From the NCBI GenBank assembly GCA_027082925.1, contig JALWTD010000018.1, positions 124,001 through 188,000 of the forward strand: a DNA stretch of 64,000 nucleotides, in the 5' to 3' direction. Made by a program: the position numbers and the translations under genes. How positions within the stretch are numbered: the stretch's first letter is position 1; each line of letters begins with the position of its first letter. This document shows, in pieces, positions 1 through 64,000 of the stretch. The notes beneath the pieces were generated by a model, which did not search any database, was not told the DNA's origin, and was given only the letters and a program-made list of their open reading frames with translations. The stretch comes from Flavobacteriaceae bacterium (lineage in GTDB: Bacteria > Bacteroidota > Bacteroidia > Flavobacteriales > Flavobacteriaceae).

Positions 1-538
1 GGTTGTTTGGGTCAATAGTTGTTACAGTAAACATTTCTCCTGCTCCTTCGGCATCAGAGCCCGTAATTATTGGTGCGTGAAAATTATAAAATCCATTTTC
101 AGTAAAATATTTATGTACGGCAAATGATAATGCCGAGCGAACTCTCATAACAGCACTAAATGTATTTGTTCTAATACGAAGGTGTGCATTTTCTCTTAAA
201 AATTCAAAACTGTGCTTTTTAGGTTGAATAGGGTATTCATCTGGATTAGAATCTCCTAAAATTTCAATTTTAGTAACCTGTATTTCAACTTTTTGTCCTT
301 TTCCTAAGCTTTCGGCTAAGGTTCCTGTTACAGCCAATGCAGCACCGGTAGTAATTCTCTTTAGAATAGATTCATCGGTATTTTCAAAATCAACAACGCA
401 TTGAATGTTATTTATGGTTGAGCCATCGTTTAGCGCAATAAACCTATTTGCTCTAAATGTTCTAACCCAACCTTTTACAGTAACTTCTTGTAAAAACTTA
501 TCTGACTCTAAAAGTTCAGCAACGTTGTATTTTGTCAT
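1..538 (-). CDS. asnS: Asparagine--tRNA ligase, N-terminal part (runs off the left edge)
   Basis: AsnRS charges tRNA-Asn with asparagine in the cytoplasm. About 179 codons are visible, starting MTKYNVAELLESDKF at 538. The first ~110 residues form the OB-fold anticodon-binding domain (VKGWVRTFRANRFIALNDGS, then IQCVVDF). They are followed by the class II linker and start of the catalytic core (FEFLRENAHLRIRTNTFSAV, then HAPIITGSDAEGAGEMF). The GSDAEGAGEMF stretch is typical of AsnRS rather than AspRS, since AspRS has a different continuation here. The start is supported by a TAnnTTTG box 22 bp upstream. The catalytic motifs 2 and 3 lie outside the window. Family assignment is confident; only completeness is unknown. 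Confidence 0.93.
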   Translation of the reverse strand, partial: MTKYNVAELLESDKFLQEVTVKGWVRTFRANRFIALNDGSTINNIQCVVDFENTDESILKRITTGAALAVTGTLAESLGKGQKVEIQVTKIEILGDSNPDEYPIQPKKHSFEFLRENAHLRIRTNTFSAVMRVRSALSFAVHKYFTENGFYNFHAPIITGSDAEGAGEMFTVTTIDPNN

Positions 539-559
539 ATTCTTTTAATTTATAAGTTG

Positions 560-590
560 CAAAGATACATGAACAATTGCGAATGAACAA
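560..590 (-). promoter_or_regulatory. asnS promoter
   Basis: Read on the minus strand, TTG (588-590) is separated by 20 nt from TATCTTTG (560-567). This matches the Bacteroidetes TTG-N17-23-TAnnTTTG consensus. The predicted transcript starts near 556, leaving an ~18-nt leader before the ATG. Confidence 0.6.
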
Positions 591-608
591 TTGCGAATGA
601 TTGCGAAA
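571..608. repeat. Short tandem repeat GAACAATTGCGAAT x2 plus a partial copy
   Basis: Two perfect 14-bp copies lie at 571-584 and 585-598, followed by a degenerate GATTGCGAAA at 599-608. The repeat lies in the asnS upstream region, and its second copy supplies the TTG (-33) of the asnS promoter. Confidence 0.8.
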
Positions 609-641
609 CAACACAAATTTTGTATTGTAAAGCTGGTAAAT

Positions 642-3008
642 TTACTTTTTATCTTCTGAAGATAAAATATCGAGTGTTGGTTCTTTAAATATTTCTTTAT
701 TTGCAATTTTCTTTTCTAAAGAAAGAAGGAGCGATGGTAGTAACAATAGATTTGAAACCATGGCAAATAAAAGTGTGATAGAAACCAATCCTCCAAGAGC
801 TATGGTACCTCCAAAACTTGAAATGGTAAATACCAAGAATCCGAAAAATAATACAATAGAGGTGTAAAACATACTTACCCCAGTTTCTCTTAGTGCTGCG
901 TAAACAGATTGTTTAATTCTCCAGTTATTTGCTTTTAACTCTTGACGATATTTTGCTAAAAAGTGAATAGTGTCATCTACCGATATTCCAAAAGCAATGC
1001 TAAAAACCAGAATGGTTGAAGGTTTTATAGGTACACCTAAATACCCCATTAAACCAGCGGTTAATAGTAGTGGAAAAATATTTGGAATTAATGATACTAC
1101 AATCATTCTAAACGACCTAAACATAAAAGCCATAAATAGTGCAATTAATATAATTGCAAGTGAAAGTGATACAATTAGGTTGTTTATTAAAAAGTGAGTT
1201 CCCTTTAAAAATACGAGCGCTTTTCCTGTTAACATGACCGAATATGATTTTTCAGGGAAAACTTTAGCTATTTTTTGTTGTAAACGCTCTTCAATACGAC
1301 TCATTTTATCGGTACCAATATCTTTCATAAACGTAGTCATACGGGCATACCTTCCGGTAGAATCTACAAAGTTGTTAAGAAATTTTACGTTAGATGTAGA
1401 GTTTTTGGTATATGCTAAAATCCAATTTTTTTCTTGATTGTTAGGTAGCTGATAATATTTTGGTTTACCACTATAAAAGGCTTGTTTTGAGTATTTTACA
1501 AGATTTAATATTGAAATTGATTTTGATAACTGTGGAATTTCATCAATAGTTTCATCTAATTTGTTCATTCGTCTAAGGGTTGCTAAATTCATAACACCCT
1601 TTTCTTTTTTGGTATCTATTATAATTTCAAGAGGCATAATACCACCAAATTCTTCTTCAAAAAATACAATATCTTTAAAAAACTGTTTGCCCTTAGGCAT
1701 ATCTTCAATTAAACTACCAGATACTTTAATTTTGTAAATACCAATCATACTTACTATAATTAGTGCAATGGTAGTTGCATATACTGTGAACCTATGATTT
1801 CGAACAATAGATTCCATCCATTTTACAGCTTTTTCAATCCATTTTCGTTCAAGGTGCTTTAAATGCTTCTCTTTTGGAAGCGGCATAAAACTATAAATAA
1901 TAGGTATAATTAGCAATGCAAGAACAAAAATTCCTAAAATATTAATAGAGGCTATAATACCAAACTCTTTAAGTAGTTGACTTTTGGTAAAAATAAAGGT
2001 GGCAAAACCAGAAGCAGTTGTTACATTGGTCATTAGTGTTGCATTTCCAATTTTGGAGATAACACGTTGTAATGATTTGGCTTGATTTCCGTGCTTTTTT
2101 ACCTCTTGCTGATATTTGTTGATTAAAAATATAGCGTTTGGAACTCCAATTACAATAATTAAAGGAGGAATTAAAGCCATAAGCACGCTAATCTCATATC
2201 TAAAAAGTCCAATAAACCCAAACGCCCAAATAACACCAATACTTACAACCAATAAGGTTATAAAAGTGGCTCTAAAAGATCTGAAGAAGAAGAAAAATAT
2301 AAGTGCGGTAATACCTAAAGCCAACCCTACAAACATACCAATTTCATCAATAATATTTTGGGCATTCATAGTACGTATGTATGGCATTCCCGAGACTCTT
2401 ACATCTATGTTATTATCTTTCTCAAACTTATCTATAATTGGGTTAAGGGTATTAAATATAAAATCTTTTCTAATAGAAGTGTTTACAATATCTTTTTTTA
2501 GATAAATAACGGTTCTAATAGTTCCTGTTTTTTTGTTGTATAAGAAATTATCAAAAAAGGGAAGGTTGTCGAAAAGTTCGTGTTTAATTTTTAAAACTTC
2601 TTCTTTTGTTTGGGGATCTTTAACATAAAGAGGTTCAACATCAAACTTTTGTTTCTTTTTGTTTCTTTTTAGTTTTTTTATATCACCAATACCTACGGTA
2701 AAGTCTATTTCAGGAAACTGTTTTATTTTTTGAGATAAAGCGTTCCAATCATTAAACTTTTTAGGAGTAAATATGGTTGAGTCTTGAACAGCTAATATGA
2801 TGATATTACCTTCTTCACCAAAGAGTTTTAAAAAATGATCATATTCAACATTAACCTCGTGATTGCTTGGCAACAAGTTAGCTTCAGTATATGAAAATCT
2901 CATATATTGCATTTGAGAAGCTAAAAAATAAGTAAAGGCTGCAATTACTATTAAAATAAAAAACCTTCCTTTTAAAATCAATCTAGAAACCTGGGTCCAA
3001 AAATCCAT
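642..3008 (-). CDS. RND/MMPL-type exporter (HAE3-like), 788 aa
   Basis: An inner-membrane proton-driven RND-superfamily transporter of the hopanoid/lipid-type HAE3 (MMPL) group. It shows the internal duplication of the family. There is one N-terminal membrane helix (about residues 13-31), a periplasmic loop of ~190 residues and a helix cluster at ~220-385. A second single helix (~405-425), a second loop and a second cluster (~625-770) follow. GISVDDTIHF near residue 690 carries the acidic pair expected for proton relay, and IGVPNAIFLINKYQQE is the matching region of the first half. Substrate is unknown: the family moves lipids, hopanoids or drugs. It stands alone, 54 bp downstream of the DUF5686 gene, with no membrane-fusion or TolC partner beside it, as expected for HAE3. 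Confidence 0.85.
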   Translation of the reverse strand: MDFWTQVSRLILKGRFFILIVIAAFTYFLASQMQYMRFSYTEANLLPSNHEVNVEYDHFLKLFGEEGNIIILAVQDSTIFTPKKFNDWNALSQKIKQFPEIDFTVGIGDIKKLKRNKKKQKFDVEPLYVKDPQTKEEVLKIKHELFDNLPFFDNFLYNKKTGTIRTVIYLKKDIVNTSIRKDFIFNTLNPIIDKFEKDNNIDVRVSGMPYIRTMNAQNIIDEIGMFVGLALGITALIFFFFFRSFRATFITLLVVSIGVIWAFGFIGLFRYEISVLMALIPPLIIVIGVPNAIFLINKYQQEVKKHGNQAKSLQRVISKIGNATLMTNVTTASGFATFIFTKSQLLKEFGIIASINILGIFVLALLIIPIIYSFMPLPKEKHLKHLERKWIEKAVKWMESIVRNHRFTVYATTIALIIVSMIGIYKIKVSGSLIEDMPKGKQFFKDIVFFEEEFGGIMPLEIIIDTKKEKGVMNLATLRRMNKLDETIDEIPQLSKSISILNLVKYSKQAFYSGKPKYYQLPNNQEKNWILAYTKNSTSNVKFLNNFVDSTGRYARMTTFMKDIGTDKMSRIEERLQQKIAKVFPEKSYSVMLTGKALVFLKGTHFLINNLIVSLSLAIILIALFMAFMFRSFRMIVVSLIPNIFPLLLTAGLMGYLGVPIKPSTILVFSIAFGISVDDTIHFLAKYRQELKANNWRIKQSVYAALRETGVSMFYTSIVLFFGFLVFTISSFGGTIALGGLVSITLLFAMVSNLLLLPSLLLSLEKKIANKEIFKEPTLDILSSEDKK

Positions 3009-3062
3009 TCAAAAATATTTTTGCAAAGGTATAAAAATAGTTGGGCTTACAATGGAGGAGCT

Positions 3063-5576
3063 CTAAAAACCTAATCTTAGTTTAAAGGTTAACTTTAGGG
3101 CTAAATTATCGCTCCAAGTCGTATTTTTATAACTACCATATCTGTAAAAGGTACTTAGTCCAAAACCTTTAAGAAGTTCGTTAAACTCTAATCCGCTTTC
3201 AAAGTATATTTTGTTTAGTTTTTTAAATACAATACCGGTTTGGTATTGGGGATTTTTGATATCACCAATAGCAGCTCTAGAAACCAGTGTAAGTTGAGGC
3301 TTAAATTTGGCACTTAACTTAAAAGGTTTTAGTTGATGCTTTATGTGAAGAGCAGCATATTTATCTGAAATAAATTCGTTATATCCCATAGTTTCAAAAC
3401 TGTTCTTCCCGGCAAAAGTAATGCGTTTTCGCCAAGGACTTTTAAAGGTGTAATTAGGAGTTGTATTGTATAAATGAGAAATAGGGGAGTCTCCAAACAC
3501 AATGCCTCCTTCAAATAAAAAGGTGGTTGTTGCTTTTTGTAATCGTTTAATTTTATATAAACTTCTAAAATTTACCTGTATAAAATTAAAGTCGCTATTT
3601 AGTAAATTTTGAATGCTTTTTCGTAGTTGTAAAGTAAATTGTGGGTATTTGTTTTTAATAGTTAGTTTACCTATAGGAGAATTCATGTACTCGCTATTAG
3701 GGTTAAATTGTATTCCTAAACTTACAGTTGTTAAGTAATAGTCTGATAAATTTTGATTAGGTGAAATAAATTGATAGTTGAAAAGCGGATTGTATTTTCC
3801 TGAACTCAATTGAATTTTTGCCTCTAAGTTGGGTTGAACATCGTGTTTTATATAAAAGCTGCCTGTTTTATAATTGTAAAATTTACTAATGTTTAAATTT
3901 CGAGGGTTGATAGGTGAAAACGAATTGTTTTCGGCAATAAAATCTAGAGAGGCTGCTTCTTTAATATCATTGGTGTAGTTAAAGCTAAACCAAGAATTTG
4001 TTTCTTTCTGAAGCCTTATTGAGGCTCCAAGTGTAAACTTCATTTTCTTATCTTTTGTTCCGTAAGCGATGTACGATTCTAGTTTTAAGTAATTGGAAAA
4101 ATTAGTAGTAGTAATTCCTCCAAATCCTACGCGTAACCCTTCATAATTATTTAGGTTTATTATTTTGCCAAGATTTAAATTGATGTATTTTGTTGGATAA
4201 TATCCTTTCAAAATATTTCTGGCCAAGTTTATCTTTTTATCTACACCTTCACTTTCGGCTAAACTATCTAGTACAGTATATGTTTTTTTACCTCTTTTTG
4301 TTATTGAATCGATTCGGTATGCATTCCAAAAAGTTTCAGGTTGCCTAGCAGCATTATCATCAAATTGAATGGTAGCAGAAGACTTTTTAATAGTGATTGG
4401 TGGGTTAATCTCTATATTAGAATTCATTGTTTTTGATATAAAGTAGGTAATATCTGAAGGATCTTTAATTTTTGTGCTAACGATAGAGTCGTTTTCTCTG
4501 GCTTTTTGAAATTTTACAATGCCCCCAAATAAATTTAAATTTTTATCGTTTTCACCTTTTTTTAGAATCATTTCTGTTTGCTGAGGAAACCAAATGTTAT
4601 CATTTTTAATAAACATATAATTTTGAGTTGCTTTTACAGCAACTATTCCTTTGAGTTCAGCAATAGCTTTAGTAATTGCAAAACTTTTTGCATCAATATA
4701 TAGCACTCCTTCTAAGCCGGTTACTTCTTTAACAACTTTAGGTTTAAAATAAATAAGAATTGCTATTCTATCTTGTATTTTAACAGTGTCTAATATTTTG
4801 TATTGGTAGTGTTTCAATGCATTTTTTGCTATGGGATTTACGTATTTTGTTCCGGCAATAACATAGTACTCATTATAAAATGAGAAGTCTTGAAGTGTTA
4901 CGGCTAACAACTCATAAATAGGTTGTTTTAATCCGGCCATTTTTGAAGCTAAAATAATTTCTTTCTTTTTTTTCCCTTTCTGAAATTGAAAAGATGATAT
5001 TTTTTCAGAAATGTATAAATGCTGATTCTGAATTTCTTTTTTAAACTTATAATTGGTAGAGTCTATATGTAAAAAAGTTTTTTGATGATTTTTGACTAAA
5101 AAGACCGAATCTATTTTATTGTTGATAGAATCGGGGTTTGCTGTTACCAGTATTTTATTGTAAGATGTAAACTTAAAAGAATTAAGAGCCTGTTCTATAT
5201 TGTTTTTTGGTTTTTGAGCAATGGCATTCCGTATAATTTGTAGTGCAGGATTTTCTGTAGCAGTTATTGTAACTTCATTTAAACTTTCAACAGCAATTTG
5301 CAATTTTATTTTCACAAATTTATCTTCTGGAGCTATGGGAATGGTTACGCTTTTATATCCAATATATGAAACGGTTATTGTTTTAAAAGGGTTTTTAGTT
5401 GCTATTGAAAATACACCATCAATATTGCTTAATGTCCCAAAGTTTGTGTTTGTGGTAATGGTTGCATAAGGAAGTGTTTTTTTAGTTTTACTATCGATTA
5501 CAACTCCCGATATTTTTGTTTGTGAAAATATGGCTAGTGGTATTAAAAATGTAATGAATAGTAGTTTTTTCATCAA
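3063..5576 (-). CDS. DUF5686 outer-membrane protein with CarboxypepD_reg-like domain, 837 aa
   Basis: The protein starts with a signal peptide (MMKKLLFITFLIPLAIFSQ). A CarboxypepD_reg-like beta-sandwich follows (about 22-100; GVVIDSKTKKTLPYATI, GYKSVTI), as in many Bacteroidetes surface proteins. The rest is the long DUF5686 region (~110-837). Its many alternating strands and terminal aromatic residue (LKLTFKLRLGF) suggest an outer-membrane beta-barrel. No enzymatic motif is visible and the biochemical function is not known. It may be co-transcribed with the downstream exporter (54 bp gap) and lies 51 bp after the glycerophosphodiesterase gene, so a longer readthrough unit is possible. Family assignment is confident; barrel topology is inferred. 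Confidence 0.82.
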   Translation of the reverse strand: MMKKLLFITFLIPLAIFSQTKISGVVIDSKTKKTLPYATITTNTNFGTLSNIDGVFSIATKNPFKTITVSYIGYKSVTIPIAPEDKFVKIKLQIAVESLNEVTITATENPALQIIRNAIAQKPKNNIEQALNSFKFTSYNKILVTANPDSINNKIDSVFLVKNHQKTFLHIDSTNYKFKKEIQNQHLYISEKISSFQFQKGKKKKEIILASKMAGLKQPIYELLAVTLQDFSFYNEYYVIAGTKYVNPIAKNALKHYQYKILDTVKIQDRIAILIYFKPKVVKEVTGLEGVLYIDAKSFAITKAIAELKGIVAVKATQNYMFIKNDNIWFPQQTEMILKKGENDKNLNLFGGIVKFQKARENDSIVSTKIKDPSDITYFISKTMNSNIEINPPITIKKSSATIQFDDNAARQPETFWNAYRIDSITKRGKKTYTVLDSLAESEGVDKKINLARNILKGYYPTKYINLNLGKIINLNNYEGLRVGFGGITTTNFSNYLKLESYIAYGTKDKKMKFTLGASIRLQKETNSWFSFNYTNDIKEAASLDFIAENNSFSPINPRNLNISKFYNYKTGSFYIKHDVQPNLEAKIQLSSGKYNPLFNYQFISPNQNLSDYYLTTVSLGIQFNPNSEYMNSPIGKLTIKNKYPQFTLQLRKSIQNLLNSDFNFIQVNFRSLYKIKRLQKATTTFLFEGGIVFGDSPISHLYNTTPNYTFKSPWRKRITFAGKNSFETMGYNEFISDKYAALHIKHQLKPFKLSAKFKPQLTLVSRAAIGDIKNPQYQTGIVFKKLNKIYFESGLEFNELLKGFGLSTFYRYGSYKNTTWSDNLALKLTFKLRLGF

Positions 5577-5627
5577 ATGTTTTTTACATCGGTATTAAAA
5601 CGTAGGGTACTTGTTATTTATTTCTTT

Positions 5628-6965
5628 TTAATAGCCAAGTTCAGTTAAAACTTCTTGTGCTGTTTTATCAACCGGCCTGTGATAATATTTTAGAGACAAA
5701 TCGGTTAGGTTTGTAAACCCTCCATCAATAAAAAGAGAGCGTTGTATTTTGTAATTATTAGTGGTGTTTACTTTTCTGTTAGGGTTTTCAAATCTAGATA
5801 TTCCCCCATAAAAATAGTCTCCGTTATATCTTTTTAGCTGTTCTTCTGTGTCAAATGAATATGCGTGAATAAGCATTCCGGCTCGGTGATACATATCGCA
5901 CATCCAAGGAGAGGCTAAATTATTGTAATTATTTGGAGGTCCTGAAATAGATGGCCCTATAATTTGACAGTTGTATTTTACAGCGTAATTAATAGCGTTT
6001 GCTAACGATTTTACTAAACTATCTTGAGGTATTTTTGCAGGGTCATCATCGTACCAAAGCAACATACATTTTGGTATTTTTGGCAAATAGGTGTCTAATT
6101 TCGCAATAGATTCAGGCGAAAAAGATTGAAGGATAAAACGTCCTTTAGTGTATGCTATTTTATATTCGTCACCTGTAGGTGCTTTTTTTAAAGTTTCGGG
6201 ACTATTAATATTCCATCCTTTTTCAGTTAAAAATAATGCCAACTCTTTTTCAATACCATCAAATAGTTGAGGTTCTTTAGTTTCGGCATATACACCAGGT
6301 CTATTTCCATTGTCTTGTAGATCTGGCTCCATTTGGTAGCGGCCTCTCCACTTAGTAATGGTTGTTTTTTTGTTAGTAGCACTATCAATTTCATCAAATG
6401 TTTCAATAAGCTTAACCGGGTTGTTATTGGCATCTCGTTTAATTCTATACCCTTCAGCTATTTTTAAAACTTCTTCTAAGGTAGATATTTTCTGATTTTT
6501 AAAGCGTTCTCGTGCATTTTCAGGAACAGATGTGTTAAACCAGCTTCCGGCATCAAGTTCTCTTAATTCGGCAAGTGTAAACTCACTTACCGGTAAATTT
6601 TTTCTTTCAGGATATACTTCTTCAATATTTGTAGTTCTTTGTAAATTATTATCGTGTAAGGCAAGTAAAAAGCCATCTTTGGTTCTTTGTAAGTCAATTT
6701 CTAAATAATCGGCGCCCATATTTCTACCCCATCTAAAAGCAGCTTCAGTTTCCTCCGGTGCCCAAAAAGTGGTACCTCTATGTGCAATAATAACGTCCAT
6801 TTTCACATAATCTCTTACTTTTTCAGCTTCGGGGCTAATTTTTTCTAACGGAATAGTTTTATAGGTATATTTTTTAGTTTGTGTTTTTTCTTTACAGCTA
6901 TAAATACTGAAAGAAAGTATGGTTAATGCAATTATTGAGAAATTTACAGAAAATAGATTTTTCAT
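5628..6965 (-). CDS. glpQ: Glycerophosphodiester phosphodiesterase lipoprotein, 445 aa
   Basis: Hydrolyses glycerophosphodiesters to glycerol-3-phosphate plus an alcohol, probably at the cell envelope. A lipoprotein signal ends at SIYSC (Cys24). The GDPD TIM-barrel motifs are present: AHRGTTFWAPEET, then EIDLQRTKDG and LHDNNLQRTTN, giving the catalytic His pair and the metal-binding Glu/Asp. At 445 aa it is longer than cytosolic GDPDs and matches the secreted GlpQ type. It is the last gene of a three-gene operon (10 bp after glpT). The extracellular product would be imported by GlpT and oxidised by GlpD. Enzyme class is confident; substrate range is inferred from context. Confidence 0.88.
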   Translation of the reverse strand: MKNLFSVNFSIIALTILSFSIYSCKEKTQTKKYTYKTIPLEKISPEAEKVRDYVKMDVIIAHRGTTFWAPEETEAAFRWGRNMGADYLEIDLQRTKDGFLLALHDNNLQRTTNIEEVYPERKNLPVSEFTLAELRELDAGSWFNTSVPENARERFKNQKISTLEEVLKIAEGYRIKRDANNNPVKLIETFDEIDSATNKKTTITKWRGRYQMEPDLQDNGNRPGVYAETKEPQLFDGIEKELALFLTEKGWNINSPETLKKAPTGDEYKIAYTKGRFILQSFSPESIAKLDTYLPKIPKCMLLWYDDDPAKIPQDSLVKSLANAINYAVKYNCQIIGPSISGPPNNYNNLASPWMCDMYHRAGMLIHAYSFDTEEQLKRYNGDYFYGGISRFENPNRKVNTTNNYKIQRSLFIDGGFTNLTDLSLKYYHRPVDKTAQEVLTELGY

Positions 6966-6975
6966 TTTTTAAAAT

Positions 6976-8316
6976 TTAGCTGTGAATACCATTATGACCT
7001 TTAATTTCTTGTAGCCAAGAAATACCTATTAATATTATTGAAAGAATACAAGCGCTAATTAACACTATAAACCCTCCAGACCATCCCCAAGAGTCAACCA
7101 CAGCACCCATGGCTATATTTGCAAATAAAGCACCTCCTAAATATCCAAATAACCCAGTTAATCCGGCAGCTGTACCTGCAGCTTTTTTAGGAACTAAATC
7201 TAGAGCATGTACTCCAATTAACATAACGGGACCATAGATTAAAAATCCAATACATACCAGAGCAATAGAGTTTGCTAAAATAGACTCACTTCCCCAGTAT
7301 AAAAATATTGACAGCATAACTAAAAGCATATAAATAATACTTACAGGCGCTCTTTTACCTTTAAAAACTTTATCGCTAAGATAACCGCAAAGCAATGTTC
7401 CCGGAATTCCAGCCCATTCATAAGCAAAATAGGCCCATCCAGATTCTTTAATAGAGAACCCTTTGCTTTCTTCCAAATATAAAGGAGCCCAATCTAATAC
7501 GCCATACCTAACTAAATAAACAAAAGCGTTAGCAAAGGCAATAGACCAAAGAAGCTTATTTTTAAAAATATATTTGAAGAAAATTTCTTTGGCAGACATT
7601 TCTTGTTCAAATTTTTCAGAATAATTATCGGGATAATCATTTTTGTACGATTCAATGTTTGGAAGTCCGCATGATTGAGGAGTATCTCTAACCAACAACC
7701 AAGTTATTACAGCTACAGCCAAAGCAACAAATCCGGGGAAATACAATTTGGCATGCCAATCGGCAAAAACAGCTACTCCTAAAATGGCTAAAGGACCAAT
7801 AATTCCGCCACCTACATTGTGGGCGACATTCCAAATAGACATTTTAGTTCCTCTTTCTCGAATAGAAAACCAGTGAACCATAACTCTTCCGCTAGGAGGC
7901 CAGCCCATACCTTGAAACCATCCGTTTAATAATAATAACACAAACATAATGGTTATTGATGAAGTTGCTACCGGAACAATACCCATAAAAATCATGGTAA
8001 TGGCAGAAAGAACGAGACCTGTAGTAATAAAGTAACGAGCATTGCTTCTGTCGGAAACATTTCCCATAATAAATTTACTTAAACCATAGGCTATGGAAAC
8101 TCCAGATAGGGCAAATCCTAGCTCGGTTTTAGAATAACCCAACGCTACCAAATTTGGCATAGCTAACGAAAAAACTTTTCTAACCAAATAGTATCCGGCA
8201 TAGCCAATAAAAATACCTAAAAACACTTGAATCCTAAGTTTTTTATAGGTTGAGTCTATTTTATCTTCAGGTAATAAAGCTTTGTGAGCTGCCGGTTTTA
8301 GAAAATTTATAATCAT
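6976..8316 (-). CDS. glpT: Glycerol-3-phosphate transporter (MFS, GlpT family), 446 aa
   Basis: An inner-membrane organophosphate:phosphate antiporter with ~12 predicted helices. GlpT/UhpT features include [19 protein letters not shown] near residue 40 and [15 protein letters not shown] near 270. Each holds an arginine at the position of the two phosphate-binding arginines of E. coli Glp[17 protein letters not shown] and [10 protein letters not shown] are also characteristic. Length equals that of E. coli GlpT (about 450). It sits 11 bp after glpD and 10 bp before the diesterase gene, which supports glycerol-3-phosphate over hexose-phosphate as the substrate. Confidence 0.92.
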
Positions 8317-8327
8317 ATTGCAAGGCT

Positions 8328-9887
8328 TTAGTTTAAAATATAGTTTTTTGCTATTTCTTTAAATTCGTTTACTTGTTTTTGTTCCCAAAAGGCATCTTTA
8401 TTTAATTCAGAGGCCATTAATTTAGCAACTTCAGGAGCAATTCTAACGCTCTCTTTTGCATCTAAAAATAAGGCGCGTGTGCGTCGTGCCAGTATATCTT
8501 CAACAGTTCTAGCCATTTCAAAACGCACTCCCCAAACAACTTGTGCTTTAATAATATGCAAACTACGACTTAGATAGGTGTCTAAATGTTCATTTTCAGC
8601 TAATTGTTGTAATTTTTTTAAATCGCTTCCGTAGAAATAGAGCGGATTTTTAAAATTTACTTGTTTTTTGTAACCGTGAATTTTTAGGTGTTGTGTGGTA
8701 GACCTTTTTTGCTTAAAATGGAGTAGTTTACACATTTTATTAATAGCATCTTCCCCCATTTTTCTGTAGGTAGTCCACTTTCCTCCGGTAATAGTTAATA
8801 GTCCGGAGTTAGAAATTAAAATTTTGTGTCCTCTAGAAATTTCTTTTGTTTTTTGTTTTCCTTCTTTGGGTGCAGCCAATGGTCTTAATCCGGCAAAGAC
8901 ACTTTTAATATCTGATCGTTGAGGTTTTTTTTCTAAAAACCTACCGGCAGTTTCTAAAATAAAGTCTATTTCTTCTTCCAAGGCTTTGGGTTCAAGTTCG
9001 GAATTCTCTTTAACCACATCGGTAGTACCTACTATTACTTTGTTGTGCCAAGGTACGGCAAACAAGACTCTTCCATCGGTAGTTTTAGGAATCATAATAG
9101 CGTGTTGATTTGGAATGAATTTTTTATCAATGACAAGATGAACTCCTTGGCTGGCACAAATCATTTTTTTTGTAGAAGGAGTATCCATTTTAATAATATT
9201 ATCAATAAATACGCCTGTTGCATTGATAACACCTTTTGCTTTGATATGCATTTCTTTACCCGTTTCCAAATCGGTAAATACAACGCCTTTAACCTTGTTA
9301 TTTTCTTTAATGAGATTGATAACTTTAGCGTAGTTTAGGGCGATACCTCCTTTTTCAACAAAGGTTTGACATAAGTTTATTCCCAAACGAGCATCGTCAA
9401 ACTGCCCGTCGTAATAAACAACACCACCTCTTAAATTTTTTAGTTTTAAGGTTGGAATGCTTTTTAGTGTTTTTTCTTTTGAAAAAGGTTTAGACCTGCC
9501 AATACTTAGCCTAAGTGACATCAAATCGTAAATTGTTAATCCAAGTGTATAGTACGGTTTAATCCACCATTTATAACTAGGAATAATAAATGCTTGTTTG
9601 GTAACTAAGTGTGGGGCATTATTTTTGAGTAATCCACGTTCTTTTAATGCTTCAAAAACAAGTGAAATATTACCTTGAGCTAAATATCTAACACCACCGT
9701 GTACTAATTTGGTGCTTCTACTTGAAGTTGCTTTTGTAAAATCGGCTTGTTCAAGTAAAAGGGTTGAATAACCTCTAGATACGGCTTCAATTGCAGTTCC
9801 TAATCCTGTAGCTCCACCACCAATAATTATAAAATCGTAAGTTTTTGAGTTTTGATTAACAGCGTTAATCATTTGATCTCGATTCAT
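8328..9887 (-). CDS. glpD: Glycerol-3-phosphate dehydrogenase, FAD-dependent, 519 aa
   Basis: Oxidises sn-glycerol-3-phosphate to dihydroxyacetone phosphate and passes electrons to the quinone pool from the inner face of the membrane. The N-terminal FAD-binding Rossmann motif ([15 protein letters not shown]) is at about 21-35. [13 protein letters not shown] near 62 and [16 protein letters not shown] near 365 are GlpD signatures. The C-terminal helical DAO_C domain (about 390-515) is complete. It is the first gene of the glpD-glpT-glpQ operon. The start at 9887 is the most upstream ATG; a weak -7-like TACATTTA lies at 9939-9946. Confidence 0.95.
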
Positions 9888-10001
9888 ATAAATCTCATAT
9901 TTTTCAATGAAAAATCAACTAGTTATAGTTTGTTTGTTGTAAATGTAAGGCAAAAAATAGAAAACAAAATAAAAAACGAATCTTTAACTTAAATTATTGT
10001 A

Positions 10002-10032
10002 AAAAAAAACCTTCCGGTACTTTTGGAAGGTT
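10002..10032 (-). terminator. Intrinsic terminator after pyrH-frr
   Basis: On the minus strand, AACCTTCC (10025-10032) pairs with GGAAGGTT (10009-10016) around a short loop and is followed by a T run. It lies 36 bp past the frr stop codon. Confidence 0.85.
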
Positions 10033-10067
10033 TTGATATTTTAATAATAATGATGTTTAATACTTAA

Positions 10068-10622
10068 TTAAACCTTCATTATTTCTTGATCTTTTATTTT
10101 GTAATGATCATCAACTTCTTTGATGTATTTATCGGTAAGTTTTTGAATATCTACTTCAGCATTTGCTTTCATATCATCAGAAGCTTCGGTTTTTTTAATT
10201 TCATGCATCGCTTCTCGTCGATCATTTCTAATACTCACTTTAGCAAGTTCTGCTTCTGCTTTGGCTTGTTTAGATAGTTCTTTTCTACGTTCTTCGGTTA
10301 AAGCAGGAACATTAATAATAATAACTTCACCGTTATTCATCGGATTAAATCCTAGGTTAGCTATCATAATTGCTTTTTCAATTTCGTGTAACATGCTTTT
10401 TTCCCATGGTTGAACGGTTATGGTATGCGCATCGAGTGTGTTTACATTGGCTACTTGAGTAAGAGGTGTTTGTGTTCCGTAATAATCAACGGTTACACTT
10501 CCTAGCATAGCAGGAGAAGCTTTTCCAGCTCTAATATTTTTGAATTCTCTTTCTAAATGCACGATTGCATTTTTCATTAATTCTTCGGTGCTGTCAATAA
10601 TAAATTTTAATTCTTCGTTCAT
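10068..10622 (-). CDS. frr: Ribosome recycling factor, 184 aa
   Basis: RRF acts with EF-G to split post-termination ribosomes. Family hallmarks are present: an N-terminal helix with LEREFKNIRAGKASPAML, then VDYYGTQTPLTQVANV, PWEKSMLHEIEKAI and GEVIIINVPALTEERRKEL. The conserved C-terminal helices finish with YIKEVDDHYKIKDQEIM. Length is the usual ~185 aa. It is 23 bp downstream of pyrH in the same transcript, an arrangement conserved across bacteria, and is followed by a strong terminator. Confidence 0.97.
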   Translation of the reverse strand: MNEELKFIIDSTEELMKNAIVHLEREFKNIRAGKASPAMLGSVTVDYYGTQTPLTQVANVNTLDAHTITVQPWEKSMLHEIEKAIMIANLGFNPMNNGEVIIINVPALTEERRKELSKQAKAEAELAKVSIRNDRREAMHEIKKTEASDDMKANAEVDIQKLTDKYIKEVDDHYKIKDQEIMKV

Positions 10623-10645
10623 AATTCAATATATTACATTTACAC

Positions 10646-11353
10646 TTATTTGTTTACTTTGGTTCCAATGTTTTGTCCAGATATGATTTTTTCTAAGTTT
10701 CCTTTGGTGTTCATATCAAAAACAATTATTGGTAAGCTATTTTCTCTGCTCAATGCAAAGGCAGTCATATCCATTACTTTTAAATTTTTACTCATAACGT
10801 CTTTATAAGTAATAGAGTCAAATTTAACGGCATCTTTATTTTTTTCAGGATCTGAGGTGTATATGCCATCAACTCGAGTTCCTTTTAAAATTACTTCGGC
10901 ACCAATTTCAATGGCTCTTAATACGGCAGCAGTATCGGTAGTAAAATAAGGATTTCCGGTACCTCCTCCAAAAATTACAACTCTTCCTTTTTCAAGGTGT
11001 CTAACGGCTCTTCTTTTAATAAAAGGTTCAGCAACTTGTTCCATTTTAATAGCCGTAAGTAATCTGGTTTGAATTCCGGCATCTTCAAGAGCGCTTTGTA
11101 GTGCTAGTCCGTTAATAGCGGTTGCTAACATTCCCATATAATCACCTTGAACTCTATCCATACCGTTACTCGCTCCGGCAACACCTCTAAAAATGTTTCC
11201 GCCGCCAATTACAATGGCTACCTCAATACCTTTATCAACAACTTTTTTAATTTCTTCTGCGTATTCTGCTAACCTAGTAGGGTCTATTCCATACTGACGA
11301 TCTCCCATTAAAGCTTCGCCACTAAGTTTTAAAAGTATTCTTTTATAAATCAT
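10646..11353 (-). CDS. pyrH: UMP kinase, 235 aa
   Basis: Phosphorylates UMP to UDP in pyrimidine synthesis; the bacterial enzyme is a hexamer of the amino-acid-kinase fold. Motifs include [14 protein letters not shown] at the N-terminus, [11 protein letters not shown] near 48, [19 protein letters not shown] near 77 and [19 protein letters not shown] near 129. [15 protein letters not shown] follows near 160. Length is normal. It leads the pyrH-frr operon. A TATATTTG box lies 20 bp upstream of the ATG. Confidence 0.97.
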
Positions 11354-11372
11354 AATATCTTTGAAAGTTATG

Positions 11373-11380
11373 CAAATATA
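11373..11380 (-). promoter_or_regulatory. pyrH promoter -7 element
   Basis: TATATTTG on the minus strand, 20 bp before the pyrH ATG. No TTG is seen at -33. Confidence 0.5.
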
Positions 11381-11534
11381 AGAAATACTTTAATAGTAAC
11401 TTGTATCTAAAATAGAACAAGCTTCATGTTATAATTAGAAAAAGGCAGCCTAAAAACATTCTTGAATAACTAAAAAAGCAACTCAGGTATATTTTGTATA
11501 TTGAGCGATAAAATTTTAAATAACTCATAAAATA

Positions 11535-12851
11535 ATGAATACAGTTTCTACACAAAAAAATAACTCTTTAATACCAATAATAATAATTGCCGGTCTTTTT
11601 TTCATTTTTGGATTTGTAACTTGGATTAATGGTGCTTTGATTCCGTTTATGAAAACGATTAACGAACTAACTGCAACTCAATCGTATTTTGTAGCATCGG
11701 CATCTTATATATCATTTGTAGCCATGGCTTTACCGGCTTCGTATATTATTAATAAAATAGGATACAGAAAAGGAATGTCTTTGGGCCTTATTGTAATGGC
11801 TTTAGGAGCTTTGGTATTTATACCTGCAGCAGAGGCTAGAACATATTGGGTGTTTTTATCCGGAATTTTTATTCAGGGAATGGGTATGACTTTATTGCAA
11901 ACAGCTTCAAATCCATATATTACTATTTTAGGTCCTATGGAAAGTGCAGCAAAACGAATTGCAATTATGGGGATTGCCAATAAGGTTGCAGGAGCTTTAG
12001 GTTCTGTAATTTTTGGCGCTATTTTATTATCAGGAATTGACCAGATTAAAGAAAAATTAAGTACTGTAGATGCGGCTGCAAAAGCAGAATTACTAGATAA
12101 TATGGCCGATAGTGTGGTAACTCCGTATATAATAATGGCAGTTGTTTTATTTGTATTGGGAATACTCATTAGAAAAGCTCCTCTACCACACGTAGAGGCA
12201 GAACCTATTTCTGAAACAAAAGAAGGCGAAACGGCTAAAACGAGTATTTTTCAATTTCCACATTTGTGGTTAGGTGTTCTTACACTTTTTGTATATGTAG
12301 GAGCCGAGGTTGTCGCCGGTGATACTATAATTGCTTACGGAATTTCTTTAGGTATTCCTGCAGAGGAAGCTAAGTTTTTTACCATGTTTACTTTATTGGC
12401 TATGGTCGCTACTTATGCTTTGGGTGTTTTTCTTATACCAAAGTATATGAGTCAAGCTTTTGCACTAAAAGCAAGTGCTGTTTTAGGAATTGTATTTACA
12501 TTTTGTATTGTATTTACTTCAGGGTTTACATCTATTCTTTTTGTTGCTGCTTTAGGTATTGCAAACGCATTGGTTTGGCCGGCAGTATGGCCATTAACGT
12601 TAAAAGGCTTGGGGAAATTTACAAAGACCGCTTCGGCATTACTTATTATGGCTATTTCTGGAGGAGCAATTATACCTCCACTATACGGTAAATTTGTAGA
12701 TAGCACAAAGCTTTCTCTTATTTCTGAAGGATTAAGTGAAGCTGCTGCTATGGCACAAGCTTCTACATCGGGCTATTGGATTTTATTACCTTGTTATGCT
12801 ATTATTTTGTACTACGCAATAGCAGGTCATAAATTAGGATTGAGAAAATAG
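11535..12851 (+). CDS. Sugar MFS transporter (FucP/GluP/NagP-like), 438 aa
   Basis: A fucose/glucose-galactose:H+ symporter-type permease (FHS family) with 12 predicted helices. Diagnostic stretches are GFVTWINGALIPFMK near residue 25, GMGMTLLQTASNPYI near 116 and GGAIIPPLYGKFVD near 378. Length matches FucP. The next gene, 7 bp downstream, is a NagX-like acyltransferase. In Shewanella-type pathways a FucP-family permease (NagP) imports N-acetylglucosamine beside NagX, so GlcNAc or a related amino sugar is the likeliest substrate. That substrate is inferred only from the neighbour. No nag catabolic enzymes are in this window. Confidence 0.85.
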   Translation: MNTVSTQKNNSLIPIIIIAGLFFIFGFVTWINGALIPFMKTINELTATQSYFVASASYISFVAMALPASYIINKIGYRKGMSLGLIVMALGALVFIPAAEARTYWVFLSGIFIQGMGMTLLQTASNPYITILGPMESAAKRIAIMGIANKVAGALGSVIFGAILLSGIDQIKEKLSTVDAAAKAELLDNMADSVVTPYIIMAVVLFVLGILIRKAPLPHVEAEPISETKEGETAKTSIFQFPHLWLGVLTLFVYVGAEVVAGDTIIAYGISLGIPAEEAKFFTMFTLLAMVATYALGVFLIPKYMSQAFALKASAVLGIVFTFCIVFTSGFTSILFVAALGIANALVWPAVWPLTLKGLGKFTKTASALLIMAISGGAIIPPLYGKFVDSTKLSLISEGLSEAAAMAQASTSGYWILLPCYAIILYYAIAGHKLGLRK

Positions 12852-12858
12852 ATTTATT

Positions 12859-13962
12859 GTGGAAACAAAACGATTAATAGCACTTGATGTTTTAAGAGGA
12901 ATTACCATAGCTTTAATGATTTTGGTAAATACTCCGGGAAGTTGGTCTTATGTGTATGCTCCTTTACGCCATGCAAAATGGCACGGAAGTACACCAACAG
13001 ATTTTGTGTTCCCTTTTTTCTTATTTATTGTAGGAGTATCAATGTGGTACTCTTTAAAAAAATATGGAAGAGGGTTTACAAAAAAAGGCCTTTTAAAAGT
13101 ATTAAAAAGGTTTTTGGTAATTTTTTTACTGGGACTTTTTTTAAATGCTTTTCCGAAATTTATTTTTGAAAAACTGCGTATTTTAGGAGTACTTCAACGT
13201 ATTGCAATCGCTTACGGTATTGCAGCAATTCTATGTTTAAAATTTAATTTTAAACAGTTGGTCTTTTTATTTTTTGCAATACTATTTGGTTACTGGGCGT
13301 TACTCTATTTTGGAGGCACGGGAGAGGTGTATAGTTTGGCTTCAAACTTTCCGAGAAAAATAGATTTAGTTGTTTTTGGAGAAAATCATATTTACAAAGG
13401 TTTCGGGATTCCATTTGATCCGGAAGGACTTATATCTTCTATTCCTTCGGTTGCTACAGTATTGCTGGGGTATTTTTCAGGAAAAATAATTACCACCTCA
13501 ACAAATTTACAATTGACTGTAAAGAAGTTGATGATTTTTGGTTTTATTGGGGTTGTGGTTGGTAAAGGTTGGTCTTTTTGGTTTCCTATAAATAAGGCAT
13601 TGTGGACGAGTACTTATGTATTGTATACAGGTGGTTTTGCTATGTTATTTTTAGCATTTTTGTTGTGGGTTATTGATGTAAAAGGATGGAAAAAATGGTC
13701 TAAACCATTTTTGCATTTTGGCGTAAATCCTTTAATTATTTTTATGCTTTCAATACTCTACGTAAAAATTATCATTTACCTGATTAAGATACCGGTTACC
13801 TCAGAAAAGACAGTGTCTGGATATGGTTATTTATACCAACATATTTTTGTTCCGGCTGCCGGTTATTTAAATGGCTCGCTTTTATTTGCAATAACCCATG
13901 TTTTGCTTTTTTGGCTACTAGCTTACGTGCTGTATAGAAAAAAGATATTTATAAAAATATAA
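12859..13962 (+). CDS. nagX: NagX-like membrane acyltransferase (DUF5009/HGSNAT-type), 367 aa
   Basis: A multi-pass membrane protein related to lysosomal heparan-alpha-glucosaminide N-acetyltransferase and bacterial NagX. The N-terminal signature is LIALDVLRGITIALMILVN, followed by LRHAKWHGSTPTDFVFPFFL with the conserved His and Asp. LGVLQRIAIAYGIAAI and FDPEGLISSIPSVATVLLGY also fit the family. About ten hydrophobic helices are visible. It starts with GTG, 7 bp after the permease stop, so the two are probably translated from one message. The role may be transfer of acetyl groups to or from amino sugars at the envelope. Family assignment is good; the reaction in this organism is unproven. Confidence 0.82.
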   Translation: METKRLIALDVLRGITIALMILVNTPGSWSYVYAPLRHAKWHGSTPTDFVFPFFLFIVGVSMWYSLKKYGRGFTKKGLLKVLKRFLVIFLLGLFLNAFPKFIFEKLRILGVLQRIAIAYGIAAILCLKFNFKQLVFLFFAILFGYWALLYFGGTGEVYSLASNFPRKIDLVVFGENHIYKGFGIPFDPEGLISSIPSVATVLLGYFSGKIITTSTNLQLTVKKLMIFGFIGVVVGKGWSFWFPINKALWTSTYVLYTGGFAMLFLAFLLWVIDVKGWKKWSKPFLHFGVNPLIIFMLSILYVKIIIYLIKIPVTSEKTVSGYGYLYQHIFVPAAGYLNGSLLFAITHVLLFWLLAYVLYRKKIFIKI

Positions 13963-13963
13963 T

Positions 13964-13993
13964 AAAAAAAGCAGCTTTAAAGCTGCTTTTTTT
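13964..13993. terminator. Bidirectional terminator between nagX-like gene and tsf
   Basis: The perfect palindrome GCAGCTTTAAAGCTGC (13971-13986) is flanked by an A run on the left and a T run on the right. It can end both convergent transcripts (plus nagX-like, minus tsf). Confidence 0.85.
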
Positions 13994-14016
13994 ATTAGTT
14001 AACATGATTTTAGTGG

Positions 14017-14838
14017 TTACGATAAAGCAACTCTTCTAAAATCAGTTACAGTTACGTCACCAATAGTTTTAACATATTGTGCAACTGTTTGTTTGCTATC
14101 TTTAATAAACAACTGGTTTACTAAAGTATTATCTTTAAAGAAACGTTTAATTTTCCCTTGTGCAATTTTGTCTAGCATTGCTTCAGGCTTACCTTCTTGA
14201 CGTAGTTGGTCTTTTGCTATTTCAATTTCTTTTTCAATAATTGAAGCGTCAATACCTCCTTCATCTAAAGCTATAGGATTCATAGCGGCAGCTTGCATTG
14301 CAACATCTTTTGCAACAACTTCAGCACCTTCTACATTTGCCGATAAAACAGTTAATGTAGCTATTTTATTTCCAGCGTGAATGTATGACCCAACAAATGG
14401 ACCAGATACTTTCTCAAAAGCTTGAATTTCTAGTTTTTCACCTATAACACCTGTTTGCTCAATTAATTTTTCAGCAACGGTCATACCTCCAAAATCAGCA
14501 TTTAAGAAATCTTCTTTTGAATCGCAGTTTAAAGCGATTGTTGCAAATTGTTTTGCCAGTGCAACAAAATTATCATTTTTAGCAACGAAATCTGTTTCGC
14601 AATTTAAAGAGATAATAACTCCTTGAGTTTTATCATCGTTTACTTTTGCAATAACAGCACCTTCTGAAGAGTCTCTATCTGCTCTTTTTGCAGCAACTTT
14701 TTGTCCTTTTTTACGTAAAATTTCAATTGCTTTGTCAAAATCTCCTTCAGCCTCAACTAAAGCGTTTTTACAATCCATCATACCAGCTCCGGTAGATTTT
14801 CTTAATTTGTTTACTTCTGCAGCTGTAATTTTTGCCAT
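14017..14838 (-). CDS. tsf: Elongation factor Ts, 273 aa
   Basis: The nucleotide-exchange factor for EF-Tu. The N-terminal UBA-like module with VNKLRKSTGAGMMDCKNAL, the junction motif KKGQKVAAKRADRDSSEGAV and the TDFVAKND core contact are all present. MNPIALDEGGID and KIKRFFKDNTLVNQLFIKD follow in the C-terminal half. Length fits the Bacteroidetes form. It is 41 bp downstream of rpsB in the standard rpsB-tsf order and ends before a bidirectional terminator. Confidence 0.97.
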   Translation of the reverse strand: MAKITAAEVNKLRKSTGAGMMDCKNALVEAEGDFDKAIEILRKKGQKVAAKRADRDSSEGAVIAKVNDDKTQGVIISLNCETDFVAKNDNFVALAKQFATIALNCDSKEDFLNADFGGMTVAEKLIEQTGVIGEKLEIQAFEKVSGPFVGSYIHAGNKIATLTVLSANVEGAEVVAKDVAMQAAAMNPIALDEGGIDASIIEKEIEIAKDQLRQEGKPEAMLDKIAQGKIKRFFKDNTLVNQLFIKDSKQTVAQYVKTIGDVTVTDFRRVALS

Positions 14839-14879
14839 TTTAAGTATATTTTATTGAATTTTAATTCAAATGAATTCGA

Positions 14880-15611
14880 TTATTTTTTTTCTTCTGTTTT
14901 TTCAGCAGCTTTTTCTTTGCTTGCTTTTCTTTCAGCCAATCCTTCAGCAATAGCATCAGTAACAAAACTTAATACTTTGTTAATTGATTTTGAAGCATCG
15001 TCATTTGAAGGAATAACATAGTCAATATCTCTAGGGTCAGAGTTTGTATCTACCATAGCAAAAATTGGAATGTTCAATTTTTTAGCTTCGGCAACTGCTA
15101 TGTGTTCTTTTTTTACATCAACAATAAAGATAGCTCCCGGTAAACGAGTCATATCAGTTATTGATCCAAGGTTTTTTTCTAGTTTTAATCTTTGACGATT
15201 AATTTGTAGTTTTTCTCTTTTTGATAGTGCATCAAAAGAACCATCTTGCTTCATTCTGTCAATAGCTGACATTTTTTTAACGGCTTTTCTAATGGTAACA
15301 AAGTTTGTTAACATTCCTCCAGGCCATCTTTCTGTAATGTATGGCATGTTAATGCTGTTAGACTTGTCTGCAATAATTTCTTTTGCTTGTTTTTTTGTAG
15401 CTACAAAAAGGATTTTTCTTCCTGAAGTTGCAATTTTTTTAAGAGCTTCTGCAGCTTCTTCAATTTTTGCTACGGTTTTGTAAAGGTCTATAATGTGTAC
15501 ACCGTTACGTTCTCCGTAAATGTATGGAGCCATGTTTGGGTTCCATTTTCTAGTTAGGTGGCCAAAGTGCACACCTGCCTCTAATAAATCTTTAATTTCT
15601 AGGTTTGTCAT
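14880..15611 (-). CDS. rpsB: 30S ribosomal protein S2, 243 aa
   Basis: uS2 binds at the head-body junction of the 30S subunit. Signatures include LLEAGVHFGHLTRKWNPNM at the start, YIYGERNGVHIIDL, ATKKQAKEII, ERWPGGMLTNF and DTNSDPRDIDYVIPSNDDA. A charged Lys/Glu tail ends the protein. It is encoded after rplM-rpsI and before tsf. The 173-bp space upstream contains a large nested inverted-repeat leader that may control it. Confidence 0.97.
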   Translation of the reverse strand: MTNLEIKDLLEAGVHFGHLTRKWNPNMAPYIYGERNGVHIIDLYKTVAKIEEAAEALKKIATSGRKILFVATKKQAKEIIADKSNSINMPYITERWPGGMLTNFVTIRKAVKKMSAIDRMKQDGSFDALSKREKLQINRQRLKLEKNLGSITDMTRLPGAIFIVDVKKEHIAVAEAKKLNIPIFAMVDTNSDPRDIDYVIPSNDDASKSINKVLSFVTDAIAEGLAERKASKEKAAEKTEEKK

Positions 15612-15630
15612 TTGTATTTAGTTTACGTTC

Positions 15631-15716
15631 CGTTGAGTTAGCAATAGGTAAGTAGCGGAAATCCGATCTTACCTATTTGGATGCTAAACTTTTTTCAGTC
15701 ATTGACCGATTCAACG
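15631..15716 (-). promoter_or_regulatory. Structured rpsB leader (candidate S2 autoregulatory element)
   Basis: Three nested inverted repeats precede rpsB on the minus strand. The inner stem has 10-bp arms, AATAGGTAAG (from 15677-15668) and CTTACCTATT (from 15652-15643), with a 15-nt loop. Around it GTTTAGC (15689-15683) pairs with GCTAAC (15642-15637), and outside that CGTTGA (15716-15711) pairs with TCAACG (15636-15631). The structure ends 19 nt before the rpsB ATG. Ribosomal-protein leaders commonly bind the encoded protein; that role is inferred here. Confidence 0.6.
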
Positions 15717-15784
15717 ACAACTTATAGTTATTTTTAATTTCAATGAACTGCCAAATAAATTGGCGAAATAATTCTGAAAAACGA

Positions 15785-16171
15785 TTAACGTTTTGAGAAT
15801 TGGAATTTTTTACGTGCTTTCTTTTGACCAAATTTCTTACGTTCAACCATTCTTGGGTCTCTAGTAAGTAATCCTTCAGGTTTAAGAATTGCTCTGTTCT
15901 CTGGGTCTAGTTCTATTAAAGCTCTAGATATTGCTAATCTAACTGCTTCTGCTTGACCAGTAACTCCACCACCGTAAACATTTACTTTAATATCAAATGC
16001 TTTTGCATTATCTGTTAAATTTAGTGGTTGTAAAACTTTGTAACGCAATGTTGCTGTTGTAAAGTAATTATCTAGTTCTCTTTTGTTTATGGTAATGTTT
16101 CCGCTACCGTCAGAAACATAAACACGAGCAACTGCCGTTTTTCTTCTTCCTATTTTGTGTATTGTTTCCAT
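15785..16171 (-). CDS. rpsI: 30S ribosomal protein S9, 128 aa
   Basis: uS9 reaches the P-site tRNA through its basic C-terminal tail. The sequence begins [19 protein letters not shown]. It contains [35 protein letters not shown] and the expected end [12 protein letters not shown]. Its ATG shares one base with the rplM stop codon (TAATG), so the two are translationally coupled. Length is normal. Confidence 0.98.
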
Positions 16172-16626
16172 TATTTAAGATCGTTAAGGTTAATAGCTTT
16201 TGGAGATTGAGCTTCTTGTTTGTGCTCAGCACCTGCATAAACGTATAAATTTCTGTAAAGAGCACTTCCTAATTTATTTTTAGGTAACATTCCCTTTACT
16301 GCTTTTTCTACTAAACGAGTAGGGTTTTTTTCAAACATTTCTGAAGCAGTTAACGATCTTTGTCCTCCCGGATAACCTGTGTGACGAATGTAAGATTTAT
16401 CTGTCCACTTTTTACCGGTTAGGTTTATTTTCTCAGCGTTGATAACCACTACATTGTCTCCACAATCAACATGAGGAGTGTAGTTTGGCTTGTATTTACC
16501 TCTAATTAGCATTGCTATTTTAGAAGCTAGACGACCCAACGTTTGACCGTCTGCATCAACTAATAACCACTCTTTGTTTACAGTGTTTTTGTTAGCTGAT
16601 ACTGTTTTGTAACTTAATGTATTCAC
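16171..16626 (-). CDS. rplM: 50S ribosomal protein L13, 151 aa
   Basis: uL13 is an early-assembly large-subunit protein. Motifs are [48 protein letters not shown] and [13 protein letters not shown]. Length is typical for Bacteroidetes. It opens the rplM-rpsI(-rpsB-tsf) group. A TACATTTG box and a 5'-terminal hairpin lie just upstream. Confidence 0.98.
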
Positions 16627-16665
16627 AATTAAATTCTTTGTTATAGTTAAACATTTATTTTATAA

Positions 16666-16690
16666 TCCCTAAAAAGGGAGTGCAAATGTA
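16666..16690 (-). promoter_or_regulatory. rplM promoter and 5' hairpin (L13-leader-like)
   Basis: On the minus strand TACATTTG occupies 16690-16683. It is followed at once by TCCCT-TTTT-AGGGA (16679-16666), a 5-bp hairpin that would sit at the very 5' end of the transcript, about 40 nt before the ATG. A short leader hairpin before rplM is reported for Bacteroidia; matching this one to that family is from memory. Confidence 0.5.
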
Positions 16691-16732
16691 CAATATATTT
16701 TGTATATAAAAAATTTAGATTAATTATATTTA

Positions 16733-16771
16733 AAAAAGGGATATGCTTATGATTATCACAAACATATCCCT
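16733..16771 (-). terminator. Terminator after the PEGA-like gene
   Basis: On the minus strand, AGGGATATG (16771-16763) pairs with CATATCCCT (16745-16737), followed by a run of T (16736-16731). It lies between the hypothetical gene stop (16806) and the rplM promoter. Confidence 0.75.
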
Positions 16772-16805
16772 CTTATTTAGGAAAGGGAATTTATTTTTTA
16801 AATAG

Positions 16806-17516
16806 TTATTTTATTCTGGCTTGAAGTTCAGGAATTACATTTGAATAGCTTCTTAAAATTCGATCCCATTCTTTGTATAATTCATCGCTTTTTACACTTG
16901 TCATTGCTCTTCCAGATTCTTCACTTATTAGTTTTACTTTAAATACAAGAGGGTTGTCAGAAGTTTGTTTTACAATAATACGTGTTCTAATGGTGTTTTG
17001 CTTAAATGTTTTTAGAGACCAAGCAGTTCTTAAATAGCCGGTTTCTTTATCGGTCATTTCAATAACATCAATATTTGAAAGAATTATTTGATTGATAAGT
17101 TTCCACGCTTTGTCTTTGCTGATAGAGCATTTTAGTTCAATATCAACGTTGGCAATATCTGTTTGTACCGAAGCATCAAAGGCATCGTCTCTTACCATTT
17201 GCATGTAGTAAGATTTTGGCGGTTTTGCCATTCCTTTTCGGTTACAGAATTCTATTTTTTCTATTAAAAAGCCAACTTTTTTAACAATTACGGTAACGCA
17301 ACTGTTTGAAGGAACAACAACTTCTAAGTTTCCTTTACCTAAAAGTTTTCCATTGATATAGATTTCGGCATCAGATTCTGAGCAACCAAAATTTATTTTT
17401 CTTTTTCCTATTGGGTTTAGAATTGTATTTTCTCCGGTTGTTCTAATTGTTTCTTTTCCAGTAAAGGTGTTTACTGTAAGAATGCAAAGTAAGGTGAATA
17501 GTATTTTTTTAATCAT
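16806..17516 (-). CDS. Secreted protein with PEGA-like domain, 236 aa, function unknown
   Basis: I do not recognise a characterised family. The N-terminus (MIKKILFTLLCILTVNTFTG) is a signal peptide. Residues ~40-85 contain AEIYINGKLLGKGNLEVVVP, which resembles the PEGA beta-sandwich repeat of bacterial envelope proteins. The C-terminal ~125 residues contain DKETGYLRTAWSLKTF, reminiscent of outer-membrane lipoprotein modules that assess a folded sheet. Four cysteines at about 45, 73, 92 and 130 could form disulfides after export. It lies 62 bp downstream of polA with no terminator between, so it may be expressed by readthrough, and has its own terminator. Confidence 0.7.
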   Translation of the reverse strand: MIKKILFTLLCILTVNTFTGKETIRTTGENTILNPIGKRKINFGCSESDAEIYINGKLLGKGNLEVVVPSNSCVTVIVKKVGFLIEKIEFCNRKGMAKPPKSYYMQMVRDDAFDASVQTDIANVDIELKCSISKDKAWKLINQIILSNIDVIEMTDKETGYLRTAWSLKTFKQNTIRTRIIVKQTSDNPLVFKVKLISEESGRAMTSVKSDELYKEWDRILRSYSNVIPELQARIK

Positions 17517-17578
17517 TTTTTTGAATTTAAGTTTTGCTAATTTAATTATTTTTAGGAAATGGAACGAATTAAACTAAA

Positions 17579-20401
17579 TTAATGTGCCTCTAACCAATTT
17601 TGACCTTCGCCTAGGTCAACAGTTAGTGGTACCGATAGTTTAAAAGCATGTTCCATCTCTTCTTTAATTATTGGTTTAAGTAATTCTAATTCGTTGTTAT
17701 GTATATCAAATACTAGTTCATCGTGTACTTGAAGTAGCATTTTAGACTGGTAATTTTCCTTATCAAATCGTTTTTGAATGTTAATCATTGCTATTTTTAT
17801 AATATCAGCAGCACTACCTTGAATGGGTGCGTTTACAGCATTTCGTTCATCGGCTGCACGTACAATGGCGTTTTGAGAATTGATGTTTTTTAAATATCTG
17901 CGTCTTCCTAAAATAGTTTCAACATACCCGTAGTCTCTAGCAAAATCTATTTGACGGGCTATGTATTGTTTTAATTTAGGAAAGGTTTTGTAATAGTTGT
18001 TTATTAATTCTGAAGCTTCACTTCTAGATTTATTCAATTGTTGTGCAAGTGTAAAAGCTCCTTGTCCGTAAATAATCCCGAAGTTTACGGCTTTTGCCTC
18101 GCTTCGTTGTGCTCGAGTTACTTCATTTAAAGGAATATTAAATACTTTTGAAGCTGTTGCTGCATGAATATCCTCTCCTCTTTGGAAAGAAGCAATCATA
18201 CTTTCATCTTCACTTAAAGCAGCTATAATTCTAAGTTCTATTTGAGAGTAATCTGCTGCTAATAGTGTGTAATTTTCATTTTTGGCTACAAACGCTTTTC
18301 TAATTTGTTTTCCGCGCTCAGTCCTAATAGGAATATTTTGGAGATTTGGATTGTTTGAACTTAATCTACCGGTAGCAGCTACTGCTTGACTAAATGTGGT
18401 GTGTACTCTTCCTGTGTTGGTGTTAATTTCATTTGGGAGTGCATCTACATACGTATTTTTGAGTTTTACCAAACCTCTCCATTCTAAAATATTTTTTACA
18501 ATTTTGTGTTTTGATGCCAGTTTTGATAAAATCTCTTCACCGGTGGCGTATTGTCCGGTTTTGGTTTTTTTAGGTTTTTCTACAAGTTTTAAGTGCTCAA
18601 AAAGAACATCGCCAAGTTGTTTTGGAGAAGCTAAATTGAATTCAATATTTGCTTCAGTATAAATTTTTTGTTCTAATTGTTTTATGTCGTCGGTCAATTT
18701 TTGAGACAAACTGTTTAGAAATGTATCGTCTACTCTTATGCCTTCCAATTCCATTGAAGCTAGTACACGAAGTAATGGTATTTCAATTTTAGTGTAAAGT
18801 TTTGTCAGTTTATTTGCAGCCAATTCTTTTTCAAAAATATGTTTAAGTTGTAAAATAATATCGGCTTCTTCTGTGCGATATTCGGCTTGTTTTTCGAGTT
18901 CAATAGATTGAAATTGAAGTTTATTTCTCCCCTTTCCTACAAGTGACTCTATTTTTATAAGTTGGTAATTAAGGTATGTTTCTGAAAGTATATTTAAATC
19001 ATGACGCATATCAGGGTTAAGTAAATAGTGCGCTAACATAGTGTCAAACAGTGTTCCTTTTACAGAAATGTTATAAGCAGAAAGTATTTTAATAGCTGTT
19101 TTTAGTTGGTGTCCAACTTTTTCGTTAGTGCTGTCTTCAAAAAAAGAAGAGAAAGTATCTAAAATACTTATTGTTTCATCTTTGTTTTCCGGAAGCGGTA
19201 TGTAATACCCTTTACCGGTACTGTACGAAAAAGAAATTCCGACAAGTGTTGCTGTTAAAGGATTTTCTCCAACTGTTTCTAAAGAAAAACAAACAGACTT
19301 TTGTTTGTGTAATTTGTTAGCCAGTAGTTTTCTGGCAGTATTGGTAGTAACAAATTGGTAAAGGTGATTGTTAGTATTGTTTTTATATCCAGATTGATTT
19401 TCTGTAGAGGTATCTTCTGAAAAAGTTGAAAACAAATCTAGTTGCGAAGAGGTATTGGTTGTTGTATTCGGCTTTTGTTCTTCTTTGTACTGGTTTGAAG
19501 TGGTTGTTTCTGAAGGTTTATTAAAAATTTTATCTAAGCTGTCAGCAATTCGCCTAAATTCTAACTCTTTAAAGATTTCGGCTGTTTTTTTAAAATCGGG
19601 TTGACTTAGTTCAAAGTCTTTTTCATTAAAATCAACAGGACAATCTAATAAAATGGTAGCCAATTTTTTTGATAAAAGGCCAAGCTCTTTGTTAGCTTCT
19701 ACTTTTTCTTTTAGTTTTCCTTTTAGTTTATCTGTGTTTTCTAATAGTTTTTCCATGCTGCCAAATTCTTTTAAGAATTTTTTAGCGGTTTTATCTCCAA
19801 CTCCCGGTAAACCAGGAATGTTGTCTACAGCATCTCCCATCATTCCTAAATAGTCTATAACTTGTTCAGGGCGTTCTACTTCAAATTTTTCTTGTACTTC
19901 CGGAATTCCCCACTTTTCAATTCCATTTCCCATTCTTGCAGGTCGATACATAAAAATATTGTCAGAGACCAGTTGAGCAAAATCCTTATCAGGCGTAACC
20001 ATAAATACTTCATAGCCTTCTTTTTCGGCCTTTTTAGCTAAAGTTCCAATCAAATCATCAGCTTCGTAACCTTCTTTTTCTATGATTGGAATGTGCATTG
20101 CTTCTAATATCTTATGAATGTACGGAATGGCAATTTTTATAGCTTCCGGAGTTTCCTGTCTGTTTGCTTTGTATTCAGGAAATGCTTCAGATCTAAGATG
20201 AGAACCGCCTTTGTCAAACGCAACGGCTAAATGGTCTGGTTTCTCACGCTTTATAACGTCTAGTAGCGAGTTTGTAAATCCTAATATAGCAGAAGTATCC
20301 ATTCCTTTAGAGTTAATTCTAGGATTTTTAATAAGTGCGTAATACCCTCTAAAAATGAGTGCAAAAGCATCTAAAAGAAAGAGTCGTTTTTTCGGTGTCA
20401 T
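17579..20401 (-). CDS. polA: DNA polymerase I, 940 aa, with degenerate proofreading site
   Basis: Fills gaps in replication and repair. The 5'-3' exonuclease domain (1-290) is intact (LLDAFALIFRGYYAL, YKANRQETPE, EGYEADDLIGTLA, GDAVDNIPGLPGVGDKTA). The polymerase domain (~540-940) has motif A LLAADYSQIELR (Asp717), motif B around KAVNFGIIYGQGAF and motif C QVHDELVFD. The middle 3'-5' exonuclease domain (~345-530) keeps its fold, but three of four catalytic acids are changed relative to E. coli: Asp355 is Ser373 (FSLET), Asp424 is Ala436 (QLKTA) and Asp501 is Glu512 (TEEAD). Only Glu357 (Glu375) remains. It is therefore probably non-proofreading. Confidence 0.96.
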   Translation of the reverse strand: MTPKKRLFLLDAFALIFRGYYALIKNPRINSKGMDTSAILGFTNSLLDVIKREKPDHLAVAFDKGGSHLRSEAFPEYKANRQETPEAIKIAIPYIHKILEAMHIPIIEKEGYEADDLIGTLAKKAEKEGYEVFMVTPDKDFAQLVSDNIFMYRPARMGNGIEKWGIPEVQEKFEVERPEQVIDYLGMMGDAVDNIPGLPGVGDKTAKKFLKEFGSMEKLLENTDKLKGKLKEKVEANKELGLLSKKLATILLDCPVDFNEKDFELSQPDFKKTAEIFKELEFRRIADSLDKIFNKPSETTTSNQYKEEQKPNTTTNTSSQLDLFSTFSEDTSTENQSGYKNNTNNHLYQFVTTNTARKLLANKLHKQKSVCFSLETVGENPLTATLVGISFSYSTGKGYYIPLPENKDETISILDTFSSFFEDSTNEKVGHQLKTAIKILSAYNISVKGTLFDTMLAHYLLNPDMRHDLNILSETYLNYQLIKIESLVGKGRNKLQFQSIELEKQAEYRTEEADIILQLKHIFEKELAANKLTKLYTKIEIPLLRVLASMELEGIRVDDTFLNSLSQKLTDDIKQLEQKIYTEANIEFNLASPKQLGDVLFEHLKLVEKPKKTKTGQYATGEEILSKLASKHKIVKNILEWRGLVKLKNTYVDALPNEINTNTGRVHTTFSQAVAATGRLSSNNPNLQNIPIRTERGKQIRKAFVAKNENYTLLAADYSQIELRIIAALSEDESMIASFQRGEDIHAATASKVFNIPLNEVTRAQRSEAKAVNFGIIYGQGAFTLAQQLNKSRSEASELINNYYKTFPKLKQYIARQIDFARDYGYVETILGRRRYLKNINSQNAIVRAADERNAVNAPIQGSAADIIKIAMINIQKRFDKENYQSKMLLQVHDELVFDIHNNELELLKPIIKEEMEHAFKLSVPLTVDLGEGQNWLEAH

Positions 20402-20511
20402 ATTTTTGTAAAATGTTCTATATTAGGCGTTAAAGTGTTGTTTTTTGCCAAAAAAAAGGTTGTTTTTCTTTGAGAATACGTGAAAAATACATACATTTAC
20501 GTACCTTTGAC

Positions 20512-20519
20512 CCCTAAAC
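20512..20519 (+). promoter_or_regulatory. Promoter -7 element for the surface-protein operon
   Basis: TACCTTTG lies 11 bp before the ATG at 20531, in the 129-bp divergent space shared with polA. The transcript leader would be only about 8 nt. No -33 TTG is visible. Confidence 0.5.
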
Positions 20520-20530
20520 TTTAGTGTGTT

Positions 20531-22534
20531 ATGAAATTAAAAAACCTCATTTTAGCCTACACTTACCTATTATTTATACCTATTGGGTTTGCTCAAATAG
20601 TTAATAGCGGAACATTAAAAATTAATGCTTCCACTACGGTTTATTTTGGCGATGAATATACAAATAAAACCGGAGCGACGCACAATAATGATGGTGATTT
20701 ATACCTGAATAGTAATTTTATTAATAACGGCACTACTGTTGCTACGGCAGGGACAACCTATTTTGTGAGTGCAACAAATGCGATTCAAACAATTTCAGGA
20801 TCAACAAACAATATAAACTTTTACAATTTACAACTGAATTTATCGGCCGTTGGAAAAAAAGGCGTTTCAGTTGTAGATAATTTTGGTTTGTTTGTTAAAA
20901 ATTCTGTTAGCTTATTAAGTGGAGATTTGCGACTCGTTGGAGAGGCTCAGTTAATACAAACACACACAGGAATAACAGCAAATACAAACTCTGATCCGGG
21001 AAAATTACTGAGAGATCAACAAGGAATAGCATCTACATATGGTTATAATTTTTGGTCATCTCCGGTAAATAATGGAGGTACTTTTTCTTTTACAGGAAAT
21101 TTGTTTGACGGAACAGATTCAAGTATTAATTCGTTTGCTCCACAACAAATAGCATTTAGTACAGGATCTCCATATAACGGAACTCCATCTGTGTTAGATG
21201 GTAGCTCAAATGTTGTTACTCCTCTAAAAATATCGACAGACTGGTTGTATAAGTACTCAAGAGGAGCAGCAAGTGGTTATGCTAGTTGGGTTGCTTTAAC
21301 TTCAATAAGCACACTTTCTCCGGGAGAAGGCTATACTATGAAAGGTTCAGGAACAGTAAGCTCATCTCAAAATTATGTATTTAAAGGAGTTCCAAATGAT
21401 GGAACATATACGTTTTCAATTACCTCAGGAGAATCTTCGTTGCTAGGGAATCCTTACCCTTCGGCACTGGATTGCACTAAATTTATAAACGATAATCTTA
21501 GCGTGGTAACCACACTGTATTTTTGGGTAGACGGCGGTTCAACATCTCATTATTTATCAGATTACCTAGGAGGATATGCAACACGAAACCTAACAGGAGG
21601 AACACCTCCTTCCTTAGCATCGTCTTTAATTGGAGGATTAGGAACGTCAAGTAGTGTAACAGGTCCTTCACAGTATATGGCAGTGGGTCAAGGGTTTTTT
21701 GTAGAGGCTGTAGGTACAGGAACAATAACATTTGACAATTCACAACGAGTTTTTCAAACTGAAGGTAGTGGAGCGTCAACGTATTATAAAACATCTTCAG
21801 GAAATGAAGATAATACAAAATCAAAAGGCGATACAGCAAGAAATAGAGGAAATAGTTTTATAAGAATAGGTTACGAAGATCCGGAAGGTTTTCATAGGCA
21901 ATTACTTTTAGGATTTTTACCTGAATCTCCGGCCGATATTAATTACAATCCGGGTTACGACGCGTTAATGTCTGATGAAAGAGAAGACGAACTATTTTAC
22001 ATTATAGAAAATGATTTTACTAAAAAATATGTAATACAAGGAGTAGGCGCTTTTGATATTAACGATGAATTTCCTTTGGGCTTAAAAATTTCTCAAGAAG
22101 GTCAACATACCATTATGTTAGATACTATTGAAAATATTGACGGAGTGGTTGTATTTTTGAAAGATAAAGAGCTTCGAAGAGTGTATGATTTAAGCACGTC
22201 AAATTTTAAGTTTGACTTTCCCGCAGGAGAATATTTAAACCGATTTAGTTTAGTTTTTAAATCATTACAATCATTAGGAGAAGAAGATTTTGTTTTGAAT
22301 AACGAAATAAACGTTTACTACAATAAAAATAAAGGTATTGTAATAAATAACCAAGGAGGTTTACAACTCGATAATGTATTTGTATTTAATACTTTAGGTC
22401 AAAAAATAACACAAGTCAAAAACAATTTATTAAACCAAAGCGAAATAATAATCCCTTTTAACCAAAAACAAGGGATGTACTTAGTAGTCGTATCTTCAGA
22501 AAAAGGAACGGAAACGTACAAAATTATTAATTAA
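20531..22534 (+). CDS. Secreted protein with T9SS sorting domain, 667 aa
   Basis: A large exported protein: a signal peptide (MKLKNLILAYTYLLFIPIGFAQ), then a Ser/Thr/Gly/Asn-rich beta-structured region without catalytic motifs. The C-terminal ~70-residue module (DNVFVFNTLGQKITQVKNN, then QGMYLVVVSSEKG and TETYKIIN) is the type A type IX secretion sorting signal. The protein is thus carried across the outer membrane and probably attached to the cell surface. The body contains GYNFWSSPVN and LGNPYPSALD, elements common in flavobacterial surface adhesins of unknown function. It is the first of three consecutive secreted-protein genes; the next begins 10 bp downstream. Confidence 0.85.
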   Translation: MKLKNLILAYTYLLFIPIGFAQIVNSGTLKINASTTVYFGDEYTNKTGATHNNDGDLYLNSNFINNGTTVATAGTTYFVSATNAIQTISGSTNNINFYNLQLNLSAVGKKGVSVVDNFGLFVKNSVSLLSGDLRLVGEAQLIQTHTGITANTNSDPGKLLRDQQGIASTYGYNFWSSPVNNGGTFSFTGNLFDGTDSSINSFAPQQIAFSTGSPYNGTPSVLDGSSNVVTPLKISTDWLYKYSRGAASGYASWVALTSISTLSPGEGYTMKGSGTVSSSQNYVFKGVPNDGTYTFSITSGESSLLGNPYPSALDCTKFINDNLSVVTTLYFWVDGGSTSHYLSDYLGGYATRNLTGGTPPSLASSLIGGLGTSSSVTGPSQYMAVGQGFFVEAVGTGTITFDNSQRVFQTEGSGASTYYKTSSGNEDNTKSKGDTARNRGNSFIRIGYEDPEGFHRQLLLGFLPESPADINYNPGYDALMSDEREDELFYIIENDFTKKYVIQGVGAFDINDEFPLGLKISQEGQHTIMLDTIENIDGVVVFLKDKELRRVYDLSTSNFKFDFPAGEYLNRFSLVFKSLQSLGEEDFVLNNEINVYYNKNKGIVINNQGGLQLDNVFVFNTLGQKITQVKNNLLNQSEIIIPFNQKQGMYLVVVSSEKGTETYKIIN

Positions 22535-22544
22535 AAAAGATGTT

Positions 22545-23966
22545 ATGAAATTACTAAAATATCTATTATTGCTTGTTTTTTTCAATGCTTCGGCACAGGT
22601 AGGAATAGGTACAACAAGTCCCAATGCATCTTCAATGTTAGATATTCAATCTACTACCAAAGGATTTTTGGCACCAAGAATGACTACCACACAAAAAAAT
22701 GCTATAAGCTCACCAACTACAGGGTTGATGGTTTATGATACGGATTTGGGTAAATTCTGCTACTATACAGGAAGCACTTGGGTTACTATGGAGGTTGATA
22801 CGAATAGCAGAAATAACTACGTTTTAGTAAAATCATTATCAGATTTACCAACGCCTGTTGGCGGAGTGATTACACTGGCTTCAGGAACGCTATATGAAGT
22901 TAATGGAACCATTAATTTAGGAACAAATAGTATTAATTTAAACGGCTGTGTGCTTGTAGGTGCTGATCCTAATAGTGATATTTTAAGTTACTCTGGATCT
23001 ACTGGTTTATTTTCAGGATCGGGAGGAGGACAAGTGGAGTTTTTAAATATTCAAGGTGGTGCATCTTCAAAACTTTTTAATATGAGTGATGCTACCGGGA
23101 CAAAAAACTTCATTATAAGAGACTGTTATATCTCAGGTTTTGCAAACATTGGTACAATTTCCGGATATAATTTTGTTTTTATAAATTCTTTAAATTTTGA
23201 AAATAATACCACAGGACTAACTTTTTCAGGCAACAGTCAATTATATTTAAACAACCAAATTTGGAATGCATCTAATACAGGAACAGCATTTACGTTTACA
23301 GGAACTTCAGATGTCATTTCAATAGTGGGAGGTAAAATCGTTGCAGATTCCGGAGAATCTGGTATAGATGTTAGTGGTGACCCTACGGTATCTAGTGGTG
23401 TGTTGCAAAGTGTTTCTTTTTCAGGAAACGGTACTTATGTGGTAGGCTATACTACAGGTACGTATAGCGGCTATTCTTTTACAAGTGATTGGCACGTAAT
23501 ATCTTCAGGAATTCTTCAAGAAACAGACGGAAATGCTGTTGGAGATATCAATTTATCAGCAAATGTAGGTTCAGGGTATAGAACCACTTTTTCAGGTACA
23601 GGTATAGGAAGTAGAACTAAGCTGGTTGGAGTTTCAACATCTAATAATTTATTTAGGTTTACAAAATCTGGAGATAATAGAATTGTATACGATGGAAAAC
23701 GTACAAGAAACTTTAGTATATCAGCAGCATTATCTTTTCAAGGAGATAACAGTAGTAATATTTTTATTTTTTACATCGCTAAAAACGGAGTTGTAGTTGA
23801 AGATACAAAGGTGTATAGAGAAGTAGGTGCCAATTATGATGTAGGTGCACTTGCTATAGTTGGTTCTATGACGTTGTCTCAAGGTGACTATATTGAAGTT
23901 TGGGCAGAACGGTTTAGCGGTAGTGGTGATTTACTTTTGGTATCTTTAAACTTAGTAATTGATTAA
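22545..23966 (+). CDS. Secreted surface protein with GIGTT-type N-terminal module, 473 aa
   Basis: A signal peptide (MKLLKYLLLLVFFNASAQ) is followed by the GIGTTSPNASSMLDIQSTTK module (about 20-83) seen at the start of many Bacteroidetes surface proteins. That module runs through LAPRMTTTQKNAI and GLMVYDTD. Residues ~95-310 are rich in short Gly/Ser/Asn turns and look like a right-handed beta-helix. The last ~140 residues (SGYRTTFSGTGIGSRTKLVG onward to LVSLNLVID) look like a compact jelly-roll head, as in fibre-like binding proteins. No T9SS tail is visible. It is co-directional with the T9SS protein (10 bp) and shares its N-terminal module with the next gene. A receptor-binding or adhesin role is inferred. 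Confidence 0.75.
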   Translation: MKLLKYLLLLVFFNASAQVGIGTTSPNASSMLDIQSTTKGFLAPRMTTTQKNAISSPTTGLMVYDTDLGKFCYYTGSTWVTMEVDTNSRNNYVLVKSLSDLPTPVGGVITLASGTLYEVNGTINLGTNSINLNGCVLVGADPNSDILSYSGSTGLFSGSGGGQVEFLNIQGGASSKLFNMSDATGTKNFIIRDCYISGFANIGTISGYNFVFINSLNFENNTTGLTFSGNSQLYLNNQIWNASNTGTAFTFTGTSDVISIVGGKIVADSGESGIDVSGDPTVSSGVLQSVSFSGNGTYVVGYTTGTYSGYSFTSDWHVISSGILQETDGNAVGDINLSANVGSGYRTTFSGTGIGSRTKLVGVSTSNNLFRFTKSGDNRIVYDGKRTRNFSISAALSFQGDNSSNIFIFYIAKNGVVVEDTKVYREVGANYDVGALAIVGSMTLSQGDYIEVWAERFSGSGDLLLVSLNLVID

Positions 23967-24035
23967 AAAAACAATGATGAAATAACTATTATATAATTCC
24001 AACAACAATTGTTAACCCCTAAAAAAAACAATATT

Positions 24036-24845
24036 ATGGAAATAAGAAAAATAAATTGCAAGTATATAAGAGTAGCTTTTCTACTTTTATTTTTAGTAAG
24101 TACAAGCTTATTTGCTCAAGTAGGAATAGGAACAACAACCCCAGATGCCTCTTCAATGCTAGACATAACATCAACTTCTAAAGGTGTATTAATACCCAGA
24201 ATGACAACTGCACAACGGAGTGCTATTAGTAGTCCGGTTACCGGTTTATTGGTGTTTGATACCACTACAAATAGCTTTTGGTTTTATACCACCTCGTGGA
24301 TAGAAGTATCTTATAATCAAGCTTCTAAGCATGACGATTTAAGAGTGCCAATCACATCAACAGAGAAAGATGGTGTGGATCAACCGGGAATGAAAAAATT
24401 TATAGATAACGGCTCAGGAAGCACAGGTGTGTATTCGTACTATTTTGACCCAGATAAAACAGAAGAATTGTTTTTTGTAGTGCAAATGCCTCACTCTTGG
24501 AAAGAAGGAACAGATATTTCCCCACACGTACATTGGTCGGCAGAAACCGATGTGGGAAGTGATAAAGTTACTTGGGGGCTCGAGTATACGTGGTCAAACA
24601 TTGGAAGTACTTTTAGCAATACCACCATAATTACAAATAGTGATCCTGACCCAACGGTAGGAACAGTAACAGCATATGAACATGCAATGACAGATATTGG
24701 AACAATTGTGGGGACAGGACAAACAGTTTCTAGTTTATTGATTTGTAGAGTTTTTAGAGATGGATCAAATTCGGCCGATACGTACCCTAATGATGCTGTG
24801 CTTTTTGAGATAGATTTTCACTATGAAATAGACCCGCAATGGTAA
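24036..24845 (+). CDS. Secreted protein: GIGTT module fused to a phage-structural-like domain, 269 aa
   Basis: I choose the ATG at 24036 over an in-frame TTG at 24009. The signal peptide (about 1-28) ends at LFAQ. It is followed by the same ~65-residue module as the preceding gene (VGIGTTTPDASSMLDITSTS, PRMTTAQRSAISSPVTGLLVFD). The C-terminal ~165 residues carry MPHSWKEGTDISPHVHWSAE, WGLEYTWSNIG, CRVFRDGSNSADTYPNDA and LFEIDFHYEID. From memory, this arrangement resembles hypothetical structural proteins of marine tailed phages. No other phage gene is nearby, so it appears to be a domain used in a host surface protein. Function is unknown. Confidence 0.75.
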   Translation: MEIRKINCKYIRVAFLLLFLVSTSLFAQVGIGTTTPDASSMLDITSTSKGVLIPRMTTAQRSAISSPVTGLLVFDTTTNSFWFYTTSWIEVSYNQASKHDDLRVPITSTEKDGVDQPGMKKFIDNGSGSTGVYSYYFDPDKTEELFFVVQMPHSWKEGTDISPHVHWSAETDVGSDKVTWGLEYTWSNIGSTFSNTTIITNSDPDPTVGTVTAYEHAMTDIGTIVGTGQTVSSLLICRVFRDGSNSADTYPNDAVLFEIDFHYEIDPQW

Positions 24846-24873
24846 CAGGTAGGGTTTTTTGAATTTAAAATGT

Positions 24874-24881
24874 TACATTTG
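24874..24881 (+). promoter_or_regulatory. Promoter -7 element of the thioredoxin-fold gene
   Basis: TACATTTG, 43 bp before the ATG at 24925, in the 79-bp gap after the surface-protein operon. Confidence 0.45.
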
Positions 24882-24924
24882 TATATATATTTTTGAAGTT
24901 TTGTTCAAAAAAACATAAAAAATT

Positions 24925-25224
24925 ATGACAAAATTTGGGGAATTAATAAGCTCTACGAGACCTGTTTTAATTGATTTTTACGCGGATTGGGAGAATGCTT
25001 CTGAAGATAATTTTCACAACATCTTAAGAGATGTGGCCGCTGCGTTAGGCGATAAGGCTAAGGTGATAAAAATTGATATTGATAAGAATGAGACTTTAGC
25101 AAATGCACTTAGAATTAAGGGAAATCCTACGTTTATTATTTATAAAGACGGGGAAATGAAGTGGCGTCAAACCGGAAATCAAGATGCCAATACTTTAATT
25201 AGTTTAGTGCAACAATATCTCTAG
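24925..25224 (+). CDS. Thioredoxin-fold protein lacking the CxxC active site, 99 aa
   Basis: The length and pattern are those of a thioredoxin: VLIDFYADW (strand beta-3), KVIKIDIDKNETLANALRIKG, and the cis-proline loop NPTFIIYKDGEMKWRQ. However, the WCGPC site is replaced by WENAS and the whole protein contains no cysteine, so it cannot do dithiol exchange. A chaperone-like or protein-binding role is possible but unproven. It converges on the deacetylase gene, and the two stop codons share the tetranucleotide CTAG (25221-25224). A TAnnTTTG box lies upstream, so it is probably monocistronic. Confidence 0.85.
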   Translation: MTKFGELISSTRPVLIDFYADWENASEDNFHNILRDVAAALGDKAKVIKIDIDKNETLANALRIKGNPTFIIYKDGEMKWRQTGNQDANTLISLVQQYL

Positions 25225-25868
25225 TTTATAGAAGTTATTTTCTGAAATTTAAATCCTTTTTCAGAAAAGAATGCTAGGACTTTAGGAAGCACATATTCTA
25301 AATTTCTAAATGCCTTTTTGCTGTCATGAAAAACAATAATACTTCCTTTTTGCGTATTGTCAAGTACATGTTGTAGGCACTTTTCTTTATTAATGCTTGT
25401 ATCAAAATCAGCGCTTAATACATCCCACATTACAATACGGTATCCTTTTTTTCTTATTTTCTTAGCAGTGCTTAGCTTAAGTTTTCCGTAAGGAGGCCTA
25501 AATAATTTATTGAATTGTTGTGTGTATTTTGTAAGTGTATTATTGGTAAGTTGAATATTGTTTAAATACTCGGCATTGTTTGTGTTCCAATTGTTGAGGT
25601 GATTGTGCGTATGATTTCCAACGGTATGCCCTTTTGAAATTATTTTTTTAAAAACTTCAGGATGATTTTCTATGTTTTTCCCAATGCAAAAAAAAGTGGC
25701 CAAAGCATTGTGTTTTGAAAGTAAATTTAAAACCCATTCAGTAACTTCTGGAGTTGGTCCGTCATCAAAAGTGAGGTAGATGTTTTTTTCTTTTTTAGAA
25801 AAACTCCAAATCCAATTTTTAAAAATAACTTTAATTAGATTCGGAGTTTTTATAAAATAGAACTTCAT
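25221..25868 (-). CDS. Polysaccharide deacetylase (NodB domain), 215 aa
   Basis: A carbohydrate esterase family 4 enzyme that removes N- or O-acetyl groups from polysaccharide or peptidoglycan. The NodB motifs are complete: YLTFDDGPTPEVT (catalytic base and metal Asp), GNHTHNH (metal His pair), FRPPYGKL, WDVLSADFD and IVFHDSKKA. A short N-terminal hydrophobic stretch before the domain has no clear cleavage site. It lies 15 bp downstream of the DUF2723 gene in the same direction and is probably in one operon with it. Substrate is unknown. Confidence 0.88.
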   Translation of the reverse strand: MKFYFIKTPNLIKVIFKNWIWSFSKKEKNIYLTFDDGPTPEVTEWVLNLLSKHNALATFFCIGKNIENHPEVFKKIISKGHTVGNHTHNHLNNWNTNNAEYLNNIQLTNNTLTKYTQQFNKLFRPPYGKLKLSTAKKIRKKGYRIVMWDVLSADFDTSINKEKCLQHVLDNTQKGSIIVFHDSKKAFRNLEYVLPKVLAFFSEKGFKFQKITSIN

Positions 25869-25883
25869 TTAAAATACAACGGA

Positions 25884-28800
25884 TTAGTTATCCTGAATTA
25901 AAAATTCAAACATTTTTATATACGAGATATACTCATCTTTAAGAGATGTTGAAAAGGCTTCATCATCAAATTGAGTTGCTGTTTTCACAACCTGATCATA
26001 CATTAATAAGTTTCGTTCAATTTCATTAAAAATGGCTTCAATATCACTTTCGTCAAATTGACTATAATATACAAGGTGTTCTTGGAAAACAGTTTTTAGT
26101 TCGGTTATTAATTTTCTTGCTTTTTCTTTTTTATTTAAGGTGTAGTATAGGTCTATATATGAAATAAGCATACTGTAATGTCCAAACTTATTTACAGGCA
26201 TTTTTTCTAGTGATAAATCTAAAATTTCTTCAGCTTTGTCAAACTTATTTTCTACAATTAATTGTCTTGCCAAACGCTCGAGGTTATTTCTGTAGGTTAC
26301 TGAGTTTTTTCTAGTTTCAGGATCTAAGTATATACCATCATCTGTAATGTTTCTCCATTCCCAATTTTTAACTTTATTGTACATTATATTGGAATTAATT
26401 CTTCCCATTTCAAAGAAATTACCATCGTGTGGTGTTCTAATAGGTACCAATTTATACGCCATACCATCTAATTGTAGATAGTCTTTAAGCCAAATATATT
26501 CTTCATCTGCTTGAGCACCTCCGGTAAAATAGATAGGTTGTTTCCACTTGTTGTTTGCTAAAACATCAAGCATTAAAATTCTATTTTTGGTAAGTGTTGA
26601 GCCAAAATTAATATCTATATACGGAACAATTAGGTCTGCATCTTCAGGTGCCACAATACCATTTTTTAATACAGCTTCTTTATCAACAGGTATTCTAATT
26701 TTATTGCTAGGAAGTATTTTCTCAGGAATACCATCTTCATCTAAATCGTAATAAGTCACTTTTTTATCGCTTTCAATCCATCTCATAAAATAATTAATAT
26801 CTACAACAGAATCTTTGAACTGAGGGAAAAGCTCTTCAAAATAATAAGCTACATCTAAAGTTCCCCATTTGTATTTGTCGTGTGTTAATTGCGATGGTAT
26901 AGGAGGTGCTTTATATGTTTTTCTTTTCATTTGGTCAATATACCAATCGGTTTGAAAAAGACTTGTGTTAATTAACTTAATATCTGTTCTATGATTTTCA
27001 ACTTCTTGTAAGTACCAAAGAGGGAAAGTGTCATTATCTCCAATAGTGTATAAAATGGCATTTTCGCCACAAGAATCTATGTAAGCTCTTGCGTTTAGGT
27101 GAGAAGTATATCTGTTTGATCTATCGTGGTCATCCCAATTTTGGAAAGCCATGAGCATAGGAACGGCTAATAGCGATATAAATGTAAGAGCAATGGCAAC
27201 GAGTTTTTTATCTGCGTATTTTTTAAAGTATTCATACATGGCGAAAACTCCAAAGCCAATCCATATAGCAAAAATATAAAATGAGCCTACCACAGCATAA
27301 TCTCTCTCTCTAGGTTCAAAAGGTTTAGGGTTTGTGTAAAAAATGATAGCTAAGCCTGTGAATGCAAAAAACAGGAGTAGTGTGTAAAAATTATTTTTAT
27401 CTCTTTTAGCATGAAAAAACACACCAATTAATCCTAAGATAAAAGGTAAAAAGTAATAGGTGTTTCTTCCTTTATTGTTTTTGATATCTGCTGGTAAGTT
27501 AGACTGAGGTCCTAAACGCCATTCGTCAATAAAATTAATACCACTTAGCCAATTTCCATTTTGTAAATCAAGTTGACCTTGCTCATCGTTTTGTCTTCCT
27601 ACAAAATTCCACATAAAATACCTTCCATACATATACCCAAACTGGAAATCAATCATAAATTTCAAATTTTCTAAAAAAGTAGGTCTTCTTTTACTTTTTT
27701 GAGGGATGTTGGCAATGGCTTTGTAGTTTCTGATTACATTTGGATCGGTACTAACCATTCTAGGAATAAAGCCTTTGTGTTTACTGCTCCAGTTAGGTAA
27801 TGCATCTTTATAGTTGTTTACAATAACGTATTTTCCTAACTTTTCATTTTTCTCGTACTTAGGTTTATCGTCTTTTGTTGGATTTTCAGGATCATTTTCT
27901 CTGTTGTAAACAATAGAGTAATATGTGTCGTAAAAAACATTGGCATCACCGTATTGCTCTCGGTCGTAATACGCCAAAAGTTCTCTAGCACTTGAAGGGT
28001 TATTTTCGTTAATAGTTGTATTTGCATTTGCTCTAATAGGAAGCATAATCCACGATGAAAAACCAATCATTATAAACAATACAGATAAAATAACGGTATT
28101 GGCACCAACAAGTTGCTTTTTATGAGTGTGTTTAATGCCGTAGTAAAACATTGCAATTAGTAATATCCCGGCAATAATACTTCCCGAATTAAACGGAAGC
28201 CCAATAGAGTTTACAAAAAACAATTCTAAAGCACTAAAATATTTTAGCGTAAAAGGGAATAGCATTTTAAACACAAACACCAACACTAAAATGGAAATTA
28301 CATTGGCAATTATAAATTGTTTAGTTGTTAAGTTTGGATACTTTCTGTAGATGTATAAAAATACAATAGAAGGAATAACTAACAGTGACAATATGTGTAC
28401 ACCAAATGAGAGACCTACAATAAAACTAATAAGTAAAAGCCACTTATTTCCTTTAGGTTTATCCATTTCAGCTTCCCATTTTAAGCCAAGCCAAAAAAGA
28501 AGGGCCATTAAAAAAGAGGACATTGCATATACTTCGGCTTCTACAGCACTAAACCAAAAACTATCTGAAAAAGTATAAGCCAACGCACCAACAGCGCCAC
28601 TTCCAAGAATGGCAATAGCATTACTTTTAGAAATGTCATTTTGTTTGTAAATTAATTTTTTAACTAAAATGGTAATGGTCCAAAACATAAATAAGATAGT
28701 GAAAGCACTCGCTAAGGCCGACATAAAGTTTACCATTTTTGCAATTTCCGTTACCTCATTGGTAAAAATTGCGAAAAAAGCACCTAACATTTGAAATAAG

Positions 28801-28970
28801 GGAGCTCCCGGAGGGTGTCCTACTTCAAGTTTTACAGAGGTAGAAATATATTCTCCACAATCCCAATAACTAACGGTAGGTTCTAAAGTTAATGTATATG
28901 TTATTAGAGCAATAGCAAATGTTAACCACCCTATAATGGTATTCCATTTTTTGAAATTAAATGAGTTCAT
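25884..28970 (-). CDS. DUF2723 membrane protein (glycosyltransferase family 117-like), 1028 aa
   Basis: A large polytopic membrane protein. About 11-13 helices fill residues 12-610, with the family signature TLEPTVSYWDCGEYISTS near 29, GHPPGAPLFQMLGA near 52 and SDSFWFSAVEAEVYAMSS near 135. A soluble ~400-residue domain follows (GENAILYTIGDNDTFPLWYL near 630). The C-terminus (~900-1028) is helical and TPR-like. The layout resembles GT-C enzymes that use lipid-linked sugars, with an acidic WDCGEY motif in the first external loop. The protein is conserved in Bacteroidetes. Donor and acceptor are unknown. Confidence 0.83.
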   Translation of the reverse strand: MNSFNFKKWNTIIGWLTFAIALITYTLTLEPTVSYWDCGEYISTSVKLEVGHPPGAPLFQMLGAFFAIFTNEVTEIAKMVNFMSALASAFTILFMFWTITILVKKLIYKQNDISKSNAIAILGSGAVGALAYTFSDSFWFSAVEAEVYAMSSFLMALLFWLGLKWEAEMDKPKGNKWLLLISFIVGLSFGVHILSLLVIPSIVFLYIYRKYPNLTTKQFIIANVISILVLVFVFKMLFPFTLKYFSALELFFVNSIGLPFNSGSIIAGILLIAMFYYGIKHTHKKQLVGANTVILSVLFIMIGFSSWIMLPIRANANTTINENNPSSARELLAYYDREQYGDANVFYDTYYSIVYNRENDPENPTKDDKPKYEKNEKLGKYVIVNNYKDALPNWSSKHKGFIPRMVSTDPNVIRNYKAIANIPQKSKRRPTFLENLKFMIDFQFGYMYGRYFMWNFVGRQNDEQGQLDLQNGNWLSGINFIDEWRLGPQSNLPADIKNNKGRNTYYFLPFILGLIGVFFHAKRDKNNFYTLLLFFAFTGLAIIFYTNPKPFEPRERDYAVVGSFYIFAIWIGFGVFAMYEYFKKYADKKLVAIALTFISLLAVPMLMAFQNWDDHDRSNRYTSHLNARAYIDSCGENAILYTIGDNDTFPLWYLQEVENHRTDIKLINTSLFQTDWYIDQMKRKTYKAPPIPSQLTHDKYKWGTLDVAYYFEELFPQFKDSVVDINYFMRWIESDKKVTYYDLDEDGIPEKILPSNKIRIPVDKEAVLKNGIVAPEDADLIVPYIDINFGSTLTKNRILMLDVLANNKWKQPIYFTGGAQADEEYIWLKDYLQLDGMAYKLVPIRTPHDGNFFEMGRINSNIMYNKVKNWEWRNITDDGIYLDPETRKNSVTYRNNLERLARQLIVENKFDKAEEILDLSLEKMPVNKFGHYSMLISYIDLYYTLNKKEKARKLITELKTVFQEHLVYYSQFDESDIEAIFNEIERNLLMYDQVVKTATQFDDEAFSTSLKDEYISYIKMFEFLIQDN

Positions 28971-29098
28971 AGAAAAAAATTAATTGAGGCGAATTTAATA
29001 AAATTAAACTTAAATAATGAATGTTCGTTTAATATGAATACCCATAATTGTGTTAAAGTGTGGTTAAAAATAAAAAATCAAAAAAATTATTGAATTTA

Positions 29099-29129
29099 TT
29101 TGCCGAATTAAAACTTTACTTTAAATTTG
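29099..29129 (+). promoter_or_regulatory. tRNA-Gln promoter
   Basis: TTTG (29099-29102), then 19 nt, then TAAATTTG (29122-29129). This is the closest match to the Bacteroidetes consensus in the window. The predicted start is ~5-8 nt before the mature tRNA. Confidence 0.65.
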
Positions 29130-29140
29130 CAACCGCAAAA

Positions 29141-29211
29141 TGACCCATGGTGTAATGGTAGCACTCCGGTTTTTGGTATCGTCAGTCAAGGTTCGAGTCC
29201 TTGTGGGTCAA
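29141..29211 (+). tRNA. tRNA-Gln (anticodon TTG)
   Basis: The acceptor stem TGACCCA/TGGGTCA is perfect, with discriminator A at 29211. The T arm is CAAGG-TTCGAGT-CCTTG. The anticodon loop TTTTGGT presents TTG and is closed by CCGGT/ATCGT, with one G-T pair and a C/T mismatch at the outermost position. The D arm contains GTAATGGTAGC. The terminal CCA is not encoded. A perfect terminator follows directly. The anticodon and the T-A first pair fit tRNA-Gln. Confidence 0.92.
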
Positions 29212-29212
29212 C

Positions 29213-29244
29213 AAAAAAGCTTCAAGATTTCTTGAAGCTTTTTT
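29213..29244. terminator. Bidirectional terminator between tRNA-Gln and uspA-like gene
   Basis: AAAAAAGCTTCAAG (29213-29226) pairs perfectly with CTTGAAGCTTTTTT (29231-29244) around an ATTT loop. It serves the tRNA on plus and the universal-stress gene on minus. Confidence 0.85.
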
Positions 29245-29264
29245 TATATCTAAAAATCAGATGT

Positions 29265-30095
29265 TTAAATTTTAAATGTAGCTACCGGAAGTTTTGAATG
29301 ATTTGCCAAATCTTCACCAATACTGCCGTTAAATAAATGTGCTAAACCACGTCTTCCGTGAGTGTTAAGTAGTATAATATCAGCATCAATTACTTTTGAG
29401 AAATTTAAGATTCCGGCTTCTACAGAAACATCGTTGTAAATGTTTAAAGAATAATCGCCCAAATCAAAATCGTTTATAAAATTTCGAATGGCATCACTAG
29501 ATTCTTTTGTAGTTTCGAAGTTATGAATAGTGTTTATTTTTAATAAGTGTAATTTTGCATCAAATAGGGTTGCGAAATCAAGTATTTTTTGAAAAGCAAC
29601 TCTGTATTCATATTTAAAATTAGAAGCAAAAACAATATTCTGAATTTTAAAATCTTCAATATCTTCTTTAACAACAAGTACCGGTACTTCAGAGTTTCTA
29701 ACCACTTTTTCAGTATTAGAACCAACGAGCATTTCTTCCAAACCAGAAGATCCTTTAGAACCCATTACTATTAGGTCTATATCTCGTTTTTTACTTTCGT
29801 CAATAATGCCGTCAAATGCTTTGTGAAATTGCACAGAGTCTTCTACATCTAAACCTTCAAGAAAGTCAGATTTTTTAAATTCTTCAAATTTTTCATGTGC
29901 TCTTTTTAAAAATAACAATGAGGTAGGAGAATTATTAGACGTTCCGTAACTAGTAGGGTCAATAACACCTGTGGGTAGCTCAAGCATATGCAACAAATAA
30001 ATTTTAGAATTCGTAAGTCTGGCAATTTTTGAAGCAACTTTTGCCGCGTATTCAGCTTGATCAGAGAAATCAATAGGTACTAAAATGTTTTTCAT
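29265..30095 (-). CDS. Universal stress protein with two Usp domains, 276 aa
   Basis: Tandem UspA domains: residues 1-~145 (start MKNILVPIDFSDQAEYAAKVA) and ~150-276. The first keeps the ATP-binding pattern G-x2-G-x9-G-S in MGSKGSSGLEEMLVGSN. The second has NTHGRRGLAHLFNGSIGED, where the first glycine of the pattern is Asn, so nucleotide binding may be limited to domain one. Such proteins are cytoplasmic stress or energy-state effectors of largely unknown targets. It is transcribed away from rimP across a 166-bp divergent region and ends at the tRNA terminator. Confidence 0.92.
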   Translation of the reverse strand: MKNILVPIDFSDQAEYAAKVASKIARLTNSKIYLLHMLELPTGVIDPTSYGTSNNSPTSLLFLKRAHEKFEEFKKSDFLEGLDVEDSVQFHKAFDGIIDESKKRDIDLIVMGSKGSSGLEEMLVGSNTEKVVRNSEVPVLVVKEDIEDFKIQNIVFASNFKYEYRVAFQKILDFATLFDAKLHLLKINTIHNFETTKESSDAIRNFINDFDLGDYSLNIYNDVSVEAGILNFSKVIDADIILLNTHGRRGLAHLFNGSIGEDLANHSKLPVATFKI

Positions 30096-30165
30096 AATTA
30101 AAGTTAAGTTAGTAATCTTACTTGCATGTAAAGTTACTAATTTTTAATTTAAATTAATAGACTAA

Positions 30166-30198
30166 TTGTTATCAATTAAAAAAATGTTACTATATTTG
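30166..30198 (+). promoter_or_regulatory. rimP-nusA-infB promoter
   Basis: TTG (30166-30168), 22 nt, TATATTTG (30191-30198). Transcription would start near 30202, leaving a ~60-nt leader that contains a strong hairpin. Confidence 0.6.
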
Positions 30199-30225
30199 CG
30201 TCGAAATTAACAATTTAGAAGGAAG

Positions 30226-30251
30226 GAGGGGACGCTAAGTCCCCTCTTTTT
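30226..30251 (+). promoter_or_regulatory. Leader hairpin with T run upstream of rimP (attenuator-like)
   Basis: GAGGGGAC (30226-30233), loop GCTAA, GTCCCCTC (30239-30246), then TTTTTAT. This has the form of an intrinsic terminator, but it sits between the promoter and the rimP ATG (30262). It could be a partial terminator or a translational control hairpin for the rimP-nusA-infB operon. Confidence 0.65.
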
Positions 30252-30261
30252 ATAGCGGTAA

Positions 30262-30726
30262 ATGGATAAACAAAAAGTTACAAATTTGGTAAATGATGCT
30301 ATTGCAGAAAATGCTGAGTTATTTTTAATAGAATTAAAATTTTTACCAGATAATAAGATATATGTAGAGGTTGATGGAGATAATGGAGTACCTTTAAAAG
30401 AATGTATTAGAATTAGTAGAGGTATTGAGCATAATTTAGATAGAGAAGAAGAAGATTTTTCTTTAGAAGTAACTACTCCTGATGTAACAAACCCTTTAAA
30501 GGTAAAAAGACAATACAAGAAAAACATTGACAGAATTTTACAAATTAAGTTAATGGATGAAAGTACAATTGAAGGAACGCTAGTTAATGTAGGTGAAGAC
30601 ACTATTGAGTTAACATGGAAAACACGCGAACCTAAACCTATAGGAAAAGGAAAGGTAACAGTTACTAAACAAGCTGTAGTGCCTTATAAAGATATAAAAG
30701 AAGCAAAAGTGAAAATAATATTTTAA
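30262..30726 (+). CDS. rimP: Ribosome maturation factor RimP, 154 aa
   Basis: Needed for 30S subunit maturation. The N-terminal alpha/beta domain includes VNDAIAENAELFLIEL, DNKIYVEVDGDNGVPLKECI and SRGIEHNLDREEEDFSLEVT. The region PLKVKRQYKKNIDRILQIKL leads into the SH3-like C-terminal domain. Length is normal. It is the first gene of the conserved rimP-nusA-infB operon; nusA follows after 13 bp. Confidence 0.95.
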   Translation: MDKQKVTNLVNDAIAENAELFLIELKFLPDNKIYVEVDGDNGVPLKECIRISRGIEHNLDREEEDFSLEVTTPDVTNPLKVKRQYKKNIDRILQIKLMDESTIEGTLVNVGEDTIELTWKTREPKPIGKGKVTVTKQAVVPYKDIKEAKVKIIF

Positions 30727-30739
30727 TAACAGAGGATGC

Positions 30740-31999
30740 ATGGAAAATTTAGCATTAATTGAATCATTTTCAGAATTTAAAGGAGATAAAAATATAGATA
30801 GAGTAACACTAATGGCAATACTTGAAGAAGTATTTAGAGCTGCTCTAAAAAGAAAATTCGGATCTGATGATAATTTCGATATTATCATAAATCCAGATAA
30901 GGGAGATTTAGAAATATGGAGAAATAGAATTGTTGTTGCAGATGGTGAAGTAGAAGACCCAAATGAAGAGATTGAACTTTCTGAAGCACGAAAAATTGAA
31001 CCGGATTTTGAGATAGGTGAAGATGTATCAGAAGAAGTAAAACTTGTAGATTTAGGAAGAAGAGCCATTTTAGCACTTCGTCAAAATTTAATCTCAAAAA
31101 TTTACGAACACGATAGCACAAATACATTTAAATACTTTAAAGAATTAGAAGGAGATATTTATAGTGCAGAAGTGCATCATATTCGTCATAATGCAATCAT
31201 TTTGTTAGATGACGATGGAAATGAAATAGTACTTCCTAAAAGTGAACAAATTAGATCTGATTATTTCAGAAAAGGAGAATCTGTTCGAGGAATCATAAAA
31301 ACAGTAGAATTACGAGGAAATAAACCCGTAATTATAATGTCTAGAACGGCTCCTGAATTTTTAGAAAAATTATTTGAGCAAGAAATTCCTGAAGTATTTG
31401 ATGGACTAATTACCATAGAAGGTGTTGCAAGAATACCTGGAGAAAAAGCAAAAGTAGCAGTAGATTCTTACGATGATAGAATTGACCCTGTTGGTGCTTG
31501 TGTGGGAATGAAAGGTTCACGTATTCACGGAATTGTTCGCGAACTTGGAAATGAAAACATAGATGTAATTAACTACACCAAAAACACACAACTATATATA
31601 GCAAGAGCATTAAGTCCTGCTAAAGTTGTTTCTATGAAAATTCATGAAGAAGAAGGTAGAGAAGATGGTAAAAAAGGAAGAGTAGATGTATTTCTTTTAC
31701 CAGAAGAAGTATCAAAAGCTATTGGGAAAAACGGAGTAAACATTCGATTAGCTTCTCAGCTAACAGGATACGATTTAGATGTTCAAAGAGAAGGTATAGA
31801 AGCAGAAGACGATGTTGAATTAATAGAATTTTCTGATGAAATTGAAAGCTGGGTAATCCAAGAGTTCAAAAAAATAGGTTTAGATACCGCAAGAAGCGTT
31901 TTAGAAAAAGACGTGAAAGAACTTGTTAGAAGAACCGACTTAGAAGAAGAAACTATTTTAGAGGTTCAAAAAATATTAAAAGAAGAATTTGAAGATTAG
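30740..31999 (+). CDS. nusA: Transcription termination/antitermination factor NusA, 419 aa
   Basis: Binds RNA polymerase and nascent RNA to modulate pausing and termination. Domains in order: N-terminal RNAP-binding domain (1-~130), S1 domain (~135-205, with [19 protein letters not shown]), and KH1/KH2 (~230-375, with [21 protein letters not shown] and [20 protein letters not shown]). A short helical tail follows. The two C-terminal acidic repeats of E. coli NusA are absent, as is normal for Bacteroidetes. It lies between rimP and infB. Confidence 0.97.
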
Positions 32000-32040
32000 T
32001 CTTCAAAAAATTCAAGAATAATTGGCTAAAAAATAATTAT

Positions 32041-34878
32041 ATGGCTGAAAACAAAACATTGAGACTAAACAAAGTATTACGAGAGTTAAACATTTCGTTA
32101 GATAGAGCTGTTGAGCATTTAGCTGCTAATGGCTTTGAGGTTGAAGCTAGGCCTACAACAAAAATATCTAATGAAGAGTATCAGGTATTGCTAGATGGTT
32201 TTCAAACAGATAGGAGTAAAAAAGCGGCTTCAAAAGAAGTAAGCGAAGAAAAAAGAAAAGAAAAAGAAGCTATTAGAATTGCTCTTGAAGAAAAACTAGC
32301 AAAACAACGTCTTGAAGAAGAAGCTAAAAAAGTTGTTGTTAAAGCCAAAGCCGAAAAGCTAGAACTTAAAACTGTTGGCAAAATTGATGTTGAGTCAGTT
32401 GAAAAACCTTCAGTAAAGGAACAGCCCGTTAAGCCGGAAATAAAAGAGGAAGTACCTGAGAAGCCTAAAAAGGAAGTAACAGAAAAAGAAAAAACAGAAA
32501 CGGTTCAACAGCCAAAAGAACCTGTGAAAATTGAGAAACAAGAACCTCCTAAAAAAGAAAAAGAAGCACCGGTAAAAGTTTCTAAAGAGCCTAAAGAAGT
32601 AATACAGCCAGCTAAAGAGACTCAAAAAGAAGAAGCTAAACCTAAAGTAGGTGCCAAAAAAGTAATTGAAGAAGCGCCTAAAGTAGAAGAGAAAGAATCT
32701 AAAACGATAGCAACAAAATACGAAAAATTATCTGGCCCTAAAATGACAGGACAAACAATAGATTTAAAGCAATTTGAACGTCCTAAAAAGAAAAAAACAG
32801 ATAATAATACAGCTAAAAAAGGAGATGATAACGATGCGAATAAGAAGAAAAGACGCAGAATTAAAAAATCACCTACAACCAATACAAATAGAAAACCAGG
32901 AAATTCTCCATACAGAGGAAATAACAATAAAGGAAATAATAAAGGAAGAAAGCCTATTATTAAAGAGGAGCCTTCTGAAGCTGAAGTACAAAAACAAATT
33001 AGAGAAACCTTAGAGAAATTACAAGGAAAATCTAAAAAAGGAAAAGGTGCAAAACACCGCAGAGATAAGCGTGATTTACACCGTCAACAATCTCAAAAAG
33101 ATTTAGAGCAACAAGAAGCAGAAAGTAAAGTACTTAAAGTAACCGAATTTGTAACAGTTAGTGAAGTTGCAACAATGATGAATATTCCGGTTACAAACGT
33201 TATCTCAGCTTGCATGTCTTTAGGAATGATGGTAACAATGAATCAGCGATTAGATGCAGAAACACTTACAATTGTAGCAGAAGAGTTTGATTTTACAGTA
33301 GATTTTGTTAGTGCAGAGGTAGAAGAGGCAATTCAAGAACAAGAAGATGCACCAGAAGATTTACAACCAAGAGCTCCTATTGTTACAGTAATGGGACACG
33401 TAGATCACGGGAAAACATCACTGTTAGATTATATTAGAAATGAAAATGTAATTGCAGGAGAATCAGGAGGAATTACGCAACATATTGGAGCGTATGGTGT
33501 TGAACTAAAAGATGGACAAAAAATCGCATTTTTAGATACACCGGGTCACGAGGCTTTTACAGCAATGCGTGCCAGAGGAGCACAGGTAACCGATTTAGTT
33601 ATTATTGTTGTTGCGGCAGACGATGACGTAATGCCTCAAACAAAAGAGGCAATTAGTCACGCACAAGCAGCAGGAGTTCCCATTATTTTTGCAATAAATA
33701 AAATTGATAAACCAAATGCCAATCCCGATAAAATAAAAGAACAACTTTCAGCAATGAATTTATTGGTTGAAGATTGGGGAGGTAAAATACAATCACAAGA
33801 AATTTCAGCAAAAACAGGAGAAGGCGTAGAGGAATTATTAGAAAAAGTATTGCTTGAAGCTGAAATGTTAGATTTAAAAGCAAACCCTAATAAACGAGCT
33901 GTTGGTACTATAGTAGAGGCTTTACTAGATAAAGGTAGAGGATATGTTTCTACAATCTTAGTTCAAGACGGAACGTTGCATATTGGAGACTTTATGTTGG
34001 CAGGAAAACATTGCGGTAAAATAAAAGCAATGTTTAATGAAAGAGGTAATAATATGGAAGCAGCAGGCCCTTCAACACCAGTTTCAATACTTGGTTTAGA
34101 CGGAGCACCTCAAGCAGGTGATAAATTTCATATTTTTGAAGATGAAAAAGAAGCAAAACAAATAGCAGTTAAAAGATCTCAACTCCAAAGAGAACAATCA
34201 GTTAGAACACAACGTCATATTACGTTAGACGAAATAGGAAGACGAATTGCATTAGGAGACTTTAAAGAGTTAAACATTATCCTAAAAGGAGATGTTGATG
34301 GTTCTGTAGAAGCGTTAACAGATTCATTCCAAAAACTATCTACAAACGAAATACAAGTGAATATTATTCACAAAGGAGTTGGAGCTATTACAGAATCAGA
34401 TGTGTTATTAGCATCGGCTTCCGAAGCTATTATTGTAGGATTTAATGTAAGACCTTCAGGAAATGCACGAACACTAGCAGATAACGAAGAAATTGATATT
34501 AGAACATATTCTATTATCTATGATGCAATTAACGATTTACGTGATGCTATGGAAGGAATGTTATCTCCTGAAATGAAAGAAGAGGTAACAGGTAATGCAG
34601 AAATAAGAGAGGTATATAAAATATCTAAAATTGGAAGCATTGCAGGTTGTATGGTAACAAGTGGTAAAATTTATAGAAACTCTAAAATTAGAATAATAAG
34701 AGATAGTGTAGTTGTACACTCGGGTGAGTTAGCGTCTCTTAAAAGATTTAAAGACGATGTGAAAGAAGTCGCTAAAGGGTATGATTGTGGATTGCAAATT
34801 AAAAACTACAATGATATAAAAGTGGGTGACATTATTGAAGCTTACCAAGAGATTGAAGTTAAAAAGAAACTAAAGTAA
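32041..34878 (+). CDS. infB: Translation initiation factor IF-2, 945 aa
   Basis: A GTPase that brings fMet-tRNA to the 30S subunit. The first ~50 residues form an IF2_N helix bundle ([21 protein letters not shown]). Residues ~60-360 are a Lys/Glu/Pro-rich, low-complexity linker. The G domain starts near 445 with G1 [10 protein letters not shown]3 DTPGHEAF, G4 NKID and G5 SAKTG. Domains II to IV follow to the end ([40 protein letters not shown]). It is 41 bp after nusA and ends before a strong bidirectional terminator. Confidence 0.98.
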
Positions 34879-34892
34879 TTTAGTAACGATAT

Positions 34893-34922
34893 AAAAAAAA
34901 GCGGGCATTGCCCGCTTTTTTT
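34893..34922. terminator. Bidirectional terminator between infB and SPOR gene
   Basis: AAAAAAGCGGGC-ATT-GCCCGCTTTTTT, flanked by A and T runs. It serves infB (plus) and the SPOR-domain gene (minus). Confidence 0.9.
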
Positions 34923-34923
34923 A

Positions 34924-35289
34924 TTAAATTTTATCCTCTAAAACAAATGCCCCTGTAAATTTTTCGTTAATTACTTTCAATATTCTGTCGGCCTCTAAGC
35001 GCGTTCTAAAACTTCCAACCTGAGTTTTCCATTCAGGAGCTTTATATATAATTTTAGCAGTATACTCAGGAAACGCAATCTCAAAATTTCTTTTTATTTT
35101 GTACGCTTTAGACTCACTTCCGTTGTATAGCTGGATTCTATAGATGGTAGAATTCTTATTTTCTTTATTAAAATTCTTCTTAGAAGTAATTAATGTTTCA
35201 ATTTTTTGACTCTCACTTTGTGAATACATGTTTTTAGCCCCAAAAAGGCAAACAATTAAAAAAGTAAGTAGTGTTTTGTTGAGTGACAT
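34924..35289 (-). CDS. SPOR-domain protein, 121 aa
   Basis: A small exported protein: signal peptide (MSLNKTLLTFLIVCLFGAKNMYSQ), then a single SPOR domain (~48-121; YRIQLYNGSESKAYKIKRN, YKAPEWKTQVGSFRTRLEAD). SPOR domains bind denuded peptidoglycan glycan strands, often at the division site. The protein has nothing beyond the domain, so it is a minimal periplasmic SPOR protein. It is convergent with infB across the shared terminator and divergent from the act operon. Confidence 0.87.
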   Translation of the reverse strand: MSLNKTLLTFLIVCLFGAKNMYSQSESQKIETLITSKKNFNKENKNSTIYRIQLYNGSESKAYKIKRNFEIAFPEYTAKIIYKAPEWKTQVGSFRTRLEADRILKVINEKFTGAFVLEDKI

Positions 35290-35396
35290 ATTTATAAATG
35301 GTTTTTATTTTTTCAAATTTAGTTTTTTCTAGGAAATTAAGTATAAAACTTCGTTATTTAGAATCGGTATAAATTAACTTTAACATAGTTTTTAGA

Positions 35397-35427
35397 TTTT
35401 GAGATAAGTATATAAATACTACTTTTG
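35397..35427 (+). promoter_or_regulatory. act operon promoter
   Basis: TTTTG (35397-35401), 18 nt, TACTTTTG (35420-35427). This fits the Bacteroidetes consensus well and gives a start near 35431, about 40 nt before the actA ATG. Confidence 0.6.
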
Positions 35428-35444
35428 TGAAATTAAATAACAAG

Positions 35445-35460
35445 TATGACTTAGGTCATA
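35445..35460. promoter_or_regulatory. Inverted repeat TATGAC-TTAG-GTCATA in the act leader
   Basis: A perfect 6-bp inverted repeat with a 4-bp spacer, about 20 bp downstream of the predicted transcription start and 12 bp before the ATG at 35472. The TGAC-N4-GTCA core resembles Crp/Fnr-family operators. Its position would suit a repressor or a second promoter. Confidence 0.45.
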
Positions 35461-35471
35461 AAGTTTATTGA

Positions 35472-37073
35472 ATGAAAATATTATACCAATCAAGAAAGAA
35501 AATATTTTTTTTAAGTATGAAAAGTGTGAAGCAACACAGTCCATTGTCAAGATTAGTTATTAATAGTCTTGTTTTTCTTTTATTTTTCTCATTTAACTTA
35601 ACAGCCCAAGAAGGCGATGCAGCAAATGGAGAGAAGCTATTTAAATCTACTTGTGCAGCATGTCACAGGTTAGATAAAAAATTGGTAGGTCCTGCTTTAA
35701 AGGGAATTACAGAAAAAAGAGAACAAGATTGGTTAATTGCTTGGATTAAAGACAATCAAGGATTAATTAACTCGGGAGACAAGTTAGCGAAAGAAGTTTC
35801 AGAAAGTACACCTGCAGCGATGACAGCTAACCCTCAATTATCTGACCAAGATATTATTGATATTTTAGCGTACACTAAAGGAGAAAAAGCAGCCCCTAAA
35901 GCTGCAGCAGCTCAGGAAGTAGACCCTGGAGTTGGAAGAGGAAAGAAAGTTTTTAAAGCAAATTGTGCAGCTTGTCACAAGCTAAAAGGGAAACTCATTG
36001 GACCAGAGTTGTTCAAAATTGGAGACAAACGAGATCCAGATTGGTTAAAACTTTGGATTAAAGATAACAATGCTTTAGTAGCTTCTGGTGATAAGTTGGC
36101 GAAAGAAGTTTCAGAAAGTACACCAGCGGCAATGACACCGTTCCCTCAATTATCTGATCAAGATGTTGAAGATTTATTAAAGTACTTTGCAGTAGGTGAT
36201 GTAGCAAAAGCAACCACACCTGTAGCAACTTCTGATAATAAAGAAATGTTTAACAAACCAGGTTTAGGTGTTTGGACAACATTAGGATATACTATTTTAG
36301 CATTTATTTTACTTTCTTTAATTGTTGCAGCAACAACAAATAAGCGAGATTCTGAAGATACAGGTGATAGCATGTTAAAAACATTGTTTTTCAATCCTTT
36401 CTTACGTTTCTTATTGTTGATTTTTGTGTTATTAGGAGGTGCTTGGTTAACCTTTGGTTGGCTTATGCAAATAGATGTGAATGTTGGGTATCAACCAATT
36501 CAGCCAATTAAATTTTCTCACGCAGTGCATGCAGGAGATAATAAAATAGACTGTCAATATTGTCACTCTTCAGCTAAAAACAGTAAAACCTCAGGAGTTC
36601 CTTCTGCAAATGTGTGTATGAATTGTCATAAAACAATATCAGAATACAACGGACCTCTATTTGGTGGTAATACAAAAGAAGATTTGGATAAAGAAATTCA
36701 AAAAATATACGATGCTGTAGGTTGGGATAAAGAAAACTTGAAATATATAGAAGGTTATAAACAAAAACCGGTAAAATGGATTCGTATTCATAATTTGGCA
36801 GATTTCGTGAACTATAATCACTCTCAGCACGTAACAGTAGCTGGTGTAGCATGTCAAAAATGTCACGGTCCTGTTGAAACAATGCACGATATGAAACAAT
36901 TTTCTCCACTTACAATGGGTTGGTGTATTGACTGTCACAGGAATACAAAAGTTGATTTGACAGCGAATGGATATTACAAAAACATTCACGATCAGCTAGC
37001 TAAAAAATATGGAGTAAAAGAAGTGACTGAGGCTCAAATGGGAGGTTTAGAGTGTGGTAAATGTCACTATTAA
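35472..37073 (+). CDS. actA: Alternative complex III subunit ActA, multihaem cytochrome c with two extra N-terminal cytochrome domains, 533 aa
   Basis: The electron-carrying cytochrome of the quinol:cytochrome c oxidoreductase (ACIII). Seven CxxCH sites are present: Cys61, Cys165, then a C-terminal cluster at 361, 382, 461, 485 and 528. The last five correspond to the pentahaem ActA core. The first two lie in duplicated ~84-residue monohaem domains (53-136 and 157-240) that share KLAKEVSESTPAAMT. Two membrane helices (about 268-288 and 308-331) separate the halves. Residues 25-45 are a signal anchor; an alternative ATG at 35517 (residue 16) gives a more usual signal peptide. First gene of actABCDEF. 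Confidence 0.9.
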   Translation: MKILYQSRKKIFFLSMKSVKQHSPLSRLVINSLVFLLFFSFNLTAQEGDAANGEKLFKSTCAACHRLDKKLVGPALKGITEKREQDWLIAWIKDNQGLINSGDKLAKEVSESTPAAMTANPQLSDQDIIDILAYTKGEKAAPKAAAAQEVDPGVGRGKKVFKANCAACHKLKGKLIGPELFKIGDKRDPDWLKLWIKDNNALVASGDKLAKEVSESTPAAMTPFPQLSDQDVEDLLKYFAVGDVAKATTPVATSDNKEMFNKPGLGVWTTLGYTILAFILLSLIVAATTNKRDSEDTGDSMLKTLFFNPFLRFLLLIFVLLGGAWLTFGWLMQIDVNVGYQPIQPIKFSHAVHAGDNKIDCQYCHSSAKNSKTSGVPSANVCMNCHKTISEYNGPLFGGNTKEDLDKEIQKIYDAVGWDKENLKYIEGYKQKPVKWIRIHNLADFVNYNHSQHVTVAGVACQKCHGPVETMHDMKQFSPLTMGWCIDCHRNTKVDLTANGYYKNIHDQLAKKYGVKEVTEAQMGGLECGKCHY

Positions 37074-37099
37074 TTAATTACCAAGAAAACAAATAAAAA

Positions 37100-40000
37100 A
37101 TGGCATCAAACAAAAAATACTGGAAAAGTGTTGAAGAGCTAAAAGAAACTAGCCCTATTGTTGATACGTTAAAACATAACGAATTTGTTGATGAAATTCC
37201 AACAGATGAATTTTTAGCAGATAAAGAAACTTTAGAAACTTCATCAACAACACGTAGAGACTTTTTAAAATACGTAGGCTTTACAACCGCAGCAGCTTCA
37301 TTAGCTGCTTGTGAAGGACCTGTTGTAAAAACAATCCCTTATGTGATAAAGCCAGATGATATTATACCTGGTGTTGCAGATTATTACGCAACAACAATGG
37401 TTGATGGTTTTGATTTTGCAAATATTTTAGTAAAAGTTAGAGAAGGTCGCCCAATTAAAATTGAACCAAACAAAGAAGCCAATGGTAGTACAAATGCACG
37501 TGTTCAAGCATCGGTACTATCGTTGTACGATAGTCTTCGTTTAAAAGCTCCAAAAGCAAACGGTTCTGAAATTTCTTGGGAAGAAGCCGATAAGCAAATT
37601 GTAGCAAAATTAAATGAACTAAAAGAAGCCAATTCGCCAATTGTGGTTTTAACAAATACTTGTGCGAGTCCTTCAACTAAAAAATTAATTAACAAACTTG
37701 GAGATACCTACGGAAATGTTCAGCACGTAATATACGATGCAGTTTCTGAATCAGCAGCTTTAGATGCTTTTGAAACTATGTACGGAACAAGAGCATTGCC
37801 TGACTATAATTTAGAAAAAGCAGCTGTTATTGTTTCAATAGGTGCTGACTTTTTAGCCGATTGGCAAGGAGGCGGTTTTGATGTAGGATATGCTAAAGGA
37901 AGAATTCCTAAAAATGGTAAAATGTCACATCATATTCAGTTTGAATCAAATATGACATTAACTGGAGCGAATGCAGATAAGCGTGTAATGATGAAACCAT
38001 CGGCGCAAATTTCAACATTACTTAAAATTTATCAAGCTATTGTTAAAGGTGAAAGTACAGAACTTCCGGAAGCAGTTAAAAATGCAGTTAACCAGCTTAA
38101 AAAAGCAGGAAGTAAAGCTGTTGTTTTAACAGGTATTCAAGATAAAAATGCTCAACTATTGGCATTAGCCATAAATAAAGCACTTAATAGTGAAGTGATT
38201 GATGTAAATGCAATGAGAAATATTCGACACGGTAATGATGCGAAAGTTTCTCAACTGATTGCAGATATGAATGCAGGTAAAATAGGAGCTATTATTATTA
38301 ATAACGCAAATCCGGTATATACATTACCTAATGCAAAAGAATTTGTAGAAGGATTGAGTAAAGTAAAACTTTCTGTAGCATTTACAATGCAAGATAACGA
38401 AACTGCAAATGCAGTACAGTTTGCATTAGCAACACCTCATTATTTAGAATCTTGGGGAGATGCTGTAATTAAGAAAGGACATTATAGCTTAATTCAACCA
38501 ACAATTCAACCATTATTTAAAACACGTCAATTCCAAGACGCTTTATTAGTGTGGACAGGTAGCAATACTTCATATTACGATTTCATTAAAGAATCGTGGA
38601 AATCAAATGTGTTAGATGGAAATAAATCGTGGAATCAAGCTTTACATGATGGAATTTATGTAAAAGAAACAACAGGAACAGTAGAAGCTGTTGATGTTGA
38701 TACCGATGCAGCAGCAAAAGCACTTTCAGAAGTAAAAGGTAGCGATTTTGAACTAACCTTATATACAAAAGTAAGTTTAGGTGACGGACAAATGGCAAAC
38801 AATCCTTGGTTACAAGAAATGCCAGACCCAATAACCAGAGCTTCTTGGGATAATTACATAACAATGTCTAAAGCTGATGCAGAAAAACTAGGTGTTGTAA
38901 ATATTCATGTAGCAAATGGAGCTTTAAACGGAAGTTATGTTGAAGTAACAGTAAATGGAGTAAAAGAAGTATTACCTGTAATCATTCAACCAGGACAAGC
39001 AAAAGGCTCTTTAGGTTTAGCTTTGGGTTACGGACGTAAACAAGGTTTAAAAGAAGAAATGCAGACCGGTAAGAATGCTTACCAATTCTATAAAAATTTC
39101 CAAAACAATCAATTTGATGTGACTGTAAAATTAGTGTCAGGTGAACATGAGTTTGCTTGCGTTCAGTTGCAAAACACATTAATGGGTAGAGGAGATATAG
39201 TTAAAGAAACAACATTAGATACATTTAATAATACAGCTTTAGATCCTAAGGAAACTTGGAATAAAGTAGCTGTAGTTTCTCTAGATCATAAAGAAGTTGA
39301 AGCAACAAAAGTTGACTTATGGGATTCGTTTGACAGATCAATAGGACACCACTTTAACTTGTCTATTGATTTAAATGCTTGTACCGGTTGTGGAGCTTGT
39401 GTAATTGCTTGTCATGCAGAAAATAATGTACCTGTAGTTGGAAAAAGAGAAATTAGAGTTTCTAGAGATATGCACTGGTTACGAATTGACCGATACTATT
39501 CTCACGAAGAAGATTTTGCAGGAGATGTAGAATTAAAAGAAAACAGTTCAGGAGTTATTGGATATAAAGAAACAATGTCTTCTTTAGAAGATCCTTCAGA
39601 AAATCCTTCAGTAGTATTTCAACCCGTTATGTGTCAGCACTGTAATCACGCACCTTGTGAAACAGTATGTCCTGTTGCAGCAACATCTCACGGTCGTCAA
39701 GGTCAAAACCACATGGCGTACAACAGATGTGTTGGAACACGTTACTGCGCAAACAACTGCCCTTACAAAGTACGTAGATTTAACTGGTTCAATTACCCTG
39801 AAAATGATGAGTTTGATTACTACATGAATGATGATCTAGGTAAAATGGTATTAAACCCAGATGTTACAATTAGATCAAGAGGGGTTATGGAAAAATGTTC
39901 ATTATGTATGCAAATGACACAAGCTACCATACTAAAAGCTAAAAAAGAAGGACGACCTGTAAACACTGATGAGTTTGAGGTTGCTTGTTCAAACGCTTGT

Positions 40001-40156
40001 AGTACCGGAGCTATGGTATTTGGAGATGTAAATAATGAAAATGATACCGTTACTGAATTAGTAAAAGATAAAAGAGCTTATCATTTATTAGAGCATGTAG
40101 GAACAAAACCTAACGTGGTTTATCAAGTGAAAGTTAGAAATATACAAGAAGCATAA
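37100..40156 (+). CDS. actB: Alternative complex III subunit ActB, iron-sulfur protein, 1018 aa
   Basis: The large peripheral ACIII subunit, a fusion of a molybdopterin-oxidoreductase-like domain and a ferredoxin-type domain. An internal twin-arginine signal (TTRRDFLKYVGF, Arg52-Arg53) is followed by a lipobox-like SLAACEG (Cys71), suggesting Tat export and lipid attachment. The catalytic-like part (~75-740) has no Mo-ligand residue that I can identify. The C-terminal ~260 residues hold the cluster ligands: CTGCGACVIACHAENN, CQHCNHAPCETVCP, CVGTRYCANNCPYK, and CSLC with CSNAC. These fit three [4Fe-4S] and one [3Fe-4S] cluster. It is 26 bp after actA. Confidence 0.93.
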   Translation: MASNKKYWKSVEELKETSPIVDTLKHNEFVDEIPTDEFLADKETLETSSTTRRDFLKYVGFTTAAASLAACEGPVVKTIPYVIKPDDIIPGVADYYATTMVDGFDFANILVKVREGRPIKIEPNKEANGSTNARVQASVLSLYDSLRLKAPKANGSEISWEEADKQIVAKLNELKEANSPIVVLTNTCASPSTKKLINKLGDTYGNVQHVIYDAVSESAALDAFETMYGTRALPDYNLEKAAVIVSIGADFLADWQGGGFDVGYAKGRIPKNGKMSHHIQFESNMTLTGANADKRVMMKPSAQISTLLKIYQAIVKGESTELPEAVKNAVNQLKKAGSKAVVLTGIQDKNAQLLALAINKALNSEVIDVNAMRNIRHGNDAKVSQLIADMNAGKIGAIIINNANPVYTLPNAKEFVEGLSKVKLSVAFTMQDNETANAVQFALATPHYLESWGDAVIKKGHYSLIQPTIQPLFKTRQFQDALLVWTGSNTSYYDFIKESWKSNVLDGNKSWNQALHDGIYVKETTGTVEAVDVDTDAAAKALSEVKGSDFELTLYTKVSLGDGQMANNPWLQEMPDPITRASWDNYITMSKADAEKLGVVNIHVANGALNGSYVEVTVNGVKEVLPVIIQPGQAKGSLGLALGYGRKQGLKEEMQTGKNAYQFYKNFQNNQFDVTVKLVSGEHEFACVQLQNTLMGRGDIVKETTLDTFNNTALDPKETWNKVAVVSLDHKEVEATKVDLWDSFDRSIGHHFNLSIDLNACTGCGACVIACHAENNVPVVGKREIRVSRDMHWLRIDRYYSHEEDFAGDVELKENSSGVIGYKETMSSLEDPSENPSVVFQPVMCQHCNHAPCETVCPVAATSHGRQGQNHMAYNRCVGTRYCANNCPYKVRRFNWFNYPENDEFDYYMNDDLGKMVLNPDVTIRSRGVMEKCSLCMQMTQATILKAKKEGRPVNTDEFEVACSNACSTGAMVFGDVNNENDTVTELVKDKRAYHLLEHVGTKPNVVYQVKVRNIQEA

Positions 40157-40191
40157 AAATAATATTAATAGATAATAATTAAATAAGAATT

Positions 40192-41583
40192 ATGTCGTCT
40201 CATTACGAAGCACCTATTAGAAGACCTTTAATCATTGGAGATAAAAGTTACCATGATATTACAGTTGATGTAGCCGCTCCAGTTGAAGGTAAAGCAAATA
40301 AGTTATGGTGGACAGCTTTTACAATTGCCTTATTGGCATTCCTTTGGGGATTGGGAGCTATCATTTACACTATTGGAACAGGAATTGGAGTTTGGGGATT
40401 AAATAAAACCGTTGGATGGGCTTGGGATATTACCAACTTTGTATGGTGGGTAGGTATCGGTCACGCCGGTACATTAATCTCTGCAGTACTACTGTTATTC
40501 CGTCAAAAATGGAGAATGGGTATTAACAGGTCAGCAGAAGCTATGACCATATTTTCTGTTGTTCAAGCAGGATTGTTCCCAGTAATTCACATGGGGCGTG
40601 TTTGGAACGCTCACTTTGTACTTCCATTACCAAACCAATTTGGAACATTATGGACTAACTTTAACTCGCCTCTACTATGGGACGTGTTTGCAATATCAAC
40701 CTATTTATCAGTATCTCTTGTTTTTTGGTGGACTGGTCTTTTACCTGATTTTGCAATGTTACGTGATAGAGCAATAAAACCATTTCAAAAGAAAATTTAT
40801 AGTTTACTAAGTTTTGGTTGGACAGGTAGAGCAAAAGATTGGCAACGTTTTGAAGAAGTTTCTCTTGTGTTAGCAGGATTGGCAACACCGTTGGTACTTT
40901 CGGTACATACAATTGTATCATTTGACTTTGCGACATCAGTTATTCCAGGGTGGCATACAACAATTTTCCCTCCATACTTTGTGGCTGGAGCTGTCTTTTC
41001 AGGATTTGCAATGGTAAATACATTGCTTATTATTATGAGAAAAGTATCAAACTTAGAAGCATATATTACCGAGCAACATATTGAATTAATGAATATTGTA
41101 ATTATGATTACAGGTTCTATTGTTGGATGTGCTTATATAACAGAGTTATTTATCGCATGGTATTCTGGAGTAGAATACGAACAATATGCGTTTTTAAATA
41201 GAGCGACAGGACCTTATTGGTGGGCTTATTTACTTATGATGAGTTGTAACGTATTCTCACCTCAATTTATGTGGTCTAAAAAATTAAGAACAAGCATCAC
41301 ATTCTCATTTATAATTTCTATAGTTGTAAACATAGGAATGTGGTTTGAAAGATTTGTAATTATTGTAACTTCATTACATAGAGATTATTTACCTTCATCT
41401 TGGACAATGTTCTCTCCTACATTTGTTGATATAGGAATTTACGTTGGAACTATCGGATTTTTCTTTGTTTTATTCTTATTATATGCAAGAACATTCCCTG
41501 TAATAGCACAAGCAGAGGTAAAATCTATTTTGAAGTCATCAGGTGAAAAATTTAAACAATTAAGAGACGGAAATCATGAGTAA
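40192..41583 (+). CDS. actC: Alternative complex III subunit ActC (NrfD/PsrC-type), 463 aa
   Basis: A membrane subunit of ACIII with ten predicted helices. It contains a quinol-binding site related to polysulfide reductase PsrC/NrfD. Family features are VWWVGIGHAGTLISA near residue 85, HMGRVWNAHFVLPLPN near 132, and RFEEVSLVLAGLATPLVLSVHT near 222. WERFVIIVTSLHRDYLPSSW follows near 385. The end overlaps actD by 8 bp, so translation is coupled. Confidence 0.94.
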   Translation: MSSHYEAPIRRPLIIGDKSYHDITVDVAAPVEGKANKLWWTAFTIALLAFLWGLGAIIYTIGTGIGVWGLNKTVGWAWDITNFVWWVGIGHAGTLISAVLLLFRQKWRMGINRSAEAMTIFSVVQAGLFPVIHMGRVWNAHFVLPLPNQFGTLWTNFNSPLLWDVFAISTYLSVSLVFWWTGLLPDFAMLRDRAIKPFQKKIYSLLSFGWTGRAKDWQRFEEVSLVLAGLATPLVLSVHTIVSFDFATSVIPGWHTTIFPPYFVAGAVFSGFAMVNTLLIIMRKVSNLEAYITEQHIELMNIVIMITGSIVGCAYITELFIAWYSGVEYEQYAFLNRATGPYWWAYLLMMSCNVFSPQFMWSKKLRTSITFSFIISIVVNIGMWFERFVIIVTSLHRDYLPSSWTMFSPTFVDIGIYVGTIGFFFVLFLLYARTFPVIAQAEVKSILKSSGEKFKQLRDGNHE

Positions 41584-42103
41584 TAAAGTAGTACAAGCAA
41601 TGTATAATGATGATGATATCCTTATGGATGCTGTAAAAGCAGTTCGTGAAGCAAATCATCATATAGAAGAAGTATATACACCATTCCCAGTTCATGGTTT
41701 AGATAAAGCAATGGGCTTAAAAGGTACTCGTATTGCAATAACAGCTTTTATGTACGGATGTGTTGGTTTGGCATTTGCAATTTGGATGATGAATTATATG
41801 ATGATTCAAGATTGGCCTCAAGATATTGGAGGAAAACCAAGTTTTAGCTTCGCAGCTAACTCACCTGCTTTTGTACCTATTATGTTTGAATTAACAGTAT
41901 TTTTTGCAGCACATTTAATGGTAATTACCTTTTATATGCGTAGTAAATTATGGCCGTTTAAAAAGGCAGAAAATCCAGATCCAAGAACTACAGATGATAT
42001 GTTTGTAATGGAAGTAGCTGTTGATGGAGATGAAAATGAATTAGTTTCTTTTTTAGAAAAAACAGGAACAGTTGAAATTAAAGTAACTGAAAAGCATTAT
42101 TAA
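41576..42103 (+). CDS. actD: Alternative complex III subunit ActD (DUF3341), 175 aa
   Basis: A small two-helix membrane subunit of ACIII. Signatures are ADDDILMDAVKAVR-like DDDILMDAVKAVREA near the start, YTPFPVHGLDKAMGLK near 36, then helices at ~57-77 and ~100-120 and ENPDPRTTDDMFVMEV near 132. It starts inside the actC coding region and ends one base before the actE ATG, so it belongs to the coupled core of the operon. Confidence 0.93.
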   Translation: MSNKVVQAMYNDDDILMDAVKAVREANHHIEEVYTPFPVHGLDKAMGLKGTRIAITAFMYGCVGLAFAIWMMNYMMIQDWPQDIGGKPSFSFAANSPAFVPIMFELTVFFAAHLMVITFYMRSKLWPFKKAENPDPRTTDDMFVMEVAVDGDENELVSFLEKTGTVEIKVTEKHY

Positions 42104-42104
42104 A

Positions 42105-42659
42105 ATGAAAAACATTTTAAAAATTACATTCGCATTGGCTTTCTTATTTACAATGTCATCTTGTTGGGGTGATAAAACAAAGCCTAATTATCAATATATG
42201 CCTGATATGTACAAACCGGTAGGTTATGAAACATACTCGCAAAATCCTAATTTTGCAAATGGAATGACCTCGCAATTACCAGTAAAAGGAACAATTGCAA
42301 GAGGACAAGTTCCTTATGAGTACGAAAATACACCTGAAGGTTATGAATTAGCAAAGGCAGAGTTGAAAAATCCGCTAGAAATAAATGAAAAAAACTTAGC
42401 AAGCGGAAAAAAACTATACGATATTAATTGTGCTGTTTGTCACGGTAAAAAAGGACAAGGAGATGGCGTACTCGTTCAACGAGAAAAGTTTTTGGGAGTT
42501 CCAAATTACAAGGATAGACAAATTACAGAAGGAAGTATTTATCACGTAATTATGTACGGGAGAAATATGATGGGATCACACGCATCTCAGTTAAAAGCGA
42601 AAGAACGTTGGCAAATTACAATGTACGTTCAAAAGCTAAGAAGCGATTTATTAAAATAA
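42105..42659 (+). CDS. actE: Alternative complex III subunit ActE, monohaem cytochrome c lipoprotein, 184 aa
   Basis: An envelope cytochrome c of ACIII. The signal peptide ends in a lipobox (MSSCWGD, Cys20). PDMYKPVGYETY near residue 32 is typical of the subunit. The haem motif CAVCHGKKGQGDG lies near 109, with a likely axial Met in YGRNMMGSHASQL near 150. It is one base after actD. Confidence 0.93.
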   Translation: MKNILKITFALAFLFTMSSCWGDKTKPNYQYMPDMYKPVGYETYSQNPNFANGMTSQLPVKGTIARGQVPYEYENTPEGYELAKAELKNPLEINEKNLASGKKLYDINCAVCHGKKGQGDGVLVQREKFLGVPNYKDRQITEGSIYHVIMYGRNMMGSHASQLKAKERWQITMYVQKLRSDLLK

Positions 42660-42687
42660 CACCTTTACTAAGATAGAATTTAAAAAT

Positions 42688-44007
42688 ATGTATACCTTTT
42701 CAAGTAAATTAAAAACGTTTTCATTTGCCTTAATGATTGTAGGGCTATTAGGTGTTGCTTACGGTTTTTTATCTACACCAAGTTCAGTAGAAGATGTTAA
42801 AGTAATGTTGCAAGAAAGCGGTGCTCACGGAGAAGTAGCACAAAGTAATGAACATAGTGCAAGCGATAAAGTTCAAGCCGAAGAAAATACACATTCAACA
42901 GATGAGCACGCAACTCATGTATTCCATTTATTAAAGAATAAACCTTGGTCTGCCTTATACGTAGCTTTGTTTTTCTTTTTTATGTTAGCATTTGCGACAT
43001 TGGCTTTTTATGCAATTCAACATGCATCTCAAGCAGGATGGCCCATTGTATTATTTAGAGTTATGGAAGCAATAACAGGTTATTTACCTGTAGGAGCTGT
43101 ATTGTTATTTGTATTTTTTGTGTTATCATCACTACATATGAATCACTTATTTATATGGATGGATCCTGAAGTTGTTGCAAATGATGAACTAATTCAAGCA
43201 AAAAGCGGATATTTAAATGTTCCATTTTTCCTAATCAGAGCAGCAATTTATATTATAGGTTGGGTTGCTTACAGACAGTACTCTAGAAAATTGTCTATAG
43301 CGCAAGATAACGCAAGCGATTTAACAAACTACACCAAACTATTCAAATCTTCAGCAGCATTTTTGGTTTTCTTTTTAGTTACAGAATCAATGATGTCGTG
43401 GGACTGGATTATGTCTTTAGATCCACACTGGTTTAGTACTTTATTTGGATGGTATGTTTTCTCTAGTATGATTGTTTCTGCAATTACAACAATAGCATTA
43501 ATAACAATATACTTAAAAGGAAAAGGATATTTAGAATTTGTAAATAACAGTCATTTACATGATTTGGCTAAGTATATGTTCGGGTTTAGTATCTTCTGGA
43601 CCTATTTATGGTTTTCTCAGTTTATGTTAATTTGGTATGCTGATATACCTGAAGAAGTAACTTATTTTGTAACTAGATTTGGAGAATACAACCTTCCTTT
43701 CTTAGGAATGGTAGCTTTAAACTTTGTATTCCCTTTATTGGTTTTAATGAACAGTGACTACAAAAGAGTTCCTTGGTTTATTGTTACAACCGGAATTATT
43801 ATATTAATAGGACACTACATAGATATTTTTGTAATGGTAATGCCTGCAACTGTTGGAGATCAATGGTTTATAGGAATTCCTGAAATAGGATCAATATTAT
43901 TTGTTTTAGGACTATTTATTTACGTCGTATTTACAACATTAACCAAAGCACCTTTACTAGCAAAAGGAAATCCTTTCGCTAAAGAAAGTGAGCAATATCA
44001 TTACTAA
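42688..44007 (+). CDS. actF: Alternative complex III subunit ActF, 439 aa
   Basis: An integral membrane subunit structurally paralogous to ActC, with about ten helices. A His-rich hydrophilic loop (about 45-75) separates helix one from the rest. Characteristic stretches are ESMMSWDWIMSLDPHWFSTLF near 232, then HDLAKYMFGFSIFWTYLWFSQ and LIWYADIPEEV. The gene closes the act operon: a strong terminator begins 27 bp after the stop, so the oxidase genes downstream have their own promoter. Confidence 0.93.
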   Translation: MYTFSSKLKTFSFALMIVGLLGVAYGFLSTPSSVEDVKVMLQESGAHGEVAQSNEHSASDKVQAEENTHSTDEHATHVFHLLKNKPWSALYVALFFFFMLAFATLAFYAIQHASQAGWPIVLFRVMEAITGYLPVGAVLLFVFFVLSSLHMNHLFIWMDPEVVANDELIQAKSGYLNVPFFLIRAAIYIIGWVAYRQYSRKLSIAQDNASDLTNYTKLFKSSAAFLVFFLVTESMMSWDWIMSLDPHWFSTLFGWYVFSSMIVSAITTIALITIYLKGKGYLEFVNNSHLHDLAKYMFGFSIFWTYLWFSQFMLIWYADIPEEVTYFVTRFGEYNLPFLGMVALNFVFPLLVLMNSDYKRVPWFIVTTGIIILIGHYIDIFVMVMPATVGDQWFIGIPEIGSILFVLGLFIYVVFTTLTKAPLLAKGNPFAKESEQYHY

Positions 44008-44033
44008 AAACTAAAATTTTATATTTTAAAGAG

Positions 44034-44064
44034 TCCTGAATACAAATTATTCAGGATTTTTTTT
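44034..44064 (+). terminator. act operon terminator
   Basis: TCCTGAATA (44034-44042), loop CAAAT, TATTCAGGA (44048-44056), then eight T. Confidence 0.9.
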
Positions 44065-44071
44065 ATATTTG
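44064..44071 (+). promoter_or_regulatory. Cytochrome oxidase promoter -7 element
   Basis: TATATTTG directly abuts the T run of the act terminator and lies 26 bp before the ctaC ATG. No TTG is found at -33. Confidence 0.5.
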
Positions 44072-44097
44072 ACACCACTAAACACTAACTAAAAAAC

Positions 44098-45105
44098 ATG
44101 ACAGCATTACTTTATATTATACTGGCAGTTGTTGTTGCCGTAGCTATATGGCAAGTTGCAGGTATACTTAATTTAAAAGGCGTAATAGCGACAGAGAAAG
44201 ACAACAATACTCAAGGAATTTTATTTGCACTTTTTGGTGTATTTTTTTACGGACTGATGATATTTTCTTTTGTAAAGTACTCAGTAGTTCTTTTACCTGA
44301 TGCCGCTTCAGAAGAAGGAAGTAAAATTGAAACCTTGTACATAGTTACCATGCTTTTAATCCTGTTTGTACAAGCAATTACACAATTTTTACTTTTCTTT
44401 TTTGCTTTTAAATATAGAGGAGTTAAAGGAAGAAAAGCACTTTTTTATGCCGATAGTCATAAACTTGAAATGATTTGGACTATTGTACCAGCAGTTGTTC
44501 TTTCAGGATTGGTATTATATGGTTTATCAGTATGGAATAACGTTATGGATGCTTCAGATGCCGAAAATCCACTTATTGTAGAAATATACGCAAAACAGTT
44601 TCAATGGGAAGCAAGATATGCCGGAGAAGATAATGAATTAGGTAGAGCTAATGTTCGAAATATAAAAGGCGTAAACACAATGGGTGTTGATGTAACCGAT
44701 GAACATGCTAGTGATGATGTGCCTACAAGAGAATTGCACTTACCAAAAGGACGTAAAGTAATTTTTAAATTTAGATCTCAAGATGTACTACACTCTGCTT
44801 ATATGCCTCACTTTAGAGCACAAATGAATTGCGTTCCAGGAATGGTTACTCAATTTGCATTTACACCGTCTCTAACTACAAAAGAGATGAGACAGAATGA
44901 AGCAACCATAGCAAAAGTTGAAGGAATTAATAAAATTAGAGCTGAAAAAGGAGAAGATCCTTATGAATTTGATTACCTATTATTGTGTAATAAAATATGT
45001 GGTTCTTCACACTATAATATGCAAATGAAAATTATTGTTGAAGAAGAAGATGAATTCAACAGTTGGATAAAAAGTCAAAAAACAATAGCTCAAATTATTC
45101 AATAA
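44098..45105 (+). CDS. ctaC: Cytochrome c oxidase subunit II, 335 aa
   Basis: The CuA-bearing subunit that receives electrons from cytochrome c. Helix one is at ~3-22, and two further helices at ~42-62 and ~76-103 include the subunit II hairpin. The cupredoxin domain (~150-335) has the CuA ligands: LHSAYMPHFRAQ (His), then CNKICGSSHYNMQMK near residue 299, which supplies both Cys, His and Met. KQFQWEARYAG is the conserved aromatic patch. No haem c domain is fused, so this is aa3-type rather than caa3. Subunit I follows after 41 bp. Confidence 0.96.
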   Translation: MTALLYIILAVVVAVAIWQVAGILNLKGVIATEKDNNTQGILFALFGVFFYGLMIFSFVKYSVVLLPDAASEEGSKIETLYIVTMLLILFVQAITQFLLFFFAFKYRGVKGRKALFYADSHKLEMIWTIVPAVVLSGLVLYGLSVWNNVMDASDAENPLIVEIYAKQFQWEARYAGEDNELGRANVRNIKGVNTMGVDVTDEHASDDVPTRELHLPKGRKVIFKFRSQDVLHSAYMPHFRAQMNCVPGMVTQFAFTPSLTTKEMRQNEATIAKVEGINKIRAEKGEDPYEFDYLLLCNKICGSSHYNMQMKIIVEEEDEFNSWIKSQKTIAQIIQ

Positions 45106-45146
45106 AACAAAATTAACTTACCGCACTACTAACAAAATTTAAGAAT

Positions 45147-46898
45147 ATGTCAAACCATCATCATAAAGAAACATTTATTACAAAATATGTTTTTAGTATT
45201 GATCATAAAATGATTTCTAAACAATACCTTATTACAGGTATTTTTATGGGAATTATAGGAGTATTTATGTCAATGCTTTTCCGCTTACAAATTGCTTGGC
45301 CAGAAAAATCATTTTCTATTATTGAAGCCTTTTTAGGATCACATCAAGATGGGGGAGTTATGTCTCCAGATATGTATTTGGCTTTGGTAACAATACACGG
45401 AACCATTATGGTGTTTTTTGTATTAACAGCAGGACTTAGCGGAACATTTAGTAACTTACTTATTCCTTTGCAGATAGGAGCAAGAGATATGGCGTCAGGT
45501 TTTTTAAACATGGTATCATACTGGTTGTTCTTCCTGTCAAGTGTAATTATGGTCTCTTCTCTTTTTATTGAAGCAGGACCTGCAGCTGCTGGATGGACAA
45601 TTTACCCTCCTTTAAGCGCATTGCCACAAGCTATGCCTGGATCGGGATTAGGAATGACACTTTGGCTAATTTCAATGGCGATATTTATTGCGTCTTCTTT
45701 ATTAGGTTCGCTAAACTACATTGTAACAGTACTTAACTTAAGAACTGTTGGAATGAAAATGACTAGATTACCACTAACTATTTGGGCATTTTTAATTACA
45801 GCAATTATTGGTGTAGTTTCATTCCCTGTACTTCTTTCAGCAGCATTACTACTTATTTTTGATAGAAGTTTTGGAACATCATTTTACTTGTCAGATATCT
45901 TTATTCAAGGAGAAGTGCTACATTATCAAGGAGGTTCACCGGTATTGTTCGAACATTTATTCTGGTTTTTAGGACATCCTGAAGTGTATATTGTATTATT
46001 ACCTGCACTGGGAATTACATCTGAAATTATCTCAACAAATTCTAGAAAACCAATATTTGGTTATAGAGCAATGATTGGCTCTATAATGGCAATTGCATTT
46101 TTATCTACAATTGTTTGGGGACACCATATGTTTGTATCAGGAATGAATCCATTTTTAGGTTCGGTATTTACATTTACAACATTATTAATTGCGATTCCTT
46201 CTGCAGTAAAAGCATTTAATTATTTAACAACACTTTGGAAAGGAAATCTACAAATGAATCCCGCAATGCTATTTTCAATAGGATTGGTATCTACCTTTAT
46301 CACAGGAGGTTTAACAGGATTGGTTTTAGGAGATAGTGCATTAGATATAAATGTACACGACACTTATTTTGTTGTAGCTCACTTTCACTTAGTAATGGGA
46401 GTTTCGGCCATTTATGGAATGTTTGCTGGAATTTATCATTGGTTCCCTAAAATGTATGGTAGAATGATGAATAAAACATTGGGATATTGGCATTTTTGGT
46501 TAACAGCCATTGCCGCTTACGGAGTTTTCTTCCCAATGCATTTTGTTGGTTTAGCAGGATTACCTCGTAGATATTATGCAAATACAGCATTTCCTTTGTT
46601 TGATGATGTATCAGACATTAACATTGTTATTACATTATTTGCAATATTAGGAGGAGCTGCACAAATCATATTTTTAGCTAATTTCTTTATAAGCATTTAT
46701 AAAGGTAAAAAAGCAGTACAAAATCCTTGGAGATCAAATACTCTTGAGTGGACTACGCCTGTTGAGCATATCCATGGAAACTGGCCAGGTGAAATACCAC
46801 AAGTACACCGTTGGGCCTATGATTATAGTAAGCCAGGACACGAAGAAGATTTTGTTTCTCAAATCACACCATTGTTAGATGGTGAAGAAGAATCTTAA
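45147..46898 (+). CDS. ctaD: Cytochrome c oxidase subunit I, 583 aa
   Basis: The haem-copper catalytic subunit with 12 core helices. IHGTIMVFFVLTAG carries the low-spin haem His. WFLGHPEVYIVLLPALG carries a CuB His, the D-channel Glu and the cross-linked Tyr of A1-type enzymes. WGHHMFVSGM gives the other CuB ligands, and HDTYFVVAHFHLVMG the haem-a3 and haem-a ligands. It is complete. No subunit III or IV gene follows in this window, because ruvB comes next after a terminator, so the remaining subunits are encoded elsewhere. Confidence 0.97.
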   Translation: MSNHHHKETFITKYVFSIDHKMISKQYLITGIFMGIIGVFMSMLFRLQIAWPEKSFSIIEAFLGSHQDGGVMSPDMYLALVTIHGTIMVFFVLTAGLSGTFSNLLIPLQIGARDMASGFLNMVSYWLFFLSSVIMVSSLFIEAGPAAAGWTIYPPLSALPQAMPGSGLGMTLWLISMAIFIASSLLGSLNYIVTVLNLRTVGMKMTRLPLTIWAFLITAIIGVVSFPVLLSAALLLIFDRSFGTSFYLSDIFIQGEVLHYQGGSPVLFEHLFWFLGHPEVYIVLLPALGITSEIISTNSRKPIFGYRAMIGSIMAIAFLSTIVWGHHMFVSGMNPFLGSVFTFTTLLIAIPSAVKAFNYLTTLWKGNLQMNPAMLFSIGLVSTFITGGLTGLVLGDSALDINVHDTYFVVAHFHLVMGVSAIYGMFAGIYHWFPKMYGRMMNKTLGYWHFWLTAIAAYGVFFPMHFVGLAGLPRRYYANTAFPLFDDVSDINIVITLFAILGGAAQIIFLANFFISIYKGKKAVQNPWRSNTLEWTTPVEHIHGNWPGEIPQVHRWAYDYSKPGHEEDFVSQITPLLDGEEES

Positions 46899-46914
46899 AA
46901 AATAGACACCATAC

Positions 46915-46951
46915 AAAAAACCTTTCTAAAATATTTTAGAAAGGTTTTTTT
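46915..46951. terminator. Terminator after the oxidase operon
   Basis: AAAAAACCTTTCTAAAAT pairs with ATTTTAGAAAGGTTTTTT in a near-perfect palindrome followed by a T run. Confidence 0.88.
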
Positions 46952-46959
46952 ATTTCTGT

Positions 46960-46967
46960 TATCTTTG
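46960..46967 (+). promoter_or_regulatory. ruvB promoter -7 element (almost leaderless)
   Basis: TATCTTTG ends only five bases before the ruvB ATG at 46973, so transcription would start at or within a few bases of the start codon. Confidence 0.5.
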
Positions 46968-46972
46968 TTTGT

Positions 46973-47995
46973 ATGAATGAACACTTAAATCCTGATAAAA
47001 ACAATCTTTCATCTGAAGAATTTGACGTTGAAAAGAAGCTTCGGCCAATTACATTCGATGACTTTACCGGTCAGGAACAAGTTTTAGAAAACTTAAAAGT
47101 GTTTGTTGAAGCTGCAAATTTGCGTAATGAAGCTTTAGACCACACACTTTTTCACGGTCCTCCGGGATTAGGGAAAACAACCTTAGCACACATTCTTTCT
47201 AATGAATTAAATGTAGGGCTGAAAATTACTTCAGGACCGGTTTTAGATAAACCGGGTGATTTGGCAGGGCTTCTAACAAATTTGAGTGAAAGAGATGTTT
47301 TATTTATTGATGAGATACACAGACTTAGCCCTATTGTTGAAGAATATCTGTATTCGGCAATGGAAGACTATCGTATAGATATTATGATAGAATCTGGCCC
47401 AAATGCACGTACAGTACAAATAGATTTAGAACCATTTACCCTTATTGGAGCAACAACCAGATCCGGATTGCTAACATCTCCCATGAGAGCTAGATTTGGA
47501 ATTAGTAGCAGACTTCAATATTACAACTCTAAACTGTTAACCACCATTATACAACGCAGTGCCGATATATTAAAAGTGCCTATATCTATGGAGGCTGCCA
47601 TTGAAATAGCCGGTAGAAGTAGAGGCACACCTCGAATAGCAAATGCATTGTTGAGAAGAGTTCGTGATTTTGCTCAAATTAAAGGAGATGGAGCTATTAA
47701 TATTAAAATTGCTAAATACGCTTTAAATGCCTTAAATGTAGATGCACATGGCTTAGATGAAATGGACAATAAAATTTTATCAACCATTATCGATAAATTT
47801 AAAGGAGGTCCTGTAGGGATAACTACCATTGCAACCGCTGTAGGTGAAAGTAGTGAAACCATTGAAGAAGTATATGAACCTTTTTTGATACAAGAAGGCT
47901 TTATTATGAGAACTCCTAGAGGAAGAGAAGTGACAGAATTAGCCTATCAGCATTTAGGTAAAACAAAAGGCAATTCACAAAGAGAACTGTTTTAG
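46973..47995 (+). CDS. ruvB: Holliday junction helicase RuvB, 340 aa
   Basis: The AAA+ motor of RuvABC branch migration. The N-terminus has [15 protein letters not shown]. Walker A is [15 protein letters not shown] near residue 60, Walker B is [11 protein letters not shown] near 108, and sensor 1 lies in [15 protein letters not shown] near 154. The sensor 2 arginine is in [16 protein letters not shown] near 220. The C-terminal winged helix ends [17 protein letters not shown]. Length is standard. It stands alone between the oxidase terminator and the sulfur locus. Confidence 0.98.
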
Positions 47996-47996
47996 A

Positions 47997-48012
47997 AGTG
48001 ATATACATCACA
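47997..48012. promoter_or_regulatory. Crp/Fnr-like operator upstream of the sulP pair
   Basis: AGTGA-N6-TCACA with perfect inner arms GTGAT-ATAC-ATCAC (47998-48011). Its centre (48004.5) is 28.5 bp before the -7 box, equivalent to about -40 from the start site, a class II activator position. It begins two bases after the ruvB stop. Confidence 0.6.
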
Positions 48013-48032
48013 AAATAAACAATATATCACAT

Positions 48033-48040
48033 TACTTTTG
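48033..48040 (+). promoter_or_regulatory. sulP promoter -7 element
   Basis: TACTTTTG, 27 bp before the ATG. No TTG at -33, consistent with need for an activator. Confidence 0.5.
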
Positions 48041-48067
48041 TAGTAAAATACATTATAAACTTGCAAA

Positions 48068-49804
48068 ATGAGTTTAAAACAACTATTTCCTTTTTTAGAA
48101 TGGTTACCCTTAGCAAAAAAGTACTGGAAAGATGATTTAATTGCTGGTATAACAGGAACAATAATAGTCATTCCTCAAGCAGTTGCATTTGCTATGATTG
48201 CCGGACTACCGCCAATTTATGGATTTTATACTGCAATGGTTACACCAATAATTGCGGCTTTATTCGGTTCTTCATATCATTTAATTTCAGGACCAACAAC
48301 CACCAGTTCTATTGTGGTATATGCAATAATTAGCAAGTTTGTAAGTCCAGAATCGGATTTAGAAGCCTTTATTTCATTAGCAATTGTACTGTCCTTTATG
48401 GCTGGGGTTATTAAGTTGTTAATGGGAGTTGCCAAAATGGGAAAACTTGTGAATTTTGTCTCACATTCTGTTGTTATTGGCTTTTCTGCCGGGGCAGGAA
48501 TACTTATTGCTTTTAAACAATTAAAATATGTTTTTGGAATAAAAGTTCCTATGGGAAGTACATTTTATGAAATTATTATTTACATAGCCTCGCATATAAA
48601 AGAAACAAATCTATATGTTTTTGGTGTTGCTGCAGGAACTTTAATAATAGCACTTTTAATTAGAAAGTTTGTTAAAAAATTAGCGAGACTTTATATGTTA
48701 ATAGCAATGATACTAGGAAGTGTTCTAGCTTTACTAATGGGTGGAATAGCAAATGGTATTGAAACCGTAGGAACAATACCATCACATTTACCTCCTTTTA
48801 AAGTTCCCGATTTTTCTTACGAAAGTATGAAAATGCTGACATCTGGAGCCATCACATTGGCATTGTTAGGATTGGTAGAAGCCGTTTCTATTGCAAGAGC
48901 AGTAGCGCTGCACTCACACCAGAAGCTAGATAATAATAGAGAATTTATAGGACAAGGTTTATCAAATATTATCTCAAGTTTTTTCTCATCTTATGCAAGT
49001 TCGGGCTCATTTACCCGTTCAGGAGTCAATTATCAGGCCGGAGCAAAAACGCCAATGTCTGCAATAATTTCAGCAGTAGGGTTAATGCTTGTAGTTTTAT
49101 TTTTCGCAAAGTATGCTTCATTTTTACCAAAGCCTGCAATGGGAGGAATTATTTTACTTGTTGGATATAATTTAATAGACTTTCATCATATAAAACAAAT
49201 AATAAGAAGCAGTAAAAGAGAATTTATAGTATTAAGTGTTACCTTATTAGGGACTCTTTTTTTAGAATTGGAAACAGCATTGTTTTCAGGAATATTAATT
49301 TCGTTGTTTTTCTACTTAGAAAAAACATCAAAACCAAATATTGCTGTATTTGGTAAAAATGAAAACAATAAGTTTATTAATATTATTAGAGATGATACTT
49401 CTGAAGAATGCTTGCAAATTAAAATAATTAGAATAGATGGTTCTATTTACTTTGGAGCGGTAGAATCTGTTTCTAAATTCTTTTCAGAACTATATGAAAA
49501 AAATGAAAAAAAGTACCTGTTAGTGATTGCCGATGGAATTAACTTTATCGATTTGGCCGGAGCAGAGTGGCTTACTCATGAAGTAGAAAAATGGCAAAAA
49601 AGAGGTGGCGGAATTTATTTTGTAGGTTTAAAACTAGTAAGTCAAGATATTTTAAAACGAGGAGGCTTTATAAATAGAATTGGATATAATAATTTTTTTA
49701 AAGATAAAAACGACGCAATTTCAACAATTTACAAAAAGCTAGACAAAAATATTTGCTTAAATTGTATGGCAAAAGTATTTACTGAATGCAATAATGAAGT
49801 ATAA
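48068..49804 (+). CDS. SulP-family anion transporter with STAS domain, 578 aa (first copy)
   Basis: A SLC26/SulP inner-membrane carrier of sulfate, bicarbonate or related anions. The transport core (~20-420) has IVIPQAVAFAMIAGLPPIYG, the paired beta-strand region around SGPTTTSSIVVYAI, and SSGSFTRSGVNYQAGAKTP. A cytoplasmic STAS domain (~440-550) follows. Unusually, the extreme C-terminus is cysteine-rich (ICLNCMAKVFTECNNEV). It is two bases upstream of a second SulP gene and opens the sulfur-oxidation locus. Export of sulfite or sulfate, or uptake of a sulfur anion, is inferred only from that context. Confidence 0.88.
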   Translation: MSLKQLFPFLEWLPLAKKYWKDDLIAGITGTIIVIPQAVAFAMIAGLPPIYGFYTAMVTPIIAALFGSSYHLISGPTTTSSIVVYAIISKFVSPESDLEAFISLAIVLSFMAGVIKLLMGVAKMGKLVNFVSHSVVIGFSAGAGILIAFKQLKYVFGIKVPMGSTFYEIIIYIASHIKETNLYVFGVAAGTLIIALLIRKFVKKLARLYMLIAMILGSVLALLMGGIANGIETVGTIPSHLPPFKVPDFSYESMKMLTSGAITLALLGLVEAVSIARAVALHSHQKLDNNREFIGQGLSNIISSFFSSYASSGSFTRSGVNYQAGAKTPMSAIISAVGLMLVVLFFAKYASFLPKPAMGGIILLVGYNLIDFHHIKQIIRSSKREFIVLSVTLLGTLFLELETALFSGILISLFFYLEKTSKPNIAVFGKNENNKFINIIRDDTSEECLQIKIIRIDGSIYFGAVESVSKFFSELYEKNEKKYLLVIADGINFIDLAGAEWLTHEVEKWQKRGGGIYFVGLKLVSQDILKRGGFINRIGYNNFFKDKNDAISTIYKKLDKNICLNCMAKVFTECNNEV

Positions 49805-49806
49805 TT

Positions 49807-51540
49807 ATGAGTATAAAAAAAATACTACCAATACTTGATTGGCTACCTAATTACCAAAAAGACTGGTTTAAAAGTGATTTTGGTGCAGGTTTAACAATTG
49901 GTATTATGCTAATACCTCAAGGTATAGCCTATGCTATGATTGCCGGCTTACCACCTATATACGGATTGTACACAGCTATGATTCCTCAAGTTATATATGC
50001 ATTATTTGGAACTTCTCGTCAGTTAGCCGTAGGACCTGTTGCAATGGATTCGCTTATAGTAGCTTCAGGAGTCGCTACATTGGCTAAAATAGGAACAGAA
50101 CACTTTATAGAATTTGCTATTTTATTGGCTTTTATGATGGGAGTGTTGCAAGTGCTTTTTGGTGTTTTTAAATTGGGGTTTTTAGTAAACTTTTTATCAA
50201 GACCGGTTATAAGCGGATTTACTTCTGCGGCATCGTTAATTATAGGGTTAAATCAGTTAAAACATTTATTAGGGATTAATATTAATAGAAATAACAAGCT
50301 ACAAGGACTCCTCTTAGAAGCTTTTCAGCATTTAAAAGAAATACATTGGGTAACATTTTTAATAGGTGTATTATCCATTCTCATATTGTTGTTTTTTAAA
50401 CGCTTAACAAAAAAAATCCCGGCAGCTTTGGTAGTAGTAGTTCTGGGAATTTTAGCCGTTAAAATATTTCATTTAGAACAATCTGGAGTTAAAATTGTAG
50501 GAAGCATACCTGAAGGATTGCCTATTTTTAAAATGCCAGCTTTTAGTAAGCAAGTTATGATTGATTTGTTCCCTATAGCGCTTACGCTCTCATTTATAGC
50601 TTTCTTAGAAGCAATATCTGTATCTAAGGCTATTGAAGCTAAACATAGCGATTACAAAGTTGTACCTAATCAAGAGCTAATAGCTTTAGGTATGGGAAAT
50701 ATTATAGGTTCCTTTTTTCAAACATACCCAGCAACGGGAGGTTTGTCTAGAACAGCGGTTAACAATCAAGCCGGAGCAAAAACACCTTTGGCAGCAATTA
50801 TATCTGCTTCAGTTATAGCACTTACCTTATTGTTTTTAACACCGGTATTTTATTATTTACCCAAGGCTGTTTTGGCAGCAATTATTATGGTTGCAGTTTT
50901 TGGTTTATTAGATTTTAGTGTACCAAAACAACTCTTAAAGTATTCTAGAAGAGATTTAATAATTTTAAATATAACATTATTGATTACTGCAACAGTGGGT
51001 ATTAAAGAAGGTGTTTTAGTTGGAGTTGTACTATCATTGGCTATGCTTATTTACAAAAGCACAAAACCTCATATTGCTATTCTAGGACGAGTTCCGGGGA
51101 CTCATTTTTATAGAAATATAAAAAGATTTGATGATATTGAAATTGATGACGAAATTCTTATTGTACGATTTGATGCACAACTACATTTTGCAAACACAAC
51201 CTACTTTAAAGATAAGTTACAAGAATTTGCTAGTGAAAAAGGTAAAAAACTAAAAATGTTGATTATTGATGGAGAAAGCCTAAACAATTTGGATAGTAGT
51301 GCTATATATACAATAAACGAAGTGTTAGACTACTTTAAAAACATGAATGTAAAGGTTGTGTTTACAGGATTAAAAGGACCTGTAAGAGATACCATTAATA
51401 AATCAGGACTAATTCATAAAATTGGTTTTGATCAATGTTTTATGAGTATTCAAGAAGCCGTAGATTGTTTTAAATCTACTTGCGAAAGCGAATCTGACGT
51501 AAAGAAATATCAAGAATATTTAAAGCAAAGCAACAAGTAA
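49807..51540 (+). CDS. SulP-family anion transporter with STAS domain, 577 aa (second copy)
   Basis: A paralogue of the preceding carrier with the same plan: transport core with IMLIPQGIAYAMIAGLPPIYG, GPVAMDSLIVASGVA, YPATGGLSRTAVNNQAGAKTP, and a STAS domain (~440-550; IIDGESLNNLDSSAIYT). The two differ at many positions in the core, so this is an old duplication and may mean different substrates. It lacks the CxxC tail of copy one but ends in a charged region with two Cys (CFKSTCESESDV). It is translationally adjacent to copy one. The following CstB-like gene has its own promoter. Confidence 0.88.
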   Translation: MSIKKILPILDWLPNYQKDWFKSDFGAGLTIGIMLIPQGIAYAMIAGLPPIYGLYTAMIPQVIYALFGTSRQLAVGPVAMDSLIVASGVATLAKIGTEHFIEFAILLAFMMGVLQVLFGVFKLGFLVNFLSRPVISGFTSAASLIIGLNQLKHLLGININRNNKLQGLLLEAFQHLKEIHWVTFLIGVLSILILLFFKRLTKKIPAALVVVVLGILAVKIFHLEQSGVKIVGSIPEGLPIFKMPAFSKQVMIDLFPIALTLSFIAFLEAISVSKAIEAKHSDYKVVPNQELIALGMGNIIGSFFQTYPATGGLSRTAVNNQAGAKTPLAAIISASVIALTLLFLTPVFYYLPKAVLAAIIMVAVFGLLDFSVPKQLLKYSRRDLIILNITLLITATVGIKEGVLVGVVLSLAMLIYKSTKPHIAILGRVPGTHFYRNIKRFDDIEIDDEILIVRFDAQLHFANTTYFKDKLQEFASEKGKKLKMLIIDGESLNNLDSSAIYTINEVLDYFKNMNVKVVFTGLKGPVRDTINKSGLIHKIGFDQCFMSIQEAVDCFKSTCESESDVKKYQEYLKQSNK

Positions 51541-51564
51541 TTCTTACAAGGTATTTTTAAGTTA

Positions 51565-51580
51565 TGTAATCTAAGTTACA
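51565..51580. promoter_or_regulatory. Crp/Fnr-like operator upstream of the CstB-like gene
   Basis: TGTAA-TCTAAG-TTACA, a perfect 5-bp inverted repeat with the TGTNA-N6-TNACA geometry of Crp/Fnr-family sites. Its centre (51572.5) is 29.5 bp before the -7 box at 51602. Confidence 0.55.
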
Positions 51581-51601
51581 AAAAATACATGATGATTCTT
51601 G

Positions 51602-51609
51602 TAGCTTTG
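51602..51609 (+). promoter_or_regulatory. CstB-like gene promoter -7 element
   Basis: TAGCTTTG, 42 bp before the ATG at 51652. No -33 TTG is present. Confidence 0.5.
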
Positions 51610-51651
51610 GAACGCTACGAACTTTTTTAACAAAATATAAATCAAACAATT

Positions 51652-53070
51652 ATGAGAGTAGAACAATTATTTACAGGCTGTCTTGCGGAAATGGCTTACT
51701 ATATAGAGTCCAATGGAGAAGCTGCAATTATTGACCCTTTAAGAGAAACAGAACCTTATATAGAAATGGCAAAAGTTGATGGTGCCAAAATTAAATATAT
51801 CTTTTTAACACATTTTCATGCAGATTTTGTTTCAGGACAAGTAGATTTGGCGAAAAAAACAGGAGCTACTATTGTTTTTGGACCAAACGCTGAAGCTGCA
51901 TATGAAATTTACAATGGTAAAGATGGTGAAGAATTTAAGCTAGGAGGAGGAAAAATAACCCTTTTACATACACCGGGACACACGATGGAATCTTCATCGT
52001 ATTTAATAACAGATGAAGAAGGAAATACACCATACGTTTGTACAGGTGATTGCCTATTTATAGGAGATGTTGGTCGTCCAGATTTAGCCGTTAAATCAGG
52101 AACTATTACCCAAGAAGATTTAGCCGGATTTTTATTCGAGTCATTACGAACAAAAATAATGCCTTTACCAGATGATATTATTGTATATCCAAATCATGGT
52201 GCAGGTTCTGCCTGTGGAAAAAATATGAGTTCCGAAACATTTGATACTTTAGGAAATCAGAAGAAAACAAATTATGCACTACGTGCAGATATGACCAAAG
52301 AAGAATTTATAAAAGAAGTAACTACCGGTCTAAAACAACCACCACAATACTTCCCTAACAATGTTAGAATGAACAAGGGAATAAACACAAGTATTGATGA
52401 AATTTTACACAAAGGAACAACTCCAATTGATGCGGCAAGCTTTAAAGAAATGAGCGAACAAAAAGACATTCTTGTTATAGATACTCGATCAAAAGAAGCA
52501 TATGCCGAAGAAGGAACAATTCCTGGAGCTTGGTATATTGGGGTAGATGGAAGTTTTGCTCCTTGGGTTGGTGCATTAGTGACCAACATTAATCAAAAAA
52601 TTATTTTTATTGCCGAAGGAGGAAGAGAAGCTGAGGTTGTTACCCGATTTTCTCGTGTAGGATACGACAATACTTTAGGATATTTAAGAGGAGGAATTAA
52701 AGCGTGGATTGCAGCTGGTTTTGAAATTGATACCATTGGTTCTATTTCGGCCGTTGAGTTTGCAAAACGACTAAAAGAAGGTTCTATGGAAGCTCCTTTA
52801 GATGTTAGAAAAGAATCGGAATATTTATCAGAACACGTTGTTGGCGTTGAAAATTTTCCATTAGATTTTATAAATTCAAATTTTGCAGAAATAGACACAA
52901 GCAAAGAATACTTTTTACATTGTGCAAGTGGTTATAGATCACTTATCGCAGCCTCTATTTTTAGAGCAAACGGGGTGAAAAAAGTTACAGATGTTAGAGG
53001 TGGATTTAAAGATATTAAAGATACCGATGCTGAAATTACCGATTACGTTTGTCCAACAACATTATTGTAA
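51652..53070 (+). CDS. CstB-like persulfide dioxygenase/sulfurtransferase (MBL + two rhodanese domains), 472 aa
   Basis: Probably oxidises low-molecular-weight persulfide to sulfite and moves sulfane sulfur. Residues 1-~235 form an MBL-fold dioxygenase domain like ETHE1/CstB. Metal-site residues are in THFHADF (His54, His56, Asp58), HTPGH (His110), TGDCLFIGDVGRPDL (Asp133, Asp139) and YPNHGAG (His182). A first rhodanese domain (~255-357) has AEGGREA where the catalytic Cys loop should be, so it is inactive. The second (~365-460) has an intact HCASGYRS loop with Cys424. MBL, pseudo-rhodanese, rhodanese is the order described for Staphylococcus CstB. It has its own promoter and terminator. Confidence 0.87.
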   Translation: MRVEQLFTGCLAEMAYYIESNGEAAIIDPLRETEPYIEMAKVDGAKIKYIFLTHFHADFVSGQVDLAKKTGATIVFGPNAEAAYEIYNGKDGEEFKLGGGKITLLHTPGHTMESSSYLITDEEGNTPYVCTGDCLFIGDVGRPDLAVKSGTITQEDLAGFLFESLRTKIMPLPDDIIVYPNHGAGSACGKNMSSETFDTLGNQKKTNYALRADMTKEEFIKEVTTGLKQPPQYFPNNVRMNKGINTSIDEILHKGTTPIDAASFKEMSEQKDILVIDTRSKEAYAEEGTIPGAWYIGVDGSFAPWVGALVTNINQKIIFIAEGGREAEVVTRFSRVGYDNTLGYLRGGIKAWIAAGFEIDTIGSISAVEFAKRLKEGSMEAPLDVRKESEYLSEHVVGVENFPLDFINSNFAEIDTSKEYFLHCASGYRSLIAASIFRANGVKKVTDVRGGFKDIKDTDAEITDYVCPTTLL

Positions 53071-53091
53071 TTTAGTAATAACAAAATATAG

Positions 53092-53120
53092 AAAAGGAGG
53101 CCGTTAAGTCTCCTTTTTTA
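53092..53120 (+). terminator. Terminator after the CstB-like gene
   Basis: AAAAGGAG (53092-53099) pairs with CTCCTTTT (53110-53117) around a 10-nt loop, followed by TT. Confidence 0.75.
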
Positions 53121-53179
53121 GCGTTTAAATTTTGTATAAGCAAAAATTAAATTTAACTTTACTCAAGAAAATATTTTAT

Positions 53180-53611
53180 ATGAAAACTTTTTTAAAAATA
53201 GCATTAGTATTTATGGCTCTTACTATTACAAGTTGTAATAATAAGAAGCAAACCGTAGCAAGTAAAACTTCAGAAACAACCGTTAATCAGGAGGAGGGGA
53301 AAATAACACTTATTACTCCTGAAGAACTAAAAAAACAAGCAGAAAATCAACTTTTAGTTGATGTGCGAACTCCTGAAGAATACGATGAAGGCCACATTGA
53401 AAATGCAAAAAATATAAATTATTTTGACGACGACTTTATAGAGCAAATGTCTAAATTTGATAAGTCAAAACCTATAATTGTCTATTGTAGATCAGGAAGA
53501 AGATCTTCTTCTGCAGCAGAAAAACTTTTAAAAAGTGGATTTAAGCAAATTTATGATTTAAAAGGAGGAATTATTAACTGGACAAATCAAAACAACAAAA
53601 CTGTAAAGTAA
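53180..53611 (+). CDS. Rhodanese-like lipoprotein, 143 aa
   Basis: A single-domain sulfurtransferase anchored in the envelope. I choose the ATG at 53180, which gives a clean lipoprotein signal (MKTFLKIALVFMALTITSC, Cys19), over an in-frame TTG at 53132. The rhodanese domain (~42-137) contains LLVDVRTPEEYDEGHIENA and an intact active-site loop YCRSGRRSSSA. WTNQ closes the domain. It is 1 bp upstream of the DUF3365 cytochrome, so the pair is translationally coupled, suggesting they act together on extracytoplasmic sulfane sulfur. Confidence 0.87.
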   Translation: MKTFLKIALVFMALTITSCNNKKQTVASKTSETTVNQEEGKITLITPEELKKQAENQLLVDVRTPEEYDEGHIENAKNINYFDDDFIEQMSKFDKSKPIIVYCRSGRRSSSAAEKLLKSGFKQIYDLKGGIINWTNQNNKTVK

Positions 53612-53612
53612 A

Positions 53613-54176
53613 ATGTTTAAAAAAGTTGCATTTTTAATTACATTAGTTTCTTTAATTTCTTGTACAAACTCATTATCTAAGCAAGAAAAAAAAGACTACC
53701 TTCAGAAAGGTAAAGAAATAGCAAAAGCTTCATTTAAAGAACTAAGTAACCACTTAATGAGTCAAATGCAAATGGGTGGGCCTGCACAAGCAGTACCTTT
53801 TTGTAATGTTCAAGCTATTCCTGTTACAGAAAGCTTATCAAACAAATACAATGTTACCATTAAAAGAACTTCCGATAAGGTAAGAAACCCTAAAAATACA
53901 CCTACAAAGAGAGAACAAGAGGTAATATCAACCTATAAAGCGTTAAAGGCTAAAGGAGAAAAATTGACGCCAATAGTTGAAATAGATGCCGCAAATAAAA
54001 AGCACTTTTATGCACCTATTATTGTAAATAAAAAGTGTTTGAGTTGTCACGGAACAAAAGGTGAAGAATTAAGTGTTAAAACAGATTCTTTAATTAAAAC
54101 AATGTATCCAAAAGATTTGGCTGTAGACTATAAAATAGGCGATGTTAGAGGAGCTTGGAGTATAACATTTAATTAA
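53613..54176 (+). CDS. DUF3365 (Tll0287-like) c-type haem lipoprotein, 187 aa
   Basis: A lipoprotein signal ends at LVSLISC (Cys17). The domain (~30-187) has FCNVQAIPVTESLSNKYN, RTSDKVRNPKNTPTKRE and one c-type haem motif CLSCHGTKG near residue 149. It ends DVRGAWSITFN. Tll0287-type domains bind haem with Cys/His coordination and are thought to sense redox state or diatomic gas, or to carry electrons. Pairing with a rhodanese lipoprotein and SQR suggests a link to sulfur redox chemistry at the envelope; that role is inferred. Confidence 0.85.
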   Translation: MFKKVAFLITLVSLISCTNSLSKQEKKDYLQKGKEIAKASFKELSNHLMSQMQMGGPAQAVPFCNVQAIPVTESLSNKYNVTIKRTSDKVRNPKNTPTKREQEVISTYKALKAKGEKLTPIVEIDAANKKHFYAPIIVNKKCLSCHGTKGEELSVKTDSLIKTMYPKDLAVDYKIGDVRGAWSITFN

Positions 54177-54194
54177 AAGATTTATAAAAATATA

Positions 54195-54240
54195 AAAAAC
54201 GATTAATTGTGATAAACATCACAATTAATCGTTTTTTTTT
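54195..54240. promoter_or_regulatory. Terminator hairpin containing a perfect Crp/Fnr-type operator
   Basis: CGATTAATTGTGAT (54200-54213), loop AAAC, ATCACAATTAATCG (54218-54231), extended by A5/T5 and followed by more T. As RNA it is a terminator for the DUF3365 gene. As DNA its core TGTGA-TAAACA-TCACA (54208-54223) is the ideal Crp-family palindrome. Its centre (54215.5) is 28.5 bp before the -7-like box of sqr. Confidence 0.7.
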
Positions 54241-54243
54241 ATA

Positions 54244-54251
54244 TAATTTTC
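54244..54251 (+). promoter_or_regulatory. sqr promoter -7-like element
   Basis: TAATTTTC, one base off TAnnTTTG, 33 bp before the ATG at 54285. No -33 TTG. Its spacing from the upstream palindrome equals that at sulP. Confidence 0.45.
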
Positions 54252-54284
54252 TAAATTAAAATTACTAATTAAAAAAATAATACA

Positions 54285-55595
54285 ATGTCAAAACACTTTC
54301 AAGTTCTTGTAATTGGAGGCGGAACAGCCGGAATCATGGTTGCCTCAATGCTAAAACGAAAAGACAAATCATTACAAATTGGGCTGATTGAACCTTCTGA
54401 AACACACTATTATCAACCTGCATGGACTTTAGTAGGTGCTAATACGTACGATTTTAAAAACACAGCCAGACCAATGGCGTCACTTATTCCAAAAGGAGTA
54501 GAGTGGATTAAAGAGTTCGCCGATAAATTTGAGCCGGAAAATAATAAGGTAACTACCAAAGATGGTACAACATTTACATATGATTATATGGTTGTTGCAG
54601 CCGGATTAAGAATGGCTACAGAGTTGGTAGAAGGCTTACAAGAAGCAATGGATAAAGGTGTTGTATGTAGTAATTACACAAACCCAACACATACTTGGGA
54701 AACTCTCAAAAACTTTAAAGGAGGAACAGCGTTGTTTACGCAACCGGCAACGCCAATTAAATGTGCGGGAGCCCCTCAAAAAATTATGTATTTAGCCGAA
54801 GATCACTTCAAAAAAAGTGGGGTTAAAAGTAAAACCGACATTGTTTTTGCTTTGCCTAGCGGAGTTATATTTGGAGTTAAAGTAATAGCTAATACACTTA
54901 TGGAGGTTATTGATAGAAAAGATATTAACGTTCGTTTTTTCCATAAGCTGGTAAAGGTAGATGCCGATAAAAAGATAGCTTGGTATGAAATTGTAAAAGA
55001 TTTATCTGCCGGAGGTTGTGTAACAATGACAGATGGAGATGAAAAATCACTGGATAAAGAAATTCAATACAACTACAAAGATGTTAAGGTTACAAAAGAT
55101 GGAGATAGATACGGTATTCATTTTGATATGATGCATTTAGCTCCACCTCAAACAGCACCTCTTTTTATTAAAAATTCGCCATTAGTATCAAAAGATGGTT
55201 GGGTAGATGTTGATAGTAAAACAATGCAACATAACAAATACAAAAATATATTTAGTCTTGGAGATGTGGCTCAAATACCTACTTCAAAAACAGGAGCTGC
55301 TATTAGAAAGCAAGCGCCAATTGTTGTAGAAAATGTGCTAAAAATGATTGAATCAAACTCAATTAGCGCTAAAGAATATTCAGGATATACATCTTGTCCT
55401 TTAGTAACGGGATATGGAAAAATGGTATTGGCTGAGTTTGATTATGATAAGAATTTTAAACCAGACCCCAAATTAAAACAATTCCCATTAATGATTAGTG
55501 ATTCATCTAAAGAACATTGGAGGTTATGGATTTTAAAGAAATACATACTACCTTATTTGTACTGGAATAAAATGATGAAAGGAATTGAGGTTTAA
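54285..55595 (+). CDS. sqr: Sulfide:quinone oxidoreductase (type II/SQOR-like), 436 aa
   Basis: A membrane-associated flavoprotein that oxidises sulfide to a persulfide/polysulfide and reduces menaquinone. The FAD-binding motif VIGGGTAGIMVA is at the N-terminus and HYYQPAWTLVG at ~41 is diagnostic of SQR. The two redox cysteines are Cys160 (PIKCAGAPQK) and Cys371 (GYTSCPLVTGYGK). IFSLGDVAQIPTSKTGAA is the second FAD site. An amphipathic Trp/Tyr-rich C-terminus (WRLWILKKYILPYLYW) would bind the membrane. The two-Cys pattern and sequence style fit the type II, mitochondrial-like group. The gene ends the sulfur locus. Confidence 0.93.
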   Translation: MSKHFQVLVIGGGTAGIMVASMLKRKDKSLQIGLIEPSETHYYQPAWTLVGANTYDFKNTARPMASLIPKGVEWIKEFADKFEPENNKVTTKDGTTFTYDYMVVAAGLRMATELVEGLQEAMDKGVVCSNYTNPTHTWETLKNFKGGTALFTQPATPIKCAGAPQKIMYLAEDHFKKSGVKSKTDIVFALPSGVIFGVKVIANTLMEVIDRKDINVRFFHKLVKVDADKKIAWYEIVKDLSAGGCVTMTDGDEKSLDKEIQYNYKDVKVTKDGDRYGIHFDMMHLAPPQTAPLFIKNSPLVSKDGWVDVDSKTMQHNKYKNIFSLGDVAQIPTSKTGAAIRKQAPIVVENVLKMIESNSISAKEYSGYTSCPLVTGYGKMVLAEFDYDKNFKPDPKLKQFPLMISDSSKEHWRLWILKKYILPYLYWNKMMKGIEV

Positions 55596-55597
55596 AT

Positions 55598-55629
55598 AAA
55601 AAAAACCGAGGGGTAACCCTCGGTTTTTT
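55598..55629. terminator. Bidirectional terminator between sqr and the TonB receptor gene
   Basis: AAAAAACCGAGGG-GTAA-CCCTCGGTTTTTT, flanked by A and T runs on either side. Confidence 0.9.
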
Positions 55630-55631
55630 CA

Positions 55632-58025
55632 TTAAAAAGTTAAACTTACACCCAATAAAAAATTTCTTGTTGCTTGAGGGTAATAACCAGCGCCATCAAG
55701 TGTTGTTGTTTGTCCGGGTACCGACCACGTATCATCATAAGTGTAATAGTATCCGTTTGAAATATATTCAACATTAAAAATGTTGTTTACAAGTGCAGTA
55801 AACAAAATAGATTTGAATAATTTTTTAGGATTTATCCTATAGCTAATATTTAAATCGTTTACAAAATAGCTATCCAATTTAGAGTTTATATTATCGATGT
55901 TGCTCATGTATTGCTCTCCAACAAATTTAGATAATAAGGATAGTTGAAATTTGTTAGACGCCATAAAGGTTAAAGTATTTCCAGCAATAATATTTGGAGA
56001 AAAAGAAATATTAGTAGCACCTAAATTTACAAGATCACCATTCCAAGAGGTAATAAAATCTATATTTTTGTTACTGCTAACAGCTATATTTGGCCGAATT
56101 AAAAAATGGTTAGATAGTTTAAATGATGCGTCCATTTCTAAACCTAACCTATAACTTTCTCCACTAGTGGCTCTTATTGGTGTTCCGGTATCGTCAATAG
56201 CTCCGGTTAAAACCAGTTGATTTTTGTACAACATGTAATAGATGTTGGTATTTACTTTTGTATTGGCATTGCTAAAACGCCAACCCAATTCAAAATCGTT
56301 TAATTTTTCAGAAGTATTTACACCATTTTCAAAATCGGTTCTATTGGGCTCTTTATTCGCAACTGCAAACGATAAGTAAAAGTGGTGGTTATTATTTAAT
56401 TTATAGGTTACCCCGGTTTTTGGATTAAAAAATGAATATTTTTTATCTACTTGAATAGGAATTCTATCTGAAGTTAAACCGTTTGTTTTAAATGAAACAA
56501 AACGCTCCTGAAAATCGGTAAATAACGACCAGTTATTGTTTAGTTTTAAGGTTAATTTACCAAAAATATTTGCATCTTTTTTAGTGGTTTTACTATCGTA
56601 ATAATGGTCTCTAATTTGAGAATTACTCGCAAATTCTGCCCATATAATTTCACCAAAATGATCTCCTGTATAGCTGCTAAAAGAAGTTCCAAAAATAAAT
56701 TCAAGTTTGTCGTTTTTATACGTAGCATTTGTATTTACAACATAAAAATCGTTATCTAACCATCTGCGTCTAATCAAATCTGTTTGTGTTATTATTTCTC
56801 CTCCAATAACAATAGGATCTAAGTTATAGTCTGAAAAATTTTGATTGTTTTTGTATTGCTCATAATAACCGATACCTTTTGTATAATTTAACCCTACGGT
56901 TGTTGTCCAATTTTCTGATAAACTTTGATTCCAATGCAGCTGATAATGATTTTGTGTATAATTATCAATTTCGTTATCATAGGTATACGGATTGTATGTT
57001 CGTCCAAAATTTAACATTTCTTCTTTTGTAACGCCATACCAAGCTTGGTATGTTTTTTCATGTCCTCCAAAAGTTAATGCTTTTATTAGGGTATTGTCAT
57101 CTACATACGCAGCCTGAATAAAATACGATTTTAAATCAGACCAAGCTCTGTCTATATATCCGTCAGAATCTATTTTTGAAAAGCGTCCGGCAAACTCAAT
57201 GTGATTGTTTATTTTTCCGGTACTAAATTTTACAGTATGTTTTTGAGTGTTGTAAGAGCCAAAAGAACTACTAATTTCACCGTAAGCTTCGTTGGCAATG
57301 GCATCGGTAAGTATATTTAAACTAGCTCCAAAAGCTCCGGAACCATTTGTAGAAGTACCAACACCTCTTTGCAATTGTATGTTTTCTACGGAAGAGGTGA
57401 AATCTGGTAAATCAACCCAGTAAGTACCTTGGCTTTCAGCATCGTTAAAAGGAATTCCGTTAATGGTTACATTTACTCGAGTGGCATCGCTACCTCTAAC
57501 ACGAATGCCGGTATATCCAACTCCGGCACCGGCATCACTTGTAGTAACTACAGAAGGTAAATAGTTTAATAAAATGGGAATATCTTGCCCTAGATTTCTA
57601 TTTTTTAGTTCTTTTTTAGTTAGGTTGCTATGAGTCACAGGTGAATTGGATTTTACGCGAACTGCAGATACAGTAACTTCTTCTAATGTCTCCGTTTTTG
57701 GTACTAGGTAAAAGTGTAAGGTGTTTTTGTTTTTTAAAATATTCACCTGTTTTACAGTAGAAGCATAGCCAATAAAAGAGACTTCTATATGATATTTTCC
57801 TTTCGGAATTTCAAAAGAATAAGCTCCGCTAACATCTGTTGCAGTGGCAAACTGTGTGTTAAGTACTTTTACTGTTGCTCCCGGAAGCGGATTATTGTTT
57901 TCGTCAAACACTTTTCCGGTAAGAGAAAATAAGTTTTGTGACTGCATAGTTGCAGTAAGCAATAGAATTAAAAAAGGTACTAAAATCTTCGCTTTTTTAA
58001 AATAAGGTTTTAAAAATAGTTTCAT
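55632..58025 (-). CDS. TonB-dependent outer-membrane receptor, probably for thiamine, 797 aa
   Basis: Energised uptake across the outer membrane. The order is signal peptide (about 1-29), CarboxypepD_reg-like domain (~32-115; GKVFDENNNPLPGATVKVLN), plug (~128-240) with the typical IRVRGSDATRVNVTINGIPF and GVGTSTNGSGAFGASLNI, then a 22-strand barrel ending in FLLGVSLTF. The terminal Phe supports BAM recognition. A TPP riboswitch about 80 nt upstream of the ATG strongly suggests that the ligand is thiamine or a phosphorylated form (the receptor group called Omr1 in comparative genomics). It is separated from arfB by the riboswitch promoter. Confidence 0.9.
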   Translation of the reverse strand: MKLFLKPYFKKAKILVPFLILLLTATMQSQNLFSLTGKVFDENNNPLPGATVKVLNTQFATATDVSGAYSFEIPKGKYHIEVSFIGYASTVKQVNILKNKNTLHFYLVPKTETLEEVTVSAVRVKSNSPVTHSNLTKKELKNRNLGQDIPILLNYLPSVVTTSDAGAGVGYTGIRVRGSDATRVNVTINGIPFNDAESQGTYWVDLPDFTSSVENIQLQRGVGTSTNGSGAFGASLNILTDAIANEAYGEISSSFGSYNTQKHTVKFSTGKINNHIEFAGRFSKIDSDGYIDRAWSDLKSYFIQAAYVDDNTLIKALTFGGHEKTYQAWYGVTKEEMLNFGRTYNPYTYDNEIDNYTQNHYQLHWNQSLSENWTTTVGLNYTKGIGYYEQYKNNQNFSDYNLDPIVIGGEIITQTDLIRRRWLDNDFYVVNTNATYKNDKLEFIFGTSFSSYTGDHFGEIIWAEFASNSQIRDHYYDSKTTKKDANIFGKLTLKLNNNWSLFTDFQERFVSFKTNGLTSDRIPIQVDKKYSFFNPKTGVTYKLNNNHHFYLSFAVANKEPNRTDFENGVNTSEKLNDFELGWRFSNANTKVNTNIYYMLYKNQLVLTGAIDDTGTPIRATSGESYRLGLEMDASFKLSNHFLIRPNIAVSSNKNIDFITSWNGDLVNLGATNISFSPNIIAGNTLTFMASNKFQLSLLSKFVGEQYMSNIDNINSKLDSYFVNDLNISYRINPKKLFKSILFTALVNNIFNVEYISNGYYYTYDDTWSVPGQTTTLDGAGYYPQATRNFLLGVSLTF

Positions 58026-58104
58026 TTAAAATAAAATAAAACGATTTAAAAAGAGGTAATTAATCGAAATGTGAAAAATTAACTTTTGCCCTGTCGTATT
58101 AAAC

Positions 58105-58182
58105 GTTTGAACGTCCCTTAACAGCATTACCTGTTCAGGTTCATTGGGTATGATCTCAGCCGTTATAGGCACCCCTTTTGAG
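58105..58182 (-). promoter_or_regulatory. TPP riboswitch (THI element)
   Basis: On the minus strand the conserved core reads GGGGTGCC (58175-58168), GGCTGAGATCATACCC, then GAACCTGA, CAGGTAATGCTG and TTAAGGGA (to about 58111). These are the hallmark segments of the thiamin pyrophosphate aptamer: the CUGAGA pyrimidine pocket and the GAACCUGA/GG-UAAU pyrophosphate pocket. It lies ~80 nt before the TonB receptor ATG. High TPP should reduce receptor synthesis. No clear terminator lies between, so control may be at translation. Confidence 0.93.
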
Positions 58183-58187
58183 ATAGG

Positions 58188-58195
58188 CAAATGTA
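58188..58195 (-). promoter_or_regulatory. Promoter -7 element of the riboswitch-receptor transcript
   Basis: TACATTTG on the minus strand, immediately upstream of the TPP aptamer. This shows that the receptor has a promoter separate from the arfB operon. Confidence 0.6.
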
Positions 58196-58233
58196 CAATA
58201 AGTAAGTTAAAAAACCTTAAAAAAATGAAAGAA

Positions 58234-58632
58234 TCAATCTAATAAAGGCTTTTTTCGGTATGCTTTTTTAAGAGCTTGTTTTTTCTTTTTTTCTAACCGT
58301 TTTACATTGCTAGATTTACTAGGTTTTGTACGTTTTCTTTTTTTAGGAACTCTTAAGCTATCGGCTATTATTTTTAAAAACCGTTCAATAACCAATTGCT
58401 TGTTTTTGTGTTGGCTTCTACTTTTGCTACACGATAAGGTAAATAGGTTTTCTTGGGATAATTTTAAGTTTTTAGAAAGAAGCTCTTTTTCTTCCGGAGT
58501 AAATACACTAGATTTATTTAAATCAAACAGTAAAACAACTTTTGAAGAAACTTTATTTACATGCTGACCTCCGGCACCACTACTTCTAATGGCTTTAAAT
58601 TTTAATTCTTTTATGAGTCTTTCAAAATCCAT
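58234..58632 (-). CDS. arfB: Alternative ribosome-rescue factor ArfB, 132 aa
   Basis: A peptidyl-tRNA hydrolase that frees ribosomes stalled without a stop codon. It contains the class I release-factor motif GGQ in SSGAGGQHVNKVSSKV near residue 18, but no codon-recognition domain. The Lys/Arg-rich tail (KKRKRTKPSKSSNVKR onward) enters the empty mRNA channel. Length (132) matches ArfB/YaeJ (~140). It is the last gene of a tightly packed five-gene minus-strand chain, 13 bp after the NadR-like kinase. Confidence 0.94.
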   Translation of the reverse strand: MDFERLIKELKFKAIRSSGAGGQHVNKVSSKVVLLFDLNKSSVFTPEEKELLSKNLKLSQENLFTLSCSKSRSQHKNKQLVIERFLKIIADSLRVPKKRKRTKPSKSSNVKRLEKKKKQALKKAYRKKPLLD

Positions 58633-58645
58633 AAGAGGTTTTAAG

Positions 58646-59248
58646 TTAATCGGTTAATTCATCAGAAAAGCTCTGTAAATCTGGTTTTGATTTTAAAAGT
58701 TTATCAATTTCTTTAATAGCTATTTCAAGACGTGTTTTTTTATCTCCTTTGAGTAAAATATAAGGGCGATCGTATTTTTTTAAAGCGTTTTCAAAAGCGT
58801 TAAACATTTCTTCTCTTTGGTCGGGGCGATCACGAAGGTCATCTTTTTCCCAAGGAGTATCTATATATGTTAAAAAATATAAGTCGTAGGTATTAAATTT
58901 AGCAGCCTCATCTAAAACGGGATCTACAAAACCACCGTAATATTCTTCAGAATAGACTTTAGTTTCCAGTAAATCGGTATCGCAAATAAGTACTTTGTCG
59001 GCTTTTTTTGCCAACTCGTTTTCTAATTTCATTTGTCCAATAGCAATAGGCAACAAATCGGAATTTTCACATGTTTTGCGTTCATTATTCCATTTATTTT
59101 GTAAGTATTCCCTTGCGTATTCGGGAGCCCAAACAGTATTGTAGTGTCGTGCTAATTGTTTTGAAAGTGTAGTTTTCCCAGTACTTTCAGGTCCAAATAA
59201 TACAATTTTTATGATGTTGGTAGGTTGTTGCTTAAGTTTTTCTTCCAT
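58646..59248 (-). CDS. NadR-like ATP-dependent kinase (ribosylnicotinamide-kinase type), 200 aa
   Basis: A P-loop kinase homologous to the C-terminal RNK domain of NadR. It has Walker A FGPESTGKTTLSKQL, then WAPEYAREYLQNKW, ICDTDLLETKVYSEEYYGG and the lid-like DDLRDRPDQREEMF. The NMN adenylyltransferase half of NadR is missing. It overlaps pnuC-like by 40 bp, so the two are coupled: PnuC-type carriers are facilitators that need a kinase to trap the vitamin inside. By homology the substrate is nicotinamide riboside. Because the neighbour receptor is TPP-controlled, a thiamine-related substrate is an alternative. Confidence 0.85.
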   Translation of the reverse strand: MEEKLKQQPTNIIKIVLFGPESTGKTTLSKQLARHYNTVWAPEYAREYLQNKWNNERKTCENSDLLPIAIGQMKLENELAKKADKVLICDTDLLETKVYSEEYYGGFVDPVLDEAAKFNTYDLYFLTYIDTPWEKDDLRDRPDQREEMFNAFENALKKYDRPYILLKGDKKTRLEIAIKEIDKLLKSKPDLQSFSDELTD

Positions 59249-59919
59249 GCGATATAACCTTGTATGGCTAAAATTAAAAATATTGAGTATTGTATACCGG
59301 TAAACCCTAATCCTTTAACAAAATATAAAGGTATTGAAACAATGTTTCCGGCAATCCATAATGTCCAGTTTTCTATTTTTTTATTTGCCATTAACCACAT
59401 TGCCGAAAAAAATATTCCTGTAGTAAAAGTATCTAAAAACGGAGTTGCTTTTCTAAAGTCAACGAGGTTTCCTGAAGATAAATTGTCTATGGCAAACAAA
59501 ATACTTTCTTTAAAACTTAAATGATTTGGCATTACATTGTAATGTCGGTATACAAAAATTACAAAAATAGAAGTAAATACGAAGATACCGATGGTTTTTA
59601 ATTTGTCTTTTTTAGTTGTACGAGATATTGGAATATGGTGTTTGTCTGCATCAATGACTTTACTCCACATATACCATCCATATATGCTCATTAAAGTGTA
59701 ATAACCATTTACAATTAAATCGCCATATAAAACAAATCGGTAACAGATAAAAATGTATAAAAAAGTACTTATAATTCCCGTTGGGTACACCCAAATTTTT
59801 TCTCGTTTAGCAAACCAAACACTAACTATTCCAAATATTGCAGCTGTGGCTTCAAGGGCAATATCAAAGAAAGAGGAGTTTTTATAGGGTTCTAAAAAAA
59901 AATCAATTATAGGATTCAT
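59209..59919 (-). CDS. pnuC: PnuC-family vitamin transporter, 236 aa
   Basis: A membrane facilitator with about seven helices. Family features: FFLEPYKNSSFFDIALE at the start, FAKREKIWVYPTGIISTFLY, NGYYTLMSIYGWYMW near 75, and TLWIAGNIVSIPLYFVKGLG near 185 with the conserved Trp and Asn of the substrate site. PnuC members import nicotinamide riboside, while close relatives PnuT import thiamine, and sequence alone does not separate them here. It overlaps the kinase gene by 40 bp and shares one base with the upstream GGGPS-like gene. Confidence 0.87.
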   Translation of the reverse strand: MNPIIDFFLEPYKNSSFFDIALEATAAIFGIVSVWFAKREKIWVYPTGIISTFLYIFICYRFVLYGDLIVNGYYTLMSIYGWYMWSKVIDADKHHIPISRTTKKDKLKTIGIFVFTSIFVIFVYRHYNVMPNHLSFKESILFAIDNLSSGNLVDFRKATPFLDTFTTGIFFSAMWLMANKKIENWTLWIAGNIVSIPLYFVKGLGFTGIQYSIFLILAIQGYIAWKKNLSNNLPTS

Positions 59920-60641
59920 TAAAAAGGTTTTAAAATATTATAATGTTCTTCAAAAGCCGTTCCTATTACCACTAAATCAGCTCCATTTTTATAGGCATTA
60001 GTAAGTTGTTTTTTTGTTTTAATACCTCCACCAACAATTAACGGAATTGAAATATTTTTTTTTACACTTGAAACGATGCTAGGATGTACAGGTACTTTTG
60101 CGCCGCTTCCGGCCTCTAAATAAATAAGTTGTTTTCCTTTATACATTCCGGCTATTGCAGTTTCGGTGGCTAATTTAATGTTTTTTTGGGGTATTGGTGT
60201 TGTTTTGCTTACTTTTAATACAGATGATTTTGTGCCACCATCAATTAAGATATATCCTGTAGGAATAATTTCTAAGGTTGAATTTTTTAAATAAGGAACT
60301 GCTTTAATTTGTTGCTCTATTAAAAACTCCGGATTTCTTCCTGAAAGTAAAGATAAAAACAGTAAAGCATCTGCTTTATGAGTTATTTGAGAACAATCTC
60401 CAGGGAAAAGGATAATAGGAAGTTTAGTGTGTTTTTTAAGAATAGCTACCAATATTTCTGTAATTCCGTTTTCAACAGTACTTCCTCCAACAAAAATGTA
60501 ATTTGCACCTAAATCTTCTATTTTTGTAGCAATTTTTGGTAGATTATGTATGTCAATTTTATCAGGGTCTAATAAAATGGCGAGTAATTTATTTCCTTTT
60601 TCAGAAGCTTTTTGTATGTCTTTTAAAATTGAATTAGTCAT
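59919..60641 (-). CDS. Geranylgeranylglyceryl/heptaprenylglyceryl phosphate synthase family, 240 aa
   Basis: A TIM-barrel prenyltransferase of the PcrB/GGGPS family that links a polyprenyl diphosphate to glycerol-1-phosphate. Motifs are LAILLDPDKIDIHNLPKIA near 19, IFVGGSTVENG near 50, LFPGDCSQITHKADALLFLS near 78, YLEAGSGAKVPVHPSIV near 174 and PLIVGGGIKTKKQ near 200. These form the glycerol-phosphate phosphate-binding loops. Bacteroidetes members form the bacterial group II of this otherwise archaeal-type enzyme. It overlaps the upstream phosphopantetheinyl-transferase gene by 8 bp. Its product lipid in this organism is unknown. Confidence 0.88.
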   Translation of the reverse strand: MTNSILKDIQKASEKGNKLLAILLDPDKIDIHNLPKIATKIEDLGANYIFVGGSTVENGITEILVAILKKHTKLPIILFPGDCSQITHKADALLFLSLLSGRNPEFLIEQQIKAVPYLKNSTLEIIPTGYILIDGGTKSSVLKVSKTTPIPQKNIKLATETAIAGMYKGKQLIYLEAGSGAKVPVHPSIVSSVKKNISIPLIVGGGIKTKKQLTNAYKNGADLVVIGTAFEEHYNILKPF

Positions 60642-61269
60642 GGGCTATAGATTCTAGAGCGTACACCAATGTAAAGTCTTCAAGTTGCCTAAATGCGATG
60701 TCATATTTTTTATTCCAATCATCAATTTTAATCCACCCTGTAGTTTTTCCATCACTAATTTTAAAAGGCTTAATAGGAATGTGCTTTTTAAAAGTGATTC
60801 CTCCTTTCGGGTATATTTTATAGAGCGATTCTTTAGCGCCCCATATAATGGTTAACAAGCTAACAACATCTTTTGTATCAAAAAAAGTTATTTCCTTATT
60901 GGTAAACTTGTGTGCTATGAGTTTTATTTTTTCTCTGTTTTTTTCTATATCAATACCAACTGCTTTATCACTAATAATAATTGCAGAAAAGGTAAAAGAG
61001 TGTGTAATGGATATATGTTTTTTATCTTTTAGATGTGGTTTTCCATTTGTATTGTAAAACAAATCGGTATCGGTATAACCAGCTTCTTTTAACAAGTGTC
61101 TAATACTTAAAAAGCCGCATCGGTGGATTTCCGATTTCATAGAAAGCAACCTTTCTTCACTAGAAGCAGTTAAGCTAATATTTCGGTATAAAAAATCGAA
61201 ATCCTCTTCAATTTTCCAAACAAAAATAGAAGTATTAGGGGCAATCTTAATAGTTTTATATAAAGGCAT
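60634..61269 (-). CDS. 4'-phosphopantetheinyl transferase, 211 aa
   Basis: Transfers phosphopantetheine from CoA to carrier proteins. The Sfp-type catalytic residues are visible: AVGIDIEKNREKI (Mg-binding Asp and Glu, near residue 105) and IWGAKESLYKIYPKGGI (Glu and Lys, near 145). HISITHSFTFSAIII is the preceding conserved strand. At 211 aa it is the Sfp/AcpT class rather than the short AcpS type. It is the first gene of the minus-strand chain and divergent from ahcY. Confidence 0.9.
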   Translation of the reverse strand: MPLYKTIKIAPNTSIFVWKIEEDFDFLYRNISLTASSEERLLSMKSEIHRCGFLSIRHLLKEAGYTDTDLFYNTNGKPHLKDKKHISITHSFTFSAIIISDKAVGIDIEKNREKIKLIAHKFTNKEITFFDTKDVVSLLTIIWGAKESLYKIYPKGGITFKKHIPIKPFKISDGKTTGWIKIDDWNKKYDIAFRQLEDFTLVYALESIAHD

Positions 61270-61291
61270 TTATATTCTCAAAGGTATTTTG

Positions 61292-61299
61292 TACTTTTG
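61292..61299 (+). promoter_or_regulatory. ahcY promoter -7 element
   Basis: TACTTTTG, 55 bp before the ahcY ATG, in the 85-bp divergent space. No -33 TTG. Confidence 0.5.
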
Positions 61300-61354
61300 C
61301 AAATTAAAAACAAATAATATTACTTATTTAAAATAAATAGCAAATTTAATAAAT

Positions 61355-62671
61355 ATGAGTTCAGAAACATCAACTTACGTTAAATATAAAGTAAAAGATA
61401 TTAATCTTGCAGAGTGGGGACGTAAAGAAATTGAATTGGCTGAAGCAGAAATGCCAGGGCTAATGAGTTTAAGAGAAGAGTATAAAGGAATAAAGCCTTT
61501 AAAAGGAGCTAGAATAGCCGGTTGTTTACATATGACCATACAAACAGCTGTGTTAATAGAAACGTTGGTAGATTTAGGAGCTGAGGTTACTTGGAGTTCG
61601 TGTAATATTTTTTCTACTCAAGATCAAGCAGCAGCAGCTATTGCAGCAGCAGGTGTTTCTGTATATGCTTGGAAAGGAATGAATGAAGAAGAATTTGATT
61701 GGTGTATAGAACAAACACTTTTCTTTGGAGAAGATAAAAAGCCGTTAAACTTAATTTTAGATGACGGAGGTGATTTAACCAATATGGTTTTAGATAGATA
61801 TCCTGAGTTAGTTCCTGGTATTAAAGGCTTGTCTGAAGAAACAACTACAGGTGTTCACCGTTTATACGATAGAATGAAAGAAGGAACGTTGCCTTTACCA
61901 GCCATTAACGTAAATGATTCTGTTACAAAATCTAAATTTGATAATAAGTACGGATGTAGAGAAAGTGCAGTTGATGCTATAAGAAGAGCTACTGATATAA
62001 TGTTGGCAGGAAAAAGAGTAGTTGTTTGTGGATATGGAGATGTAGGAAAAGGTACTGCAGCATCGTTTAGAGGAGCCGGAGCTATTGTAACGGTTACCGA
62101 AATTGATCCAATTTGTGCTTTACAAGCAGCAATGGATGGATTTGAAGTAAAAAAATTAAATACGGTAGTTGAAAAAGCAGATATTGTAATTACTACAACC
62201 GGAAACAAAGATATTGTTGTGGGTGAGCATTTTGAAAAAATGAAAGACAAAACAATAGTTTGTAACATTGGTCATTTTGATAACGAAATTGATATGGCTT
62301 GGTTAAATGAAAACTACGGAAATACGAAAGTAGAGATTAAACCACAGGTAGATAAATATACTTTAGGAGATAAAGAAATTATTATTTTGGCAGAAGGAAG
62401 ACTTGTGAATTTAGGTTGTGCAACAGGACATCCTAGTTTTGTAATGAGTAATTCTTTTACAAACCAAACACTTGCACAGTTAGAATTGTGGAATAATGGC
62501 GATGCTTACGAAAACAAAGTTTATATGCTTCCGAAGCATTTAGATGAAAAGGTAGCTAGATTGCATCTAGATAAAATAGGTGTTGAATTGGAAACGTTAC
62601 GTGAAGATCAAGCATCATACATTGGTGTTAAAGTTGACGGACCATTTAAACCAGACTATTACAGATATTAA
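61355..62671 (+). CDS. ahcY: Adenosylhomocysteinase, 438 aa
   Basis: Reversibly splits S-adenosylhomocysteine to adenosine and homocysteine, keeping the methyl cycle running. The N-terminal domain has [18 protein letters not shown] and [28 protein letters not shown] and [19 protein letters not shown] carry substrate and Lys residues. The NAD-binding motif is [14 protein letters not shown] near 228. The C-terminus [10 protein letters not shown] is the conserved tail that reaches the partner subunit's NAD. It is monocistronic, ending in its own terminator. Confidence 0.97.
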
Positions 62672-62697
62672 GAAATAATTAATACTTGCTAAATAAA

Positions 62698-62726
62698 AAA
62701 AACCTCTCAAATTCTGAGAGGTTTTT
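62698..62726 (+). terminator. ahcY terminator
   Basis: AACCTCTCA (62701-62709), loop AATTC, TGAGAGGTT (62715-62723) with preceding A run and following T run. Confidence 0.85.
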
Positions 62727-62831
62727 CATTGCAATTTCCCATAAATTAACAATAACATATATTTCTTTTTCCTACCTCAAAAGTAGGGCAACCTTAAAAA
62801 AAATGGTTAAGGCTAATACCTAAAAAAGAAT

Positions 62832-62851
62832 GGGGAAATTTCCCCTTTTTT
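62832..62851. terminator. Probable terminator downstream of yifB
   Basis: GGGGAAATTTCCCC (62832-62845) is a perfect palindrome with TTTTTT on its right. On the minus strand (yifB direction) it is followed after three bases by CTTTTTT. The loop would be only a few bases after breathing of the A/T centre. Confidence 0.5.
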
Positions 62852-62864
62852 ATTGGGGGGAAAT

Positions 62865-64000
62865 TTAACCAAGCCATCCTTCTCTATCTAAACTTCGATA
62901 CTGTATTGCTTCAGAAATATGTGAAGTGTTGATTTCTAACGAATTATCTAAATCAGCAATGGTTCTAGCGACTTTTAAAATTCGATCGTAAGCTCTTGCC
63001 GATAGGCTTAACCTTTCCATTGCACTTTTTAAAAGCATTTTACTTTCGTTGGTTAGTTTGCAAAAAGCTCTAATGTGTTTTACGTTCATTTGAGCGTTGT
63101 AGTGTACTTTTTTAAGACTATTAAATCGTTTCATTTGAATTTTTCGAGCGTCAATAACTCGTTTTCGAATGGTATTGCTTGACTCGCTTGTTGACTCTTC
63201 AGAAAGTTTATTAAAAGGTACAGGAGTAACTTCTATATGAATATCAATTCTATCTAATAGCGGTCCTGAGATTTTACTTAGATAGCGTTGCATTTCGGCA
63301 GGAGAGGATGTAACAGGAGAGCTAGGGTCGTTAAAATAGCCACTAGGGCTCGGGTTCATACTTGCTACTAGCATAAAACTGCTGGGGTACGTAACGGTAA
63401 ACTTAGCTCTTGAAATGGTAACTTCTCTATCTTCTAAAGGTTGTCTCATAACCTCTAACACAGTACGTTTAAATTCAGGAAGTTCATCTAAAAATAAGAC
63501 TCCGTTATGAGATAATGAAATTTCTCCCGGTTGTGGATATTGGCCGCCACCAACCAGAGCAACATCAGATATGGTATGGTGAGGAGACCTAAATGGACGT
63601 TGACTCATTAAACCACTATCTTTTATTTTTCCAATTACCGAATGAATTTTTGTAGTTTCTAAAGCTTCTTGAAGTGTCATAGGAGGTAAAATAGAGGGCA
63701 ATCGTTTGCTAAGCATTGTTTTTCCACTACCCGGAGGTCCTATTAAAATAATATTATGCCCTCCTGCAGCTGCAATTTCCATAGCGCGTTTTACAGATTC
63801 TTGTCCTTTTACATCGGCAAAGTCAAATTCGGGATTTTCGAGTCCTTTAAAAAAGGTTTCACGAGTATTTATGACGGTTGGTGTTAACAGAGTTTCTCCG
63901 TTAAAAAAACGGATAACTTCTTCAATGTTTTCTACACCAAATACCTTTAATCCGCTAACAATAGCAGCTTCTTTAGCATTTGCTTTAGGTAAAATAAAAC
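62865..64000 (-). CDS. YifB/ComM family Mg-chelatase-like AAA+ ATPase, C-terminal part (runs off the right edge)
   Basis: A ComM-type helicase that in naturally transformable bacteria drives branch migration during DNA integration. The frame is open to the window edge (about 378 codons), reading [20 protein letters not shown] and [20 protein letters not shown] before the AAA+ core. The Met at 63782 is therefore internal and not the start. Walker A is [15 protein letters not shown], Walker B is [15 protein letters not shown], and [12 protein letters not shown] and [10 protein letters not shown] are typical. The C-terminal Mg_chelatase_C helices end [17 protein letters not shown]. The N-terminal Lon-protease-like domain lies mostly outside the window. 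Confidence 0.94.

Follow-up and report, generated by a model that had tools for sequence, protein, structure and literature searches.

Predicted Crp/Fnr-type operators at a fixed distance from the −7 box precede sulfur genes of a Lutibacter genome, one of them at the apex of a terminator hairpin

The window analyzed here is a stretch of 64,000 nucleotides (contig JALWTD010000018.1, positions 124,001 to 188,000, forward strand; GenBank assembly GCA_027082925.1) from a Flavobacteriaceae bacterium of the genus Lutibacter. Its sulfur-related part carries two adjacent SulP transporter genes, a CstB-like gene whose product is a putative persulfide dioxygenase, a Tll0287-like gene and a gene similar to sulfide:quinone oxidoreductase (sqr), and three palindromes precede sulP, the CstB-like gene and sqr (Table 1). 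Two further gene sets considered below, yedE and a SoeBC-like operon, lie off the window. The SoeBC-like gene, of putative enzyme function, had no NCBIfam match above cut-off.

Table 1. Predicted features of the sulfur promoters and genes in the window, with one candidate regulator gene on another contig
Feature	Coordinates	Strand	Basis
sulP promoter operator AGTGATATACATCACA	47997..48012	+	Predicted; operator and box in 34/35 relatives
sulP −7 box TACTTTTG	48033..48040	+	28.5 bp from operator center
SulP transporter gene 1	48068..49804	+	NCBIfam sulP, 372 bits, just below cut-off 380
SulP transporter gene 2, two bases downstream of gene 1	49807..51540	+	ORF
cstB-like promoter operator TGTAATCTAAGTTACA	51565..51580	+	Predicted; found in 30/30 Lutibacter loci, own included
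cstB-like −7 box TAGCTTTG	51602..51609	+	29.5 bp from operator center
CstB-like gene (metallo-beta-lactamase fold, two rhodanese stretches)	51652..53070	+	Pfam
Tll0287-like gene	53613..54176	+	Family match
Intrinsic terminator hairpin, perfect 20-bp stem, 4-nt loop, then T-run	54194..54237	+	Fold and covariation; predicted
sqr promoter operator TGTGATAAACATCACA, hairpin apex	54208..54223	+	Predicted
sqr −7 box TAATTTTC, one base off TAnnTTTG	54244..54251	+	28.5 bp from operator center
sqr, sulfide:quinone oxidoreductase-like	54285..55595	+	Best NCBIfam match type III SQR model, 242.6 bits, cut-off 525
Candidate regulator gene L003	G000:C16:114380-115009		PF00027 (36.0 bits) and PF13545 (40.0 bits), both above cut-off

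The sequences and coordinates of the three palindromes agreed exactly with those given in a preliminary description of this DNA, and the distances of 28.5, 29.5 and 28.5 bp, taken from operator center to the first base of the −7 box, were reproduced. According to the accessible part of PMC9723704, the sigma-A box of F. psychrophilum spans −12 to −5, so the operator centers would lie at −40.5 or −41.5, in line with the value of about −40 proposed earlier. The lack of a TTG at −33, which had been taken as a sign of an activator, was confirmed at all three promoters, but the window's 127 TAnnTTTG strings showed no enrichment of TTG at this distance upstream, which leaves the missing-TTG argument weak on its own.

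The palindrome by itself was not enriched in the genome (2,469,820 bases): TGTNA-N6-TNACA occurred 91 times versus 105 times for the reversed control, and TGTGA-N6-TCACA with at most one mismatch occurred 44 times versus 76 times for its control. The palindrome alone is therefore of little weight, and it is the palindrome-box combination that carries weight. An operator scoring at least 9/10 together with TAnnTTT[GC] at 27.5–30.5 bp, a box class to which C had been admitted after the sqr box had been seen, was expected 0.023 times on average and once at most per sequence of window length (300 Markov-1 sequences), compared with the three observed. Across 38 Lutibacter genomes, in which counts over orthologous promoters involve sites that are not independent of each other, the fixed-gap pattern TGTNA-N6-TNACA-N20-TAnnTTTG gave 92 matches versus 6 in reversed controls. 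By position, 59 of these lay at sulP, SoeBC-like, cstB or yedE promoters, and five of the remaining 33 were sulP sites, which leaves 28 outside the known sulfur promoters; sites with a box also preceded a cytochrome c gene and a di-haem peroxidase gene. When the gap between TGTGAY-N4-RTYACA and the box was left open from 6 to 36, the same 38 genomes yielded 60 matches (control, 3), 43 at a gap of 20 and 14 at 21, so that 57 fell at only two of the 31 gaps allowed. This strict pattern had no match in the own genome, because each of the sites at sulP, cstB and sqr deviates from it there. The genome-wide scan that had been suggested as a check thus gave a divided answer: the bare motif was no commoner than its control, and the motif plus box was enriched across the genus.

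The palindromes were retained in the orthologous promoters of close relatives (sulP, 34/35; cstB, 30/30; sqr, 16/16), as the operator interpretation had anticipated. For sulP, operator and box were present together in all 20 relatives read and in 14 of 15 further ones; G013 lacked both, the G019 row represents a SulP of only 35% identity, and some of the boxes end in A. cstB was found in 32 of 37 genus genomes, and the 30 loci read all had the operator, with TAnnTTTG at 28.5 or 29.5 bp in 27 (the exceptions being L026, L028 and L035); at several of them the operator was located approximately 180 rather than approximately 87 bases upstream of the ATG, with the operator-box spacing kept. The SoeBC-like gene had the operator in 30/30 loci, every one at 28.5 bp, and yedE had operator and box in 22 of 34 rows, corresponding to 21 of 31 distinct genomes, the other 10 lacking the pair. 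sqr was found in 15 genus genomes, all with the operator, as was one further MAG (L126); L005 and L018 have operators that deviate from the consensus, and the L148 operator, AGTGATTTAAATCACT, is identical to that of L018. A box of the form TAnnTTT[CT] lay at 28.5 or 29.5 bp in 11 of these 15 sqr promoters and was absent from four, and the full TAnnTTTG was present in none of the 15. Over 111 sites from four promoters, GT.A......T.AC was fixed except for one base in one sqr site, and the sites displayed the two-fold symmetry of TGTRA-N6-TYACA.

The association extended beyond the genus. Among the best 80 of 439 sqr loci, 71 had an operator scoring at least 8/10, and 14 of the 80 were Lutibacter, which gives 57 of 66 non-Lutibacter loci with an operator; a loosely defined box lay at 27.5–30.5 bp in 56 of the 71. 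The letters of the non-Lutibacter sqr operators were mainly TGTAAC-N4-GTTACA. Other families of the order had the operator directly 3′ of the regulator gene (two loci of f11, and f15), between cstB and yedE (f14) or upstream of yedE (f13); f13, f14 and f15 also showed a box at 29.5 bp. At several further cstB loci of this order, no operator was seen.

As the preliminary description had supposed, the candidate regulators are encoded outside the window: four Crp-family genes were found in the genome, L001 (FNR-like), L002, L003 and reg2, on contigs C14, C16 and C17, and the window lies on C18. After L003 come two YedE-type genes, reg2, molybdenum-cofactor genes and the SoeBC-like operon, and the orthologs of L003 (about 50–57% identity) reside within cstB/sqr/yedE clusters of other Flavobacteriaceae. 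The identification of the palindromes as Crp/Fnr-type operators is supported by their retention in relatives, by a spacing that stays constant over the 38 genomes of the genus and by Crp/Fnr genes beside yedE and, elsewhere, beside cstB/sqr. The predicted structure of the L003 product shows a canonical CRP fold (mean pLDDT, 90.0), with CRP and NtcA as the best structural matches. The recognition helix reads SRVVVSR in both L003 and L002, SREAVSR (CRP-like) in reg2 and ATESAIR in L001, and in the regulator tree L002 clusters with L003, with reg2 on a long branch. Given four Crp-family genes and a helix common to L002 and L003, the acting protein is not settled. The HcpR-like identity offered earlier was dropped because hcp is absent, with no Prismane/Hcp match in the own genome and positive matches in control genomes, and because residue 181, a Pro in HcpR2, is replaced by Val in L003 and L002 and by Glu in reg2.

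In E. coli, class II CRP promoters carry palindromes of the TGTGA-N6-TCACA type centered near −41.5. The promoters described here resemble them in palindrome type, in a center near −41.5 and in the CRP fold of L003, but differ in their sulfur-oxidation targets and in a −7 box of the Bacteroidota type. CRP binds cAMP through E72 and R82; the pocket letters GEL and ERS of the aligned CRP row are missing from the regulator profile, and where CRP has GELGLFEEGQERS the profile lacks these letters and L003 has CASSFASALSSGKC, which sets L003 apart from cAMP-CRP. Unlike FNR, in which a set of cysteines holds an Fe-S cluster, L003 has only C77 and C90. The former is invariant across a 27-row regulator alignment and is accompanied by C90 in all 30 Lutibacter loci; CC occupies 83–84 in 13 of the 16 L003-group orthologs from outside Lutibacter. 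NtcA recognizes sites of the form GTA-N8-TAC, to which the sites here are similar, and its RV---R aligns with the L003 helix, but it is a cyanobacterial nitrogen regulator, with about 22% identity to L003 in the structural match. The accessible text of PMC1274295 describes HcpR1 and HcpR2 as Crp/Fnr-family proteins present in Bacteroidota and with both palindrome forms, the differences being that the targets here belong to sulfur oxidation, not hcp, and that Val or Glu replaces Pro at 181. CstR, SqrR/BigR and FisR, as far as covered in the available portion of PMC9774590, control sulfide-oxidation genes and sense through cysteine pairs or triples, but belong to the CsoR, ArsR and Fis/sigma54 families rather than to Crp/Fnr.

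Collectively, these data suggest that the three sites are probably class-II-type operators of a single sulfide-oxidation regulon activated by a Crp/Fnr-family protein, with activation and enzyme functions predicted. A dimer, most likely the L003 product or otherwise its paralogs L002 and reg2, would bind TGTRAY-N4-RTYACA centered at about −40.5 or −41.5 and activate sigma-A promoters that depend on their −7 box and have no TTG at −33. Its predicted target genes comprise, within the window, sulP-sulP, the CstB-like gene and sqr and, off the window, yedE-yedE next to the regulator gene and the SoeBC-like molybdoenzyme operon. Such a regulon could cover the route from sulfide via zero-valent sulfur and sulfite to sulfate, plus transport, and, at a guess, the signal might be a reactive sulfur species sensed by C77 together with a second cysteine.

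The letters of the sites could also reflect a divided regulon, in which reg2 with its CRP-like helix would serve the GTGA sites (sqr, sulP and SoeBC-like) and L003/L002 with their NtcA-like helix the GTAA sites (chiefly those of cstB and some of yedE). The left half was GTGA in 32/35 sulP, 16/16 sqr and 27/30 SoeBC-like sites, the right half was TTAC in 26/30 cstB sites, and the helices SREAVSR and SRVVVSR differ. Three sulP sites with a left GTAA came from G018, G036 and G019, all without a detected reg2; however, G018 and G036 are apparently closely related, and G034 and G014, two fragmented assemblies, lack a detected reg2 yet have GTGA at sulP. Mixed yedE sites, together with RE-helix regulators outside the genus that adjoin TGTAAC sites, further speak against this division, which we consider unlikely.

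We infer activation rather than repression from operator position. A repressor covering the −33 region and released by sulfide or sulfane sulfur would likewise explain why the operator overlaps the would-be −33 region, and CstR and SqrR/BigR do repress sulfide genes in the accessible part of PMC9774590. Repression, however, does not need a center-to-box distance fixed at 28.5 or 29.5 bp, as was found in most promoters and genomes, and the promoters have no −33 TTG, so we regard this alternative as improbable. Slightly less credible still is the possibility that a regulator responding to redox state, oxygen or nitric oxide, either the FNR-like L001 or an HcpR-type protein, acts at these sites, with the sulfur genes forming only part of a respiratory regulon. 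The HcpR consensuses wTGTGAnnnnnnTCACAw and GTAACnnnnGTTAC, as given in the available text of PMC1274295, fit both site forms found here, and the boxed sites upstream of the cytochrome c and di-haem peroxidase genes would suit a respiratory role. This scenario is opposed by the absence of hcp and by the residues at 181 (Val in L003, Glu in reg2) for an HcpR-type protein, by the different helix of L001, and by a sulfur-gene neighborhood that belongs to L003-type regulators.

The sqr operator constitutes the apical part of a predicted intrinsic terminator, a feature absent from the preliminary description. The stable stem and its T-run follow the Tll0287-like gene, whose stop codon lies 39 nt upstream of the operator center. 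Across 16 Lutibacter sequences the genes upstream of sqr differ, with at least four kinds judged by C-terminal letters and only the Tll0287-like one matched to a family, and the upstream stop lies 38–45 nt before the operator center in 15 of the 16. In the alignment of these sequences, 97.7% of cells were paired and 11 of 16 pairs had changed on both sides, giving 55 double-changed cells compared with 11.8 in shuffles and 8–9 in slid versions; at arm offsets 8–15, pairing was 0.98 within a genome versus 0.58 with arms swapped between genomes. The core pairs GTGA...TCAC were unchanged except for one G-U, three pairs being intact in 16/16 and the next in 15/16. The same bases are under two kinds of selection, one preserving the pairing and the other a fixed word. 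Like other intrinsic terminators, it has a stem, a 4-nt loop and a T-run shortly past a stop codon, but its apex is a fixed, predicted protein-binding word serving the next promoter. Since the sqr operator is the terminator apex, a single 44-bp element would end one transcript and carry the activator site of the next gene. That this palindrome is a terminator only, unrelated to the other two sites, as might be suggested by its place past the upstream gene, its perfect 20-bp stem with a T-run and the off-consensus sqr box, is highly improbable, given that the arms vary with pairing kept while the GTGA...TCA pairs stay in the 16 sequences and that the 57 of 66 non-Lutibacter sqr loci (from the best 80 of 439) have their operator at an equal distance. 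One outer pair, columns 17 and 40, was likewise invariant.

A model of the element had the sqr site as its sole match in the own genome at E ≤ 0.01. In 199 family genomes, under stricter filters and at E ≤ 0.01, it retrieved this site and weak matches in 12 other genomes; among the loci read, the GTGA-N6-TCAC core was present only in G178 (L305/L317), without sqr in its 3 kb. Thirty sqr loci from outside Lutibacter gave no match to the model at E ≤ 0.1, and Rfam had no match at gathering score over 47500–54600.

A more far-reaching conjecture, which we hold to be doubtful, is that a two-cysteine Crp/Fnr sensor detects persulfide and induces the entire sulfide-to-sulfate pathway of marine Bacteroidota, and that the dimer bound at sqr tunes the terminator, coupling read-through from the preceding gene to sqr activation. 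The cysteines would lie in the former cyclic-nucleotide cassette, as C77 and C90 in Lutibacter or as C77 and CC at 83–84 in most other orthologs. Marine Bacteroidota carry and express genes for sulfide and zero-valent-sulfur oxidation, as stated in the accessible part of PMC12345210. Black Sea Lutibacter strains are described in PMC11129491, the available text of which also mentions some sulfide-tolerant strains, not necessarily Lutibacter, in which sulfide oxidation was not seen in culture. Searches of titles and abstract starts, with several queries narrow and most subscription journals outside their reach, returned neither a Crp/Fnr sulfide regulon in Bacteroidota nor an operator nested in a terminator. 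A Crp/Fnr regulon is a kind already known; the target set, the phylum and the nested arrangement appear to be new. A regulon over SQR and the CstB-like, SoeBC-like, SulP and YedE proteins would add a layer of control for sulfide oxidation, and the motif-plus-spacing rule would help to find sulfide-oxidation genes. In the sqr element, nature would provide a clear instance of a single palindrome constrained both by RNA pairing and by a fixed DNA word, two constraints that covariation can separate. Outside the genus, other arrangements at sqr were apparent by eye: L134, L137 and L139 had a separate terminator directly upstream of the operator, and in L141 the operator formed a short stem ahead of a T-run.

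Beyond the predicted sulfur promoters, operator-like sites were found upstream of two further genes in the same genome, encoding a cytochrome c and a di-haem cytochrome c peroxidase. A genus-wide scan for the motif plus box revealed sites similar to that of the cytochrome c gene, with an identical gap, in several further Lutibacter genomes. The regulator of the sulfur promoters, or one related to it, may also control this cytochrome c gene. The operator-like strings within the multi-haem cytochrome gene of the window resemble haem-motif codons (CAACH), indicating a chance occurrence.

Features on contigs of the Lutibacter genome G000 and in the window (gap, bp from operator centre to first base of the -7 box)
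Feature	Position	Box	Gap	Context
Operator-like site TGTTATAAAAATCACA	G000:C17:45686-45701 (L212:687-702)	TAAATTTG	28.5	Upstream of cytochrome c gene
Operator-like site TGTAATTAATGTTACA	G000:C14:107270-107285 (L214:971-986)	TAATTTTG	28.5	Upstream of di-haem cytochrome c peroxidase gene
Operator-like string TGTGCAGCATGTCACA	Window 35652-35667			Within multi-haem cytochrome gene
Operator-like string TGTGCAGCTTGTCACA	Window 35964-35979			Within multi-haem cytochrome gene
moaA, moeA, mobA-like, moaE, thiF-type	Within G000:C16:100001-118000 (L084)			Molybdenum-cofactor synthesis
Small rhodanese and Tll0287-like genes	Window 53180-54176			Between cstB-like gene and sqr

The sulP promoters of three Lutibacter genomes without a match to the Crp/Fnr paralog reg2 (G018, L286; G036, L119; G019, L284) carry the left half-site GTAA, yet G034 and G014, likewise without a reg2 match, do not. 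The molybdenum-cofactor genes on C16 are flanked by the yedE and regulator genes on one side and the SoeBC-like molybdoenzyme operon on the other.

At an sqr locus outside Lutibacter (L141), inspection by eye revealed CTGTGAC-AAAT-GTCACAG followed by GTTTTTT, approximately 100 bases upstream of sqr. Here the operator itself has the form of a short stem of a terminator, and may represent a second instance, outside Lutibacter, of an operator nested in a terminator. Within Lutibacter, the gene immediately upstream of sqr in other genomes differs from that in the window.
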